64,000 nucleotides of DNA, from positions 1,674,001 to 1,738,000 of the forward strand of contig OY540812.1 in NCBI GenBank assembly GCA_961205875.1, given 5' to 3'. The DNA comes from Sialis fuliginosa. Lineage: Eukaryota; Arthropoda; Insecta; Megaloptera; Sialidae. Below are positions 1-64,000 of the stretch, in pieces. Each line of letters opens with the position of its first letter. Positions within the stretch are counted from its first letter, which is position 1. The position numbers and the translations under genes were made by a program. The notes beneath the pieces are model-generated. The model did no database searches. It saw nothing but the letters and a program-made list of their open reading frames with translations, and had not been told where the DNA came from.

Positions 1-150
1 ACACACGCACAGCCGCCATGCGGAAATCAACTTTTCTTTACGTTTTGAAGATAGTACAATCAGAATCTGCTTTTATTTCGGACACGATTTTTTGACGATA
101 TTACAATACTTCCATTTCCTTCGGAAAATGGAAATAAAATCACCTATTCT
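1..150. repeat. TTCCATG-family repeat, 3' part
   Basis: The segment opens inside an ACACACGCACAGCCGCCATG motif and runs to a terminal GGAAATAAAA. The same string order (CGCACAGCCGC, TTTTCTTTA, CAGAATCTGC, GACACGATTTTT, TTACAATACTTCCAT) is seen at 9095-9240, 11336-11484, 55890-56056 and, reversed, at 31672-31870 and 62846-63010. It is cut by the window edge. No protein is encoded and the family type is unknown. Confidence 0.7.
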
Positions 151-202
151 TAGTAAACTGAATTAAAAATATTTCGTATCCCTGAAATTTAAGGATCTCT
201 AA

Positions 203-440
203 TGTCCGGTATTATAAAGGAGCTAGCAAATTTGCTTGCTAGCAAGCACTTACAAATGGGGTATTAATTCTGTACTAGTATCTATAGATTAGCTATGAAA
301 TTTAGAGCAGTGACACTTCAACTAATTGTAACACAGTACAAAATAATTTTCATAATATCGCGACTGTTTTAATACAGTTAGTGAAAAATTGTCAAACACT
401 TTATGAAACTAAAGGAGAACTGTCAGATAGGTTAGAAACC
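203..440. mobile_element. TGTCCGG MITE, right end lost
   Basis: It starts TGTCCGGTATTATAAAGGAG directly after a TAA, like the full copy at 41744-42064. It also shares the internal strings AAATTTAGAGCAGTGA and CATAATATCGC with the copy at 63701-64000. The right terminal repeat is missing, so this is a truncated relic. The likely class is PIF/Harbinger-like, inferred from the 3-bp TWA target duplication seen at the full copy. Confidence 0.65.
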
Positions 441-1002
441 TCAGAACATGGAAGTTACAGATCGTAAAGCGTTGTATTAATTGAACCAATTAACCATGTA
501 AATGGAGGGATTAAACTACATTCTTATGTATAAATAAATGAACAGCGCATTAAATTCCAATTTTCATTCGTTGATTATTAATTTCCTCCATGATGCACAT
601 TTTCATTCAATTAAATTAAGACCTTTCATGAGTTCGTCGCGTCTACGACAATCTACCACTGCACTTGCAACAACAAGCCATAGCAGAGTCTAGCTAGCTC
701 GTCACGTAGGTATACACATATAAGTGTAGTTAGTTAGCAGTTATGGTCCCTACGTTGTGAGCTTCGCCGAGCGTTAGTTAGCGGCAGAAGTTCTTGCGAA
801 AAACAATTAAATGCACTTCCGTGAAAACCAATTAGCTGGATCGAAGGCGGCTGCGACTGCGGTGGAGAAAAGGTGTGCCTTGGGGTTGCTTGTTGAGGGT
901 AAGGGGGAGGGGGGTGTTATGTGTGTGTGTATTAATTTGGATTTTTTGCTTGTACGAGTACGTACAGTTATGTAAGGATGTGTTTTTGTACATATTTTAA
1001 CA
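441..1002. other. Low-repeat stretch with CpG-richer core
   Basis: No recognised gene. About 620-900 has more CpG and GC than its surroundings (for example GTTCGTCGCGTCTACGAC) and no match elsewhere in the window that I could see. It could be host regulatory or non-coding exonic DNA. A short GT run and a G-rich stretch follow at 901-932. Confidence 0.4.
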
Positions 1003-1160
1003 GTGCCGTATCCATGGGGGGAGGGGGGTACAAACCCCCGATTTTATCAGTCTATATACAGCCGGGACTCGTTCATTTGAAATGCCGAGTTTCGTTTATT
1101 CGTAATTTTTTCTCCTTCTTCACCTCCCATTCATTCTTGAGTCATGGCGTAAACGAACAT
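1003..1160. repeat. CAGTGCCGTATCC terminus plus shared repeat
   Basis: CAGTGCCGTATCCATGGGG at 1003 resembles the 5' ends of hAT-like elements in insects (compare CAGTGGCGTAG at 13410), but no partner end was found. Positions 1066-1130 (GAAATGCCGAGTTTCGTTTA) match 61004-61070 closely, so this is a fragment of a dispersed repeat. Confidence 0.45.
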
Positions 1161-1210
1161 ATTTTTGAATTTTTTTGTAGAATGAATTAGAGTATTTGTA
1201 TTCATCTCAT

Positions 1211-1833
1211 AAGCATTTAATATTAATTTACACGCACAATTATAAAACTGTAATACCTCTACGTCTTATTTTCTTGTTTTTTAGTCGATATTTCTATGAT
1301 AAATTTCACTAAAAAATTCCAAATTTTTTATTTCGTTAAAAGTATGTTTATTGTATAGAAAACGACGTGAAAAGTTGTTTGTTTCAAACCGCAGGTCTGT
1401 ATCTCAAACCGTTCTCGAGATATAGCCTCTCAAAGTTTTAGTTTTTTCAAATTTTTGGAGAAAAAAGGCCATAACTTTTGAACGTGTGGTCGGAATTGAT
1501 TTTAGTTGACGGATTTGGAATCAGCGTGTCAAAATCTATATAATGACATGTATAATACCTTAAAATTAGGAAAAAAAAAATTCGCGAAAAATCGAAAAAA
1601 TTCAAAGGGGTATACCTTAAAAAAATGTCGATTTTTGACGAAAATTTTTTTGTCGGATTTTAAAGTATTATACATGTCATTATATAGATTTTGACACGCT
1701 GATTTCAAATCCGTTGACTAAAATAAATTCCGACCACGCGTTCAAAAGTTATGGCCTTTTTTCTCCAAAAATTTGTAAAAACTAAAACTTTGAGAGGCTA
1801 TATCTCGAGAACGGTTTGAGATACAGACCTGCG
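1211..1833. repeat. Long inverted-repeat element copy A, left part
   Basis: This is the left arm and centre of a foldback element whose second copy is at 29542-30420. The turn of the hairpin is near 1600, where AAAGGGGTATACCTT appears. Sequence from about 1380 to 1540 returns inverted at 1680-1830 (TATCTCGAGAACGGTTTGAG). The arm is interrupted at 1833 by the Transib-like insertion and resumes at 3535. There is no coding capacity; the reading frames at 1506 and 1742 are by-products of the inverted repeat. Confidence 0.85.
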
Positions 1834-2489
1834 CACTATGGGCCAGGAGACCCTGTTCTGTGGCCAAAAGTCTACTTTCGAATTTGAGAAAACGAATTAG
1901 ACCACTGAATTCGGTATTAATTGAAGTAGTTATGATGACAATTCCATGTTGATTAATCAATTCCTGTTCAAATGACAGGGGCGCAAAGTTGAAAAATGTA
2001 TAAAAAAAATTATGTTACTGTCGCTTGTAAAATGTAATATTTATTGTAAAGTCATAAATTTCAAGCCCTATATTTGGATTATTTCATTCGTGGAAGTTCA
2101 AAAATTATTTTAAATGTCACATGAATGCGTTATTTTCAGTTTTACTGAAGTAAAACCACATTTTTAGTATAAAAAAACAATATTTTTCAGCAAAGCACCT
2201 GCTGCCGATAGCGAATACCGAAAGATACCGCCTTGTATTAAGTAATGTGACCCACAAATGTCTTCTCTAGGATGTGCACTTCAGCCTAGATCTGCCCCTT
2301 TTTGCCCGTTTTCATTTGCTTGACTGTGAAACTCTTCTAAACGTACAAGAATGATATGTACAATGTACATATTTATTTCACATTGTATAAACGAATATAG
2401 TACTACGAGTGTACAAACTTTCTCTGGACCGTGAAATTTGAGGGGTGTCTTCCTTTTATGATCTAAGCATCCATTAAGAAAATATTTTT

Positions 2490-3115
2490 CTAAATTCAAC
2501 CCTTACGGGGGTAAAAAGGGGTGTAAAATTTTGAATGGGAAAATATTTTTTGGTTGGATTTACTTGAAACTTAAAGTAATACAAATAATGAAACTAGTAT
2601 TTCCCAAAATTAAACTACTAAGGGGTGCAAGGGGGTGGAAAAGTTTATATGTCGAAAAAAATTTGTTTGTATTCACTCGAATGAAACATTGCACACATAT
2701 TGTACAAGACAAATAGCAATTTCGAAAATTCAACCCCTAAGAGATGGGAGGGGGGGGGGGGTTATTGGTGTTTAATTTTCAAAATTATGATATATTTATT
2801 TACATATTTTTTACGATATTAAGGTAAATTCGGACAAAATAATATTCAATTAAAATTAAAATTTCAACCCCTAATAGCGTAAAAGGTGGACGAGGGTGGG
2901 TTTTTGATATGTTTATCTGCATAGTTTCTTTAGTTATACAGGTGAATTTGGACAAAATAGTCTTCAATAAAAAAAAAATGCACACTCAACCCCTAATAGC
3001 CGGGGTAGTCAGGGGGTGGGTTTATGCAATTTTTAACTAAGATCCAAGATATTTACAATTATTTATAGGTAATAAAAAAAAAATTATATTTCATCCCTTG
3101 TCACGAAGGGTTGCA
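2490..3115. repeat. Degenerate ~120-bp tandem modules inside the Transib-like element
   Basis: A module with the core TTCAACCCCTAA followed by a G-rich AAAGGGGTG-like stretch recurs at roughly 2497, 2615, 2728, 2865, 2985 and 3090. It includes a long G run near 2749-2760. A related CCCTTGTCACGAAGGGTTG string at 3097 resembles 11135-11160. The modules are non-coding. Confidence 0.6.
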
Positions 3116-3216
3116 ATTAGTTTCATTCATAGTGTTACAGCGAAACTTTGTTATGGATTGTTGTAAGGAGATTACTTGTATTTAGATTCTTATTTTTTTA
3201 CACCGCGTGCTTACCC

Positions 3217-3491
3217 TTATAAAATTAATTTTATTTAAATTGGATAACTTTTGAAATATCTTGGTCGCCATATTGGATCCGCCATTTTGAATTTTTAAAT
3301 TTTATAAAAAATTGAAATCAGCGTCCCAATATAACCATATAAAATGAATTTTATTAAAATCGGATAACTTTTGAAATATATTAGTCGCCATATTGGTTCC
3401 GCCATTTTGAATTTTTTTATTTTTATTAAAAATTTGAAATCAGCGTCCAAAAAAAACCTTATAAAATGAATTTTAATTAAAACGGATAACT
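3217..3491. repeat. ~121-bp tandem repeat, about 2.3 units
   Basis: Units share AATTTTATTTAAATTGGATA-like starts, GGATAACTT, TCGCCATATTGG and GCCATTTTGAATTTTT. They sit just inside the right end of the Transib-like element and make up part of its body. Confidence 0.75.
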
Positions 3492-3534
3492 TCTGGACTT
3501 TTGGCCATAGAACAGGGTCTCCTGGCCCATAGTG

Positions 3535-3780
3535 CTGCGGTTTGAAACAAACAACTTTTCACGTCATTTTCTATACAATAAACATACTTTTAACAAAATC
3601 AAAAATTCGAAATTTTTTAGTGATATTTCCTGCAGTGAACTTCAACTCGTCATACAAATATCGACTAAAATACAAGAGAATAAGACGTAGAGGTATTATA
3701 TTAAATACTATTTTTGATTTTAGGTTAAAATGTTTAAGTTGCGCATAAAGATGAATATTCTGATAATATTTTTAAATTAT
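3535..3780. repeat. Long inverted-repeat element copy A, right part
   Basis: It continues the arm broken at 1833, beginning with the second CTGCG duplication and then GGTTTGAAACAAACAACTTT. It matches 30131-30420 of copy B through TTTAAATTATTTATTAACTG. Confidence 0.8.
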
Positions 3781-4424
3781 TTATTAACTGAAAACACAGA
3801 TTTGCATTTAGTTACTATATAAATAAATAAGAATTTATTTAAAAAAGTAAAAGCTTGAACTTAAAGTGTTTCATAACTAGTTTTGTTTTTGTTAATAGGA
3901 GGGGGAGGATTTAGTCAAAAATGGTCGTACAGCGAAACAAAAAAATCAAATTGAAGAGAAAAGTCTGATCTACAAGTCATCCATTAGACTTGGCCAAAAA
4001 AAAATTATTACTGCTCTCAAAATACACTATTTTATTACAATGTGTTATAATTTCTGGCACCTTCTTGGGCGTTTAAAGAATTCGTTGGAGAAAACATATT
4101 TACAGAATGACGAAAAAATCCTTTGGCAAACATTTTATACCATAATCCATCGGATGTTGTCTCTCGAATGACGGTTTTACGCTTAAGCAACCTAGGATTT
4201 TCCTTCTGACATGAGCAACACGAAAGAGAATTTATTATATTCTGTTGGAATAGTTGCAGTTTTACTTTAATAGGAAGCTTTGTTTTATTAATGTATTTTA
4301 CGTTTACCTGACTTACCGACACAATACAATCTTGCAAAGGTTAAAAGCAGTCTTAGCTAATACATTCTCTAGGTTATGTAGGAGCTGGCAGTCCTAAATA
4401 TAACAGCTACTTGTATATTCTTAA
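3781..4424. other. No recognised gene; unassigned 100-codon frame
   Basis: A 100-codon frame on the minus strand (4035-4337) has a protein-like C-terminal stretch (KMFAKGFFRHSVNMFS, then LNAQEGARNYNTL). I do not recognise a family, there is no ATG at its upstream end, and no splice pairing is convincing. It may be a transposon fragment or chance. The remainder is AT-rich. Confidence 0.3.
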
Positions 4425-4835
4425 GGCGGCTATTACACTATCAAATAAATATGTCAAAAATTTGATCATATTTCTTTGATAAAATACGAGATTTTGTTTT
4501 ATTACACTACATAAAATATTTGATAATATTTTCTCAACATTATCTAGGGATATTTTCTTCTTTTTTGGTGCCTTTTGAATATCAGTGCGTGGATGTTCGT
4601 CAATTGACGCGATCGAGGTTTGAATTTACAACCGTGTATTGTGGTTTTTATAATCAATAAGAAGATTATCATATAATACTGGATTTTGTTGATATTCATG
4701 TATTAATAATTATGTAACTGTAACTGTCAGTGATAACTTGGTAGTCGCCATTTTGTTTTTGACGTCAAAAAACTTTGATCAAATAATATAAAAGACTGTC
4801 ATTAACTATGATCAAAGAAATATGATAAAAAAAGC
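4425..4835 (-). mobile_element. GGCGGC MITE (PIF/Harbinger-like), truncated copy
   Basis: This copy is inverted relative to the other four. The intact terminus GGCGGCTATTACACTATCAA follows TAA at 4422-4424. The body shares TCGCCATTTTGTTTTTGACG and TCAATTGACGCGATCGAGG with the full copies. The opposite end stops at about 4835, before the terminal repeat. Confidence 0.85.
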
Positions 4836-5327
4836 CTTATCTATAAAAGTAATTCATAAGATTTAGTCAAAAAATTTATATAAATTTTTTATATATTTTT
4901 TTACAATTTTTTGGCGATAGCTACACCTTCTTGTGGTGTATTTAATAATAATCAAAAGAACGATAATTACATTGTTATTCATTTCAAGTAAATTATCCAT
5001 TTCGAGTTTTAATATAATTCCAATACATATAATTTTAAAATAAATTTAAATTAACCTCTTCATCTCGATATGAAGACAAAGAAAAATCATGTTTTAACAA
5101 GTACATATTAATTAGAAACCCAAATAACATTTATTGTTTAAATAACATGGAGCACCGTGATATCTTGAACTTTTCTTTGTATTTTATTTATTCCCCGTTA
5201 ATCTTGTTTGTTCAAAAACAACTGCAACGGTTTTCAGGTCTCTGGTGAGAAATTAACTACAGTGAATTTACAGTAAGGTTTAAGTATTGTCTATAGAATC
5301 TATCTATAAGTACATATATATACATAT
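4836..5327. other. AT-rich spacer
   Basis: I see no gene, no long inverted repeat and no recognised element here. The sequence is AT-rich, with simple TATA-type runs near 4880 and 5311. Confidence 0.5.
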
Positions 5328-5329
5328 TA

Positions 5330-5900
5330 AGGTGTTTTTTTTTCGGTTCCGCAGGCCTATGTTTTAGCTTTGGATCAAAAGTTAACTGTCCCAAAATTTC
5401 AGACTCATAGATCAAACTTGTGGACGGCGCAAACTATTTGATTAACATGGGAAAATTTACTTTTTACTTACGCGTGAATATCTCGTTGAAAATAATTTTT
5501 TTGAAAATTTCTCAGGGGAATATTTTGTAGAGAATTAAGTGCTCAATTCATAAATCCAATAAATTTTAAGAAATGTTTGTTTAAAAATTATCATAAAAAT
5601 TGGATTTTACTTTTCATGATAATGTTTAAACGAACATATCTTTAAAAATATTCGATCTATGAATTGGGATCTTTTTTGTAAGAAATTTAATTCTCTATGA
5701 TATGCTGCTGTAAGAAATTAAAATAAATACATTTTTCAACGAGATATTCACGCATAAGTAAAAAAGTTATTTTTCCCATGTTAATCAAATGGGAAAAAGA
5801 CTCGGTTTGCGCCGTCCACAGGTTTGATCTATGAGTCTGAAATTTTGGGACTGTTAACTTTTGATCGGGGCCGAAAAAATAAAAATGAAAAAAACCACCC
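5330..5900. mobile_element. TA-flanked GGGTG foldback MITE, copy 1
   Basis: Nearly the whole 571 bp is palindromic about 5610. TTTTAGCTTTGGATCAAAAG and CAAACTTGTGGACGGCGC on the left return inverted near 5805-5865. The ends are AGGTGTTTTT and CACCC, with TA on both sides. The sister copy at 37207-37693 has the cleaner GGGTG end. TA duplication and terminal repeats suggest Tc1/mariner-type mobilisation. It encodes no protein. Confidence 0.8.
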
Positions 5901-6774
5901 TAATATATATTTGATATTTATATTCATAAAATAATTTGCCCTCGCTCGCTAATCTAAAAAAAAAATATTATGGGTATCAAATGCGAGTCGAATCTCGCGT
6001 ATTGGTGCTCCGTACCGTAATTAAAAACTTTATAGAAGTTAAAGAGTGTATGTGTAGTGACATCTAGCGTGCAAATTCAAAACTAAAAACATGTTTTATC
6101 GACTATCATAGCAGAAATCTTTACAAGGTTCGCTCGTATCGTTGTATTACTAAAATTTCACCCTGAACGCGTCTAAAGAAGTATAATTTTTTGTAAATAG
6201 TGAAGTTATAACAGATATTCGTAAATTATTCCAATATAATCAATACCACCTACACGCGAATTAAAATTTCACACCTCCGCATCGTACCGGATATAATTTC
6301 CAGAGAACAGGAAGTAGCTCGTCATCGACCACATTTTGTGATACCCTGACATATAAAGCACCTACCCCCTACTTCATATAAACACGCAATCCCATCAAAC
6401 ATCGGCTATTGCATTTCAAATACCGCGCGCGTTATTGCCGCGGTATCTGAGACAGACCCCCCCCCCCCTCCACCCCATTCAGTAAGTATTAGTGTAGAGT
6501 TTCTCTCATATTTACAATATCTAATTGGTAATTTATATATTATTGTATTGTATTGTATTACTGTTGCTAACTTTGTTCGTTATAACCGTTTTAACATCGA
6601 TTCGTGCCGTTTAAATTTTTTTTTAACTACACTAGGAAACTAATTACCCGCGCTGATTATTGGAAAAATGTAATATACTGACAGTGGAAAAGAACGATTA
6701 AAAATTTTGAGGGTACATTTTTCTAACCCATTTTATAAGTTGTGAAATCGTTTTATAAAATCAAAATATCTGCC
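5901..6774. other. Mostly unassigned; shared repeat and GC-rich patch
   Basis: Positions 6057-6125 (GACATCTAGCGTGCAAATTC and TTTTATCGACTATCATAGCA) match 19205-19265 inverted and 37696-37760. A GC-richer patch at 6290-6480 contains CATATAAAGC, a CCGCGCGCG-like run and a C tract. It ends at a donor-like CAGTAAGTATT, which could mark a host first exon, but support is weak. Confidence 0.35.
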
Positions 6775-7180
6775 TTGGGAACCACGGTACTTTCTTATAC
6801 GCTATCCTAACAGTGAATAGTATACGTGATTCTTATTTTATTAAGACATTTCTGACAAACTAACAAGATAGAATAAAATGAATAATATAGGTAATATTAT
6901 TATCTCCATTATATAACAAGTGATTTTTTTTAACGTAATAACTGAAAACGGATGTTTACTCTTGTAAATTTTTGAATTTTCGAATTATTTTTGAAATGAG
7001 AAAAAAATGTTTTAGATAAAAAATGTTGAGTATGTTATTATCTATAATTTATTCCCCATACATTTTTTCCAACATTTATGATTTAGCTAGAAATAATCTT
7101 TTTATGTATTTATTTAAATTCACCTACACTGTTCACTCTTAGTATTACGTATAAGAAAGTCCCATGGTACCTATGGCAAA
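6775..7180. mobile_element. Short inverted-repeat element
   Basis: GGTACTTTCTTATACGCTAT near 6786 reappears inverted at 7148-7175 (CGTATAAGAAAGTCCCATGG), giving imperfect terminal repeats of about 45 bp around a 400-bp body. A second CGTATAAGAAAGTCCCAT follows at 7207. The body (AATGTTTTAGATAAAAAATG, TCTATAATTTAT) resembles 48650-48840 and 59690-59760. No clear target duplication. Confidence 0.55.
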
Positions 7181-7245
7181 CACACACACTTTTAAATCTC
7201 TGTAATACGTATAAGAAAGTCCCATAACACATACATATAGTATAA

Positions 7246-7713
7246 GGCGGCTATTACACTATCAAAGAAATATGATAACATTTCTTTGATCAAAGAAATA
7301 TGACAGTGTAATAAGTCAACTTTTATAATATTTCTATGATCATAGTTAATGACAGTCTCTTATATTTGATCAAAGTCTTTTGACGTCAAAAACAAAATGG
7401 CGACTACCAAGTTATCACTGACAGTTACAGTTACATATAATTATTAATATATGAATATCAACAAAATCCAGTATTATATGATAATCTTCTTATTGATTAT
7501 AAAAACCACAATACACGGTTGTAAATTTAAACCTCGATCGCGTCAATTGACGAACATCCACGCACTGATATTCAAAAGACACCAAAAAAGAAGAAAATAT
7601 CCCTATAGATAATACTGAGAAAATATTATCAAATATTTTATGTAGTGTAATAAAACAAAATCTCGTATTTTATCAAATCTTTGATATATTTATTTGATAG
7701 TGTAATAGCCGCC
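7246..7713 (+). mobile_element. GGCGGC MITE (PIF/Harbinger-like), full copy
   Basis: The 468-bp element runs from GGCGGCTATTACACTATCAA to TTGATAGTGTAATAGCCGCC, with TAA on both sides (7243-7245 and 7714-7716). The 3-bp TWA duplication and GG-initial ends fit PIF/Harbinger. The interior carries the palindrome TTTGACGTCAAA next to AAAATGGCGAC, and TTTCTTTGATCAAAGAAA. There is no transposase, so it would depend on an enzyme elsewhere. Confidence 0.9.
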
Positions 7714-7716
7714 TAA

Positions 7717-8240
7717 GAAAGTAAAAATATGAATCATGCGAAATGAATTTATAAAAACTGACTCATATGGCACGGCTGTTGCTGGTGTTTAAGTACCGCT
7801 GTGCGAATGTTTGAGAGGCACTGATTTCCGAGCGCGCGGCATTCCTCGTTGTTCTGTTGTTTGTTACCACCACTACTCATCATCAGCGTTACAAACAAGA
7901 TTTCACGGGATCGGTGAATAAGTCAAATGGCTCGTATATATATACACGTTGTTGTACGGTAGTAGAGGCAGGCAGGTGAGCTAGCAGTGCCGTGTAGGTG
8001 TGGAGGGGGGACGGGCGGGGGCGAATCATGTGGTAGACGAGGAGACATACCGCGCAGGGCTGTGTTCTCTATAGGTTTTTAATGGTTTTGTAGCTGTTGT
8101 TGTTTATTTTAACCTATTAACGCCCGCTGTACACATTTTATAATTCGTGTTGCTTTCTATGGATATTTCCTTAAAATATTCGTATGGAGAACCATACATG
8201 ACTTCCATGTTCTTTTTGTCTTTTTAAATGATTTTTAAAT
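7717..8240. other. CpG-richer low-repeat stretch
   Basis: About 7750-8080 contains CCGAGCGCGCGGCATTCC and other CpG-rich sequence not repeated elsewhere in the window. It includes a TATA-type run near 7937. No coding frame is convincing. It is a candidate host regulatory region. Confidence 0.4.
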
Positions 8241-8245
8241 ATAAT

Positions 8246-8544
8246 CAGGATGTCCACTTTCTGGAAAGTCAGGGAATTTTTTTAAAATTCTGAAAAGTCA
8301 GGAAATTTATTAAATTTTTTTGGAAAGTCAGAGAATTTATTATAAATTTTGTCAGTCAATGAAGAAGAAAAAAGTGTATAAATTTAAGTTGACGAGCAAA
8401 AAAAAGTTTTTTGTAATTTTTTTGCACATTCTGGGGGCCCCTCAATCACTTCTTGCCCTCAAGCCTCTAGTAGTCAGGGGATTTTAAATCTGTAGTCAGG
8501 GAAAAGTCAGGGAATTTTATTTTCAAAAAACAGTGGACACCCTG
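8246..8544. mobile_element. AGTCAGGG MITE, copy 1
   Basis: The 299-bp element starts CAGGATGTCCACTTTCTGG and ends CAGTGGACACCCTG, flanked by ATAAT on each side (8241-8245, 8545-8549). The body is built from repeated AAGTCAGGGAATTT motifs. Related copies lie at 42704-43010 and 59957-60252. The superfamily is unknown. Confidence 0.8.
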
Positions 8545-8644
8545 ATAATTTTTTTTTATATTTTATATATATTACCTACTACTATGAAAATAAATTTCGT
8601 AATACATAAAAAAAAACATATATACTTACGACGGTTACAGCAGT

Positions 8645-9242
8645 TATTGCCATTTGTATAATATAAATATTAGTTTTCTAATATCCTAATGTCAAACAAC
8701 TAATTTAATAGTTAGAAGTTAGAATTTAGTTGCATTTGTTTCCTAGGCAACATGAATTACTGACGTATTAATTAGTATTTAAAATTCAAAATTTGAGGGT
8801 GGTTTTCACTCTTTTAATGACTGTTTAGACACGTACAAATAATGAATGCCCTTTAGGTTCAATTGAACTACAAATATACCAAGTCTTATCAAAATTAGTG
8901 AGATAATACTCGCAGTGTTCACTTTTTAGACGATAAAAGTTACAAAATTACGAATATTTCCAAAACCCCTAATCCGATTAGCAGCAAAATCAATAGGTCT
9001 GGAGTACTCACCGAGACAAACATTTTCCCCAAAAATAATTCAGATCGGTGCATTTTTACAGTAGTTATCGTGAACGAAAGAAAATTCTACATCCGCACAG
9101 ACACACGCACAGCCGCAATGCGGAAATTAACTTTTCTTTAAGTTTTGTAGTTAGTACAATCAGAATTTGTCATTTTCTCGGACACGATTTTTCGATGGTA
9201 TTACAATACTTCCATTTCTTTCAGAACATGGAAGTAAAATTA
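8645..9242. repeat. TTCCATG-family repeat, near full length
   Basis: It spans the family from ATTAGTTTTCTAATATCC through TCCGATTAGCAGCAAAATCA, the ACACACGCACAGCCGC motif and a 3' hairpin (TACTTCCAT ... ATGGAAGTA) followed by AAAA. Other copies are listed at 55035-55770 and 62643-63345. The 3' hairpin plus A-rich end is constant across copies. No coding capacity is visible. Confidence 0.75.
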
Positions 9243-11335
9243 GCGTAGATAAGAAAATTACCATTTTTTAAATATCCTTCAAAAAACGATAGTTTCAAAA
9301 GTCTAAGGGGTGTGCATTTTATGGCCAAGCCATGCTATTTGATACTACGTTTCGTAACATCAGGTTGGGGGAGGGGGGGGGGTCAAAAACTATTGTCTGT
9401 ATGTTGGGGGGTAGTCAAAAAAATCTATAAAAAAAATGTTACATGTTATATGGATGTTCCTTAAGAAAATTTTTTTAAAAGTCTGATTTTAAGGCAGCCC
9501 TGTCTACAGATTGTGTTTGTGTGTATGTATGTACTCGTATGTCGGTGTAATTTGTTTCGACTGATTTGTTTGTAAGAAGAGCATCAGCATCAGCATCGAG
9601 CTAGCAGCTAGAGGATGATTCGAGCCCGTGTGTATGTCGAGGAGGAAGCAGATTGTTATTGGATACTAATAGCGTTCTTTCTAACAACATGTGTCTTTCT
9701 AGTTGTAGTTGTTGTTGTTGTTTAATGTTTGAAACTCCGGGAGAGATAACTTTTACCTCGTGTGTGTGTGAATTTGTTGAAGTCGTCGTTACCGGAACAA
9801 ATGCCCGCTGTCTGAAGTGGATTGTAGTTTTATCCTCCTTATGTTGGCAGCCTTTGATGGTATTTGTATCGCTAACAATCATAATCGTATTATTTCAACT
9901 ACTTACTTGTTCTGTAGTCTTTCACTCCAATTGTTTGTTTTATATTATCTGTGTGTAGGTACTGTTATCCTACTACTGAATCAGAAATAATGGAAAATAA
10001 TATGCCTCCGCCGTAAAACGCACTGTTTGAAGTAAAACTTCTTTAGGAATCAATTATAATTAGGAATTATATGCCTTTACTGTTTGATAGTTTTTTTATC
10101 AAAATCTGTCGAAGTTTTTAGTCATTAGAATGGACATAATACGAACTTGATATAGTGGATACGTATATACAAAAGAGGCAAACTTTGATGATAATTATCT
10201 CGAGTTTAAAACGGTCGATCTCTTTAAAATTTCAAGTTTGAATTTTTTTTTTAATTCTATCGAAATGCCATTTGCACGAGAACTGTTTAAGATTTAAAAA
10301 ATATATAGTTGAATTAATTACAAACACGAATCGTTATTAATGTAATAAAAACCAAATAACACTTAAATTACCTACCTAACAAAAACGAATCAGAACGAAA
10401 AGTAAAAATAATTTTTGTTCTATTTAAATTTAAAAGTTAATTATTGAAAACAAAATAAAGCTGCATTCGCTATACATATACTGATCTCTCTCTCACGCAT
10501 ATGCACACACTACTTAGCGTTTCATCTTGAAAATCTGTCGTGTTTTAAAACGTGTCGAGATCATTCCAAATTCCAATTCACTTTACTAAAATGAGTCACA
10601 TTTGTTGTATTTTTTTTTTACCTATAACTTGTTCGTGTCAAATAAATCTCATTGTCCCTTCTATGGCTTAATACATTTAAAGTTGTAAACATGCAATGGT
10701 GTGTATAATGTACTACGTGCATAATTAAATTCTACCTAGCGACATATGTAGTTAGGTCTTAATTAGGAATACTAATTATTTATTTTAATAATGTGCGCAC
10801 ACACTTAACGTTTGCTTACAATTTGCTGTTGACGTTTATTTGTTTAGATGCTGAAAAATATTATGGTTTTTAATTTAACACAAGTGGAATAACAGTAGAA
10901 TAATACAATTAAAAAATTTCAGATCTGAAGTGATCTCGGTTGATCTTCATTTTGGAACAAATCAGATCTTTGTAAATAAATAAACTTTTATCTACCTTAA
11001 ATAACAAATTAATACACATATACTATATAGAAACCTTGTTTATAATTTAATCAATTAAAAAAAAATTGTACAGAAACGTATTGAATGATATTTGAGGCCC
11101 GTGTATTAAATTAATAAATAAATTCACAACTCACCCCCTGTCACAGATGAAGGGTTGTAATTGGTCCCATTCGATCCAGCGGGAAAAATACTTCGGGTAA
11201 TACTAGGGGTATGGGGGGCAAAACAACCCTCTATCTAGCACAGGAGTCGAGATATTTACGATTTTCTATAATGAATACCATAAGTAGCGAAACAGAGAAA
11301 AATTCACCTAGTATTCGGAAAAAAAATTACATCCT
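9243..11335. other. Gene-free stretch, partly unique
   Basis: A G run lies at about 9367-9380. The region 9480-9960 has frames open on both strands but low complexity (GTTGTTGTTGTTG), so I do not call a gene. 10010-11110 is AT-rich with no recognised element. 11125-11230 (TCACAGATGAAGGGTTGTAA) resembles the module near 3097. Confidence 0.4.
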
Positions 11336-11484
11336 GACACACAGACACACGCACAGCCGCCATGCGGAAATTAACTTTTCTTTACGTTTTGAAGTTAGTA
11401 CAATCAGAATTTGTCATTTTCTCGGACACGATTTTTCGATGGTATTACAATACTTCCATTTCTTTCAGAACATGGAAGTAAAAA
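11336..11484. repeat. TTCCATG-family repeat, 3' part
   Basis: It begins in the ACACACAGACACACGCACAG motif and ends with the hairpin and GGAAGTAAAA, as in 9095-9242. The part upstream of the CA-rich motif is absent, so the copy is 5'-truncated. Repeated truncation at this same point (also at 55890) is notable. Confidence 0.75.
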
Positions 11485-11877
11485 CAGGCACTTTTATAGA
11501 AAGTATAATTAAATCTATAACCCCACAAAACAATACAATTAAAAATCGTGTAATTGAACTCTAAACAAAGCCACGTTTTAAAATATTCCGTTTTATGACA
11601 CTGTCCCATTTAATCCCACCTGCCTATGATAATTCAAAAGGGCATTATTCCCCCACAAACAGACAGAATTATCTACATCGATGCAATATTCAAAAATCCA
11701 ATAATCGAACAATAATAAATATTGCACGGTATCGCTTTCTGTACAAAAACATAATAAAAACCGAAAGTATATGCAACCGAAAACAATGGGTGTTTAATCA
11801 AATGTGAAAGGTAATATTCATGGAGAAAGAATAATGCATACTAGTTGGCCGTAATTAACGGTTCCTAAATATCAACA
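11485..11877. other. Unassigned AT-rich spacer
   Basis: No recognised gene or repeat. The short plus-strand frames at 11211-11564 and 11595-11807 have no recognisable domain; the first runs through the TTCCATG repeat. Confidence 0.4.
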
Positions 11878-13075
11878 TTACGTCATACGTTTGGTGTCGC
11901 ACCTCCCCCCCCCCCCTCCTGACTCCCCCGCGTCAAGAAATATGCGTCTATATTTTGTAATTTAATATTACTTTTCTTTTTTTATAAGTGACCTCAAACT
12001 AACCTAACTATTTTATGATGATTTTACGTGTCTCGTATTTCCAGAAAAAAAAAACTTATTTCTGCAGAAAATAAAGGTTTAATCACAAAATCCTGCCTCC
12101 CCCGCGTCAAGAAATATGCGTCTATATTTTGTAATTTAATATTACTTTTCTTTTTTTATAAGTGACCTCAAACTAACCTAACTATTTTATGATGATTTTA
12201 CGTGTCTCCTATATCCAAAAAAATACTTATTTCTGCAGAAAATAAAAGTTTAATCACTAAAATTGACTCTTTTAAAACTAATTTTGAATTTGACGCTAAA
12301 ACGCTCGCAGATGTCATGTACGTCATACGTTTGGTGTCACACCTCCCCCCCCCCCCTCCTGCCTCCACGCGTCAAGAAATATGCGTCTATATTTTGTAAT
12401 TTAATATTACTTTTCTTTTTTTATAAGTGACCTCAAACTAACCTAACTATTTTATGATGATTTTACGTGTATCCTATTTCAAAAAAAAAATACTTATTTC
12501 TGCAGAAAAAATGGACTCTTTTAAAACTAATTTTGAATTTGACGCTAAAACGCTCGCAGGTGTCATGTACGTCATACGTTTGGTGTCACACCTCCCCCCC
12601 CCCCCCTCCTGCCTCCACGCGTCAAGAAATATGCGTCTTTATTTTGTAATTTAATATTACTTTTTTTATAAGTGACCTCAAACTAACCTAACTATTTTAT
12701 GATGATTTTACGTGTCTCGTATTTAAAAAAAAATACTTATTTCTGCAGAAAATAAAGGTTTAATCACCAAAATTGACTATTTTAAAACTAATTTTGAATT
12801 TGACGCTAAAACGCTCGCAGGTGTCATGTACGTCATACGTTTGGTGGTACCCCCCCCCCCTCTCCTGCCTCCCCCGCGTCAAGAAATATGCGTCTTTATT
12901 TTGTAATTTAATATTACTTTTTTTATAAGTGACCTCAAACTAACCTAACTATTTTATGATGATTTTACGTGTCTCGTATTTCAAAAAAAATACTTATTTC
13001 TGCAGAAAATAAAGGTTTAATCACCAAAATTGACTATTTTAAAACTAATTTTGAATTTGACGCTAAAACGCTCGA
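11878..13075. repeat. ~255-bp tandem array with C-tracts, five units
   Basis: AAGAAATATGCGTCTATATT-type strings recur at about 11937, 12110, 12376, 12629 and 12883 (the 1st-2nd spacing is short). Each unit has a CGTCATACGTTTGGTG string, a run of 9-13 C, GTGACCTCAAACTAACCTAA, ACTTATTTCTGCAGAAA and TTTTGAATTTGACGCTAAAA. The first interval lacks part of the unit. Short frames across the units are not conserved as proteins. The middle of the unit recurs inverted at 51041-51133 and 51308-51380. Confidence 0.9.
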
Positions 13076-13104
13076 TTTACTTTCATTATTCAATCATTGA
13101 TATA

Positions 13105-13179
13105 AATCTTGGCTTTTTGGTGTAAGCCGCGTCGATTACACGACCAAATCGTCGCGGCTTGCACCCAAAAGCCAAGATT
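13105..13179. other. Strong hairpin next to the tandem array
   Basis: AATCTTGGCTTTTTGGTGTA pairs with GCACCCAAAAGCCAAGATT, and the pairing continues through AAGCCGCG/CGCGGCTT, leaving a 21-nt loop (13132-13152). The stem is about 27 bp with few mismatches, and its inner part is GC-rich. The size suits a precursor-like RNA hairpin, a terminator-like structure or the ends of a very small element. No second copy was seen. Confidence 0.7.
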
Positions 13180-13409
13180 CATAACTTTTATTATTGTTCA
13201 CAACAAATTACAACATTTTAAATTAAAAGTTTCATCGGAAAGGGCGCTAATGGGTTCAGACACGCGTAAAAGAAAAAAACGCGCGTAATAACGTAAATTC
13301 GCGTTAACAATAAAACGGAAGAATCTATTTACCACGCAATAAAAACCCGCTAAACGGCAAAGTCATAAGAAAAACGGCTCTAATCTGTACACAGCTATAA
13401 CACCGGGAG

Positions 13410-13739
13410 CAGTGGCGTAGTAAGAAAAATTTTCGGGGGGGGGGGAAGCTCGGGGCTCTAAAAATATATGAAATTATTTTACAATTTCTAATCAAATGAT
13501 CTAAAATTCAATCATATGACTAGTCATATATGCACTTAAATATTTTCATTCGCTTCAAAATTATTTCACGTACTTTAAGAACATTTCATATTTCGGGGGG
13601 GGGGGGGGGGGGTATAATCACAAAAAAGGTCATTCCACTCAAAATTGTAATAATAATTTCATATATTTTAAGAACATAAAATATTTCGGGGGGGGGGGGG
13701 GGGTTTCGACCCCAAAACCCCCCCGTTCCTACGCCACTG
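13410..13739. mobile_element. hAT-like MITE with poly-G tracts
   Basis: The 330-bp element starts CAGTGGCGTAG and ends CTACGCCACTG. It is flanked by an exact 8-bp duplication ACCGGGAG (13402-13409, 13740-13747). An 8-bp duplication and CAGTGGCG ends are typical of hAT elements. The interior has three G runs of about 12-18 (near 13434, 13596 and 13688), each preceded by TTTC. No coding capacity. Confidence 0.9.
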
Positions 13740-13747
13740 ACCGGGAG

Positions 13748-14253
13748 ACAACAACGACAGTCTTGCCGCTGTCTCCTCATTCACTTCACGAATGACGCAA
13801 CAATTCCAACGTCAACAACAATAACTAATATAGCCGAACGACATTATCATAAACACAATAGGACGTGATTTCCGGGGCTGGCGGGCTTGTTGTGTTGGTG
13901 GGGGGAAGGGAGGGGGGGGGGGGTATCGCATTGCGTAGGCGCTTAATGATTCGATATCTATCGCTTGTCGTATAGACGTCCATCCGGCCGGGCCGCCCTT
14001 AATGACATCGAAACACGGGCCGGCTATTATCAGAGCACACGTCGATCTTGTTCTCTTGTTGTTCTGTTGTCTAATTTGTGTAGTCCGTGTGTCTGTAAAT
14101 GAATAGACTTGCTCGTTTTGAAGATGCTCTTAAAAACGATCGGTAAAAAAGTGTTCTGTTCTTGTAAAGCGATCGGAATAATGCGTGTTTGTTTTAATTT
14201 CAGATGGCTCTAAGTACATTCGTTTATACTTTTATAGGAATTGGCCCCTTTAA
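13748..14253. other. CpG-richer low-repeat stretch with acceptor-like site
   Basis: 13860-14060 contains GGCCGGGCCGCCC and other CpG-rich sequence, with a G run at about 13910-13922. TTTGTTTTAATTTCAG at 14188-14203 is a good splice-acceptor match. It is followed by an ATG-initial open stretch that enters the adjoining piggyBac-like MITE. It may be a host regulatory or exon-flanking region. Confidence 0.35.
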
Positions 14254-15002
14254 GGGCGGGGTAAGGTTAATTCGTACAAAAAAAGGCATGTTTTTGTGAA
14301 TTTTTTGTGACGACACAGTTAAAATCTCTTTATTAAAACCAATGGTACATTAAAGAATGACATTCGAAGAATGTTGTATAAAATTTTCACGAAGAAATAT
14401 TAAAAAATACGGCAATGGCAGCAATTATTCGGACGTCTCTCGGAAAAAAGTAGAATTACGGTGCCCCTCATAACTTTGTGCTGGATCATCCGAAATCAAA
14501 AAATCAAAGTTCATTCGTTAGATAATAGTTTTCCCCAGGTAACGCTGGTAGGGTTTTTCGAAATTTAATTTTTTCACTTTTTTGGAACACTTTGAAGCGA
14601 AAAACGCGATTTTTTGCGAAAAAATCGGCTAATTTGTTATTGTAAAATAAAAATTATTAACAAATTTGAAAAAAACTCTCCAGCGTTACCTCGTAAATTA
14701 TGTACAGAAATAGTGTTCAAAATTTCAAAAGGATCGGTGCAGTAGTTTTGACGTTATGAGGGGCACCGACTTTGAAAAAGTGAGTTGTGGGGAAAACGCT
14801 TTAAAGTTTTGAACACTAAAAAAAAACAATAGCGCGCTCGGGTAGGTATAAAAATCCGCCAGATATAAAAATACTCATAACTTCGTCAATTTTGCTCCAA
14901 TCGACTTGAAATTTAGACACAATATTCTTGAAATATTATGCATTCAGTTAAAAAAATTAAAAAAAATTCAAAATAAATTTTTTTTAAAACCTTACCCCGC
15001 CC
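14254..15002. mobile_element. piggyBac-like MITE (TTAA-flanked)
   Basis: GGGCGGGGTAAGGTT at the left and AACCTTACCCCGCCC at the right form perfect 15-bp terminal repeats. TTAA lies immediately outside both ends (14250-14253, 15003-15006). The TTAA duplication is the hallmark of piggyBac. The 749-bp body holds imperfect internal repeats (AGGGGCACCG and its inverse near 14461 and 14758) and no protein. Confidence 0.85.
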
Positions 15003-15047
15003 TTAAGGTATTTCTCGGGGAGAAACAAGGTACGCTATATATATATA

Positions 15048-15404
15048 CTTGTTGTATATCACGCATACATTGAAAGCAGTCTTAGATATGGTTTGATCTT
15101 CTGGGGAAATTCTGTTAACTGTATAAATTTATTTAAAATTCAAAAGCGTTGCATTCACATCATTGCTAATGTAGGTATGAGAGAGAGTTGTATTGAACTC
15201 TTTAAAAAATTAAATATACTCACACTTACAGATCTGTATATCTACGAATGTGCAGTATTTTTAAAACAAAATAGTAATATTGCCAATATGTTTATAAATA
15301 ATCATGATTATGACACACGATATAAAAACAAATTAAAACAAAATGCAACAAATTTAACGGTAATACAAAAAAACATTAACTATCTTATCAAAATATACCC
15401 CTAA
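15048..15404 (+). pseudogene. Jockey-like non-LTR reverse transcriptase, C-terminal fragment
   Basis: The frame reads YIESSLRYGLIFWGNS, then KIQKRCIHIIANVGMRESC, LFKKLNILTLTDLYIYE and HDYDTRYKNK before a TAA stop at 15402. This order is characteristic of the thumb and C-terminal part of Jockey/CR1-type reverse transcriptases. About 118 codons remain of an enzyme usually more than 800 long. The 5' side ends close to the piggyBac-like MITE at 15002, the usual dead-on-arrival truncation. The surviving frame has no internal stop. Confidence 0.85.
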
Positions 15405-15655
15405 AAAAATTCAAAATAATGCTGAAAGCTAAATTAGTTGTCGAGTGTCACTACACGATAGACGAATTTTTTTCTAATAATAATTAATTTATACTGTAAA
15501 ATTTATTACACTTCTACACTAAATAATGTTCTTATTATTTTCTTGTTGTTTGTTTTCAAATTGAATTATATATTTTTTTTCTTGTGACTGTTTCTATGTA
15601 CTTTTTTGTATATTCTATGGAAATAAAAATTCTATTCTATTCTATTCTATTCTAT
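15405..15655 (+). mobile_element. 3' UTR and TTCTA tail of the non-LTR element
   Basis: About 220 bp of AT-rich untranslated sequence ends with AATAAAAATTCTATTC and a perfect run of TTCTA/CTATT units to 15655. Short tandem tails instead of poly(A) are typical of some non-LTR families and mark the reverse-transcription start point. Confidence 0.8.
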
Positions 15656-16392
15656 ATGTTAGAAAAGGAAAAAAAAGTGTACTGTAAAATCAAGATAGCC
15701 ATGATATAAATTAAAATAAAATTTGGCAACGTTGAGTATATATTTTCTCATAGACTGTAAGCGTATTCAAAAATGTTTTTTCACTTAATCCATTTAGATA
15801 GGTTTCCTAAAATGCAACAAAAAATGTCCTAGGACCTTTTGATTTTAACCCTTCAATAACGATAAATTTGCGTTTAAAGTCGTTATCAGAGTGCCCCACC
15901 CCCTCTATTTTCTAAAATATCGATATAAAAAATCTGAAAAAATTACAGTATGTAGCTTTTAATTAGTTGGCAGTTATTAATAAATATTAGCAAATATTTC
16001 TAATTTAGTACATTTAATCAAAAAAGTGTCCAACACAGGGGTATTGTCGGAGACTGGTGCCAATACCTTAATACTGTACATCATTCATATTACTGATTTA
16101 GCCTGTTTTAAAACGAATCAACGATGTTTTGCTGTACAGTGACTTTGTAAAATACGAAATATTTTTATTACTAATCATTGTATTCGATCTTTTCCATTTA
16201 GCGTGATGGAATTTTTAACATTTCGTGGAATTATTTTTTTAATTAAACTCTTTTTAATTAAAATAAATTCTTTTGTCATCTGCCAACTGATGAAAAAAAT
16301 ATATAAAATAACTTATGCCATTTTACCAAATTCAATGCAAAATTGTCTAATAAAGGGGGAAGCCACTGTCGGGTCAAAAAATTGTCAATGTT
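15656..16392. other. Unassigned AT-rich region
   Basis: The GACTGGTGCCAATACCTTA string at 16054 resembles 52617 and 62133, so a fragment of that dispersed repeat may be present (about 15960-16075). Nothing else is recognised. Confidence 0.4.
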
Positions 16393-16395
16393 TAA

Positions 16396-16887
16396 GGCGG
16401 CTATTACACTATCAAATAAATATGATAAAATTTCTTTGATCAAAGAAATATGACAGTGTAATAAGTCAACTTTTATAATATTTACTTTCATAATATTTAT
16501 ATGATCATAGTTAATGACTGTCTCTTATATTTGATCAAAGTTTTTTGACGTCAAAAACAAAATGGCGACTACCAAGTTATCACTGACAGTTACAGTTATA
16601 TAATTATTAATATATGAATATCAACAAAATCCAGTATTATATGATAATCTTCTTATTGATTATGAAATTGTAAATTCAAACCTCGATCGCGTCAATTGAC
16701 GAACATCCACGCACTGATAATCAAAATGCACCAAAAAAGAAGAAAATATCCCTAGATAATATTGAGAAAATATTATCAAATATTTTATGTAGTGTAATAG
16801 AACAAAATCTCATATTTTATCAAAGAAATATGATCAAATCTTTGTCAAAGATCTTTGACATATTTACTTGATAGTGTAATAGCCGCC
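16396..16887 (+). mobile_element. GGCGGC MITE (PIF/Harbinger-like), full copy
   Basis: 492 bp with both GGCGGC/GCCGCC ends and TAA at 16393-16395 and 16888-16890. It shares the GACGTCAAAAACAAAATGGC cargo and the CCTCGATCGCGTCAATTGAC block with the 7246 and 31925 copies. An additional AAAGATCTTTG palindrome precedes the right end. Confidence 0.9.
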
Positions 16888-16890
16888 TAA

Positions 16891-17423
16891 GGAATTTTTT
16901 TAGGATCTCGAGATAGTGTTATACTTGGGAAAGATTCCGAAGAAATATTTGGTAAATACATATTGCACATTCTACAAATGGTAGTAAGATAACAATTACC
17001 AAAACGCATTTAAGAAATTCCTAATGCAAACGAGAACAGCCAATTTGAAAACGATATTTTAATTGAAAATGTCATCGAAAATCGCTAGAACATTGATTCA
17101 GCGCTTCCACATAGTTAGAAACTTGTTCGGAGTGAAATTATCAATTTTTGACACGTTAATTGTTACTCGAAAACCGAGCAAAGTTTAGTAATTAAAGTTT
17201 CAAAGACGCGGGCGGAGCGCAGTAGGCCCCGTGTATTGTTATAATGTTACCAATTAAACATTTCGTATTATAAATATTTAGGGAGCTTTGCCACGGAGAT
17301 TAACTGCGAAGTCAGACGCTGTTGTTGCTCTCACTAAATATAAATTATTTACGATGCTGGGTGACGTTTTGGAGGAGTTGGGGCGGAGACCGAATAAGCA
17401 GCCCTTAAACGTTAGACCGTATA
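16891..17423. other. Unassigned, one GC-richer patch
   Basis: No recognised repeat or gene. 17200-17400 is GC-richer (GACGCGGGCGGAGCGCAG) and not repeated in the window, so it could be host regulatory sequence. Confidence 0.4.
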
Positions 17424-17425
17424 TA

Positions 17426-19113
17426 CAGGGTTACTGGTAATTCGATACATTTCTTTTAAGGGGTAATAGTAGAGATAACAAGTAACCATTTGAACCCAAT
17501 ATTGCCTTATACAAATGTTAACCGTTACTGAGATATTTAAAATTTTAGAATTTTTCAAAAATATCCCAAATTTCAACTTTAAACTCATTTTTTTTTTTTT
17601 TAATACACAGTTTTTTTTTATTTTGCTTCTGATACTCAGACAATATGCCGGTACTTTGTTAGAAAGAACAAAATTACTACAATTTACTTAAACTTCGAGA
17701 CAGTGCCTCAAAACTCTAACACTTCGATATTTTTTATAAGTTTTTTTTTGTTTAAAATGCAAATTCTCCAAAAAAATCACTAACTAATTTAATGTGCAAA
17801 GTCTTTTAAAAACTGCCTTATTCTTCTAGCTATCCAATGAGATACAAATGTTATTAAAAAAAACTCTCTACTTAGGAGGAATAAGTCTCAGAAACGAAAC
17901 AGATCGCAAATTGTTAAAATAGCACGCGGGGGTTATTTACACAAACGTGTTGATTTTAACAAAATAAAACAAACATCTGGTTTGAAAAAAATAACTTTTA
18001 TTATTTTTACAAATCCTGCTCAATTTGAGAACCTCTATTTTTAATGCAGGCTCTACATCTACGCCGTACTTCAGTCCTGGTGACTCTTGATATCAGATTA
18101 TTTCTAGCTATCCAACGAAATAAAAATGTTTTTAATTTTTATGCATACAATAATTAAAACTACTATGACAAAACTGATACTATCATAGATAAGTAAACAA
18201 ACAAACGAAAACACATTTTAATTGTTGCACAAAATCACAACAATTAAAAATTTCACATGCATACAGCAGCAGTAAATTCAAAATACAGCTACATCAGCGC
18301 TATGGTGAGCGTAGTGAAATTTTTCATCCTTTTCATATAAAGTTATCATATCCTAATATGCTCTAACTGTGATAGTAGTTTTTATTATTGTATATGCATA
18401 AAAATTAAAAACATTTTTATTTCGTTGGATAGCTAGAAATAATCTGATATCAAGAGTCACCAGGACTGAAGTACGGCGTAGATGTAGAGCCTGCATTAAA
18501 AATAGAGGTTCTCAAATTGAGCAGGATTTGTAAAAATAATAAAAGTTATTTTTTTCAAACCAGATGTTTGTTTTATTTTGTTAAAATCAACACGTTTGTG
18601 TAAATAACCCCCGCGTGCTATTTTAACAATTTGCGATCTGTTTCGTTTCTGAGACTTATTCCTCCTAAGTAGAGAGTTTTTTTTAATAACATTTGTATCT
18701 CATTGGATAGCTAGAAAGATAAGGCAGTTTTTAAAAGACTTTGCACATTAAATTAGTTAGTGATTTTTTTGGAGAATTTGCATTTTAAACAAAAAAAAAC
18801 TTATAAAAAATATCGAAGTGTTAGAGTTTTGAGGCACTGTCTCGAAGTTTAAGTAAATTGTAGTAATTTTGTTCTTTCTAACAAAGTACCGGCATATTGT
18901 CTGAGTATCAGAAGCAAAATAAAAAAAAACTGTGTATTAAAAAAAAAAAAATGAGTTTAAAGTTGAAATTTGGGATATTTTTGAAAAATTCTAAAATTTT
19001 AAATATCTCAGTAACGGTTAACATTTGTATAAGGCAATATTGGGTTCAAATGGTTACTTGTTATCTCTACTATTACCCCTTAAAAGAAATGTATCGAATT
19101 ACCAGTAACCCTG
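17426..19113. mobile_element. 1.69-kb near-perfect foldback transposon
   Basis: Arms of about 740 bp (17426-18166 and 18372-19113) are almost identical inverted copies around a loop of about 205 bp. The ends are CAGGGTTACTGGTAATTCGA and its complement, with TA immediately outside both, so a TA target duplication is likely. No frame codes for a recognisable transposase; the 80-codon frame at 18897 lies in the arm. Near-identity of the arms implies recent origin or ongoing arm homogenisation. Transcription in either direction would give a long double-stranded RNA. Confidence 0.9.
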
Positions 19114-19204
19114 TATACACAGTGTTTTTAGTGATTTAGTTAGGATATCAGTTATAAATGTTCGAGGAGTAACATGGGTCGCGAAATAGCGATTTTTTTT
19201 TTAA

Positions 19205-19405
19205 ATTTTGATGATAGTCGATAAAACAGGTTTTTAGTTTCACATTTGCACGCTAGATGTCGCTAAGCGTTTTTGGCTTACTGTTTTTTGGGAAACATAA
19301 AAAAAATGGGGTAAAAGTGAAACAAGCTTGCAACTAAAAAACTAATTTGTTTATAGGAGAATTATAAAAACTGACATCGTCATTAAAGGTTTGTTAAAGC
19401 GACCT
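19205..19405. repeat. Two short dispersed repeat fragments
   Basis: 19205-19265 (GATAGTCGATAAAACAGG, TTTGCACGCTAGATGTCGCT) is the inverse of 6057-6125. 19306-19402 (GGGGTAAAAGTGAAACAAGC through ATTAAAGGTTTGTTAAA) is almost identical to 61198-61290. Confidence 0.75.
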
Positions 19406-19425
19406 GAAAATATGAATCTAATAAT

Positions 19426-20208
19426 ATCTAATGCCCGAAGACCTTCGAGTGCGCCTTCGGCTATTATTAAGAAATTTAAATTGAAAATTTAACAAATAAG
19501 TTGAATAGTTAATATGTCAGCTTGGCGCGATCGAGGAGACTCCAGTTTTTTTTAAAATATAGCTCACACTATTATCTTTAAGACTATCTAATGCCCGAAG
19601 ACCTTCGAGTGCGCCTTCGGCTATTATTAAGAAATTTAAATTGAAAATTTAACAAATAAGTTGAATAGTAAATATGTCAGCTTGGCGCGATCGAGGAGAC
19701 TCCAGTTTTTTTTTTTAATATAGCTCACACCATTATCTTTAAGACTATCTAATGCCCGAAGACCTTCGAGTGCGCCTTCGGCTATTATTAAGAAATTTAA
19801 ATTGAAAATTTAACAAATAAGTTGAATAGTAAATATGTCAGCTTGGCGCGATCGAGGAGACTCCAGTTTTTTTTTTTAATATAGCTCACACCATTATCTT
19901 TAAGACTATCTAATGCCCGAAGACCTTCGAGTGCGCCTTCGGCTATTATTAAGAAATTTAAATTGAAAATTTAACAAATAAGTTGAATAGTTAATATGTC
20001 AGCTTGGCGCGATCGAGGAGACTCCAGTTTTTTTTAAAATATAGCTCACACTATTATCTTTAAGACTATCTAATGCCCGAAGACCTTCGAGTGCACCTTC
20101 GGCTATTATTAAGAAATTTAAATTGAAAATTTAACAAATAAGTTGAATAGTTAATATGTCAGCTTGGCGCGATCGAGGAGACTCCAGTTTTTTTTAAATA
20201 TAGCTCCT
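19426..20208. repeat. 160-bp satellite array, five near-identical units
   Basis: ATGCCCGAAGACCTTCGAGT starts at 19431, 19591, 19752, 19913 and 20073, giving a 160-161 bp period with only a few differences. Each unit has TTGAAAATTTAACAAATAAG, CAGCTTGGCGCGATCGAGGA and ATAGCTCACACTATTATCTT. Diverged relatives occur at 36780-36965, 45150-45200, 46000-46412 and 51141-51305. Near-identity within this array indicates recent amplification or conversion. Confidence 0.95.
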
Positions 20209-21968
20209 ATCCTAGTCCCATTTCAAAATCGTGTGTAATTTTGACGTTTTAAATGTCATTTTGACATTTGCATGAATTTAGATTTAGATTGAAATTTCCA
20301 AAAAATTAAAAATTATGAAAAAATAATCAGGTGCGTTTTAAGAAAAATTTCGAACTAATATTTTTTAGTAAAATTGTATAAAAATTAAATGGTTAACCAA
20401 TTCCAGGCAATTTATATAAACACTATCGGTTTTTTTTAAATTATTGAATAATTAACTACCTTTGGTGAATTTAGCACGAGGAAGCACTGTGCATTTACTT
20501 GGCAGATGTTTTTTTAATTCAAATAATTTTTTTGTTTTAATTAATCACTCGGAGCTGAACCGAAAAAACCGGAACGAAAACCGAAACAAAAAAAATAACG
20601 GTTCGAAGACCATTTAAAACAATAAAAAAATCGATTTTTTTAAATCCTAGAGTGGCCTAACCCCTTAATATTAATGTAATCATCAAGCAAGTTGCCATTT
20701 TCACCTCCTGTCCACGGTTTATAAATGCATGAGGCTTTGTATGCGTGCGTTTACACATTTTAACTAAAGTTTTGCATAAAATTTCAGTTACACGAACTTT
20801 CTACACCTTGGTTTATATTTTTAATTAAGAAATTTTATCAATAAATAGTACGGTACTATAAGTTTTGCATATTAAAGAGATTCAACCCTCTACTGTAAAG
20901 GGGTAATTACCGCACAGAAACAACAAAGGCCTATTATTCACGCCAGAAATGGTCAACGTTTTATTAAAAAGGGTCAGATATACCTTTTTTACGATCGAAC
21001 AATAATTTTTTATATTTATTTTATTTTTAAATTAAAAGTACAACAACGAAATTGTAATTAAATAAAACAAACTTTTTAAGAAAAAAATAAAACTGATTTA
21101 AAAAAAAAACGCACTGAAAAGTATACCTAATAATTAAATTCAGCTGTTTTTAAAGTCGGTTTTATTTTTTCTGTATTAATAAGTTTTTTATTTGCTTGGC
21201 ACTAACTTCAAAAACTATTTTTAGGTTTTTTTTTGAGTTCTGTTTATTTTAAAAAAATTTTTTTTTCATTTGAGTGCCGTATCTTCGAAGTCCATGGTCA
21301 GATTGTGATTAAATTTATATGGGACCACCTCAGGAGTATATTCTTTCAAACAAACAAAACATCATCCAAATCGGTACAGGTTTCTCGGAGTTATACTCGA
21401 AAATGCATAAAAAATATATATTGTCGAATTTTTTGAAGTCATTTAAAAAAAAATAACTACTAACGAATAAAAACGTTTATAGTCGAAACGATATTGGCTT
21501 CTGGACATAAACCGCGCAGATTTGGTCGTTCTATCGACCAACGTTTCGTCTCACATTGCAGTGGATGTCATAGGGGCCCTATTGGTTAATAATAATTAAT
21601 TTTACTGGGGCAGAATTCGGTGCGTAATTTTTTTTTATAGACGAGAGCCTTGCGTTAGTCCAACCCTGTCATAAAGAACACACAATAAAAACATATTTAA
21701 ATTACATTTTATTTTAATTTAAAATCGCATATTATTTTTACTTCTTTTAAATTATTCATTATAAACAAATAGAGAGAATTCCCGTATATATTTTTATTTT
21801 CTTATTATGTTTATATAAATAAAATATAAACTCTCGTTTCCTTTTCCGGACGCGTTTGTTGAAATTTTTATGTGGAATAATATTATTTTAAATTATTAAT
21901 ATAATAATTTTTTATTTATAAATAATATAAATACGCTTTCTCTTTATAAGGATCATATTTTGCTACAC
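20209..21968. other. AT-rich region with two dispersed repeat fragments
   Basis: 20275-20515 (GAATAATTAACTACCTT and GCACGAGGAAGCACTGTGCA) matches 35030-35165. 21233-21440 (ATCTTCGAAGTCCATGGTCA, TTCTCGGAGTTATACTCG) is related, inverted, to 53840-53960. 21480-21560 has CGACCAACGTTTCGTCTC, a motif type I associate with Penelope-like terminal regions but cannot confirm. No gene. Confidence 0.45.
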
Positions 21969-21971
21969 TAA

Positions 21972-22085
21972 TGTCCGGTATTATAAAAAAATGTGTTGGC
22001 TAAAAACACTTTCAAATGGGGTATCAAATTTATCTGACAGTTCTCTTGGAGTATCAAATTTCTCGCACGTGCGGTGATATTTATA
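21972..22085. mobile_element. TGTCCGG MITE, left-end fragment
   Basis: TGTCCGGTATTATAAAA follows TAA at 21969-21971. Then come ACTTTCAAATGGGGTATCAA and CTCGCACGTGCGGTGATATT, matching 41790-41905 loosely. The right half is absent. Confidence 0.6.
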
Positions 22086-22089
22086 TTTT

Positions 22090-22450
22090 CAAATAAACGA
22101 TGTGGTGACCTTAATTATAGGAAATTGAATGCTCTATAAAAAAGATGCTATAAAATTTTCACGTAACATGTGTCGTTCTTGAGATATCTTGAAAAAATAA
22201 ATATTTTGGGATGTCACCCCTCCCTCTTACACACGATTTTGATGATTTCGAAATGGGGCCCTCCTCAAGCCAGACCCAACCAGCCAATTAAGTTTAATTA
22301 ATTTCGGTTCAGTGGTTCATGAGTTATGCGTGTGACAAGGAGACAGACAGACAGATTGACCTGAAAGGGAAAGATCAATTTAAAATTTTGAAATCCGAGA
22401 ACAAACTTCTCGTATCTTCGATATTGCGAGGAAGCAAAAACGTATTTTCA
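22090..22450. repeat. Dispersed repeat, inverse of 34530-34960
   Basis: TTTTCACGTAACATGTGTCG, GTTCTTGAGATATCTTG and TCTTCGATATTGCGAGGA all recur in inverse order and orientation at 34640-34900. An AGACAGACAGACAG run at 22340 is within the unit. It is non-coding. Confidence 0.7.
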
Positions 22451-24222
22451 GACATGAATCAATATTCCTTACTATATATATTTTTTCTTCTTGAAAATAA
22501 GATAATGCGTAGGCAATAAGCGGCAGATTCGAATATTTCGAATTCCGAATGCTGTTCCTTTGAATATTTTCCCCGTCTCTTAAATCGTCCTTATGAAACA
22601 CTTCTTGAAAACATCCCTTAAGGGAGTAAAGATTTGAGAATGTGTTGGAGAGTATTATTGAAAATGCGAAACACCAACTCGATTTTCTCCCAAAGGAGGT
22701 GTTGTATCTCTCTCTCTCTCTCTATGGCGCGCTTTGACGATAAGTGGAAGGGACATTTGAATCAGTACCTACCGATTTTTGTATATATTTATTTCAATAA
22801 AAATTTTGGTCAAGTTTTATAAATATGTTTAGATTTGTAAGGAAATAAATATTGCACACCTCAAGGAAGGTATTCTTGGAAGTGTGTTCTATTCTCGTCC
22901 TAAAATTTTTTTTCGTATGTACATTGATAAAATGAGCTTTATATGTTAAATTTCTTAAGTAACCTACTCAAAATTTTATATTTTTTGAAAGAGAACATTA
23001 CAGTCTCCATATTTACTTAGTTTAATGTCTATTGGTTTTAATTTTCTATCATAAAAATATAAACAAAGTTCAATTTGTCGAGAAATTGAAATTTTTATGT
23101 GACGGCAACATGCTACAGATCGCAAAACATAATAAATAAACAGAAATCCGGACACATTTGGTGAAAGACTTTGTTTTATACTATGTATGAAACCAATTGA
23201 TCGATTTTGTCGCTATACATTATAAAAACAACGTGTATCTGTCTGATTATAGCTAATCCGATTTTTATGCAGTTTTCTTTCATCTTCAAGGTACGTTATT
23301 TGGGCACGCTTTAGTTTATGTTTGATTAAAATTGGTTCTGTAGTTTCCAAAAGCTTGAAAAAACAATTATTTTAAATTAAATTAGCCAACTTGTGTAGAC
23401 AATAATTCAAAAATCATTTTTAAGAGAGCCATATTTCTGAGAGGCATTTAGTACAAAGAAATATGCAGGATGTATTTATAGAAGAAGAGATAAAAGAAAG
23501 CGTTGTGTGGTATGTGCCAGAAACTGTGCCGCTCTGTCTCCAAATTCATTTCAGGAGCTTTCCGCTTATCGAAAAGACCTCATACAGCGTTAAAAGAACT
23601 TCAAAGCATTAAAGTCGGGGCCATCTTGTGTATCATCAAGCCCAAATCTGTTGTGTTGTTGTGCGAGTGTGTGTGTGTGTGTGCAATGTTTCATCACCCC
23701 CACTTGCCCCCTCCCTCCTTATTTTCCCCCTTTTCTACTTCGCGAACAACGTTTATTAAGTAATTTAGTGGAGAAAACGGCGGAAAAACTCGATATTGGA
23801 AAAGTTGCCAAGCGCCCGACGGACTTGTCCCTCTCTCTCTGTGTGTGTGTGTCTTTGTTTCTCCTCTCTCTCTTGATGTGACCTGTGGTTGCCAAACTTT
23901 TACTGTAAATCCATCTGTAACTGTTTAAATTTCTTGGTTTGATTTCAAATTGTATCTTGCATAATTTATGCAATACTTTGCTGGCGTCATTAGTTCGTTT
24001 CGTTTTTGTTTTTGTTGGAATGAACTGTTTTAGAACTTCTGGAAAGTTATTAGATTCCTCGCCGACCTTTTGCGTTTATTTATTAAGAGATGTAGTAGTG
24101 AGTTTTGTAATTTTAGTCTGGTAACTTTTAATAAAAGAAAGAAAATAACTTCACGCCGATTGTAAGTGGATATTTTGAGTGTACGTAACATATAAGCTAA
24201 AAGTTTTGATTGTACTCAATGC
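22451..24222. other. Mixed low-complexity and unassigned sequence
   Basis: A CT run lies at 22709-22724 and GT/CT runs at 23665-23690 and 23830-23870. 22966-23085 (ACATTACAGTCTC through AAAGTTCAATTTGTCGAGA) is nearly identical to 27280-27400. The short plus-strand frames at 23503 and 23651 and the minus-strand frame at 23719 run through the simple repeats and are not credible genes. Confidence 0.45.
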
Positions 24223-24861
24223 CATTTTACACCCTAGATACAGATATATGGGCAAATCCACAGAACGTGGCCGCTTTGGGGGAACGGCAATAGTGCGCGT
24301 GTGGGAATGTATATTACCCACCCATAAGTACACGAACTCAAAGTATACTTTATTGTGGATGTAAACATGGAGTTACAAGTCGATTGCTTGATTCATATAA
24401 AAACTGCAGCACAATTTGCATTGAAAAATCGGTTATTTTCACGTTTTCAGAATGGAACTTTAAAAAAAAAAGAAAAATTCATACCACCGCAATTTTCTCA
24501 GATTCAAACCAATGAATCTGAAATTTTTACTGGACATGTTTTTTGGTACAATGAACCTTTTCCCGGAGTTTCAAAGGCGCACACGTCTTACATTTCATAT
24601 GCGCGATTGTTTTATCCAGCGAACGGCAATTTCAGCGTTTTTTATTTGGTTTATTTGCTGTAACTTTTGGAACATCCGAAGCACACTCCTGAAATTGAGA
24701 CCAATTATTCTTCTCTTTGTTACGAAGATTTTGAGACGACATAGAAGAGTGTGCGTTCAATGCTCCATTTTGAAGAAGCTTTTGAGTATTTTAATTTAAA
24801 GCTAATGCGGCCACGTTCTGTGGATTTGCCCATATATATTGTGTATCTAGGGTGTAAAATG
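24223..24861. mobile_element. Inverted-terminal-repeat element, ~640 bp
   Basis: CATTTTACACCCTAGATACA at the left returns inverted at 24838-24861, and ATGGGCAAATCCACAGAACG is also shared. The terminal repeats are therefore about 55 bp with one small length difference. A TA could be read as the duplication if the element starts at CACCCTAG, but the match extends outward by 7 bp, so the ends are uncertain. The two overlapping interior frames (24355-24663, 24512-24799) have no recognised domain. Confidence 0.75.
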
Positions 24862-24892
24862 ATATTATATAATATTAACAATAATATAATAT

Positions 24893-25815
24893 AATAATTA
24901 ATTGATATACTTTGTATTTTGCTATATTAATATTAAAATTCCACTCTAGTAAGCTTTGGACAAAATTTTTAACAGTTCTATTTTCATTAAAATGTGTTTC
25001 TTAATTTTTTATTCTATAATATAAGATGTATAAGTGGTGATACTGAGAAAGAATATAAGTGTGCACCACCAGAGATATCAGAAGCTGCAAATTCTGTAAT
25101 TTTAAATTTACTATCTGTAAAATCTAAATTGATATATGAAAATTACAGTGCCAAGAAAAAAAACTCAAGAGGTTCAGTTTATGGAACACACTGTACATAT
25201 AATAATTAATTGATATACTTTGTATTTTGCTGTATTAATATTAAAATTCAACTCTAGTAAGCTTTGGACAAAACTTTTGATACTTCTATTTTCATTAAAA
25301 TGTGTTTCTTAATTTGTTATTCTATAATATAAGATGATTGATAAGTGGTGATACTGAGAAAGAACATAAGTGTGCATCACCAGAGATATCAGAAGCTGCA
25401 AATTCTGTAATTTTAAATTTACTATCTGTAAAATCTAAATTGATATATGAAAATTACAGTGCCAAGAAAAAAAACTTAAGAGGTTCCGTTTATGGAACAC
25501 ACTGTACATATAATAATTAATTTATATACTTTGTATTTTGCTATATTAATATTAAAATTCCACTCTAGTAAGCTTTGGACAAAATTTTTAACAGTTCTAT
25601 TTTCATTAAAATGCGTTTCTTAATTTGTTATTCTATAATATAAGATGGATAAGTTGTGATACTGAAAAAGAACATAAGTGTGCATCACCAGAGATATCAG
25701 AAGCTGCAAATTCTGTAATTTTAAATTTACTATCTGTAAAATCTAAATTGATATATGAAAATTACAGTGCCAAGAAAAAAAACTTAAGAGGTTCCGTTTA
25801 TGGAACACACTGTAC
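24893..25815 (+). repeat. 308-bp unit in triplicate with a conserved open frame
   Basis: Three tandem units (about 24893, 25201 and 25512) are nearly identical. Each contains a stop-free stretch encoding TEKEHKCASPEISEAANSVI then LNLLSVKSKLIYENYSAKKK and RGSVYGTHCT, with only a handful of amino-acid changes. Each frame follows an AT-rich stretch ending ATAATATAAG, which could act as a splice acceptor. The LLSVKSKLIYENY string resembles the N-terminal helical region of tyrosine-recombinase-type transposon proteins (LLPxKSxxxYE). That is recall-based and tentative. It may be triplicated exon fragments of a mobile-element gene. Confidence 0.6.
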
Positions 25816-26856
25816 AAAAAAAGATACACTATAATTTTATAAACCATTCAAATAGAATCACATACGACATCGATCCTTTTTTGGCCAGTATTTTAAATCA
25901 TCCCTAGACATATTTTTTTTACGAAAGGCATTATTCTTTACACTGTTCATAAAATTCAAGAATTTAGTACATACTTGTATATATTCTTCTACACACTCAC
26001 GCAACCAATAATTTTCTATCAAGGGTGGGCAATAATTACCTAAAATCGAGACGATTTATTATTTGAATATGTAATCAAAACAAAAAAACATTATCTACTA
26101 TATATAATGAAGTGCCCTGACTCACAATCATTTTTTTAACCATTTCCACTCATCGTTGAACCTTGAAATTTGGTATATATATTCCTTGGGGGTAAAAAAT
26201 AACAATTTTTTATAAACTGCATAAATATCCCAACTGCATGTTGGAATATATTAATAAATATACACTTTTTATTGTTATTAGTAGAGATTGGAAAAATAGT
26301 TGTTATTTTCAATGAAATAGTTACTAGTTGAATTTTTTTCGGAAAATAGTTGGTAAATAGTTTTTTTTACGATTTAATAATAATTAGTGCAAAAGAAGCA
26401 GTAAAAAGTGTTTAAAAATAGTTGAAAAGGTAGTTGCAAATAGTTGATTTCAAATTGTGTTCAATCAAACCAGTTTTCTGAAAACGGTGGAGATATGTAA
26501 TAAAAATTACAATAAATGCATTTTTACGCAATAGTTGAAAAACTATTTTTCCAGTCTCTAGTTATTACTAATAATGCTGTTTTATTTGATTATTTATTTC
26601 CATTTCGTGGTGAAGTCGTATTTTCTTTAAATTATAGTCTTATAAATTATAGGGAAGAAAACGTCACATTTTTGAAAACAATCTTTCAGCCGGATACGAA
26701 TGTTTACCTACATCGATTTTTGAATTTTTCGAATTACTTTAAACAGTGCGAATTAGAGAAAAATGGTCAAGTTAAAAATTGTAGGTAATATTAATATCTA
26801 TAATTTATGTTCTACACATTTCTTCGAAAAAAAAAAAAAAACAAAAAAAAATAATG
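25816..26856. other. AT-rich region, no recognised gene
   Basis: 26630-26830 (TCTATAATTTATGTTCTAC and neighbours) is a diverged member of the repeat seen at 48650-48840. 26300-26460 repeats AAATAGTTG-type motifs imperfectly. The 90-codon plus-strand frame at 26516 is not recognised and is probably repeat-derived. Confidence 0.4.
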
Positions 26857-27470
26857 CTCCGGATGGACGAAGGGATTTGAAAATTTTAAAAATTTTCACA
26901 AATTGCGGATGTTGAAAGTCAAAGTTCTTTACTCGACTAAAATTTCATTCGCATTTTCGGCTATAAAAAAAATAATTCGTCCATCCGGAGGACAATTATG
27001 TATAGAATAAGTGAGAAAAATTTCAAACCGATCGGCAAATCCGTTCTCAAGTTACAGAGATCACCGACTTCGAAAACATGGTTTCGAAAAAAACGCGTTT
27101 AAACGATTTGCATGCAGATAAAAAATTCATTTTGGAACTTACACACTTACACTGAATTGTCTATGGACAGGACATTTGCCTGAAATTTTCAGAGAATACT
27201 TTTGAAATATTCTACTTTGAGAAAATGCAAAAAAAAATGATTTTTTCAAAATTCTAACTGGGTCTGCCCCCTTATGTAACCTTCTCAAAATTTTATATGT
27301 TTTGAAAGAAAACATTACAGTCTCTATATTTACTTAGTTTAATGTCGATTCGTTTTAATTTTCTATCATAAAAATATAAACAAAGTTCAATTTGTCGAGA
27401 GAATACTTTTGAAATATTCTACTTTGAGAAAGTGCAAAAAAAAATGGATTTTTTCAAAATTCTAATTGGA
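26857..27470. repeat. Inverted repeat plus 70-bp direct duplication
   Basis: CTCCGGATGGACGAA at 26857 pairs with TTCGTCCATCCGGAG at 26976. Downstream, GAATACTTTTGAAATATTCT occurs at about 27194 and again at 27400, with the following bases also conserved. Between the two lies a segment (27280-27400) that also occurs at 22966-23085. This looks like a tandem duplication generated together with an insertion. Confidence 0.65.
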
Positions 27471-28030
27471 TAAACCACTGAAGCCTCTTTTAAAAAACAC
27501 CGACCATCTTGTCCACCCCTGCAACACATACGCGTATTACATATAGACAGTTTAAGCATCCAATGTACTGTAGATAAAAAAAGGTCATGCAGTTTAAACA
27601 AAGACGGTACTTTAGTGTGTTTAATATAACTGCAGCAGTCTTCTTATCTCTTGAGCTGACATACGGCTGACGCCCTCGTATATAAACCGTGGGGAAGTGT
27701 TCTCAGCCACCCCCTCCCCCCAAAAGCCACGCCCACATCACCACCCCTATCGGTAGCAAAGCGGAAATCGTCCTACACCGGCTATTCCGAAACTTATTAA
27801 AAGACGTATCGAAGAAGAATTGCCTCGGTTTTATTTTAGTCTGTATAAGGAAAAAATGTTTTATGAAGATTCATTGTTTTGAAAGACGGCCGGTGATAAA
27901 TCTTGCAGTGATATAAAAGGAAGTATTTATTTTATTATGAAAAGCTTTTAATTCTATATATTTTTTGATATATTATGTTTTTTTTTTCGTTCCACTTTTT
28001 TTTTTTTTAAATCTACCAAGTTGATTAAGC
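27471..28030. other. No recognised gene or element
   Basis: 27660-27790 is GC-richer with a C-rich stretch (CAGCCACCCCCTCCCCCC). Nothing is repeated elsewhere in the window that I could see. Confidence 0.4.
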
Positions 28031-28034
28031 CATA

Positions 28035-28311
28035 GGAAATTTATATATTGTAGTAACCTTTGGTCAAATTTAACGATATGTGATTGGTGCATTTTGAAAT
28101 ACTGCCATAAAATTTAATAAAAAAGTAATTCGTGTTTTGTTTCCAAATTAATTTCATTAATGTATTTTATTGTTGAAAACAAAATACTGTTGATTAATTT
28201 AAAATTTATCAGTTAGTTTCGAGGCGGCATTTCAAAATGCACCAATCACACATCGTTAAATTTGACCAAAGGTTACTACAACATTTCTAATTGTCCCCAT
28301 GTTAAATTTCC
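28035..28311. mobile_element. 277-bp TA-flanked MITE
   Basis: The ends GGAAATTTA and TAAATTTCC are flanked by TA (28033-28034 and 28312-28313). GTAGTAACCTTTGGTCAAAT and GATTGGTGCATTTTGAAAT on the left return inverted at 28220-28290, giving arms of about 70 bp. It is probably mobilised by a Tc1/mariner-type transposase and has no coding capacity. Confidence 0.8.
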
Positions 28312-28354
28312 TATAGAAAGCACTGTATAAGAATTATGGTTTTAAATACATTTA

Positions 28355-28615
28355 TGTCCGGTGTTATAAAGAATTTGCTTGGTTGCAAATGCAAATTAGC
28401 TCCCAGCTAACGCTATCTGCTAAGTATTAAATATAAATGATAACCACTCTTAAGTAGAAATCAGTGACTTAAAATAAGTACCCCATAAAATGCATAGCAT
28501 TTACATTATGTATACATTTATTACCACTGTTTTAAAATATCGAGCAATTTCATAACAATTTGACACCTAGCAGATAGCATTAGCTGGAAGTTAATTTGCA
28601 TTTGCCCCAATGTTG
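28355..28615. mobile_element. TGTCCGG-type MITE variant
   Basis: TGTCCGGTGTTATAAAGAAT follows TTA at 28352-28354. The interior has inverted GCTAACGCTATCTGCTA-type arms (CTAGCAGATAGC near 28568) and matches 51928-52206 throughout. The right terminus decays after AATTTGCATTTGC. Confidence 0.65.
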
Positions 28616-29541
28616 GGAATTAAGGGTAAAGGGTTTTGGATATAAGTTTTGAAATCCTATTCAATGTAAATGCAAAAAAATAAATCGAGAAGGTACTGGC
28701 ACCAATTATGGCCGCTATAAGAGCAAGGTTTACTGTTTTTTGGGATTGATGGACTTATTTTTTGAAATTCTCATTAACTCATGTTACTAATAAAACAATT
28801 AAATCAGTTTAAATTTTCTCTTTCTAGTTACTTCTTTCTCACGCCTAAAAAATGACATTCTTTTAATTTCTGGTACATTTCACCAGAAATTCCATGAATC
28901 AAACAATCAAAACTCGTTGTTCCGTTTCTTTGGTCAGTCGTGAACGTGACCATTGATTTGTGGAAGCTATGAAATATTGGTCGACCAGTAAGACATTACT
29001 AATACCTAGAATCACAAGTAATTACCGTCGAAATTCCCCTAAAATCATGAATTCCGCATACTTGTTCCTTGTGTTATATATATAATATAAACCGTGGAGG
29101 AGGAGGGTGGGCTTGTTAGATCTCGTAAGGGATTTTTTCTTTCGCCGGAGGGATTATGACATTAGATATAATCGTGTCATTATCGTTTCCTCTCTTACAA
29201 CTTTTTTTATGTGCTACATTTTATGGTTTTTAATAGATAATGATAGTCGGAAAGTTTTTTTGGATTAGGTTGTTATTTTATATTTTATGGAAACTTAATT
29301 GTTTTGACCCAATTAATTTTTTAATTATAATTTATTTTCTAGCTGGGGGTCGTCTGTAAAATATGTACGCAAAAAGGGGAGGAGGGTAATCAAAAAAACA
29401 AAAAAATTCTAGTGGCGAGGTGTGAAATTTTTAATAAGGGAAGCATATTTTGTCAATCCTCCCCCTCCTATTTACAAAAAAAAAGTAGCTTTTACTTTTT
29501 TAAATTCTTATATAAATATTTATATAGTGACTAAATGATTC
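28616..29541. other. No recognised gene
   Basis: 28690-28730 contains AGGTACTGGCACCAATT, an inverse relative of the GGTGCCAGTACCTTA string at 52619 and 62135. 29090-29160 and 29360-29480 carry G-rich and A-rich patches. Nothing else is assignable. Confidence 0.4.
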
Positions 29542-30420
29542 TACGTCTTATTTTATTGTATTTTAGTCGATATTTGTATGACGAGTTGAAGTTTACTGCA
29601 GGAAATTTCACTAAAAAATTTAGAATTTTTTATTTCGTTAAAAGTATGTTTATTGTATAGAAAATGACGTGAAAAGTTGTTTGTTTCAAACCGCAGGTCT
29701 GTATCTCAAACCGTTCTCGAGATATAGCCTCTCAAAGTTTTAGTTTTTTCAAATTTTTGGAGAAAAAAGGCCATAACTTTTGAACGCGTGGTCGGAATTG
29801 ATTTTAGTTGACGGATTTGAAATCGGCGTGTCAAAATCTATATAAAGACATGTATAATACTTTAAAATTCGAAAAAAAAATTTTGGCCAAAAATCGACAT
29901 TTTTTAAGGTATACCCCTTTGAATTTTTTCAATTTTTCATGAAATTTTTTTTTCGAGTTTTAAGGTATTATACATGTCATTATATAGATTTTGACACGCT
30001 GATTCCAAATCCGTCAACTAAAATCAATTCCGACTACGCGTTCAAAAGTTATGGATTTTTTTCTCCAAAAATTTGAAAAAACTAAAACTTTGAGAGGTTA
30101 TATCTTGAGAACGGTTTGAGATACAGACCTGCGGTTTGAACAGTTCAACTTTTCACATCATTTTCTATACAATAAACATACTTTTAACGATATCAAAAAT
30201 TCGAAATTTTTTAGTGAAATTTCCTGCAGTGAACTTCAACTCGTCATAGAAATATCGACTAAAAAACAAGAAAATAAGACGTAGAGGTATTACAGTTTTA
30301 TAACTGAGCGTGTAAATTAATATTAAATGCTATTTTTGATTAAAATGTTTGAGTTGCGCATAAAGACGAATATTCTAATAATATTTTTAAATTATTTATT
30401 AACTGAAAACACAGATTTGT
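29542..30420. repeat. Long inverted-repeat element copy B (empty site)
   Basis: A foldback with its axis near 29910: CTACGTCTTATTTT at 29542 returns inverted as AAAATAAGACGTAG near 30275. It preserves GACCTGCGGTTTG at 30126, the uninterrupted version of the site that carries the Transib-like insertion in copy A. The right side extends through TTTTAAATTATTTATTAACT; the left outer arm is lost. Confidence 0.85.
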
Positions 30421-30660
30421 ATTAATTTACCCATAAAGTAAGGGAAGTACTGCTTCCATGGACGCTTCGCCATTAATATAGAAGTATATAACTAGTCGAT
30501 GAATTTATTTGTATGTTAAAAAATTATTATTATTAAAATATATCTATAGAAAACCTATTCAAGAGATAGAAAATTCCTCTTTTGAAAAAAAAAGAGACTT
30601 TCATCCCTGAATAATGAAACCTGCTTAATAAACCTTAGGTATGTTAGTTGCTTCGCGTAA

Positions 30661-31155
30661 GGCGGCTATTACATTATCAAAGAAATGTGATAAAATTTCT
30701 TTGATCAAAGAAATATGACAGTGTAATAAGTCAACTTTTATAATATTTACCTTCATAATATTTATATGATCATAGTTAATGACAGTCTCTTATATTTGAT
30801 CAAAGTTTATTGATAGATAAATCAAAATGGCGACTGTCAAGTTATCACTGACAGTTACAGTTAATATATTAATATCAACATAATCCAGTATTATATGATA
30901 ATCTTCTTATTGATTATAAAAACTGCAATACACAGTTGTAAATTCAAACCTCGATCGCGTCAACTGACGAACATCCACACATTGATTATCAAAATGCACC
31001 AAAAAAGAAGAAAATATCCCTAGATAATACTAAGAAAATATTATCAAATATTTTATGTAGTGTAATAGAACAAAATCTCGTATTTTATCAAAGAAATATG
31101 ATCAAATCTTTGTCAAAGATGTTTGACATATTTATTTGATAGTGTAATAGTCGCC
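30661..31155 (+). mobile_element. GGCGGC MITE (PIF/Harbinger-like), full copy
   Basis: 495 bp, ending GTCGCC rather than GCCGCC, with TAA at 30658-30660 and 31156-31158. This copy has lost the GACGTC palindrome (it reads TTTATTGATAGATAAATC there) but keeps AAAATGGCGAC. It is the most diverged of the full copies. Confidence 0.9.
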
Positions 31156-31158
31156 TAA

Positions 31159-31671
31159 AACAAGTAAATAAAACAAAGATAATTGAGTGTAATTTCAAAT
31201 CCATTTCAACAAGAGATCAAATAAATAGAAGAAGAAGAAAAAAACGTATAAAATTATCCAAACTCTTATACCATTGTGGTAATTTACATTCTAAAAACGT
31301 AAAAATCTCAAACGAATATAATATTTTTCGCATTTATTTTTCGAATACAGTATTTTCCCCCGCTGACTTTTGATCATTGTTGGGTACCCAGTGTTGAGAG
31401 CTATCCAACTGTCACATTTAAATTAAAGAATCCCCGTCCATAATTCAAATATCGATCCCGCGGGCGGATTTAAAGAAGGATTTTGGCTCAAGTACGTACT
31501 TTAAGGTAATACCACAATGGGGTTGTTAGAAATATTATAATGGGGTTTATTTTTGTGTATGCTTAAAGCTGACGTTGAGATTTTCTTTTTTTTATGGATT
31601 CTTTAAGAGTTTGGGACGGGGGTAATCTTAATATTAAAAAGTTGTTCGTAATAAATCGCATATAAGAGTGT
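31159..31671. other. Unassigned, possible host sequence
   Basis: 31370-31510 is GC-richer (GATCCCGCGGGCGGATTT) and not repeated in the window. No gene. Confidence 0.35.
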
Positions 31672-31870
31672 TTTTACTTCCATATTATGTTCTGAAAGAA
31701 ATGGAAGTATTGTAATACCGTCGAAAAATCATGTCCGAGTTAAGAGCAGATTTTGATTGTGCTACCTTCAAAACGTAAAGAAAAGTTGGCGTGTTTCTGT
31801 GTGTCTGGGTGTAGAAGTTTCTTAACTACTGTAAAAATGCACCGACCTGAATTGTTTTTGGTGCAAATGT
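31672..31870. repeat. TTCCATG-family repeat, inverted partial copy
   Basis: It begins TTTTTACTTCCATATTATGT, followed by AGAAATGGAAGTATTGTAAT and CATGTCCGAGTTAAGAGCAG. It continues through AACTACTGTAAAAATGCACC to about 31870, where the match fades. It ends about 55 bp before the chimeric GGCGGC MITE. Confidence 0.75.
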
Positions 31871-31924
31871 TAGCGTTTCGTATTAAATTCTGTCAAGGTC
31901 ATTCCATTTCACTAGGATCGCTAA

Positions 31925-32480
31925 GGCGGCTATTACACTATCAAAGAAATATGATAAAATTTCTTTGATCAAAGAAATATGACAGTGTAATAAGTCAACT
32001 TTTATAATATTTACCTTCATAATATTTCTATGATCATAGTTAATGACAGTCTCTTATATTTGATCAAAGTTTTTTGACGTCAAAAACAAAATGGCGACTA
32101 CCAAGTTATCACTGACAGTTACAGTTACATAATTATTAATATATGAATGTCAACAAAATCCAGTATTATATGATAATCTTCTTATTGATTATAAAAACCA
32201 CGATACACGGTTGTAAATTCAAACCTCGATCGCGTCAATTGACGAACATCCACGCACTGATATTCAAAAGGCACCAAAAAAGAAGAAAATATCCCCTATT
32301 GAGAAAATATTATCAAATATTTTATGTAGTGTAATAAAACAAAATCTCGTATTTCATCAAAGAAATATGATCAAATCTTTGACATATTTATTTGATAGTG
32401 TAATAGCCACCTTATTACATTGTCATATTTCATTGATCAAAGAAATTTTATCATATTTCTTTGATAGTGTAATAGCCGCC
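31925..32480 (+). mobile_element. Chimeric GGCGGC MITE with an extra inverted end
   Basis: The 556-bp element has TAA at 31922-31924 and 32481-32483. The normal right end occurs inside, at 32411, with a mutated GCCACC. It is followed by 69 bp (32412-32480) that are the inverse complement of the left end. Both outer termini are thus left-end sequence. The matched TAA outside suggests the chimera moved as one unit. Interior cargo is as in the other copies. Confidence 0.9.
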
Positions 32481-32483
32481 TAA

Positions 32484-33478
32484 AGAAGTTTCACTTCAAA
32501 AACTGCTTGTTTTACATAAATACGTTTAACCATTTCACCACGAACAACATCAAGCACTTCTATCTAGAAGCATTCATTAGCAATTCATTGTTACAGAAAG
32601 GGTTAAACGATAAACATTCGATAGAGGTGTGAGTAGACATACATATCTCGCTTAGGTTTGCGAGTTTCTAGTGTGCTTGTGTTTGACCCATCCTGCCCCC
32701 AAGAATCCTTGCTGCTCGATTTCCGCGCGTCTCGACTACCCCACTCGAGTTAGACAGGATGCTCTCCAGGAAATACGTTCCATCCGCCTGTTGTTATGAC
32801 GCATTTGTGCCCTATTGGCCGCCTTTATTTACATTAACAGCCAAATTAATTTACACATAATATTAAGGTACTGTAGTAATTTCCGATGTAACGCAATTAA
32901 TTAATTATATCCAAGAGCTAATGGCTTTTTCGACAAATTATTTACCAAGAGCTGAAACTTTTAAAAATGATAATGTCCCCAGTGTTAAACTACGTGTTTT
33001 GTATACGGTTTTTTTGTTAACCCATTAACGCCCAAAAACATGCAGACGATTTAAAAAAAAAAATTATATGTAGGTATACTTAAGTTATTCCATATGATTT
33101 AAACAAAATTTGAAATCGCATGCTTCAGTTGGATAAAATATATTAGCATATCACATGCCTCTATTCATCCTTAATCCTTAATAATAATATATATAAAGCT
33201 CAACGTCTCTCTGTCTGTCTGTCCGTTAGTTACCTTATCACTCGAGAACCACTTATATTAGCATATCACATGCTCAATTCATATACAAATAATTTCCAAC
33301 AAAAACGTTGTAATACATTCGATTCGACTCCAACATCTTTACAATACAATGTACTGGGCGCTTTTTATTTTAACTCGGTTCAGATAGTCAGTAAAAGTCA
33401 GTATTTTTAGATAACTGTGTCAGTAAAATCTGTATTTTTGGACACTGGACTTGTTTCGACCCTTGCGGTTTAAGATAG
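32484..33478. other. Low-repeat stretch with a CTGT-rich motif
   Basis: 32640-32830 is GC-richer and unique in the window. 33181-33260 (ATATATAAAGCTCAACG, TCTCTGTCTGTCTGTCCG, TATCACTCGAGAACCACTTA) matches 59450-59530 and is a dispersed repeat. No gene is seen. Confidence 0.45.
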
Positions 33479-34256
33479 CCCGTTTTGCACCGTATTAATC
33501 TATGGTCAGGCTTAGCTAAGTCTGGATTAAGTCTGAGCAAAGCTTAAGTTTTGTTTCGTTTGCACCGTCTCCCAAGCCATCATGCTTAGCTATAAAACCG
33601 TTAAACATGACAGCACTGTAAAAATCTAGTAACTTTTTATATCTTACGTTTATGTAGAGGCTGATTTTTCAAAAACGCATCTGTCAAACACATATTTTAG
33701 TCGAAATTCAAAACAGAGGAACATAATTTCAAAAGAGAAATGTATTTACTAGACATAAGATATTAAAAAGGAAACATTAAAAAAATGAAATAATAATTTT
33801 AAGTATTTTTATTTATTTATACATATAATAGTCATCAAACGAAACCATCAATAAAAATTATATTCATCCATATCATTAAAATAATTTGAACGGGTATAAA
33901 TCAGTTTGGAAAAGCCAAACTCAATAATGTCTATAATATCTAAATCGTCCTCAAAAATATCGTGCATTCAAATATCCATGATTGAATTCAACACAAAACA
34001 AATTATACTTAACACAAAGAAACAGAACTATGTGACAGACGTTTATAGGTTATACAGTAATGTCCAGGTTATGTACAAAGTATGTCGTTTGGTTCCTATT
34101 GGTTCCTTACTTTAAGTTTGACTTAAGACCTCGCTAGCAAGGACTTATGTAGATTTAAGATAGACTTAAGAAATTGTGGAGAACGGTGCAACAAAAATCG
34201 TTGTCTTAAGATTGACTTAAGTTTAAGCCAGACTTAACTAGTACGGTGCAAACGGG
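33479..34256. mobile_element. CCCGTTTGCACCGT inverted-repeat element
   Basis: CCCGTTTTGCACCGTATTAA at the left and AGTACGGTGCAAACGGG at the right form the ends. Subterminal regions are inverted and rich in CTTAAGT/AGACTTA motifs (33510-33590, 34130-34240). The 778-bp length and non-coding AT-rich middle suit a degenerate non-autonomous DNA transposon. No clear target duplication. Confidence 0.7.
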
Positions 34257-34529
34257 TATTAGATTCAGTATAGATCACACTTGAATACAAATTATTTGTA
34301 CTTACCACTGCTGTGGTTATTTTTCTTTTCGCGACGATTTTCTGAAATCTGTGCATATAAAAGACACTTGCAAACACAGAAGATCAAAGTCTCTGTGTAA
34401 GTTACCACTTAAGATCCCCCCTGTTATATTTTTATAAAGTGTCTACGTGGCATAGGAGCGACACGGATTTCGTGCGAAATGAGGGGGAGGTGGAGATGTG
34501 AAAAAGGGGGGAGGATATAATGGAAGAAA

Positions 34530-34960
34530 TGGAGAGGGCGGAGGCAGAATTCAAAACTTTGTCCGATTATAAAGATGCAATGAAAGAAATGTCGGATTAT
34601 AATTTATTTTCAGCACAATTGTATAAAATTGTAAATCCGTTTTTGCATCCTCGCAATATCGAAGATACGAGAAGCTTTGTGATCGTTTTAGATTTCAAAA
34701 TTTTAAATTGATCTGAACCGATATTAATGAAACTTGATTGGATGGTTAGGTCTGGCTTGAGGACGGTCCCATTTCAAAATCATCAAAATCGTTTGTAAGG
34801 GGGAGGGGTGAAATTCCAAAATATGTATTTTTTCAAGATATCTCAAGAACGACACATGTTACGTGAAAATTTTATAGAATATTTTTTGTAGAGCATTAAA
34901 TTTCCTATAATATGGGTCCACAACGTTTGTTGTAAAATATTCCCTTACAAAGATTTATCT
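34530..34960. repeat. Dispersed repeat, inverse of 22090-22450
   Basis: TCCTCGCAATATCGAAGATA, ATATCTCAAGAACGACACAT and GTTACGTGAAAATTTTATAG mirror the earlier copy. The 63-codon frame at 34520 overlaps it and is probably not a gene. Confidence 0.65.
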
Positions 34961-36108
34961 TAATTTATTTTTAAAAAATCGTGTTCTGTTTTTCTAAATT
35001 CATATTTGCTTGGGCATATTAAATGTCATAAATTTATATTTAGATTGAAATTGTAATTAAAAATATACGAAAAAATAATCAGTTTTTATTTAAATTGTTG
35101 AATAATTAACTACCTTTAGTGAATTTAGCACGAGGAAGCACTGTGCATTTACTTGGCAGATGTTTTTATATATATAGAGACAAGAAGAAACATAAAGTGT
35201 GTTTTGTTTTCAAAGAAATACGTAAATAAATAAATGATACAATAAAATTTATTAATTTTGATTTATTTGAAAATAATTGGATCACATAAAATGTAAACAC
35301 CGAGAGATATGAAAGTTCTAAAAGCCTCTTATATTCCAACCACTTATGTTGGAGGGAAATCATTTAATAACGACTAAAACAAAGAAATATTTGTATGTTT
35401 ATTTGCTCGCGAGATAAAAGAAGCTTGTAATGAACTGAAGATAAATCAAAGTGGAACGTATTAGCGATGAAAATAAAGAGAAAAATATTAAATTATTATC
35501 AAGAATATTACGTGAAAGGTTGATGACTTCAACAGTTATTTAAATATTATTTATTTTAAAAGAACTTTTTAATAAAAGTAATGAATTTATATCACGAGGT
35601 ATTTATATCATTAATTATGACCGATCTCACCACTTAACCTTAGCGATTATGGAACACATAAAAATTTTAAATTGTTGCACCAACGATTTAAGTGTTCCTT
35701 AAGTCGTTAAGTATCACCTTAATTTAAGTCCACTTTATCTTAAAACTGTATACAAAAATGAATATTGTAAACATTTTTGATAAAATTATTGATGGCAATG
35801 ATGCAGATATCATTGGTATAATAGTTTATGGCATTTCAAGCCAAGTTTATTACAGATATAACTAACCATTTTTATAAATGTCAAAATTAACCTTTTTAAA
35901 ACAGTTTCGTTTAACAAAGCCTCCAATGTTAACTTTGATAGCTCGTTTGAAAAATAGACTCGAATATTTATATTTATTATTATACAGTGCGTTCACGATG
36001 AAAGGAACAAATTCGTTTAAAATTCAGGTAATTATTTTGTGGAAAAACGCTCGGACACTTCGATTAGTACTTTTAGTTGCGGATTTTTTGACATAAGAAA
36101 ATTGTATA
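34961..36108. other. AT-rich region with one repeat fragment
   Basis: 35030-35165 matches 20275-20515 (GCACGAGGAAGCACTGTGCA). The stretch 35640-35755 carries TTAAGT-rich motifs like the ends of the 33479 element. No gene is recognised. Confidence 0.4.
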
Positions 36109-36290
36109 CAGGGTGTCTCAGGAAAAACATATGCAGTCATCATTGATTTTTTTAAATGGAACACCCTATATATTATACCTTTTTTGAATTCTGCGATAAA
36201 TTCTGAACACTTTTTGTACAGCATATCATATCTCTAAAATCAGCGGTTTTCGGAATAATGACGTTTGAAAATTGACATTTTGAAATACAC
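36109..36290. repeat. CAGGGTGTCTCAGG terminal fragment
   Basis: TATACAGGGTGTCTCAGGAA begins a segment that continues AAATGGAACACCCTATATAT. This arrangement is common at the ends of TA-inserting MITEs in insects (recall). No second terminus was located, so it may be a small element of about 70 bp (36109-36173, inverted CACCCTATA) or a fragment of a longer one. Confidence 0.45.
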
Positions 36291-36679
36291 ACAAGTCAAA
36301 TAAAATGTTTAAATTGAAAAAATGTATATATTTATATTTATTGGAAATCTTCAGGGCTAATAATTAGCCCTGAAGGTGTCAACTGCAATGTAAGTATATT
36401 AAAGAAATGCGTTTTACAGTTAAAATGCACCCCTATTTATGTAAAAACAATTAAGCGAATGAAAATCTCAACATTGGGATGACAAATCATAATTCGACTT
36501 ATTAATTATTAAAAGAGGTTCACTCGGCGTTTTCCCCTCATTCTACATTTATTCAGCCGAGAGGTTTAATTGTTGCATCAGAAACCAACGTTTATTTTGT
36601 TTCTTCTGGTTGTTACACCACTTATAATTCTAGTATAGGAAAATACAACGTAAAAAATTACAACGTAATGGAACAACCA
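36291..36679. other. No recognised gene
   Basis: A short inverted motif (GGGCTAATAATTAGCCC) sits at 36354-36370. The remainder is AT-rich without assignable features. Confidence 0.45.
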
Positions 36680-36965
36680 GTGCCGGCCTTAGCAAATAAA
36701 TCTCGCCCTCTCTCCCCCTAAAAAAATGTTAAAGAATCACCGAAAATGTCAATTAAAATTGATAAATTAACAAATAAATTGAATAATTCATATCTCAGCT
36801 TGGCGAGTTCCTACAGACTCAAGATTTAAAAAAAAATATAATTTACATTATTAACTTTAAGACTATCAAATGCCCTAAGACCGTCGAGACCTCCTTCCCC
36901 TATTATGAACAAATTAAAATTGATAAATCAACAAATAAGTTGATTAGTTAATATCTCAGCTAATA
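36680..36965. repeat. Diverged 160-bp satellite monomers behind a hAT-like end
   Basis: CAGTGCCGGCCTTAG at 36680 resembles a hAT-type terminus. It is followed by two diverged satellite monomers, with CAGCTTGGCGAGTTCCTACA, TTAACTTTAAGACTATCAAA and ACAAATAAGTTGATTAGTTA recognisable. The right terminus was not found. Confidence 0.65.
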
Positions 36966-37008
36966 CTTTATTAAAATTTTGTTATTAATTTAATTTTTGT
37001 TATTTCAG

Positions 37009-37048
37009 GATAGTTGGATTCTCTCACAAAACAACGCTCGGAATAAAT
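37009..37048 (+). other. Candidate 40-nt internal exon
   Basis: A strong acceptor (TTTTTGTTATTTCAG, ending at 37008) and a consensus donor (GTAAGT at 37049) enclose 40 nt. These read IVGFSHKTTLGIN or DSWILSQNNARNK in the two open phases. No other exon of a matching gene is visible, so the function is unknown. A chance pairing of sites is possible, but this is the best splice-site pair I found. Confidence 0.35.
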
Positions 37049-37206
37049 GTAAGTGTATACTATATTTTAAATTAAATTACGTTTTTTTAGGGTTCCGTAG
37101 AAAACTAGGAACCCTTATATATGCAATTTAATCCTGAGGAAGAATGTAGGTTATTTTATATCCCAAAAATTGATTAGGTTAAAAAAACGTTTGTGCGTGT
37201 ACAGTA

Positions 37207-37693
37207 GGGTGTTTTTGTTTTTTTTGCGGTCCCATTGGCCTATGTTTTAGCTTTGGATCAAAAGTTAACTGTCCCAAAATTTCAGACTCGTAGATCAAAC
37301 CTGTGGACGGCACAAACCGAGTCTTTTTCTCATTTGATTAACATGGGAAAAATTACTTTTTTACTTATGCGTGAATATCTCGTTGAAAAATGTATTTATT
37401 TTAATTTCTTACAGCAGCATATCATAGAGAATTAAATTTCTTACAAAAAAGATCCCAAGTGTTCAATTCGTAGATCGAATATTTTTAAAGATATGTTCGT
37501 TTAAACATTATCATAAAAAGTAAAATCCAATTTTTATGATAATTTTTAAACAAACATTTCTTAAAATTTATTGGATTTATGAATTGGGCACTTAATTCTC
37601 TACAAAATATTGCATAAGTAAAAAAGTAATCCATGAAATTTTGGGACAATTAACTTTTGATCCAAAGCTAAAAAAATAAAAATAAAAACACCC
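37207..37693. mobile_element. TA-flanked GGGTG foldback MITE, copy 2
   Basis: Ends GGGTGTTTTTGTTTT and AAAACACCC, with TA at 37205-37206 and 37694-37695. It shares TTTTAGCTTTGGATCAAAAG, CAAACCTGTGGACGGCACAA and GTGAATATCTCGTTGAAAA with the copy at 5330, but much of its right arm is deleted. The 66-codon frame at 37235 is arm sequence. TA duplication fits a Tc1/mariner-type enzyme. Confidence 0.85.
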
Positions 37694-37695
37694 TA

Positions 37696-38185
37696 GTGTA
37701 CAAATCTAGCGTCGGAATGCGAAACTAAAAACCTGTTTTATCGACTAACATAACAGAAATCTGTATTTACCTAATTTAAATTCCACGCGGACGAAGTCGC
37801 GGGTAACAGCTGTTGTTATGTTATAATTTGATCTCAAATGACAATTTTGCAATCAACTAATAACATTTTTGTTTTTTAATATTTGAATAGCTGCTTTATA
37901 CATACAATTTTTTATGTTATTAACCTGAAAGCTTTTGATCCGTTTGTTCTAATTGAAATATGATGTTTTATATCAATCTAACATTGAATATTCCATCGAA
38001 TATAAAACAATTACTCTACAGTTATTATATTAATGTGCAAACTCAATCAAATTTTAAAATAAAATTTAATTTTGTCATTGGCAGCTTTTAACATTTAAAT
38101 AAACCGCATTTATAGTCGAATTGTGTCATTTGTTTTAAACTAATTAATATAAAATACATTTCTGAATTATGTGTCTATGCGCGTG
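37696..38185. repeat. Dispersed repeat fragments beside the foldback
   Basis: 37700-37760 (AAACTAAAAACCTGTTTTAT) is the same repeat as 6057-6125. ACGCGGACGAAGTCGCGGGT at 37785 matches a terminal motif common in insect repeats (from memory). 38076-38175 is the first copy of a sequence duplicated at 38250-38335. Confidence 0.55.
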
Positions 38186-39215
38186 CAGTGGCGTACGCAA
38201 AAATATACTCACGAAAAAAATTAAAGGAACTTTTTATCGAAAAAAAAAATCATTGGCAGCTTTTAACATTTATAGTAGCATTATGTCATTTGTTTTAAAC
38301 TAATTAATATAAAACACATTTCTGAATTATGTGTGCATGCGTATGCAGTGGCGTACGCAAAAATATACTCACGGAAATAAATGAAAGGAACTTTTTATCG
38401 AAAAAAAAAATGCCCATTTTTAAATTAGTTCCAATAGGTCAAATATGATCGTTTTTGGATTTAGTGAGGTAGAAATTGAAGAAAATGTTATCTTATTTTC
38501 GAATTCAGACGTACGCAAAAATATACTCACGGAAAAAAAATTGAAGGTACTTTTTATCGAAAAAAAAAATGCCCATTTTTAAAGTAGTGCTAATAGGTCA
38601 AATATGATCGTTTTTGGATTTAGTGAGGTAGAAATTGAAGAAAATGTTATCTTCTTTTCGAATTCAGACGTACGCAAAAGATACTCACGGAAAAAAATCA
38701 AAGGAACTTTTTATCGAAAAAAAAAATGCCCATTTTTAAATTAGTGCCGATAGGTCAAATTTGATCGTTTTTGGATTTAGCGGGGTAGAAATTGAAGAAA
38801 ATTTTATCTTCTTTTCGAATTCAGGGTTATTTTTATGTTGTTAAGCATTTTTTAAGACCACCCTGTGGTGGAATAAAAAATGAAATATTGGAAGTTTCAC
38901 ATTGTGATGTCGAATTTTTTTTTTTTTCAAAATTCCATATTAGCCATTTTTTTTAGTAAATTTCATCAATTTTCAAATGATTTTTTTTTTTAAATATTTA
39001 TAGCATTTTTTGGTGTAAAGATATTTGAGTTTGAAAGAAAAATGTACACTATTAAAAAAAAAACTTGATCCTAAAAAATGATACAAAACGAAAATCAATA
39101 TTCGTTGATCACAAACAAAAATTTTATCGTTTTTCAAAAAAAAAAAAAAAATTTGTAAATTTTTTTTTTAAAGTAAATATTATTTAATTTTTGTACGTTC
39201 TTAACTACGCCACTG
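38186..39215. mobile_element. CAGTGGCG-bounded element filled with ~160-bp tandem units
   Basis: The left end is CAGTGGCGTACGC (38186, repeated at 38346) and the right end CTACGCCACTG stops at 39215. Units starting with TACGCAAAAATATACTCACG and carrying TGATCGTTTTTGGATTTAG recur at about 38350, 38510 and 38670. The ends match hAT-type termini, but no 8-bp duplication is visible outside. This tandem unit is unrelated to the 160-bp satellite. Confidence 0.7.
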
Positions 39216-40705
39216 TACATAAATATACACGCTGTGTTAGACAGGGTTAACAAGAAGAAATAATTGCTCTAACTGATTTTAAATTTATAATACAAACACT
39301 GCAAAAATATGTATTTCATCTAATATTTTATAAAGTTGAACTTCGCCCTGTGCAAACATTGCTAGTAGGGAAAAGGTTTAATGTTGAATAACCTAAGCCG
39401 AAATTATTTTGTATTCGATTGTTGTCAGATTTTTGATGCGTGATTTTTTTATGATGTTTATGTACAGTTTTAAATATATATTTTTAAACATCAAACAACA
39501 TAATTAAAAATGAAAATTATATGGGTATTTAAAATATATTTAATGGATTATAAAAGTTTTTTTTAACCAGTAATGTTTTGGATGTATATTTTTTTGATAA
39601 ATAATTATCATTTTAAATTAATTTTTCAATAGTTTAATTATTTATGAGCTTTTCCACCAGTAATTAATTTTTTAAATATTTAACCATCTATTGAACGTTA
39701 TGAATTTTTATAAGTAGGGTAAATGCAGGAGGGAATGGGTGTAAGAGGTAATTGGGTGTTTTTTTTGTTTTGTTTTTTTTTCATTTGCTTGATATATATG
39801 CACGTTAGAACTGGGGGGAATTGGGTGGGAAACTGTTTTTTTGTATTTTTTTACATTCAAAAGCAAGAATAAATTTTTTATATATTATCGTAGTTGAAAA
39901 GCAAATTGGAACAGAAAAACGAGTGAGTTAATTTTTAAGAATATTTTAGTCTGTAGGATTGAATTTCAAAAAACATACCACCCATTTCCCCCCACTTACC
40001 CTATATATCAGAAATTTTTTTGAAAAAAAAAAAAAAAATTACAAACTCTGCTTTGCTTGTAATAAAGTATTTTTTATCGCTGTATAAAAATAAATAAACT
40101 ACGTAAAAAGGGTTAAAATTGATTTATATGGATTGCATATTCATGTCCAGTGAAAAAAATATATACATAAAAAATGTGCACCTTCGAATATTTTTTTTTT
40201 TCGCCAAAAAAATGACGGACGTATAATTTTTGGAATACAAGTTACCTCCACCATTTGTATTAAACATTTTGAAAATAGCTCCGTTATAAAATTGATTTGT
40301 ATGGATCCATATTCATACCCCGCCTTTTTGAAAAAAAAAATATATATATATAAAAAAATGTTCTGCTCAGAATTTTTTTATCGCCAATAAAAAAATTACA
40401 GATATACCCCCACCATTTAGAAAATGGCTCCATTAGTACTACATTAAAAAGGAGCAGGTAATTATCAATTATTTTTTTAAAATTAAAATAATTACAAATA
40501 AATATATAGTATTCTAAAATTGATTATCGCCAACACATGGAGTGTCCATCTCTGCTATGGAGTATGTAGGGGAGGTTAGGTATCGGGTGTAGGGTAAAAG
40601 GCCACCTAATTCCATTATGTCCGGCATTTAATTCGATAATCAATTGCAAAATATATATTACATTGAATTGTTCATCGCTGCGTATTGTACCATTTATAAT
40701 ATATA
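39216..40705. other. AT-rich region with a weak two-unit tandem repeat
   Basis: About 40105-40260 and 40265-40440 share TTGATTTATATGGATTGCAT-like openings, TTCGCCAAAAAAATGACGG-like middles and CACCATTT. Nothing else is assigned between 39220 and 40100. Confidence 0.45.
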
Positions 40706-40707
40706 TA

Positions 40708-41238
40708 CAGGGTGAGTCGGGAGGAATCTGTAATACTCCAGGAATGTATTGTACACGTGAAAATAATAACAAAAACCCCAAATTTTATTATCCGATTTTC
40801 ATTTGTTTTTAAGTTATAGCGTAATTAAAAATTAAAGAAATTTCAGTAATTATTGAAGTACTAATAATGGATAAAGTAGTATGCTATGTTCCAGGCTCGA
40901 AAACATTTGATACATTTGATCATTTTTGTACTGTCAAACTGATTTAAGTACGTAACCTAACCTAACCTGATTTAAGTACGGTTATTTCTTGAGTTTGTAC
41001 GATTAAAGAGTTACAAAATGCCACACATTTATTCAAATGTAGAATATGCAAATATGGTGTTTGTTAATTTATTAATTTTTAGTAATTACATATGTATGAA
41101 ATTTCTTTAATTTTTAATTATGCTATCTATAACTTAAAAATAAATGAAAATCGGATAATAAAATTTGGGGTTTTTGTTATTATTTTCACGTGTACAATAC
41201 ATTCCTGGAGTATTATAGATTCCTCCCGACTCACCCTG
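40708..41238. mobile_element. TA-flanked CAGGGTGAG foldback MITE
   Basis: CAGGGTGAGTCGGGAGGAAT begins the element, its inverse ends it, and TA lies outside each end (40706-40707, 41239-41240). The arms of about 145 bp are nearly identical and include TTGTACACGTGAAAATAATA. Three AACCT units lie in the centre (40952-40967). The frames at 40524 and 41092 overlap the arms and are not genes. Confidence 0.9.
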
Positions 41239-41740
41239 TATATTTGTGTGTGTGTGTGTATGAAAAGCTCAATGTTGCTAAACACAAAACGTGTATAATT
41301 TGCACCAACCGGAACGGTAGTCCGGTTAGCGTTGGTGATAAAGAAATGATTGTATTTTGCTGCAATACCTATATTATAATACAGTCGGACTCCTATAAGT
41401 TCGAACCATTTAAGTTAGGGTTCCCCTACATCGGAGGAGAATTTGTTTCCCCCACTCCTTACCGTCTTTGTACGCTGTGCAATACTGAACATGCGCAAAC
41501 GGTAAGAAAATAATAATTAAAATGGTTTCGCAATTATATAAATGGAAATATACGTACAACGTTATTAGACAGACGAAAAAAAAAACAATATGTAATCAAA
41601 TACTTGCATTAGTATTCAAATATATTTTTCTGAAGACGCCATACATTACAAATGATGAACTGTCAGATAACTTTTCAATTTTACCACCAGAGTACAATTC
41701 ACATGGGTTATGTTTAATAGTTCTGAGCAAAGTGTGCGAG
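41239..41740. other. Unassigned with a pogo-like terminal string
   Basis: A GT run follows at 41244-41259. CAGTCGGACTCCTATAAGTT at 41383 resembles a pogo/Tigger terminal repeat, but no partner was found. The 107-codon plus-strand frame (41190-41513) crosses several repeats and is not credible. Confidence 0.35.
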
Positions 41741-41743
41741 TAA

Positions 41744-42064
41744 TGTCCGGTATTATAAAGGAGCTAGCAAATTTGTTAGCTTGCAAGCACTTTCAAATGA
41801 GATATCAAACTTATATGACTGTTCTTTTGGAGTTTGTTGAAGACTTTGACAAGTTTCGCGCACGCGTTGTAGGTAAATACCAACGGTATTAAAACAGTGG
41901 TGATATTATGAAAATTCTTTTGTACGGTCAAAGATACCAACTGTGTTACAATTAGTTGAAGTATCACTGCTCTAAATTCCATAGATACTAGTACAGAATT
42001 AATACCCCATTTGAAAGTGCTTGCTAGCTAGCAAATTTTGGTAGCTCCTTTATAATACCGGACA
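41744..42064. mobile_element. TGTCCGG MITE (PIF/Harbinger-like), full copy
   Basis: 321 bp running from TGTCCGGTATTATAAAGGAG to CTCCTTTATAATACCGGACA, with TAA at 41741-41743 and 42065-42067. The 3-bp TWA duplication fits PIF/Harbinger. Subterminal AGCTAGCAAATTTG repeats form inverted arms. It is the reference copy for the fragments at 203, 21972 and 63701. The frames at 41710 and 41776 are arm sequence. Confidence 0.9.
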
Positions 42065-42436
42065 TAAGAGAGAGAAAGCTATTCCCATCTCATTTCATTA
42101 GATCGGTATTGTGATAGAAGGGGTAAGTTCTAATTCCTAGAATTTACGGTCCCATAGCTTTATAATATAAATATAGAATAAAATTGCAGTTACTTTCTCA
42201 GGTCTCATTTCGTATCTTATTTCTTATATTTTTTTCATTAGCAAAAACCGATAAGGATATCTGCTTTTGTTGGTACAGTTAATTTCAGAAACAGTTCTAT
42301 CGAAACTTATCCGTAAATTGAGCTGAAATGGAATTCATGTTTGTATATTATTTTCTACTTGTAATTTTTTGTGTGTTTTATTTATCATGGAACAAATGAA
42401 ATCGAATTTGAGAATTCTTGCATCGCGTCCGACAAT

Positions 42437-43090
42437 GTGACAAAAAAGTCTTCATAATAAATTTATGTATTAAAAACTGACGTAAGTAACGCTTTTGATC
42501 CCCCCCCCTCCCCAACGTGAAGTTTTAAAGACCCGACCCCCAATGTTTTACGTAATTAATGGATTTTCAAAAATATATTTCACCTAAAATGTGACAAAAA
42601 ATTTTCTTTATTGTCAATTTACGTATTAAAAACTGACGTAAGTAACGCTTTTGATACCCCCCTCCCCTTCCCCTAACGTGAATTTTTAAGGACCCGACCC
42701 TACCAGGGTGTCCACTTTCTGGAAAGTCAGGGAAACCTAAAGTCAATTTCTTTAAAATTCTAAAAAGTCAGGGAATTTATTAAATTTTTTTTGGAAAATC
42801 ATTTATTATAAATTCTGGGAAGTCAATGAAGAAGAAAAAAGCGTATAAATTTAAGTTGACAAGCAAAAAAAGGTTTTTTTCAATTTTTTTGCACATTCTG
42901 GGGGCCCTCGATCACTTCTTGCCCCCAAACCTCTAGTAGTCAGGGAATTTTGAATCTGTGGTCAGGGATAAGTCAGGGAATTTTATTTTCAAAAAACTGT
43001 GAACACCCTGCTTACGTATTTAATGGATTTTCAAAAATATATTTCACCTGAAATATGACGAAAAATTTTTTCTTCATTATCCATCTGAAA
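42437..43090. repeat. ~165-bp tandem repeat interrupted by a MITE
   Basis: AAAAACTGACGTAAGTAACG (about 42472 and 42629), GGATTTTCAAAAATATATTT (42562 and 43023) and GACCCGACCC (42529 and 42691) define two and a half units. The second unit is split by the AGTCAGGG MITE, and the first provides the uninterrupted version. Confidence 0.8.
42704..43010. mobile_element. AGTCAGGG MITE, copy 2
   Basis: 307 bp from CAGGGTGTCCACTTTCTGG to TGAACACCCTG. Flanking CCTAC and CTTAC could be a decayed 5-bp duplication, in line with ATAAT around copy 1. The interior shares GCACATTCTGGGGGCCC and CTAGTAGTCAGGG with the copy at 8246. Confidence 0.8.
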
Positions 43091-43897
43091 TAATTTAACC
43101 ATTTCGTGACGATATACACTCGTGATCTTTTAGTGGGATTGCTGTATCATTATTTTCAGCACGATTTCTATCCACAGAACCCTGAGTCGATGTGATTGGA
43201 TTTAATTTGCGGCCAAACTTACAGCGGTTTCGACGGCTACTTGGGGGGGAGATCGCTTTAAGTATATACGTTTGGTCAACTTAACTTTTAAATGGATCAT
43301 TTGTTTCGGTGTTGGAAGCCGTATCAATGATTATTGAAGACCGCTAAGAGCTTTGACAACTTTGGGTATTGTTGGGGAAACCTGACAAATTTTCTTTTGA
43401 GCCGATTATAATTATTTATTAAATAACACGTGTTTTTTTATTTTTTGCTTAGTGTTGTTTTTTTTTATTAATCAAGTAGGTAATTTCATCTATTAAATTA
43501 GGGATTATCGATTGATTATGTAAGGCTTTTGGGGGAAGGGGATCCGTATTATCTTATGAGAAGGATTTCAAGAAGTTTTCTTTTTTTTATTTAATTGTTT
43601 TGTGCCCGTCTGTCACAGGTGATTTTCTATTAAACTATTCGATGTAACTATTTAAAATAGGGTGGGGTTGCCCAATTATAGATGTGATGTTGTAAAATGT
43701 TGAATTTTGACTCTGAGGGTAAATTGGGAAATGGAAAAAAGGGTGTCAAATGAAGGCACGAATTCAACAATATTTGTAGTGTATTATGATGTATTTTTTA
43801 AATCATTTTTCGGGAATAACGTTTAAAAATTGCTGCCCCCTATATTTATCACAAAAAGATCAATTTTTATGAACAGGTTTATTGTTTATTTCCTTAA
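43091..43897. other. No recognised gene or repeat
   Basis: 43110-43340 is less AT-rich (GTCGATGTGATTGG, GACGGCTACTTGGGGG) and unique in the window. It may be host sequence. The rest is AT-rich. Confidence 0.4.
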
Positions 43898-43906
43898 AAC
43901 TTTTTC

Positions 43907-44430
43907 CAAGGTATATAAAGACAAGGTTGTCTCATCAGCTCATGGACCAATCAGCGTTGGCACGGTAATTGACGTCACCGCGAGTACGTATTCAAATGTT
44001 ATAAATGTATAATAGAATATCAATCTTTTATTTATTCTTATCTTCGTATTTTTTGATATTTTAACAACACATACAATCAAAGAAGTACAAATTCGACATT
44101 GCAAAATCATGAAAATACTGTCACAGACAATTCGGTCTATTCGGGAAGTGTCATTTTTACTATTCTTAACTATTCTTAAGTTGGCAATACGTTATGTGAT
44201 TCTGACAGCTTTTTATGAGTTTGCAATATCGGATTTGTACTTCTTTGATTTGTATGTGTTGTTAAAATATCAAAAAATACGAAAACAAGAATAAATAAAA
44301 TAATTTTGTGTAATTGATATTCTATTATACATTTATAACATTTGAATATGTCTTCGTGGTGACGTCAATTCCTGCGCCAACGCTGATTGGTCAAGTAACT
44401 GATGAGACTACCTTGTTTTTATATACCTTG
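43907..44430. mobile_element. Long-arm foldback element with 9-bp duplication
   Basis: Arms of about 230 bp begin CAAGGTATATAAA and include GACCAATCAGCGTTGGC and AATTGACGTCACC. The element is flanked by AACTTTTTC on both sides (43898-43906, 44431-44439). A 9-bp duplication with long terminal repeats is typical of Mutator-like elements and of Drosophila FB-type foldbacks. The frames at 43830, 44109 and 44314 are arm sequence. No transposase. Confidence 0.88.
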
Positions 44431-44439
44431 AACTTTTTC

Positions 44440-44913
44440 AACAAAAAATATTCCTCACGGTGTATGGAACAGCTTAAGTGGGGGGAGGGGGGCTGATGGC
44501 ATTTTTGTTTGGTAATACTGTACACATGGAATTAATATGGACAATCCATTCCGGATTATTACCTATCATAAATAACATTGGATGCACTGTACAATGCACA
44601 GTGTCACAAATGATGCAAATGTTTGGTTAAATCAGGCAGATAGTGTACAGTAGTGTACACTATATGCAGTGAGTTATAGAGATGAAGTTATTTGTTGGTT
44701 CGAATTTCACGGAGATATGAATTTTGAACTGCGTTTAGCCCGAGTGGATTTTTAACCTGTGTTATAAAATTATATGCTTGTAATGTAGAATTAATCTGGG
44801 TGGAATCGCATATAATGATGATTTAAATTTGCATCGTATTTGTAATTGAATGTTAATTTATATTTTGGGAACATGAATTAATTAAGGTTCCTACTGGAAC
44901 CAGTCTTGGTCGC
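44440..44913. other. No recognised gene
   Basis: A G-rich patch lies at 44476-44493. 44535-44660 has several TGTACA-type repeats (GCACTGTACAATGCACAGTG). Nothing else is assigned. Confidence 0.4.
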
Positions 44914-45211
44914 AGTACCGGCTTTGTGGGGGGGCGAACCAGGGCGACAATGGAGCAGTCACTTTTTTGGTTCAAATCAGTGTACAAGCTGTAATTTTTG
45001 AGTAGACTTTTTTTTATCTTTAAATTTTTTGTTGATCAGTTAAACCCGATTAAGCAAAAAATATAGCTAATTATAAACAGTTAATTTGTATATTTGATAG
45101 CTGCTAACTAACAAATACTTATTCAGCAACCCAGAAAGCCTTTAATAAGGTTTTAGCTGAGATACTAACTAATCAACTTATTTGTTGATTTATCAATTTT
45201 AATTTGTTCAT

Positions 45212-45610
45212 AGAGAAATTTTAAGAAATGAAATTTGAGATCGATTTAACTTTTTCGGTAGAAAACAGGTTTGGGTGGTTTGAAATTCCCAAACTGTTCA
45301 GAATGTACGCGTTATTAGTTAGCAATGAAATCAAAATTTATATTTTTTGTATGTTATTTCATTAAAAATATTTTTTTTAGAGAAATTTTAAGAAATGAAA
45401 TTTGAGATCGATTTAACTATTTCGGTAGAAAACAGGTTTTGGTGGTCTGAAATTACCAAACTGTTCAGAATGTACGCGTTGTTAGTTGGCAATGAAATCA
45501 AAAATTATATTTTTTAGAGAAATTTTAAGAAATGAAATTTGAAATCGCTTTAATTAAATATTTCGGTAGAAAACATGTTTGTTTGGGTGGTCTGAAATTG
45601 CCAAACTGTT
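45212..45610. repeat. Three-unit tandem repeat
   Basis: AGAGAAATTTTAAGAAATGA recurs at about 45214, 45379 and 45518, each followed by TTTCGGTAGAAAACA and, in varied form, AAACTGTTCAGAATGTACGC. The spacing is about 165 and 139 bp, the last interval being shorter. Confidence 0.85.
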
Positions 45611-45999
45611 GAGAATCAATGTAGGGTACGGGTATATGTAGTGTATTATATATATATTTACCTGCTAGCTAACACAAAGACCATTTCCAAACAATAATAA
45701 CCGGGGGTAAGATTAATTATTGCCACTTAAATTAATGGTAGTATCGTGTGAGGTGCAACCGTTAGTGTCTATTAACCATTTGACCGCCGCAGTGAACACG
45801 GTGACTGCCAGCCAATGATTGTATCTCTAAAACCAGTGGTTGTAATTTTAGTGGACAAGTGGTTATTATTTTTTATTTAACTATTATTACATAAATTTAG
45901 ACAGAGCTGGGTTAGACTGTGATTTTTTTTTTTTTGTGAATGGAATAATAAAAAAATATTTTTTAACGGACTTGACAATATAAAGTACTGGCACTGGTG

Positions 46000-46412
46000 A
46001 TACTCTTAAAGATAATAGTGTAAGCTACATTTAAAAAAAAATTGAGTCTATAGGATCGCACCAAGCTGAGATATTAACTATTCAATTTACTTCTTTGTTC
46101 GTTTATGAGTTTTAATTTGTTTTTAAAAAGGGAAGGAGATCGCGAGGGTCTTTAAGTGCGTGATGCTCTTAAAGATAATAGTGTAAGCTACATTTAAAAA
46201 AAAATTGAGTCTATAGGATCGCACCAAGCTGAGATATTAACTATTCAATTTACTTCTTTGTTCGTTTATGAGTTTTAATTTGTTTTTAAAAAGGGAAGGA
46301 GGTCGCGAGGGTCTTTAAGTGCGTGATACGCTTAAAGATAATAGTGTAAGCTACATTTAAAAAAAAAATTGAGTCTGTAGGATCGCGTCAAGCTGAGATA
46401 TTAACTATTCAA
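46000..46412. repeat. 160-bp satellite family, second array
   Basis: GATAATAGTGTAAGCTACAT recurs at 46011, 46174 and 46337 (163-bp period). Each is followed by GAGTCTATAGGATCGCACCA and AAGCTGAGATATTAACTATT. It is the inverse relative of the 19426 array and shares the AGCTTGGCGCGATC, TTAACTATTCAA and TTATCTTTAAG landmarks. Confidence 0.9.
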
Positions 46413-46443
46413 CATATTCTGGGGGCCCCGAGCTTCTAGTTAC

Positions 46444-47025
46444 GGCCCTGTATACGTCTAAGAAAACATTTGTTTTTCCTGATTCTTCATAAGAAATTAA
46501 CGGTACATTTGTGAAGAAATGTTGATCTGCAAAAACATGAAAATGAATATTAAAGTAAAAAAAAATCCTGTCATATTTAATTGCATTTCGTTTGTATTAT
46601 CTTTCTTGTAGTTCATAAAATTTAATTTCATCAGTGTTGTGTAATATCATGAGGATGACGTCATTAAGCATTTATTGTTGCCACGGTAACGTTCCGCAGC
46701 ATCATTTTTATGCTCGGAAATTAAATACGACAATTTATACGCGTTTCTAGTTTTACAAAATTAAACTTCTCGAACGGGCACATAAAATTTTTGAAATATT
46801 TATTATAAAATCCTATACTTCAAAAAGATTTCCGCCAATCAGTTTCTCGCATCACTTCCGGCACGAAGTCAATAAAGGACCAACGATAGCAATATTACCA
46901 ACTGCGTAGCACAATAAAATTTAATTCATCAAATTTTCCCTGCAAGCTTGCAACAGTGAGGAGGCCGCCGGGTCCACGAGCTTGAAGCCAGTGTCGTAGA
47001 CTTAATGCCCTAAATACATCATAAC
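46444..47025. other. Low-repeat, GC-richer stretch
   Basis: Not repeated elsewhere in the window. It contains the CRE plus X-box pair at 46656-46690 and GAGGAGGCCGCCGGGTCC at about 46960. No reading frame looks coding. It is the best candidate for host regulatory DNA. Confidence 0.4.
46656..46690. promoter_or_regulatory. CRE palindrome next to a perfect RFX X-box
   Basis: TGACGTCA (46656-46663) is a full cAMP-response/ATF palindrome. GTTGCCACGGTAAC (46677-46690) fits the RFX X-box consensus of two inverted half-sites with a 2-bp gap. RFX factors regulate ciliary genes in animals. The two sites are 13 bp apart in a non-repetitive stretch. The motif match is direct; function is inferred. Confidence 0.45.
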
Positions 47026-47450
47026 TCCATTAGTGAAAAACAAATAAAACAGTTTTAATACACTGTTTTAAAATAAATAACAATATTTTTTTATTGTGGG
47101 TTATGATTTTGGCAGTCTGTTTGTATGTATGTTTGTTTTTTATGTAATTTCATATATTGCCTCGGTGAATGCGCTAAAAACATTTTAACCCCATTAGTGA
47201 AAAACAAATAAAACAGTCTTAATACACTATTTTTTTTATTGTGGGTTATGATTTTGGCAGTTTGTTTGTATGTATGTTTGTTTGTATGTAATTTCATATA
47301 TTATCTCGGTGTATGCCCTAAAAACATTTTAACCCTATTAGTGAAAAACAAATAAAACAGTTTTAATACACTATTTTTTTTTATATTGGGTTATGATTTT
47401 GGCAGTCTGTTTGTGCGTATGTATGTTTGTATGTAAGTTTATGTATTCCC
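47026..47450. repeat. Three-unit ~150-bp tandem repeat
   Basis: ATTAGTGAAAAACAAATAAA recurs at about 47029, 47193 and 47337, each followed by TTATGATTTTGGCAGT and a GTATGTATGTTTG run. The spacing is 164 and 144 bp. The minus-strand 68-codon frame is repeat-derived. Confidence 0.9.
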
Positions 47451-48409
47451 TCGTAGAGTCTAAACTGCTTGACTGAATTTAATAAATGAGGCATCATTAG
47501 ATTCGTATTGATTTTCTTTATGTCATAAGCTATACCTACATTTTTGGAGGAAAATTAAAAATGGCAGCCGCGAGACGCCATATTGTTATAGATAAAAACG
47601 ATTTTTTTTATTATTCAAACCCATCATGTTGGGTATCAAATTAAATGGCTTGAAAAGACCTAAAAATAGTATTTTAAGTGTAAATTAAATAAAAAAACTT
47701 TAAAGTTTTAAACAAGTTCTTTTGGAAGTAAGAAGTTTCACAGAACATAAGGTACGGAAAGAACAATTTTAGAGAAGTGTTCTGTGAAACTACTTCCTTT
47801 CAATAAACACAGATTTTATTTTTTACTTTTTAGTTTTTTAATTTTTATATATTTATTTCAATTAATTATTTTTTGATGTTACGCCACTGAAAATGAAGGA
47901 ATCTAAGGGAAAATTGGTTCAGCCGCTGATGTTCTATTGTAGCTAATTGATTTCGTATTTGTAAAACACTTTTTAACCTAATATAACCCTCTTCTATTGT
48001 CCTCTACAATATTTAATCCTTTTTAAAAAATGTAAATTCTATTTGTTGTCGGTGATAAATTTCTTCAAATCTGATATAAAATTTTTTAGTTTGATCTGTA
48101 GTGAGAAATATCACACAATTGATGCTGTTTTTTTTTGTACCGCGTTCGGTATGTTTTTAGGGGAATTTTTTTTTGCCATGTTAAATTACATTTGGTTATT
48201 TTGATTTCCGAGTCTGTGTTTTTTTTTTGCTTTGATCAATCGTGCGAATTAAAAAAAATTATTTACGTGTGTTATTTCAATTATTTATTATATTTTTTAC
48301 ATAATTGAAGTGTATTTTTTCGATGTTTATATAAATACAGTAATTTGAGTTAATTTAAATTAATATAAAACAAAAATCTATACATAGTATTAAACAAAGT
48401 CCCTCGCCC
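47451..48409. other. Unassigned, with a CAGTGGCG-type end
   Basis: ATGGCAGCCGCGAGACGCCA lies at 47572. TTACGCCACTG near 47880 is the inverse of CAGTGGCGTAA and may be one end of a hAT-like element whose other end is not identified. 47690-47800 contains a short inverted GAAGTAAGAAGTTTCACAGA / TCTGTGAAACTACTTCC pair. Confidence 0.4.
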
Positions 48410-48900
48410 ATACTGTCTGTCTGTGTACGATTTTCTCTGTAGCTACTGAACGGATTTTATTCCGGTTTTCACTAATTGATAGAGTGTTTCATAAAACAGA
48501 TTTAGGTGTATAATTTTAAACTTAAGGTCCTTGTATAATGTAGATGTGCACCTCTTATTTTTGAAAAATCATCACTAAACCGGAAACGGATGTTTATTGA
48601 TGTCAATTTTTGATTTTTTTTTCGAAACGGTTCGCAGTAGAAAAAAAATGTTTTAGATTAAAATTGTAGTAATTTATGTTCTGTTCATTTTTCCCCCAAA
48701 AAAATTTTGTTTAGGAAATAACCGATTTTATTTAATTTTTGAATTTTTCGATTTTTTTTAAAACGGTGCACAATAGAAAAAAATGTTTTAGATTAAAGTT
48801 GTAGAAAATACTCTTATCTATAATTTATGTTCTGTTCTTTTTTTTCTCCCAAAATTGTTTTAGGAAATAATCGATTACATAAATACATATTTTATATTCA
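48410..48900. repeat. Dispersed repeat, inverse relative at 59640-59880
   Basis: ACTTAAGGTCCTTGTATAAT, GTAGATGTGCACCTC, AAACCGGAAACGGATGTTTA and AAAATGTTTTAGATTAAA occur here and inverted near 59690-59860. Shorter relatives lie at 6930-7080 and 26640-26830. TCTGTCTGTGTACGATTTTC marks its start. No protein. Confidence 0.7.
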
Positions 48901-48940
48901 ATTTCTTAGCATATGTAAATAATTTCTTCTGTATCATGAT

Positions 48941-49320
48941 GTGACCAAGGCAGTTTATTTTATAATACAATTGCAGTACAATTTCAAAACTTGGTCTTCG
49001 GTATCATCGCGAGCACCACCTCCAGCACTTGGCCCCATCCCCCCCCCCCCCCCCTCCCCCTTGCCGTTGACTTCACAGAGAGTCAAAACAACAACAACAA
49101 CAACAAACTTTGTGCGCACAAGTTTGTGTCGCTGCTACCCCCTCCCCTCCCCCCACCACAATAGTATCAAACCCCATCTTCGCGAGGAGGTTTTTGTCAT
49201 ATCGAAAGTTAGGTTATGCTCGGATTATTACAACAAAACATTTCTGGGTGATGGTGGAGGGGGGGTCGGCTGGATTATTTATTGTTTTGGTATAATTCAA
49301 AGATCAAATAAATAAATAAA
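48941..49320. other. C-tract and low-complexity region
   Basis: A C run lies at about 49038-49053, with CAACAACAACAACAAC at 49090 and a G-rich patch at 49255-49265. The 124-codon frame (48941-49315) is low complexity, with proline and threonine runs from the simple repeats, and is not credible. Confidence 0.6.
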
Positions 49321-49672
49321 ACCTTGATGTCGATCGCCGCAAGAAGATAGTTTATAAATTATATGTAAACAAATAGAACTTTTTTGAGTAGTATTTCTAT
49401 TTTTAAGGTCTTTATACACGACCCAATCTGCAGTAGATACCCCCACTCTTCTTGGCGACAAATCGGCCCTGCAGATTAGGTGTTTAGTGTTTGTCTGTCT
49501 GTCTGTCACAGCCTTCAAAAAGCCCTAAATGCTGAATCGTGAATTTAGCAATCATAGACTTGAGTTATAAAAGTAAAAATGTATGTTCTATTTGCTTTTT
49601 AAATGAAGGTTACCCAAAAAAATGTTTTATTTAACCCCAGCGGTGGTAAAATGGATAGAAAACCAGTTAAAA
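49321..49672. other. No recognised gene
   Basis: A TGTCTGTCTGTCTG run lies at 49489-49505. Nothing else is recognised before the mariner fragment. Confidence 0.45.
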
Positions 49673-50202
49673 TTAAGTAGAAATCTTTTTTACGGCCAAA
49701 TCATCATGCAATATCTTATTGATGCTTGTCATATTAATGCACAAAGATGACTCAATCTCACGGTATGTCACATGACGATCTTGCTTTATCAGTTCACGCA
49801 CGGCATCGATTTTTTCTGGCACAACAACCGATTTTGGACGACCTTCACGGAATTCGTCCTGGAGCGAACATCGGCTACAATTGAATTCGTTATACGAGTT
49901 TTTTACAGTGCTGTAGGATGGTGCTTTATCACCATATAAAGAATTAAGTTCATCAATACACTCTTGTCTTGATAATCCACGTCGAAAGTTGTGAAAAATT
50001 ATCGCACGAAAATGTTCACGGGTTAATGCCATTCTTTGCCGAGATGACTTTTCTTCAAGTAACTGTAAACAACACAAATCGCGCTCAATTTACAAAATGT
50101 TTTGAAGAAGGTTATATTCAATAATGTCTGGTTTCCAATGAAAACGACAGATGGCACCACACTCAATGTTGCCAAGGTCAGAAATATAAATAGCAACCCT
50201 CG
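49673..50202 (-). pseudogene. mariner transposase, N-terminal fragment with 5' end
   Basis: Reading down from an ATG at 50032, the frame gives MALTREHFRAIIFHNFRRGL, then SRQECIDELNSLYGDKAPSY, DEFREGRPKSVVVPEKIDAV and HVTYREIESSLCINMTSINK. These are the paired helix-turn-helix domains (about residues 4-50 and 60-110) of a mariner transposase. About 119 residues of the usual 345 or so remain, and the catalytic DDD domain is gone. Homology ends after HDDLAVKK. The 5' terminal sequence CGAGGGTTGCTATTTATATT (on the minus strand) ends at 50202, next to TA at 50203-50204. The copy is inactive. Confidence 0.92.
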
Positions 50203-50204
50203 TA

Positions 50205-50989
50205 TAAATAATTCTAAAATGATCAAAAATTGATTCCTATTGCCTGTAATACTATTTAATAAAACTAAATTAAATCAATTTTTTGACTGGGCATTCTAAA
50301 ACTGATTTATTTTTCGCAGTGATTAAAAAAGGGTGGAATAGAGGGGGAGGGGGGTCATTGTTTGCGTCAGTATATAATCACGTTTTACTCCCTATAAGCT
50401 TTTTATCGCACTGTTTGGGTTTGTTATCAAAATTTTGTAAATACCCGAAATCGAATTAACTAATAATCCAATAAAAACAAAATTTCGTATCTGGTATTTT
50501 CCCGTGTAACTGTTTAAACCAGATTATAAACTTTACGGTGTCGATTGTTCAACCGAAAACGGTTTTGGTATTTCGTTAATTATTATTTCAAAATATTGAT
50601 TGATTCGTGTAATTAATGTGATATTTTTAACAGCAATAGGCATGATGTCACTAACAAAGTATCACTGAAATTATGATTTTAAATAATGAAATAGGTTAAA
50701 AAGATTCTAAAAAATGTTTTTATTTTTATATTAAAAGCGAGATTAATATGATTTTTGTTAAAATAAAAACACAAAATACAGCAATCCGCCATGTTTGATA
50801 AAACACCGATCAGAGTGGATGACGTCACGGCTTAGTAAACATCATTTTTGTTTTATTAATATCTGCACTGTTTATAAATTATTTTGTGGTTTTAAATTAT
50901 CAATTTGCTCAGTTTTGTGTTACCAAAACTAAAACCGAGAAACGTTAGCGATGGAACAAGGATTTATTATTGTTGACAAGGAGTGTTCA
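50205..50989. other. No recognised gene
   Basis: 50320-50360 has a G-rich patch. GATGACGTCACGG at 50819 is a CRE-like site. The stretch is AT-rich and apparently unique in the window. Confidence 0.4.
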
Positions 50990-51380
50990 CATAGAAGTGA
51001 CGTCAAAAATGCGCCATGACACCTGCAAACGTTTTTGTGTCAAATTCAAAATTAGTTTTAAAAGAGTCAATTTTAGTGATTAAACCTTTATTTTCTGCAG
51101 AAATAAGTATTTTTTTGCTAATAGGAGACATGTAAAAAGAAGAAAATTGAATAGTTAATATTTCAGCTTGGCGCGATCCTACAGACTCAAATATATTTTT
51201 TTTAAATGTAGTTTACACTATTATCTTTAAGCGTATCACGCACTTAAAGACCCTCGCGATCTCCTTCCCTTCTTAAAAACAAATTAAAACTCATAAACTA
51301 ACAAAGAGAAGATTCAATTTTAGTGATTAAACCTTTATTTTCTGCAGAAATAAGTATTTTTTTGCTAATAGGAGACATGT
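50990..51380. repeat. Array-unit fragments flanking a satellite monomer
   Basis: 51041-51133 is the inverse of the middle of the 11.9-kb array unit (AAAACTAATTTTGAATTTGA reversed). 51141-51305 is one monomer of the 160-bp family (CAGCTTGGCGCGATCCTACA). 51308-51380 repeats 51065-51133 almost exactly (TTTAGTGATTAAACCTTTAT through GCTAATAGGAGACATG). The monomer is therefore bracketed by direct repeats of about 69 bp. Confidence 0.85.
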
Positions 51381-51387
51381 TTTTTTA

Positions 51388-51530
51388 AATTAGGGTTCTG
51401 TTAAAAAAATTGATATTAATTTCAAATTGATACCTCTAACCATTCCTGAAAAAAAATGTTTTTGACGTGCAGACAGACGGACGGACAACAGCAAAGTGAT
51501 CCTATACGAGTTCCATTAAAAAAAAAATCG
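51388..51530. repeat. GGGTTC...GTGATCCTATA repeat fragment
   Basis: TAGGGTTCTGTTAAAAA at 51388 and CAGACAGACGGACGGACA, then GTGATCCTATACGAGTTCCA at 51498, match a motif order very widespread in insect repeats (recall). 37088-37130 (AGGGTTCCGTAGAAAACTAG) is a related fragment. The mobile-element class is unknown. Confidence 0.6.
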
Positions 51531-51927
51531 ATCTTTAAACAAATTACTGCGCTCTGTGTTCAGTTGTCAATTTATTCAATACTTGAGCTAGATGTGATTT
51601 CTTAACAATCCAATTTGTCGTCGGTGGTTATAAATGAACGGTTACGCACGATTGAGTCGTTACAACGTCACATTTACGTAGCGGCAGCGCGGTATCGCCT
51701 AGCAATTAACGCACGACCTGAGTTTCGGCTTCCGGTTCTTCTTCCTCTTATTCACACAATCTTCTTGTTCTTATTCCGGTGGATAACACATGTGTGCGGT
51801 GACACACACAACTTCAAAGATCTCGATGCTAACCTCACATGTGTCATTGAGGTTCTAAACAGGTGGGTCTGTCTTGTATGTGTAATAAACAGCTGAGAAA
51901 TTAGGTGAAATATCAAAAATGCACGGT
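51531..51927. other. Low-repeat CpG-richer stretch
   Basis: 51600-51740 contains GTAGCGGCAGCGCGGTATCG and CAACGTCACATTTACG. It is not repeated elsewhere in the window. The 93-codon plus-strand frame at 51615 has no recognised domain. It may be a host regulatory region or non-coding exon. Confidence 0.4.
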
Positions 51928-52206
51928 TAATGAAGAATTTGCTTGAGTGCAAATGTAAATTAGCTTCCAGCTAACGCTATCTGCTAGATGTTAAATATAT
52001 AAATGACAACACACACACAGATGTAGCGAATTAAATCGTACATATGATAATCTTGACGCGTACTTCATAAAATGCATAGTATTTACATTATTATACACTT
52101 ATTACCACTGCTTTAAAATATCGAGCAATTTCATAAAAATTTGACACCTAGCAGATAGCGTTAGCTGGAAGCTAATTTGCATTTGCACTCAAAATTCTTT
52201 ATAATG
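51928..52206. mobile_element. Inverted-repeat MITE related to 28355-28615
   Basis: GAATTTGCTTGAGTGCAAAT and CTTCCAGCTAACGCTATCTG at the left return inverted at 52150-52200 (AGATAGCGTTAGCTGGAAGC, ATTTGCACTCAAAATTC). The arms are about 60 bp. The TGTCCGG terminus seen in the 28355 copy is missing here, so the outermost ends have decayed. Confidence 0.8.
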
Positions 52207-52245
52207 AAATTATTGAAGCATAATCTATAGACATTTAACTGTCTT

Positions 52246-52640
52246 ACAGCGTAATTTGATGACAATCGGCCAATGGAGGTCAAAATGGTGGATATTTAAA
52301 CTAATTATTAGTGTATTTTATTTATGATAGCATCTGCTTTACATTGTTTCAAATACGATTTTTTTATTTTATAACTTGTGTGTCGTAGTACTTATTATTT
52401 TGTAATAATTTGAGTGCCCATTACTGGTTTTACTTTGTCTATTACTGGAGAAAAAACGTAAATAAAATAAAAGGCTATAATTAAAAAAAAAACATATTTA
52501 CGGACTATAGTAATTAAATTGATTTATTAAAGAGTTACTTGTTTTATTAGTAACATGAGTTCATGAGAATTACAAAAAAAAAGCCCAATAAACCTTGCTC
52601 TTAAAGTGGCCAAGACTGGTGCCAGTACCTTATATTTTTG
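52246..52640. repeat. Dispersed repeat, inverse of 61780-62150
   Basis: CAGCGTAATTTGATGACAAT, GTGGATATTTAAACTAATTA, TCTGCTTTACATTGTTTCAA and ACTGGTGCCAGTACCTTAT occur here. The first three recur inverted at 61890-62010. GACTGGTGCCAGTACCTTAT recurs in direct orientation at 62130, so the second copy has an internal rearrangement. Confidence 0.7.
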
Positions 52641-53119
52641 TATACTTGTGCACAAAAGCTCTGCTAAAATTACGTAACATTGCGAATCAATACTTTTCAA
52701 ATATATTAAAATTTCCATGAATTTATTGTTAGATTTTTGGCTTCAGTATCAGTTTTATTGATAAAAAATCCATTCAAAATGTTTACTGAAAATCAGACAC
52801 GAATACGATAAAACATTGATTGAAATTATTAGGTATGATTAAAAAAAAGATAAAAATATTTTGTGATGTTAAAATGTAAAAGAGTTCTTTAAAAAAATCT
52901 TCACTGATAAAAAATAAAATGTAGAATTGGTAATGAATAATTTTCCCATATATAGAAAATATAACTTTTTATTAACAAAATGAGAATTATTTAAATAAAC
53001 TTTTAAAAATATTATAAAATCTTGAAGTAGGGTTAAATTAAAATTAGATTATTTTGTATCTATTCTTCTGTTGGTCTCGCGAGTATCGCCTGCCCTGATT
53101 ATCCCAGGGCACATCAAAA
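52641..53119. other. AT-rich, no recognised gene
   Basis: No feature could be assigned apart from AT-rich runs and a short GTCTCGCGAGTATCGCC patch at 53073. Confidence 0.45.
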
Positions 53120-53445
53120 AAAAGGTGTTAATTAAGCAAACATTACGCCAAATGTTGATTAAAACATTGTTCCCATACAAAATAACATTAAAATTATCTG
53201 AAAATGTTAAATTTAGTTAAGTGGCCTTATTATACCTCCATAGTTTATTAAGACCGAAAGTTACTTTTTTTAAGATGTCTTAAAAATGAAAAAATCATTT
53301 AAGAAAAGTTAGTTTTCATACTTCTTTAGATTAATAATAAACCAAAGTTTACCATCAACATAGCCTTTTTAATATAAATTACTTATTACCCGAAATATAG
53401 CATTTTTAATTAAGATGGGTCTTAATGTCTCCATGACCTTAGACC
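53120..53445. repeat. Dispersed repeat, inverse copy at 58330-58622
   Basis: GTGTTAATTAAGCAAACATT, CATTACGCCAAATGTTGATT, AATAACATTAAAATTATCTG, ATTAATAATAAACCAAAGTT and ACCATCAACATAG all recur inverted in the second copy about 5 kb away. Identity is high by eye. Non-coding in both copies; the element type is unknown. Confidence 0.8.
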
Positions 53446-54009
53446 GTTGTTATTTTTATCCTACTTTACCCTACGTATTTAAACTCGAGTTCGACTGTAT
53501 TAGATAAAATGGGTCACCACTTCTGTGTGGACACTCACTATTAGTTTGTGTTCGTTACGAAGTTAGGTACAGTAACATCTGCCGCCGATGTTGATACTGT
53601 GTGTGGTGTACACAAAGTTTTACATTATTTGTCACACCTTTGCACACATTTTGATAACCGCTGTGCTGATATATGCAGGTGGTATAAGGTGTCAGGTTGA
53701 CGACAGTGTACATAGAATAGGGGATTACCGGATCGAAACCAGAATATGGAGGAGGGTGGGTTGCAGACAGGGCAGGTTCGAGAAAATTCTTTCAGGAGGT
53801 TGGCAATTCGACAATATATATTTTTTATGTTTGTTTGGACATAACTCCAACAAATACGCACCGAATTAAATGGTTTTTTTGAAAGAGTATACTACTGAGA
53901 TGGTCTCATATAATTTTTTTCAGAATCCGACCATGGACTTTGAAGATACGCCACTCAAAAGGGAAAAATAAAAAACTTAAAAAAAAACCTAACCTAACCT
54001 AATATATAT
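53446..54009. other. Unassigned; one dispersed repeat fragment
   Basis: 53840-53960 (GACATAACTCCAACAAATAC, CCGACCATGGACTTTGAAGA) is the inverse of 21270-21410. AACCTAACCTAACCT at 53987 is a three-unit TTAGG-like string. The short overlapping frames at 53588 (plus) and 53625 (minus) have no recognised domain. Confidence 0.45.
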
Positions 54010-54430
54010 ACTAAAAGGGCTGCTTATCTCGCTTCAGTGATTCTGACCAATCAACTGCAAGGTCTAGAAGGACTGAAGCTAGTCTTATCCCTCAAGATTT
54101 CTAAGCTTTCTGCTGTGTCCAATTGATTATTATTACTGCATGTTTTAATTAGTTTTAAATTACTTATATCTGTTAAGTGATTTAATGTAGTCATATATGA
54201 TCAGCTACGCTGGATTTATCAACCCGGTTGTATTTTAGGTGAGCCATGTGCTTTTTAAATCTAATGTCTATTGATCTCCTAGTTTGTCCTATGTAAGTTT
54301 TGTCGCAATTTTAGCAGTTTATTTTATAAATACCCGATTTTGCATTTAATTCTGTTTTATCTTTTCTTCTTTAATTTCTTTAATAAAGGTAATGTTTTGG
54401 AGACGGTTAAGTTTACGATATTTTTAAATT
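54010..54430 (-). pseudogene. Penelope-like element remnant (GIY-YIG endonuclease)
   Basis: On the minus strand, 54348 down to about 54192 reads KSGIYKINC, a stop, then NCDKTYIGQTRRSIDIRF, KKHMAHLKYNRVDKSS and VADHI. This is the GIY-YIG endonuclease domain that Penelope-like retroelements carry after the reverse transcriptase. In this family it nicks target DNA for insertion. Upstream frames (RKLNRLQNITFIKEIKEEK) and a downstream NQLDTAESLEIL match the usual flanking parts of the ORF in other phases. A stop and frameshifts show it is dead, and no reverse-transcriptase core is present. Confidence 0.8.
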
Positions 54431-55034
54431 AATAAATAATACTACTTACTATATAACAGTGCCCGATTTACCCCCACTTTAATTCTCTACTAACCGGCCC
54501 TGTAGTTCGGGTGGTGTTGTATTGATGCCTTAATCCGGCTCTGATGGTAGAATGGTAGGTAGGTACATACATACACATGTAAAGTAGCTAGCTAGTAGCA
54601 GCATACAGGGATGGGTTATATGACTCAACAAAGTTCAACCGTGTATGACAAATTTGCAATTGATATCTGATTCAGAACGATAGGGTTAACTTCACTTGTA
54701 CGGTTGCTGCTCTAAAAATGGCAACGAACTCGTGGGTTGCGTGAACGTCGTGTTGTTGTAAGGTGATATACGCCTAATTATATTAGACGAGGGTTTATAA
54801 TACCGTACTGGTTTGACAATTTTCATAAAGTAATTTACACTTGTTGGTGCACGGTAAGTGCTCTCTCTATAGTGGACAGGGGTTGTCAACATGTGGTTGT
54901 TATTGGTTTTGTTTTTGAGGGTGAGAGACCACAGAGGTCAGTTGTTCCCAAAATGTGTTGTTTTTAATATATGAAACATTTAAATGAGATTTGTCAGAAA
55001 TAAAACTTAGATTTCTAATTCGTAAAATTTGACA
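54431..55034. other. Unassigned with possible hAT-like end
   Basis: CAGTGCCCGATTTACCCCC at 54459 and CTTAATCCGGCTCTG near 54530 look like decayed hAT-type ends about 75 bp apart. The rest (54550-55034) is a low-repeat stretch without a credible frame. Confidence 0.35.
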
Positions 55035-55770
55035 ATTTGAATTTAGTTGAATTTGTTTCCAAGGTAACATGAATTAGGGACGTATTAATTAATTCAATAG
55101 CTGTTTAGGTGGCACGTATAAAAATAAATATCCTTAAAGTTCAATTGAACTGCAAATGTAACAAGTCTTATCAAAACTAGTGAGATAATACTCGCAACGT
55201 TCACTTTTTAGACGATAATAGGTACAAAATTTCGAATATTTCTAAAACCGAGTAGCACCAAAATCAATAGGTCTGGAGTACTCGCTGAGACAAACATTTT
55301 CCCCAAAAATAATTCAAATCGGTGCATTTTACTTCCATGTTCTTAAAGAAATGGAAGTATTGTAATACCATAGAATTTTCTTTCGTTCACGATAACTACT
55401 GTAAAAATGCACCGATCTGAATTATTTTTGGGGAAAATGTTTGTCTCAGCGAGTACTCCAGACTTATTGATTTTGGTGCTAATCGGATTAGGGTTTTTGG
55501 AAATATTCGAAATTTTGTAACGTTTTTCGTCTAAAAAGTGAACATTATGAATATTATCTCACTGATTTTGATAAGACTTGGTACATTTGTAGTTTAATTG
55601 AACCTAAGGGACATTTATTAATTGTACGTGCCTAAACAGCCATTGAAGGGGTGAAAAACACCCTCAAAATTTTAATTTTAAATACTAATTAATACGTCAT
55701 TAATTCATGTTGTCTTGGAAACAAATTCAACTAAATTCAAATTGTCAAATTAGTTGTTCTACGAATGTGT
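55035..55770. repeat. Head-to-head TTCCATG-family repeats forming a palindrome
   Basis: 55054-55345 and 55370-55770 are inverted copies of the same family. They share GTCTGGAGTACTCGCTGAGA and its inverse, TTTCCCCAAAAATAATTCAA and its inverse, and TACGTCATTAATTCATGTTG. The hairpin GGAAGTATTG lies near the axis at about 55355. The CA-rich motif is missing from both halves. Confidence 0.85.
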
Positions 55771-55889
55771 ATTATATTTTTGACATAAGGACATTAGAAA
55801 ACTAATATTTATATACAGATGGCAATAGGTTATATAAACAAAATATATAAAAAAAAAATTATATTTAAAAAGATATGGTTCTCCATACC

Positions 55890-56056
55890 GATATTTACTG
55901 TAGTTATCAAGAACGAAAGAAAATTCTACACCCAGACACACGCACGAAATTAACTTTTCTTTAAGTTTTGAAGGTAGTACAATCAGAATCCGATCTTATC
56001 TCGGACACGATTTTTCGACGGTATTACAATACGTCCATTTCCTTCGGAACGTGGAA
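55890..56056. repeat. TTCCATG-family repeat, 3' part with A run
   Basis: From ACTGTAGTTATCAAGAACGA through CCAGACACACGCACGAAATT to CGTGGAAGTA, followed by 16 A. This copy shows most clearly that the family's 3' end is hairpin plus A-rich tail, which could point to a retroposed (SINE-like) origin. Confidence 0.75.
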
Positions 56057-56071
56057 GTAAAAAAAAAAAAA

Positions 56072-56549
56072 AAACCATAAAAAAATCTATTTTTATCTCC
56101 AACTTTTCGACTGTGTACCACGAGTTTTAATAAAAACCCATATTTACCATCGTCGCGGCCGGGGGGATGACTACATTTATCATCATCTTGCACAATCCGG
56201 GTGTGCGGAAGATGGAGATGGAGATGTCTCTTTATTCGCGACATCTGCCTGTCACCCACCCACCCAACTCGCCCACCCACCCGCCTCCTTCCACAGCTCG
56301 TGTCGATATTGTAGACGACGATGTCTTGATCGCAAATGCGCCGTTTTATAAATTGCACCTTGTCGATCTGTTGTACGACACTCTGGTGATGTCTGTGTGT
56401 GTCTGTCTGTGTGTGTGTGTGTGTATTTGATTGTCACCTGTCGAATCAGCTGCTACTTGATCTAGGGTATGTGTTTGTCTGTCTGGAATCGTCGGGATGC
56501 AGTGGCGGCATCTTGTTTTTATTTTTGAGGTAATAGCAGCATAAGGTAA
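56072..56549. other. Low-complexity and unique sequence
   Basis: CCACCCACC runs at 56253-56290 and a GT run at 56393-56427. The opposing frames at 55996-56358 (minus) and 56167-56430 (plus) span these simple repeats and are not credible genes. Confidence 0.5.
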
Positions 56550-56557
56550 TAGCAGAC

Positions 56558-57298
56558 AGCATTGACGATGCTAAAGAGTTAGCGATTAATGTAATTCGAC
56601 AGTTTCAGGAATGGTGTTTCTCAAACATCCTTATAGTTAATGTTGAAAAAACGTGTGTTGTGAATTTTCAATTAAAATATTGTAACTTATATGGACGATA
56701 ATGTTTTCAAACCCGCGTTAGTGGCCAAATTTTTAGGAATATATGTATATGGATGACACATTGAAATTCACAGCACACGTTGACGAATTATGTAAAAAAT
56801 TATGCAGGTGTTGTTATCAGATAAGAATATTGAAACAATATCTGGGAGAGCACCAGTTGATGGCTTACTATTACGCACATGTGTACTCTGCAATGAGGTA
56901 TGGTATCCTTCTGTGGGGAAGTACTTCAGAGGCTGGAAGAGTGTTTGTTATACAGAAAAAAATTTTAAGACTAATTTTTAATTATGATCAAAAAAAAATC
57001 ACTTAGAGGTATTTTTAAAACTAACAATTTATTAACTATTTATGGTATATATGCAACAGAATTATTAAAAAATATCAAAAGCAAAAAAGAAGAAAGGAAA
57101 AATGTAAATTATGACTTTAGAGGTAGAATCCAAGAGATATACCATAAAACTACCTTTTATGAAAGATCTCCAGATTATATGTATAACAAACTTATAAACA
57201 CTCTTCCTGACATATTAAAAACCTCAAAAACATACAAAATACATTTAAAGCAGTACTTCATAATGAAGGAACCATACAGCATTGCTGAGTGCTATTAG
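56558..57298 (+). pseudogene. Jockey-like reverse transcriptase, C-terminal half, frameshifted
   Basis: Three frames connect. The first reads ADSIDDAKELAINVIRQFQ then LIVNVEKTCVVNFQ and, with breaks, VAKFLGIYV. The second reads MDDTLKFTAHVDELCKKL then HVYSAMRYGILLWGSTSEAG and VIQKKILRLIFNYDQKK. The third reads SLRGIFKTNNLLTIYGIYAT and ends in a TAG at 57298. The order is that of the distal reverse-transcriptase and thumb region of Jockey/CR1-type non-LTR elements. The last shift sits in a run of 9 A near 56988. The 5' end is truncated. It is related to, but distinct from, the fragment at 15048. Confidence 0.88.
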
Positions 57299-57394
57299 CT
57301 TAATTATTTTATATTGCAGTAAAAAAAAAAAAAAAATTATATATTATGTATATATTTTTATTATTTATGTTTAGATAAATGACCATTTTATATT
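57299..57394 (+). mobile_element. 3' UTR of the Jockey-like element
   Basis: AT-rich sequence after the stop, with a run of 15 A near 57320-57336, leading into the palindrome. Whether the tail ends at the A run or continues to the TTA repeat at 57903 is unclear. Confidence 0.55.
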
Positions 57395-57820
57395 ATTTTG
57401 ATGATTGTATTTATATGGGATAAAGGTCAAAATAAATATATTTTATATTTGTAGTAGAAGCATAAAAAATTAGCGCTTTATTATATTTTTTTTTGGAATA
57501 TTTAAAATTTCATTCCTTCCTCAGTGCTTACATCATTAGTAATAATACATTTGTATTTAAAGCTAAAAAATTAGAAATAACAATATAATTGAATGTTTAA
57601 AAATAATAAATTTTTTAAACATTCAATTATATTGTTATTTCTAATTTTTTAGCTTTAAATACAAATGTATTATTACTAATGATGTAAGCACTGAGGAAGG
57701 AATGAAATTTTAAATATTCCAAAAAAAAATATAATAAAGCGCTAATTTTTTATGCTTCTACTACAAATATAAAATATATTTATTTTGACCTTTATCCCAT
57801 ATAAATACAATCATCAAAAT
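57395..57820. repeat. 426-bp perfect-looking palindrome
   Basis: Arms of about 209 bp (57395-57603 and 57612-57820) match base for base as far as I could read, with a spacer of only about 8 nt. Outer ends read ATTTTGATGATTGTATTTAT. The interior includes AGCGCTTTATTATATTTTTT and GCACTGAGGAAGGAATGAAA on either strand. It could be a recent foldback, a retroelement inverted during insertion, or an assembly artefact. Confidence 0.9.
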
Positions 57821-58329
57821 TTATTATTTATGTACATATATTGTATACCACATATTGACGTTTTGTATACCTAACCAATGGTCGAACATAACAAATAAAA
57901 TTTATTATTATTATTATTATTACTTCTTTAGATGCCCCACGTGAGAAGCCATAGTCGCCAAATACCGTCCAATTTTTTAAAATCATGTATTTTTAGAGAT
58001 CCAGGCTTTAAATTTTGAAATAAAAAACTTCGTGAGTGGATTCATTTTGGCGTAACCTACAAGTTTTTTATCTTCGAAAATTCTGAGAATTGGGGCGTTT
58101 TTGATGTGGCATTCGTCAAACATGTCAATTTTACGATAGTTGTAGGAAATTTACGAATAACCCTTTCTTTTTTACTTGAATTACAAGATTTTATAAGGGA
58201 AATATATTGACCTACAAAAATATTGGGGCATTTAGTGAGACCTACACCCTCAACATGTCAAATTCATTTATAAATAACCGGCTGATTTTTTCACAATAGG
58301 CATGATCCCTAATTTTTAAAAACTATTGG
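57821..58329. other. Short TTA microsatellite, then unassigned
   Basis: AATAAAATTTATTATTATTA begins a run of TTA/ATT units at 57899-57923 that resembles the 3' tail of a non-LTR element; it may belong to the Jockey-like copy split by the palindrome. The rest is unassigned. Confidence 0.5.
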
Positions 58330-58622
58330 AAGCAAATAAGGCCCACCTTAATTAAAATTGCTATATTTCAGGTAATACGTAATTTATATTAAAAAGTCTA
58401 TGTTAATGGTAAACTTTGGTTTATTATTAATCTAAAGAAGTATGAAAATCAACTTTTCTTAAATGATTTTTTCATTTTTAAGACATCTTGAAAAAAAGTA
58501 ACTTTGGGCCTTATTAAACTATGGTGGTATAATAAGGCCACTTAACTTTCAGATAATTATAATGTTATTTTGTATGGGAACTATGTTTTAATCAACATTT
58601 GGCGTAATGTTTGCTTAATTAC
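58330..58622. repeat. Dispersed repeat, inverse copy of 53120-53445
   Basis: GGCCCACCTTAATTAAAATT, TTGGTTTATTATTAATCTAA, TCAACATTTGGCGTAATGTT and the following GCTTAATTA mirror the first copy. The two copies are in opposite orientation about 5 kb apart. Confidence 0.8.
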
Positions 58623-59439
58623 AGCTAATAAATAAACAATTAATAATTTTATTTTAACGTGCCAATGCTGCATCTATAGCAGCTGCTAAACTCTCGCCAG
58701 ACCACGTTATTTCTTCGTTGTAGATGTTTTTTTTTTATAGAACTATTAGTAAATAAAACAAAATATGTGATCATAAATTGTAATAACTAATAAAAAGTCC
58801 AATCTTAAATTTGGTAGGCCATATTATCCTTAAGGTACTACGGTATATTTTAAACTTAAAAACAATAGAAATCTTATGTATTTTTGCCCACTCCTTCGTT
58901 GTATTTGGGGAGGTAAGATTTGATGGGAGGTTGCTAATGGGTCGAGCATAGCAGTGTAATATTGTAGAGAACGTACATGTAGGTAAAAGTTTTGTTATTA
59001 TTAATGATAGTAACGAAATTCTGTATTGTAATCGAGCGGTCTGAACTTTTTAGATTATTAATATATCAAACATTTATTGTTCTGTTGAATTCTGCGAAAT
59101 AGAAATACGGCGATAGAACCTTTATGTTGAATTACAAGGGAAATTGAGTATTGATCGTATTGTATATATATGTATATATACATACATTTATATGCATAGA
59201 CAGTTCGATTTTATATTTAATGTGTGTGGGCAAATTGGTTAAAAATATTATATTGATTTTCATTAAAATTATTTTATTCCTGGGTGTGTCGAGCTCCTAA
59301 AATATATGTAGTTAGTAGAGGAAATGTATATATATCTCCACTATATCTCACACAAATGTCGTAGAATTACGTGTTTCCGGTGCAATCAAATATGTCAAAC
59401 CTTGAAACCTTGTATCTCCAAAACTAATAATCGTATATC
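58623..59439. other. No recognised gene
   Basis: AT-rich with TATATA-type runs near 59160-59200. No repeat was matched elsewhere in the window. Confidence 0.45.
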
Positions 59440-59570
59440 TACATATATATATATATATAAAGCTGAACATCTCTCTGTCTGTCTGTCTGTCTGTCCGTTT
59501 GTGCCTTTATCACTCGAGAACCACTTATCCGATTTATGTGGTTTCTTTTTTAATTCATAAGTACGTTCTC
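59440..59570. repeat. CTGT-rich dispersed repeat
   Basis: ATATATAAAGCTGAACATCT, CTGTCTGTCTGTCTGTCTGT and TATCACTCGAGAACCACTTA match 33181-33260. The start of many insect repeats reads this way; the element class is unknown. Confidence 0.65.
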
Positions 59571-59639
59571 TGGCCAGGTTATAGGCTATATTTGTGACTT
59601 ATGATCTGCAAAACATTAATCCTTATCGAAATAAATTAT

Positions 59640-59880
59640 TTCATCGTCATTAGTACTTAATAGTAGAATATAAATTATAGATAAAAGCATTTTCTATAAC
59701 TTTAATCTTAAACATTTTTTTCTACTGCGCATCGTTTCAAAAATAATTCGAAAAATTCAAAAATCGCCATCAGTAAACATCCGTTTCCGGTTTAGTAATG
59801 GTTTTCAAAAATTGGAAGTGCACATCTAGATTATACAAGAACCTTAAGTTTAAAATTTCATGTCTGTAAGTCTTGCCGTT
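59640..59880. repeat. Dispersed repeat, inverse of 48510-48840
   Basis: TAAACATCCGTTTCCGGTTT, AAGTGCACATCTAGATTATA and ACAAGAACCTTAAGTTTAAA mirror the copy at 48510-48600. The TTCTACTGCGCATCGTTTCA stretch is also shared, with changes. Confidence 0.7.
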
Positions 59881-59956
59881 TTGGCTGTAGAGCGCGTAAT
59901 TCCGTTAAAATCTCGAGTTCGAATTTTTTCATAATTACTGTACAGTACATTTCATT

Positions 59957-60252
59957 AGGGTGTCCACTTTCTGGAAAGTCAGGGAAGCCTAAAGTGGTCA
60001 GGGAAAGTCAGGGAATTTATTTAAAATTCTGAAAAGTCAGGGAATTTATTAATTTTTTTTTTAGAAAGTCAGTGAAAAAAAGAAAAAGTTATTGAACTGA
60101 AAGTAAGTACAAGTGTAAAATTTTCAAGTTATGACCAAAAAAAAAAAAAAGTCTTCAAATATTATTTCTGCACATTCTTACTCCGGGGTCCCCCGAGTCA
60201 GGGAATTTTGAATCTGTGGTCAGGGAATTTTATTTCCAAAAACCAGTGGATG
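59957..60252. mobile_element. AGTCAGGG MITE, copy 3
   Basis: AGGGTGTCCACTTTCTGGAA opens it and CCAGTGGATG closes it; the right end has lost the ACACCCTG terminus. The interior AAGTCAGGGAATTTATT is repeated, as in the copies at 8246 and 42704. Confidence 0.75.
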
Positions 60253-60823
60253 TATAAAAAAGTATAAACAGTTGCTACTGTGCCCCTAGTCTTTTCTAAT
60301 TAAAAATGAAACATATTTTAAAAAATGCATACTGAACGTGATTTTTTTTATAGAGACGTCATGACTAAACCCTTTGCAGTATGATTCACAGCTCGTTGAA
60401 ATTATTCATTGATCGTACAAAGGTAAATAAATAAGGGAAATCCCCCCCGCCGTTATCATCATCAGGTGATGTTATAATAGCATTATGCGATGAATCTACT
60501 ATTAATTATCATATTAAAACTCTACACAAAACCCTTTCAGCACCCTCTACACCCCCCCCCCCCCACACACACGCACGCAAATAGCCACAATCAACATTTA
60601 CTACGATCAAACAAATGCAGCATACTACCCCCCCCCCCTTGTACCCCCTCTACCCCTCACGGTTATTTGAAAGCGTAAATACGCATCAATCATTTAATAG
60701 TCACACTGTATAAATAAACAGTGGGGGGGGGATGGGGTACCCTATTTTCGATGTCAATTCACACGAATGTAAATTGCTTTTCGACGAAACTATGAAATAT
60801 TTTAATATCTATTTTGTTGTCTA
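60253..60823. other. C-tract and low-complexity region
   Basis: C runs lie at about 60550-60563 and 60626-60638, CA runs at 60563-60580 and a G run at about 60723-60731. The 62-codon frame at 60490 reads through these runs and is not a gene. Confidence 0.55.
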
Positions 60824-62217
60824 CAGTGTAACTTCGTTTGAGTGGAACGGATCAAAAATTCGTTATAAAGACAGGAAATAAGTTAGAAAATAAAAAAAAT
60901 TACTAGGAAAATGTTTTTTTATAAATGTAAAATCATAATTTAATTATAATATAAAATAAGGAATTACATAGGTACATTAAGTATAGATATTAGGACTCGT
61001 TTATTCCAAGTCTCGTTTATTTGAAATGCCGAGTTTCGTTTATTCGTAATTTTTTCTCCTTCACTTCCCAAAAAATCTAAAAACTAAGGCTAGATTTAAG
61101 AAGTGTCATTTTCAAAGGACCATTATGCAAAAGTATACCATTAAAAAAAAAAAATTAAGTAGAGTCGAGCGGGGTAAATATGAAACACCAAAAAAATGGG
61201 GTAAAAGTGAAACAAGCTTGCAACTAAAAAACTAATTTGTTTATAGGAGAATTATAAAAACTGATATCATCATTAAAGGTTTGTTAAAACGTCATGTGTC
61301 ACCCCTACAGATTTCCCTGTTAGTCGATGTCAAAACGTGTGAATTAAATTTTAATTCTTTGCACATAACTTTCTGTATAGCTCAGATATTAATTAAAGTT
61401 ACAATTTCACATTGATATGCCACAAAGAAGATAAATCAAAGTTGCCAAAGTAGCTTTTCTTTTAATTTTTCGAGAAATATTTTCCATTAGAGGCCTGTTT
61501 CACTTTTTCCCAAATTAGAGGTTAAAAATTAAACACACTTTTTTGATTTTTAAAGTCCGTGTTGTATCGTACAGTTCAAATGACGTAAGTATTTAAAATG
61601 GTTATTCATAAGCGCATCTAGTAGAAAAAAAATTAAAGTATGAATTTGTATCGTTAATAGGGTGACCAGATTTTAGTTTTGGTAAACCCTGAGATGTAAA
61701 TGAAGACCTATTTTTAATTTTTATTTTCATAAAATTTGTTACCATAATCTGCACTGTTATGTCCCCTGCTCTATTATCCTTTTATTTTGTTCATGTTTTT
61801 TCTCCAGTAATGGCAAAGGCACGCTAAAGATTACAAAATGATAAATTCTAGGACAAAATATATAATAGAAAGAATCTTCAAATTTGAAACAATGTAAAGC
61901 AGTCGCTATGATAATATAATAATTAATAAATAAATTATACTAATAATTAGTTTAAATGTCCACCATTTTGACACCTATTGGCCTCATGTCATCAAATCAC
62001 GCTGTAAGACAGTTAAATGTATATAGATTAATATTCAGAAATGGTAGTATGTAATCAAATATCAACACATATTTCTAATTCAGTACATTTAAATAAAAAT
62101 TTGCCATTACTGGGGTCATATCCAAGACTGGTGCCAGTACCTTATTAATTTATGTGTCGGGGTTCGGGACCATGGCAAAATCGCGTTATACGGGAACGTT
62201 ATATCGAGGTTTCACTG
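60824..62217. mobile_element. Degenerate pogo/Tigger-like element
   Basis: CAGTGTAACTTCGTTTGAGT at the left and TATATCGAGGTTTCACTG at the right fit the CAGT..AACCTCG ends of pogo/Tigger elements, with TA outside each (60822-60823, 62218-62219). The 1394-bp body holds other repeats, including 61004-61070 (matches 1066-1130), 61198-61290 (matches 19306-19402) and 61780-62150 (inverse of 52246-52640). No transposase frame survives. Confidence 0.55.
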
Positions 62218-62221
62218 TAGT

Positions 62222-62640
62222 TTGAGCGACCCCGAATATGTTGTTTAGTTTTGTGGAATCGCGTTGTTCAGAGAGGAATGAATAGCTTCCAGGTATAAAT
62301 ATAAATATATCTGTGCAAGTTTAGCGTTCAAATTGTATGTATGCATGTATTTTGCGATTGAAATTTATTATTACCCGAGTTGATGCGTTGTTGAATTAAT
62401 TAAATACGAATACAAACCAGTCAATATTTAGTTATCGAATTGTGGATTGCAATATATTATATGTATGTATTGTTAATCGGTATTAATTTCCATTTGTTGT
62501 TATTAGTTTTTAATAATGTTTTACATATAAAATGGAACGTGCATATTCAGTGGGTGTTGTCCGAGGTTAATATCTGTATAATTGTATTTGATATGAGCTA
62601 ATTCAGAAGCTAGAGAAACTAACTTACGCGATTTAAAAAA
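62222..62640. other. No recognised gene
   Basis: AT-rich unassigned sequence with TATGTATGT-type runs at 62336-62350 and 62460-62470. Confidence 0.4.
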
Positions 62641-62642
62641 AA

Positions 62643-63345
62643 GTGTTTTTACTTCCATGTTCTGAAAGAAACGGTTCGGGGTGTTTCAAAATAACTGATA
62701 ATAAAAAAACTTTATAGGAAAAAATAAAACCGAAATCCTGAAAATACTGAAAAATAAATAATAATTTCATTTAAGTTTTTAAAATTAGTGTCAAGCCAGT
62801 AAAAAAAGTTCTAAGAAAGAAAAAATAAAACCGACTTCAAAAACTGTTTTTACTTCCATGTTCTGAAAGAAATGGAAGTATTGTAATACCATCGAAAAAT
62901 CGTGTCCGAGATAATGACAGATTCTGATTGTACTAACTTCAAAACTTAAAGAAGAGTTAATTTCCGCATGGCGGCTGTGCGTGTGTCTGTGTGTCTGTGC
63001 GGATGTAGAATTTTCTTTCGTTCACGATAACTACTGTAAAAATGCACCGATCTGAATTATTTTTGGAGAAAATGTTTGTCTCGGTGAGTACTCCAGACCT
63101 ATTGATTTTGGTGCTAATCGGATTAGGGGTTTTGGAAATATTCGAAATTTTGTAACTTTTTTGCGAGTATTATCTCACTAATTTTGATAAGACTTGGTAC
63201 ATTTGAAGTTCAATTGAACCTAAGGTACATTTATTATTTGTACGTGCCCCTAAACAGTCATTGAAGGGGTGAAAAAAACCCTCAAAATTTTAATTTTAAA
63301 TACTAATTAATACGTCATTAATTCATGTTGCCTAGAAAAAAAACT
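62643..63345. repeat. TTCCATG-family repeats, partial then full, same orientation
   Basis: A 30-bp stub (TTTTTACTTCCATGTTCTGA, 62646-62672) is followed at 62846 by a near-complete copy running through GTCTGTGCGGATGTAGAATT and TGTTTGTCTCGGTGAGTACT to TTCATGTTGCCTAG at 63340. Both are preceded by, or separated by, AAAACCGACTTCAAAAAC-type strings, which also occur at 63360. Confidence 0.8.
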
Positions 63346-63697
63346 TTAAAAAAATAAATAAAACCGACTTTAAAAACACGTCAAAATATAAATATGAATT
63401 AATTTAAGTTAAAACTTGTCGAACATAAAAACGGTTTAATAGCTAATAAATTACAAAAATAATTGCAGGGGAGAATCAATTATTATTATTATTTCAAGTC
63501 TTGAGCTGCAGTAAGTAATATGTAGTAATACCTTTATAGCAAATTAGTATTGAGTAAGTTAATAATAAATATACCACACACAAGTATGAATATTGATAAC
63601 TGTTGCATTTGTTTACATGCAAAGCGAACATTTGCACGAATTGGTGAGGAGGGGGTGATTTCAGAACAGGGCTGGATTTGTAAAAATAAAGTTTTTC
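63346..63697. other. No recognised gene
   Basis: AT-rich. Opposing frames at 63534-63743 (minus) and 63550-63801 (plus) run into the MITE and are not recognised. Confidence 0.4.
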
Positions 63698-63700
63698 TTA

Positions 63701-64000
63701 TGTCCGGTATTATAAAGGAGCTAGCAAATGTACTAACTTTCAAATGGGGTATTAATTCTGTAATTGTATCTATGGATTACTTATGGAATTTAGAGCAGTG
63801 ATACTTCAACTTATTGTAACACAGTTGGCAACTCTGACCGTACAAAATAATTTTCATAATATCGCCATTGTTTTAATACCGTTGGTGTTTACACGAAAAT
63901 TGTCACACTTCACGAAACTTCAAGAGAACTGTCAGATAGTTTTGATACCTCATTTGAAAGTGCTTACTAGCTAGTAAATTTCGCTAGCTCGTTTATAATA
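63701..64000. mobile_element. TGTCCGG MITE, cut by the window end
   Basis: TGTCCGGTATTATAAAGGAG follows TTA at 63698-63700. The copy continues through AATTTAGAGCAGTGATACTT and CATAATATCGCC to GCTAGCTCGTTTATAATA at the last base, where CCGGACA plus TTA would be expected a few bases further on. It is likely near full length. Confidence 0.85.

Follow-up and report, generated by a model that had tools for sequence, protein, structure and literature searches.

Structure of a gene-less element in a foldback repeat

The window (the whole 64,000-nucleotide stretch of Sialis fuliginosa DNA analyzed here) carries at positions 1834–3534, plus strand, a 1701-bp element with 39-bp inverted ends. Direct reading showed that the left terminal inverted repeat (TIR; 1834–1872, plus strand), CACTATGGGCCAGGAGACCCTGTTCTGTGGCCAAAAGTC, and its inverted copy at the right end (3496–3534, minus strand) are identical at 38 of 39 positions, the single difference being G/A at position 27. 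Each end consists of a heptamer-like CACTATG (1834–1840 and 3528–3534), a 23-bp spacer and a nonamer-like CCAAAAGTC (1864–1872 and 3496–3504), and the element is flanked by the target-site duplication (TSD) CTGCG, read directly at 1829–1833 and 3535–3539. An earlier sequence-only reading of the window had described this arrangement at both ends and an exact 5-bp duplication; both were seen again here, and the observation on 1834–3534 as a whole is confirmed.

Alignment to an autonomous copy located elsewhere in the genome (L039, described below) showed that three parts of it survive in the window element: approximately 1.28 kb from one end, a middle piece of 82 bp, and the opposite end. The first piece (1834–3086, plus strand) matched one end of the autonomous element with 89.5% identity, and the middle piece (3132–3213, plus strand) is followed by a subterminal tandem array (3218–3492, plus strand) of 2.3 copies of a 120-bp unit, the corresponding array in L039 being approximately 1 kb long. 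The deletion between the middle piece and the second end took out the entire transposase gene, in agreement with the earlier statement that the element has no transposase. The window also contains a 134-aa frame on the minus strand (49673–50077), which looks like the N-terminal region of a transposase of the mariner type.

The insertion splits a host foldback repeat (1301–3628, edges approximate) that would be approximately 620 bp long without the element. A sister foldback at 29540–30285, with 344-bp arms that are 93% complementary and a 58-nt loop, carries the same site, GACCTGCGGTTTG, uninterrupted: when the two flanks of the window element were joined computationally, the product was this site, and the bases equivalent to the TSD lie at 30129–30133 (plus strand) and, in the other arm, at 29692–29696. 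The intact empty site that had been proposed for the sister foldback is thus present.

Copies in the genome and the target-site duplication

A search of the genome (392 Mb, 20 contigs; 40 of 2637 first-look candidates scored) returned at least 183 pieces matching the window element. A 30-base end pattern with up to two mismatches was found 211 times in the 392 Mb (104 forward and 107 reverse), which exceeds chance, as the reversed-pattern control gave 0 forward and 0 reverse matches. Five pattern matches were obtained in a search of viral contigs for relatives, and none was confirmed.

The sequence-only reading had asked whether other copies share the duplication length and the position of CCAAAAGTC. 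In all 21 full copies read, which are a non-random sample because they were selected among those matching the window element best, both ends were the same 39-bp repeat, CCAAAAGTC was retained at both ends, and the duplication was exact and not longer than 5 bp. We also collected 134 ends, which matched 17 bases exactly and had A, C or G at −18 (the 211 matches were counted with another pattern). When ends from the two flank lists were paired, 44 elements resulted, of which 43 had an exact duplication, and 46 of the 134 ends had no partner in those lists. The union of the 21 read copies and the 44 paired elements, seven being common to both, comprises 58 elements with both flanks read, and the 5-bp duplication was exact in 57. 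The lone exception, on contig C2 at 25015154, has the 5-bp flanks GCGCG and CTGCG.

The window copy and L002, a copy on another contig, were 100.0% identical after rounding (their search scores were slightly unequal), yet they lie at different insertion sites with different TSDs (CTGCG and TTATG, respectively), which points to recent movement. Two longer members with the same ends and exact duplications (G000:C2:17712480-17716174, 3695 bp, and G000:C14:732111-736270, 4160 bp) had no transposase match among the matches listed.

An autonomous copy encodes a Transib transposase

On contig C1, locus L039 has two ends with the same 39-bp repeat, 5362 bp apart and flanked by the TSD CACCT. It contains an intact open frame of 746 codons, or 722 aa from the first ATG. 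Among the matches listed (62 of 96 candidates scored), this was the one copy of the window-family transposase gene; the other 61 matches to the L039 protein were 34–54% identical and belonged to other Transib families or were fragments. The 722-aa protein matched the HzTransib transposase (PDB 6pqn) over residues 179–649 with E = 2.7e-97, and its D285, D395 and E608 aligned with HzTransib D126, D225 and E436 (chain positions 109, 208 and 419, a constant offset of 17), which are given as catalytic residues in a passage of PMC6941560. These three residues (the DDE triad) were invariant across the three aligned Transib families of this genome, and a profile of the three families reached amphioxus RAG1L and vertebrate RAG1 with E = 1.7e-10 to 2.4e-4. 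A Pfam search of the L039 transposase gave no RAG1 match, and L039 was absent from the 35 matches of a genome search with the Pfam RAG1 model, all of which scored below the curated cut-off. The frames of at least 100 codons in L039 were three, namely the transposase and frames of 132 aa and 105 aa inside it on the opposite strand, and none of these looked RAG2-like.

An autonomous copy with the same ends thus encodes a protein matching HzTransib, so that the window element is read as a Transib element, and this interpretation as a whole is supported. The features found are a RAG1-core-like DDE transposase, a 5-bp TSD (57 of 58 elements) and CAC-starting TIRs with a heptamer resembling that of recombination signal sequences (RSS); the Transib membership first proposed from the window sequence therefore held, and the search that had been suggested for a transposase with the same ends led to L039. 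Ends that begin CACTATG could also suggest that the element belongs to CACTA (EnSpm) or to another group of the CMC superfamily. The TSD of CACTA elements is 3 bp, however, and because the family investigated here has a 5-bp TSD and its same-ended autonomous member encodes a Transib transposase, the CACTA assignment is ruled out, with next to no probability left to it.

Regarding the Transib element in the window, we consider it almost certain that it is a gene-less transposon derived from an element like L039 and moved by an enzyme into a preferred target within a foldback arm. As the alignment shows, internal deletions in an L039-like element removed the transposase gene and kept both 39-bp ends and part of the 120-bp array. 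Six gene-less copies that were mapped fell into two groups with slightly unlike junctions. Since the gene-less copies are only approximately 90% identical to L039, they may descend directly from another autonomous lineage that has disappeared or escaped detection. Judging from homology to HzTransib and RAG1, a Transib transposase, most probably the one encoded by L039 as the single intact copy found, would recognize the CACTATG...CAAAA ends and excise the element by its DDE triad. Joining to a preferred palindromic target, which the same homology suggests, would produce the 5-bp duplication observed, and good matches to the target within the foldback arm, evident from position and motif score, would account for the landing there. 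L039 could move the window element, as it has an intact enzyme gene in the same genome, and we infer that its product mobilizes the window family. Of the earlier proposal of an active or recent source, the source itself was found, as an intact gene found once and as near-identical copies at different sites; its activity is a matter of inference.

Two other Transib families

Family A comprises 2812-bp elements with CACAGTG ends. The 18 loci compared (L019–L036, on contigs C1, C3, C4, C5, C6, C7, C8 and C12) were 99.3–100% identical over common pieces, and family A looks, from these sequences, to have been recently mobile. Of the 17 copies in which both ends were read, 16 had an exact 5-bp duplication; L034 was the misfit, and L036, which has no left end, was excluded from the count. 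At least 31 frames of 753 aa were found; among those listed, 19 were stop-free and 12 had one stop. Family A was first met in the genome search with the Pfam RAG1 model, where it fell below the cut-off, and the whole protein scored 37.2 bits against that model (cut-off, 25). As a source of the window element, it was rejected on its CACAGTG ends. From L036:3132 onward (C8 near 7904340), a 904-aa frame fuses the family A transposase with another N-terminal reading frame, which may come from a different mobile element; a second frame of this kind lies near C8:22775765.

Family C elements are 2875 bp long, with CACATAC/G ends and, in L052, the duplication CAGCG; four stop-free 680-aa frames were found among the matches listed. 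The second family C copy read, L053, is probably immobile because its right end (3040–3100) has lost its terminal bases. The family transposases were 34–36% identical to that of the first of the three families. An 808-bp window-family member (G000:C4:29499821-29500628) and the family A element L023 have nearly matching flanks and apparently share one insertion site within another repeat, which suggests a target common to both families.

The number of these genes bears on which enzyme currently moves the window-family copies. The transposases of family A or C might do so in trans, given at least 19 stop-free 753-aa frames in family A and at least four 680-aa frames in family C against one window-family gene copy. 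We regard this as very improbable, because the ends diverge after CAC (CACAGTG and CACATAC/G versus CACTATG), and because family A prefers the target CGNCG and the window family CANTG. The gene on C1 is the mover that we favor.

Target preference and insertions in the foldback repeat

The preferred target of the window family is an extended palindrome, TTYNNAC|CANTG|GTNNRAA. Over the 134 ends, the duplication was mostly C-R-N-Y-G, preceded by C in 57%, with T at −6 in 75% and C/T at −5 in 89%. When the 14 foldback ends were left out, T at −6 was found in 88/120 and C/T at −5 in 105/120; the p-values for this 120-end set presume independent ends, which paired ends are not. The corresponding preference of family A (34 ends) was CGNCG, with T at −6 in 56% and C at −5 in 65%.

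The host foldback repeat contains at least nine elements, distributed over three sites with high scores for the target motif. The first site holds the window copy, L046, L049 and the C2:25015154 element; the second holds the autonomous copy L039, C1:9377006, C13:11587416 and C6:25645194; and the third holds C13:1354883. For the window copy and L039, longer flanks were aligned to the foldback; the other seven were placed by flanks of approximately 13 bases, C1:9377006 by one side alone.

All 746 positions in the sister foldback were scored with a motif derived from the other 120 ends. Of the six arm positions that correspond to the insertion sites, five took ranks 1–5, the empty site CTGCG (30129–30133) having the top score, and the sixth (30035) fell outside the top ten. 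The chance figure for the five positions, 3e-12, presumes independence, and the two foldback arms are not independent. Among 63,971 positions of the window, the same five ranked 8, 26, 47, 58 and 102. The motif alone is therefore an incomplete account of the choice of the foldback, because seven better-scoring window positions lie outside it.

Alternatively, the foldback insertions might be copies of one or a few events that spread along with the repeat. The window copy, L046 and L049 share both position and the TSD CTGCG, two elements at the second site are equal in length (1652 bp), and most insertions were placed by short flanks, all of which fits such a spread. However, the inserted elements vary in length and subtype (1701, 1765, 1885 and 5362 bp) and in orientation, and the TSDs at the second site are unlike one another (CACCT, GGATG and GAGTG), which makes spread with the repeat improbable and argues for repeated hits.

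Likeness of the ends to recombination signals

The RSS consensus consists of the heptamer CACAGTG and the nonamer ACAAAAACC, and the spacer of the 23-RSS is 23 bp. Against this consensus, the heptamer matched at 5/7 positions in the window family, 7/7 in family A, and 4/7 and 5/7 in family C, and the nonamer at exactly 23 bp matched at 6/9 positions in five of the six ends and at 5/9 in the sixth. In all three families, both ends carried CAAAA at a distance of exactly 23 bp from the heptamer (6/6 ends). In the window family and in family C, no other spacing scored gave as good a nonamer match as 23 bp at either end; in family A, 23 bp only tied for best. No 12/23 asymmetry of the kind reported for some Transib elements in part of PMC8355894 was found, because both window-family ends are of the 23-type. 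As judged from these sequences, the RSS likeness of the window-family ends appears partial.

The nonamer-like sequence at 23 bp might nevertheless be a coincidence without a role in an otherwise genuine Transib element. It agrees with the consensus at only 6/9 positions, family A has equally good matches at other spacings of its A-rich ends, and conservation does not single out the nonamer because the entire 39 bp is conserved. In contrast, CAAAA stands at exactly 23 bp at both ends in three families whose transposases are as divergent as noted above, and the nonamer score summed over the three families (one end per family) was reached in 0 of 20,000 shuffles when the spacing was fixed at 23 and in 31 of 20,000 when any spacing was allowed. 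Coincidence is a serious possibility to which we give somewhat less than even weight.

A GRP motif was invariant in the aligned transposases, approximately 75 residues ahead of the HzTransib-like part. In RAG1, an AT-hook-like GGRPR opens the nonamer-binding domain, residues 389–464, according to a section of PMC6941560. A PDB profile search (E ≤ 10) for this domain in the N-terminal part of the transposase returned one unrelated chain (E = 0.99), and the predicted models were of low confidence (mean pLDDT, 59.5 for the N-terminal part and 43.5 for the whole protein). A link between GRP and the nonamer, based on the motif and its spacing alone, is a lead only, because the domain search gave nothing of that kind and the models were poor.

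Taken jointly, these observations allow a proposal that we hold tentatively and consider rather unlikely to be correct in all its parts: that the Transib transposases of this genome read a bipartite, 23-RSS-like end, with the N-terminal GRP motif, placed like the GGRPR that precedes the remainder of the RAG1 core, reading CAAAA; that nonamer recognition may predate RAG and have been lost in short-ended relatives; and that a target palindrome extending approximately 7 bp past the duplication on either side may turn a foldback into a landing pad.

Comparison with known systems

The core of RAG1, the enzyme that rearranges antibody genes, is thought to descend from the Transib superfamily. Transib is itself a known kind of element; what is new here is the location of the source gene of the window family and the description of its extended target motif. 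One intact source found, approximately 100 same-ended elements, exact 5-bp duplications and an empty site together offer a clean natural dataset from which to learn which positions of the ends and targets the transposase reads. With CAAAA at 23 bp in all three families, whether nonamer recognition predates RAG becomes directly testable.

The L039 transposase shares with HzTransib of Helicoverpa zea (PDB 6pqn and five related entries) a homologous catalytic core over residues 179–649 in which the DDE triad is kept, and the 5-bp TSD is that reported across the Transib superfamily. Hairpin formation on the flanking DNA and cut-and-paste movement are described for HzTransib in a portion of PMC6941560. 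L039 differs in having approximately 170 residues, with the GRP motif, before the aligned part, whereas the solved HzTransib chain, possibly a trimmed construct, has few, and in its 39-bp ends with a nonamer-like core.

The 5-bp TSD and the CCANTGG core of Drosophila hopper and transib2 agree with the C-CANTG-G of the window family. The Drosophila Transib motif CCANTGG, 7 bp long in hopper, is given in part of PMC3276498; the preference of the window family reaches further, to T at −6 and C/T at −5.

With ProtoRAG and RAG1, the window family shares a related DDE core, a heptamer that starts with CAC, and CAAAA at 23 bp as in the 23-RSS. It differs from them in that no RAG2-like frame was seen among the open frames of at least 100 codons in L039 and that both ends are of the 23-type, and from the RAG signals in that its heptamer and nonamer agree with the consensus at 5/7 and 6/9 positions, respectively.
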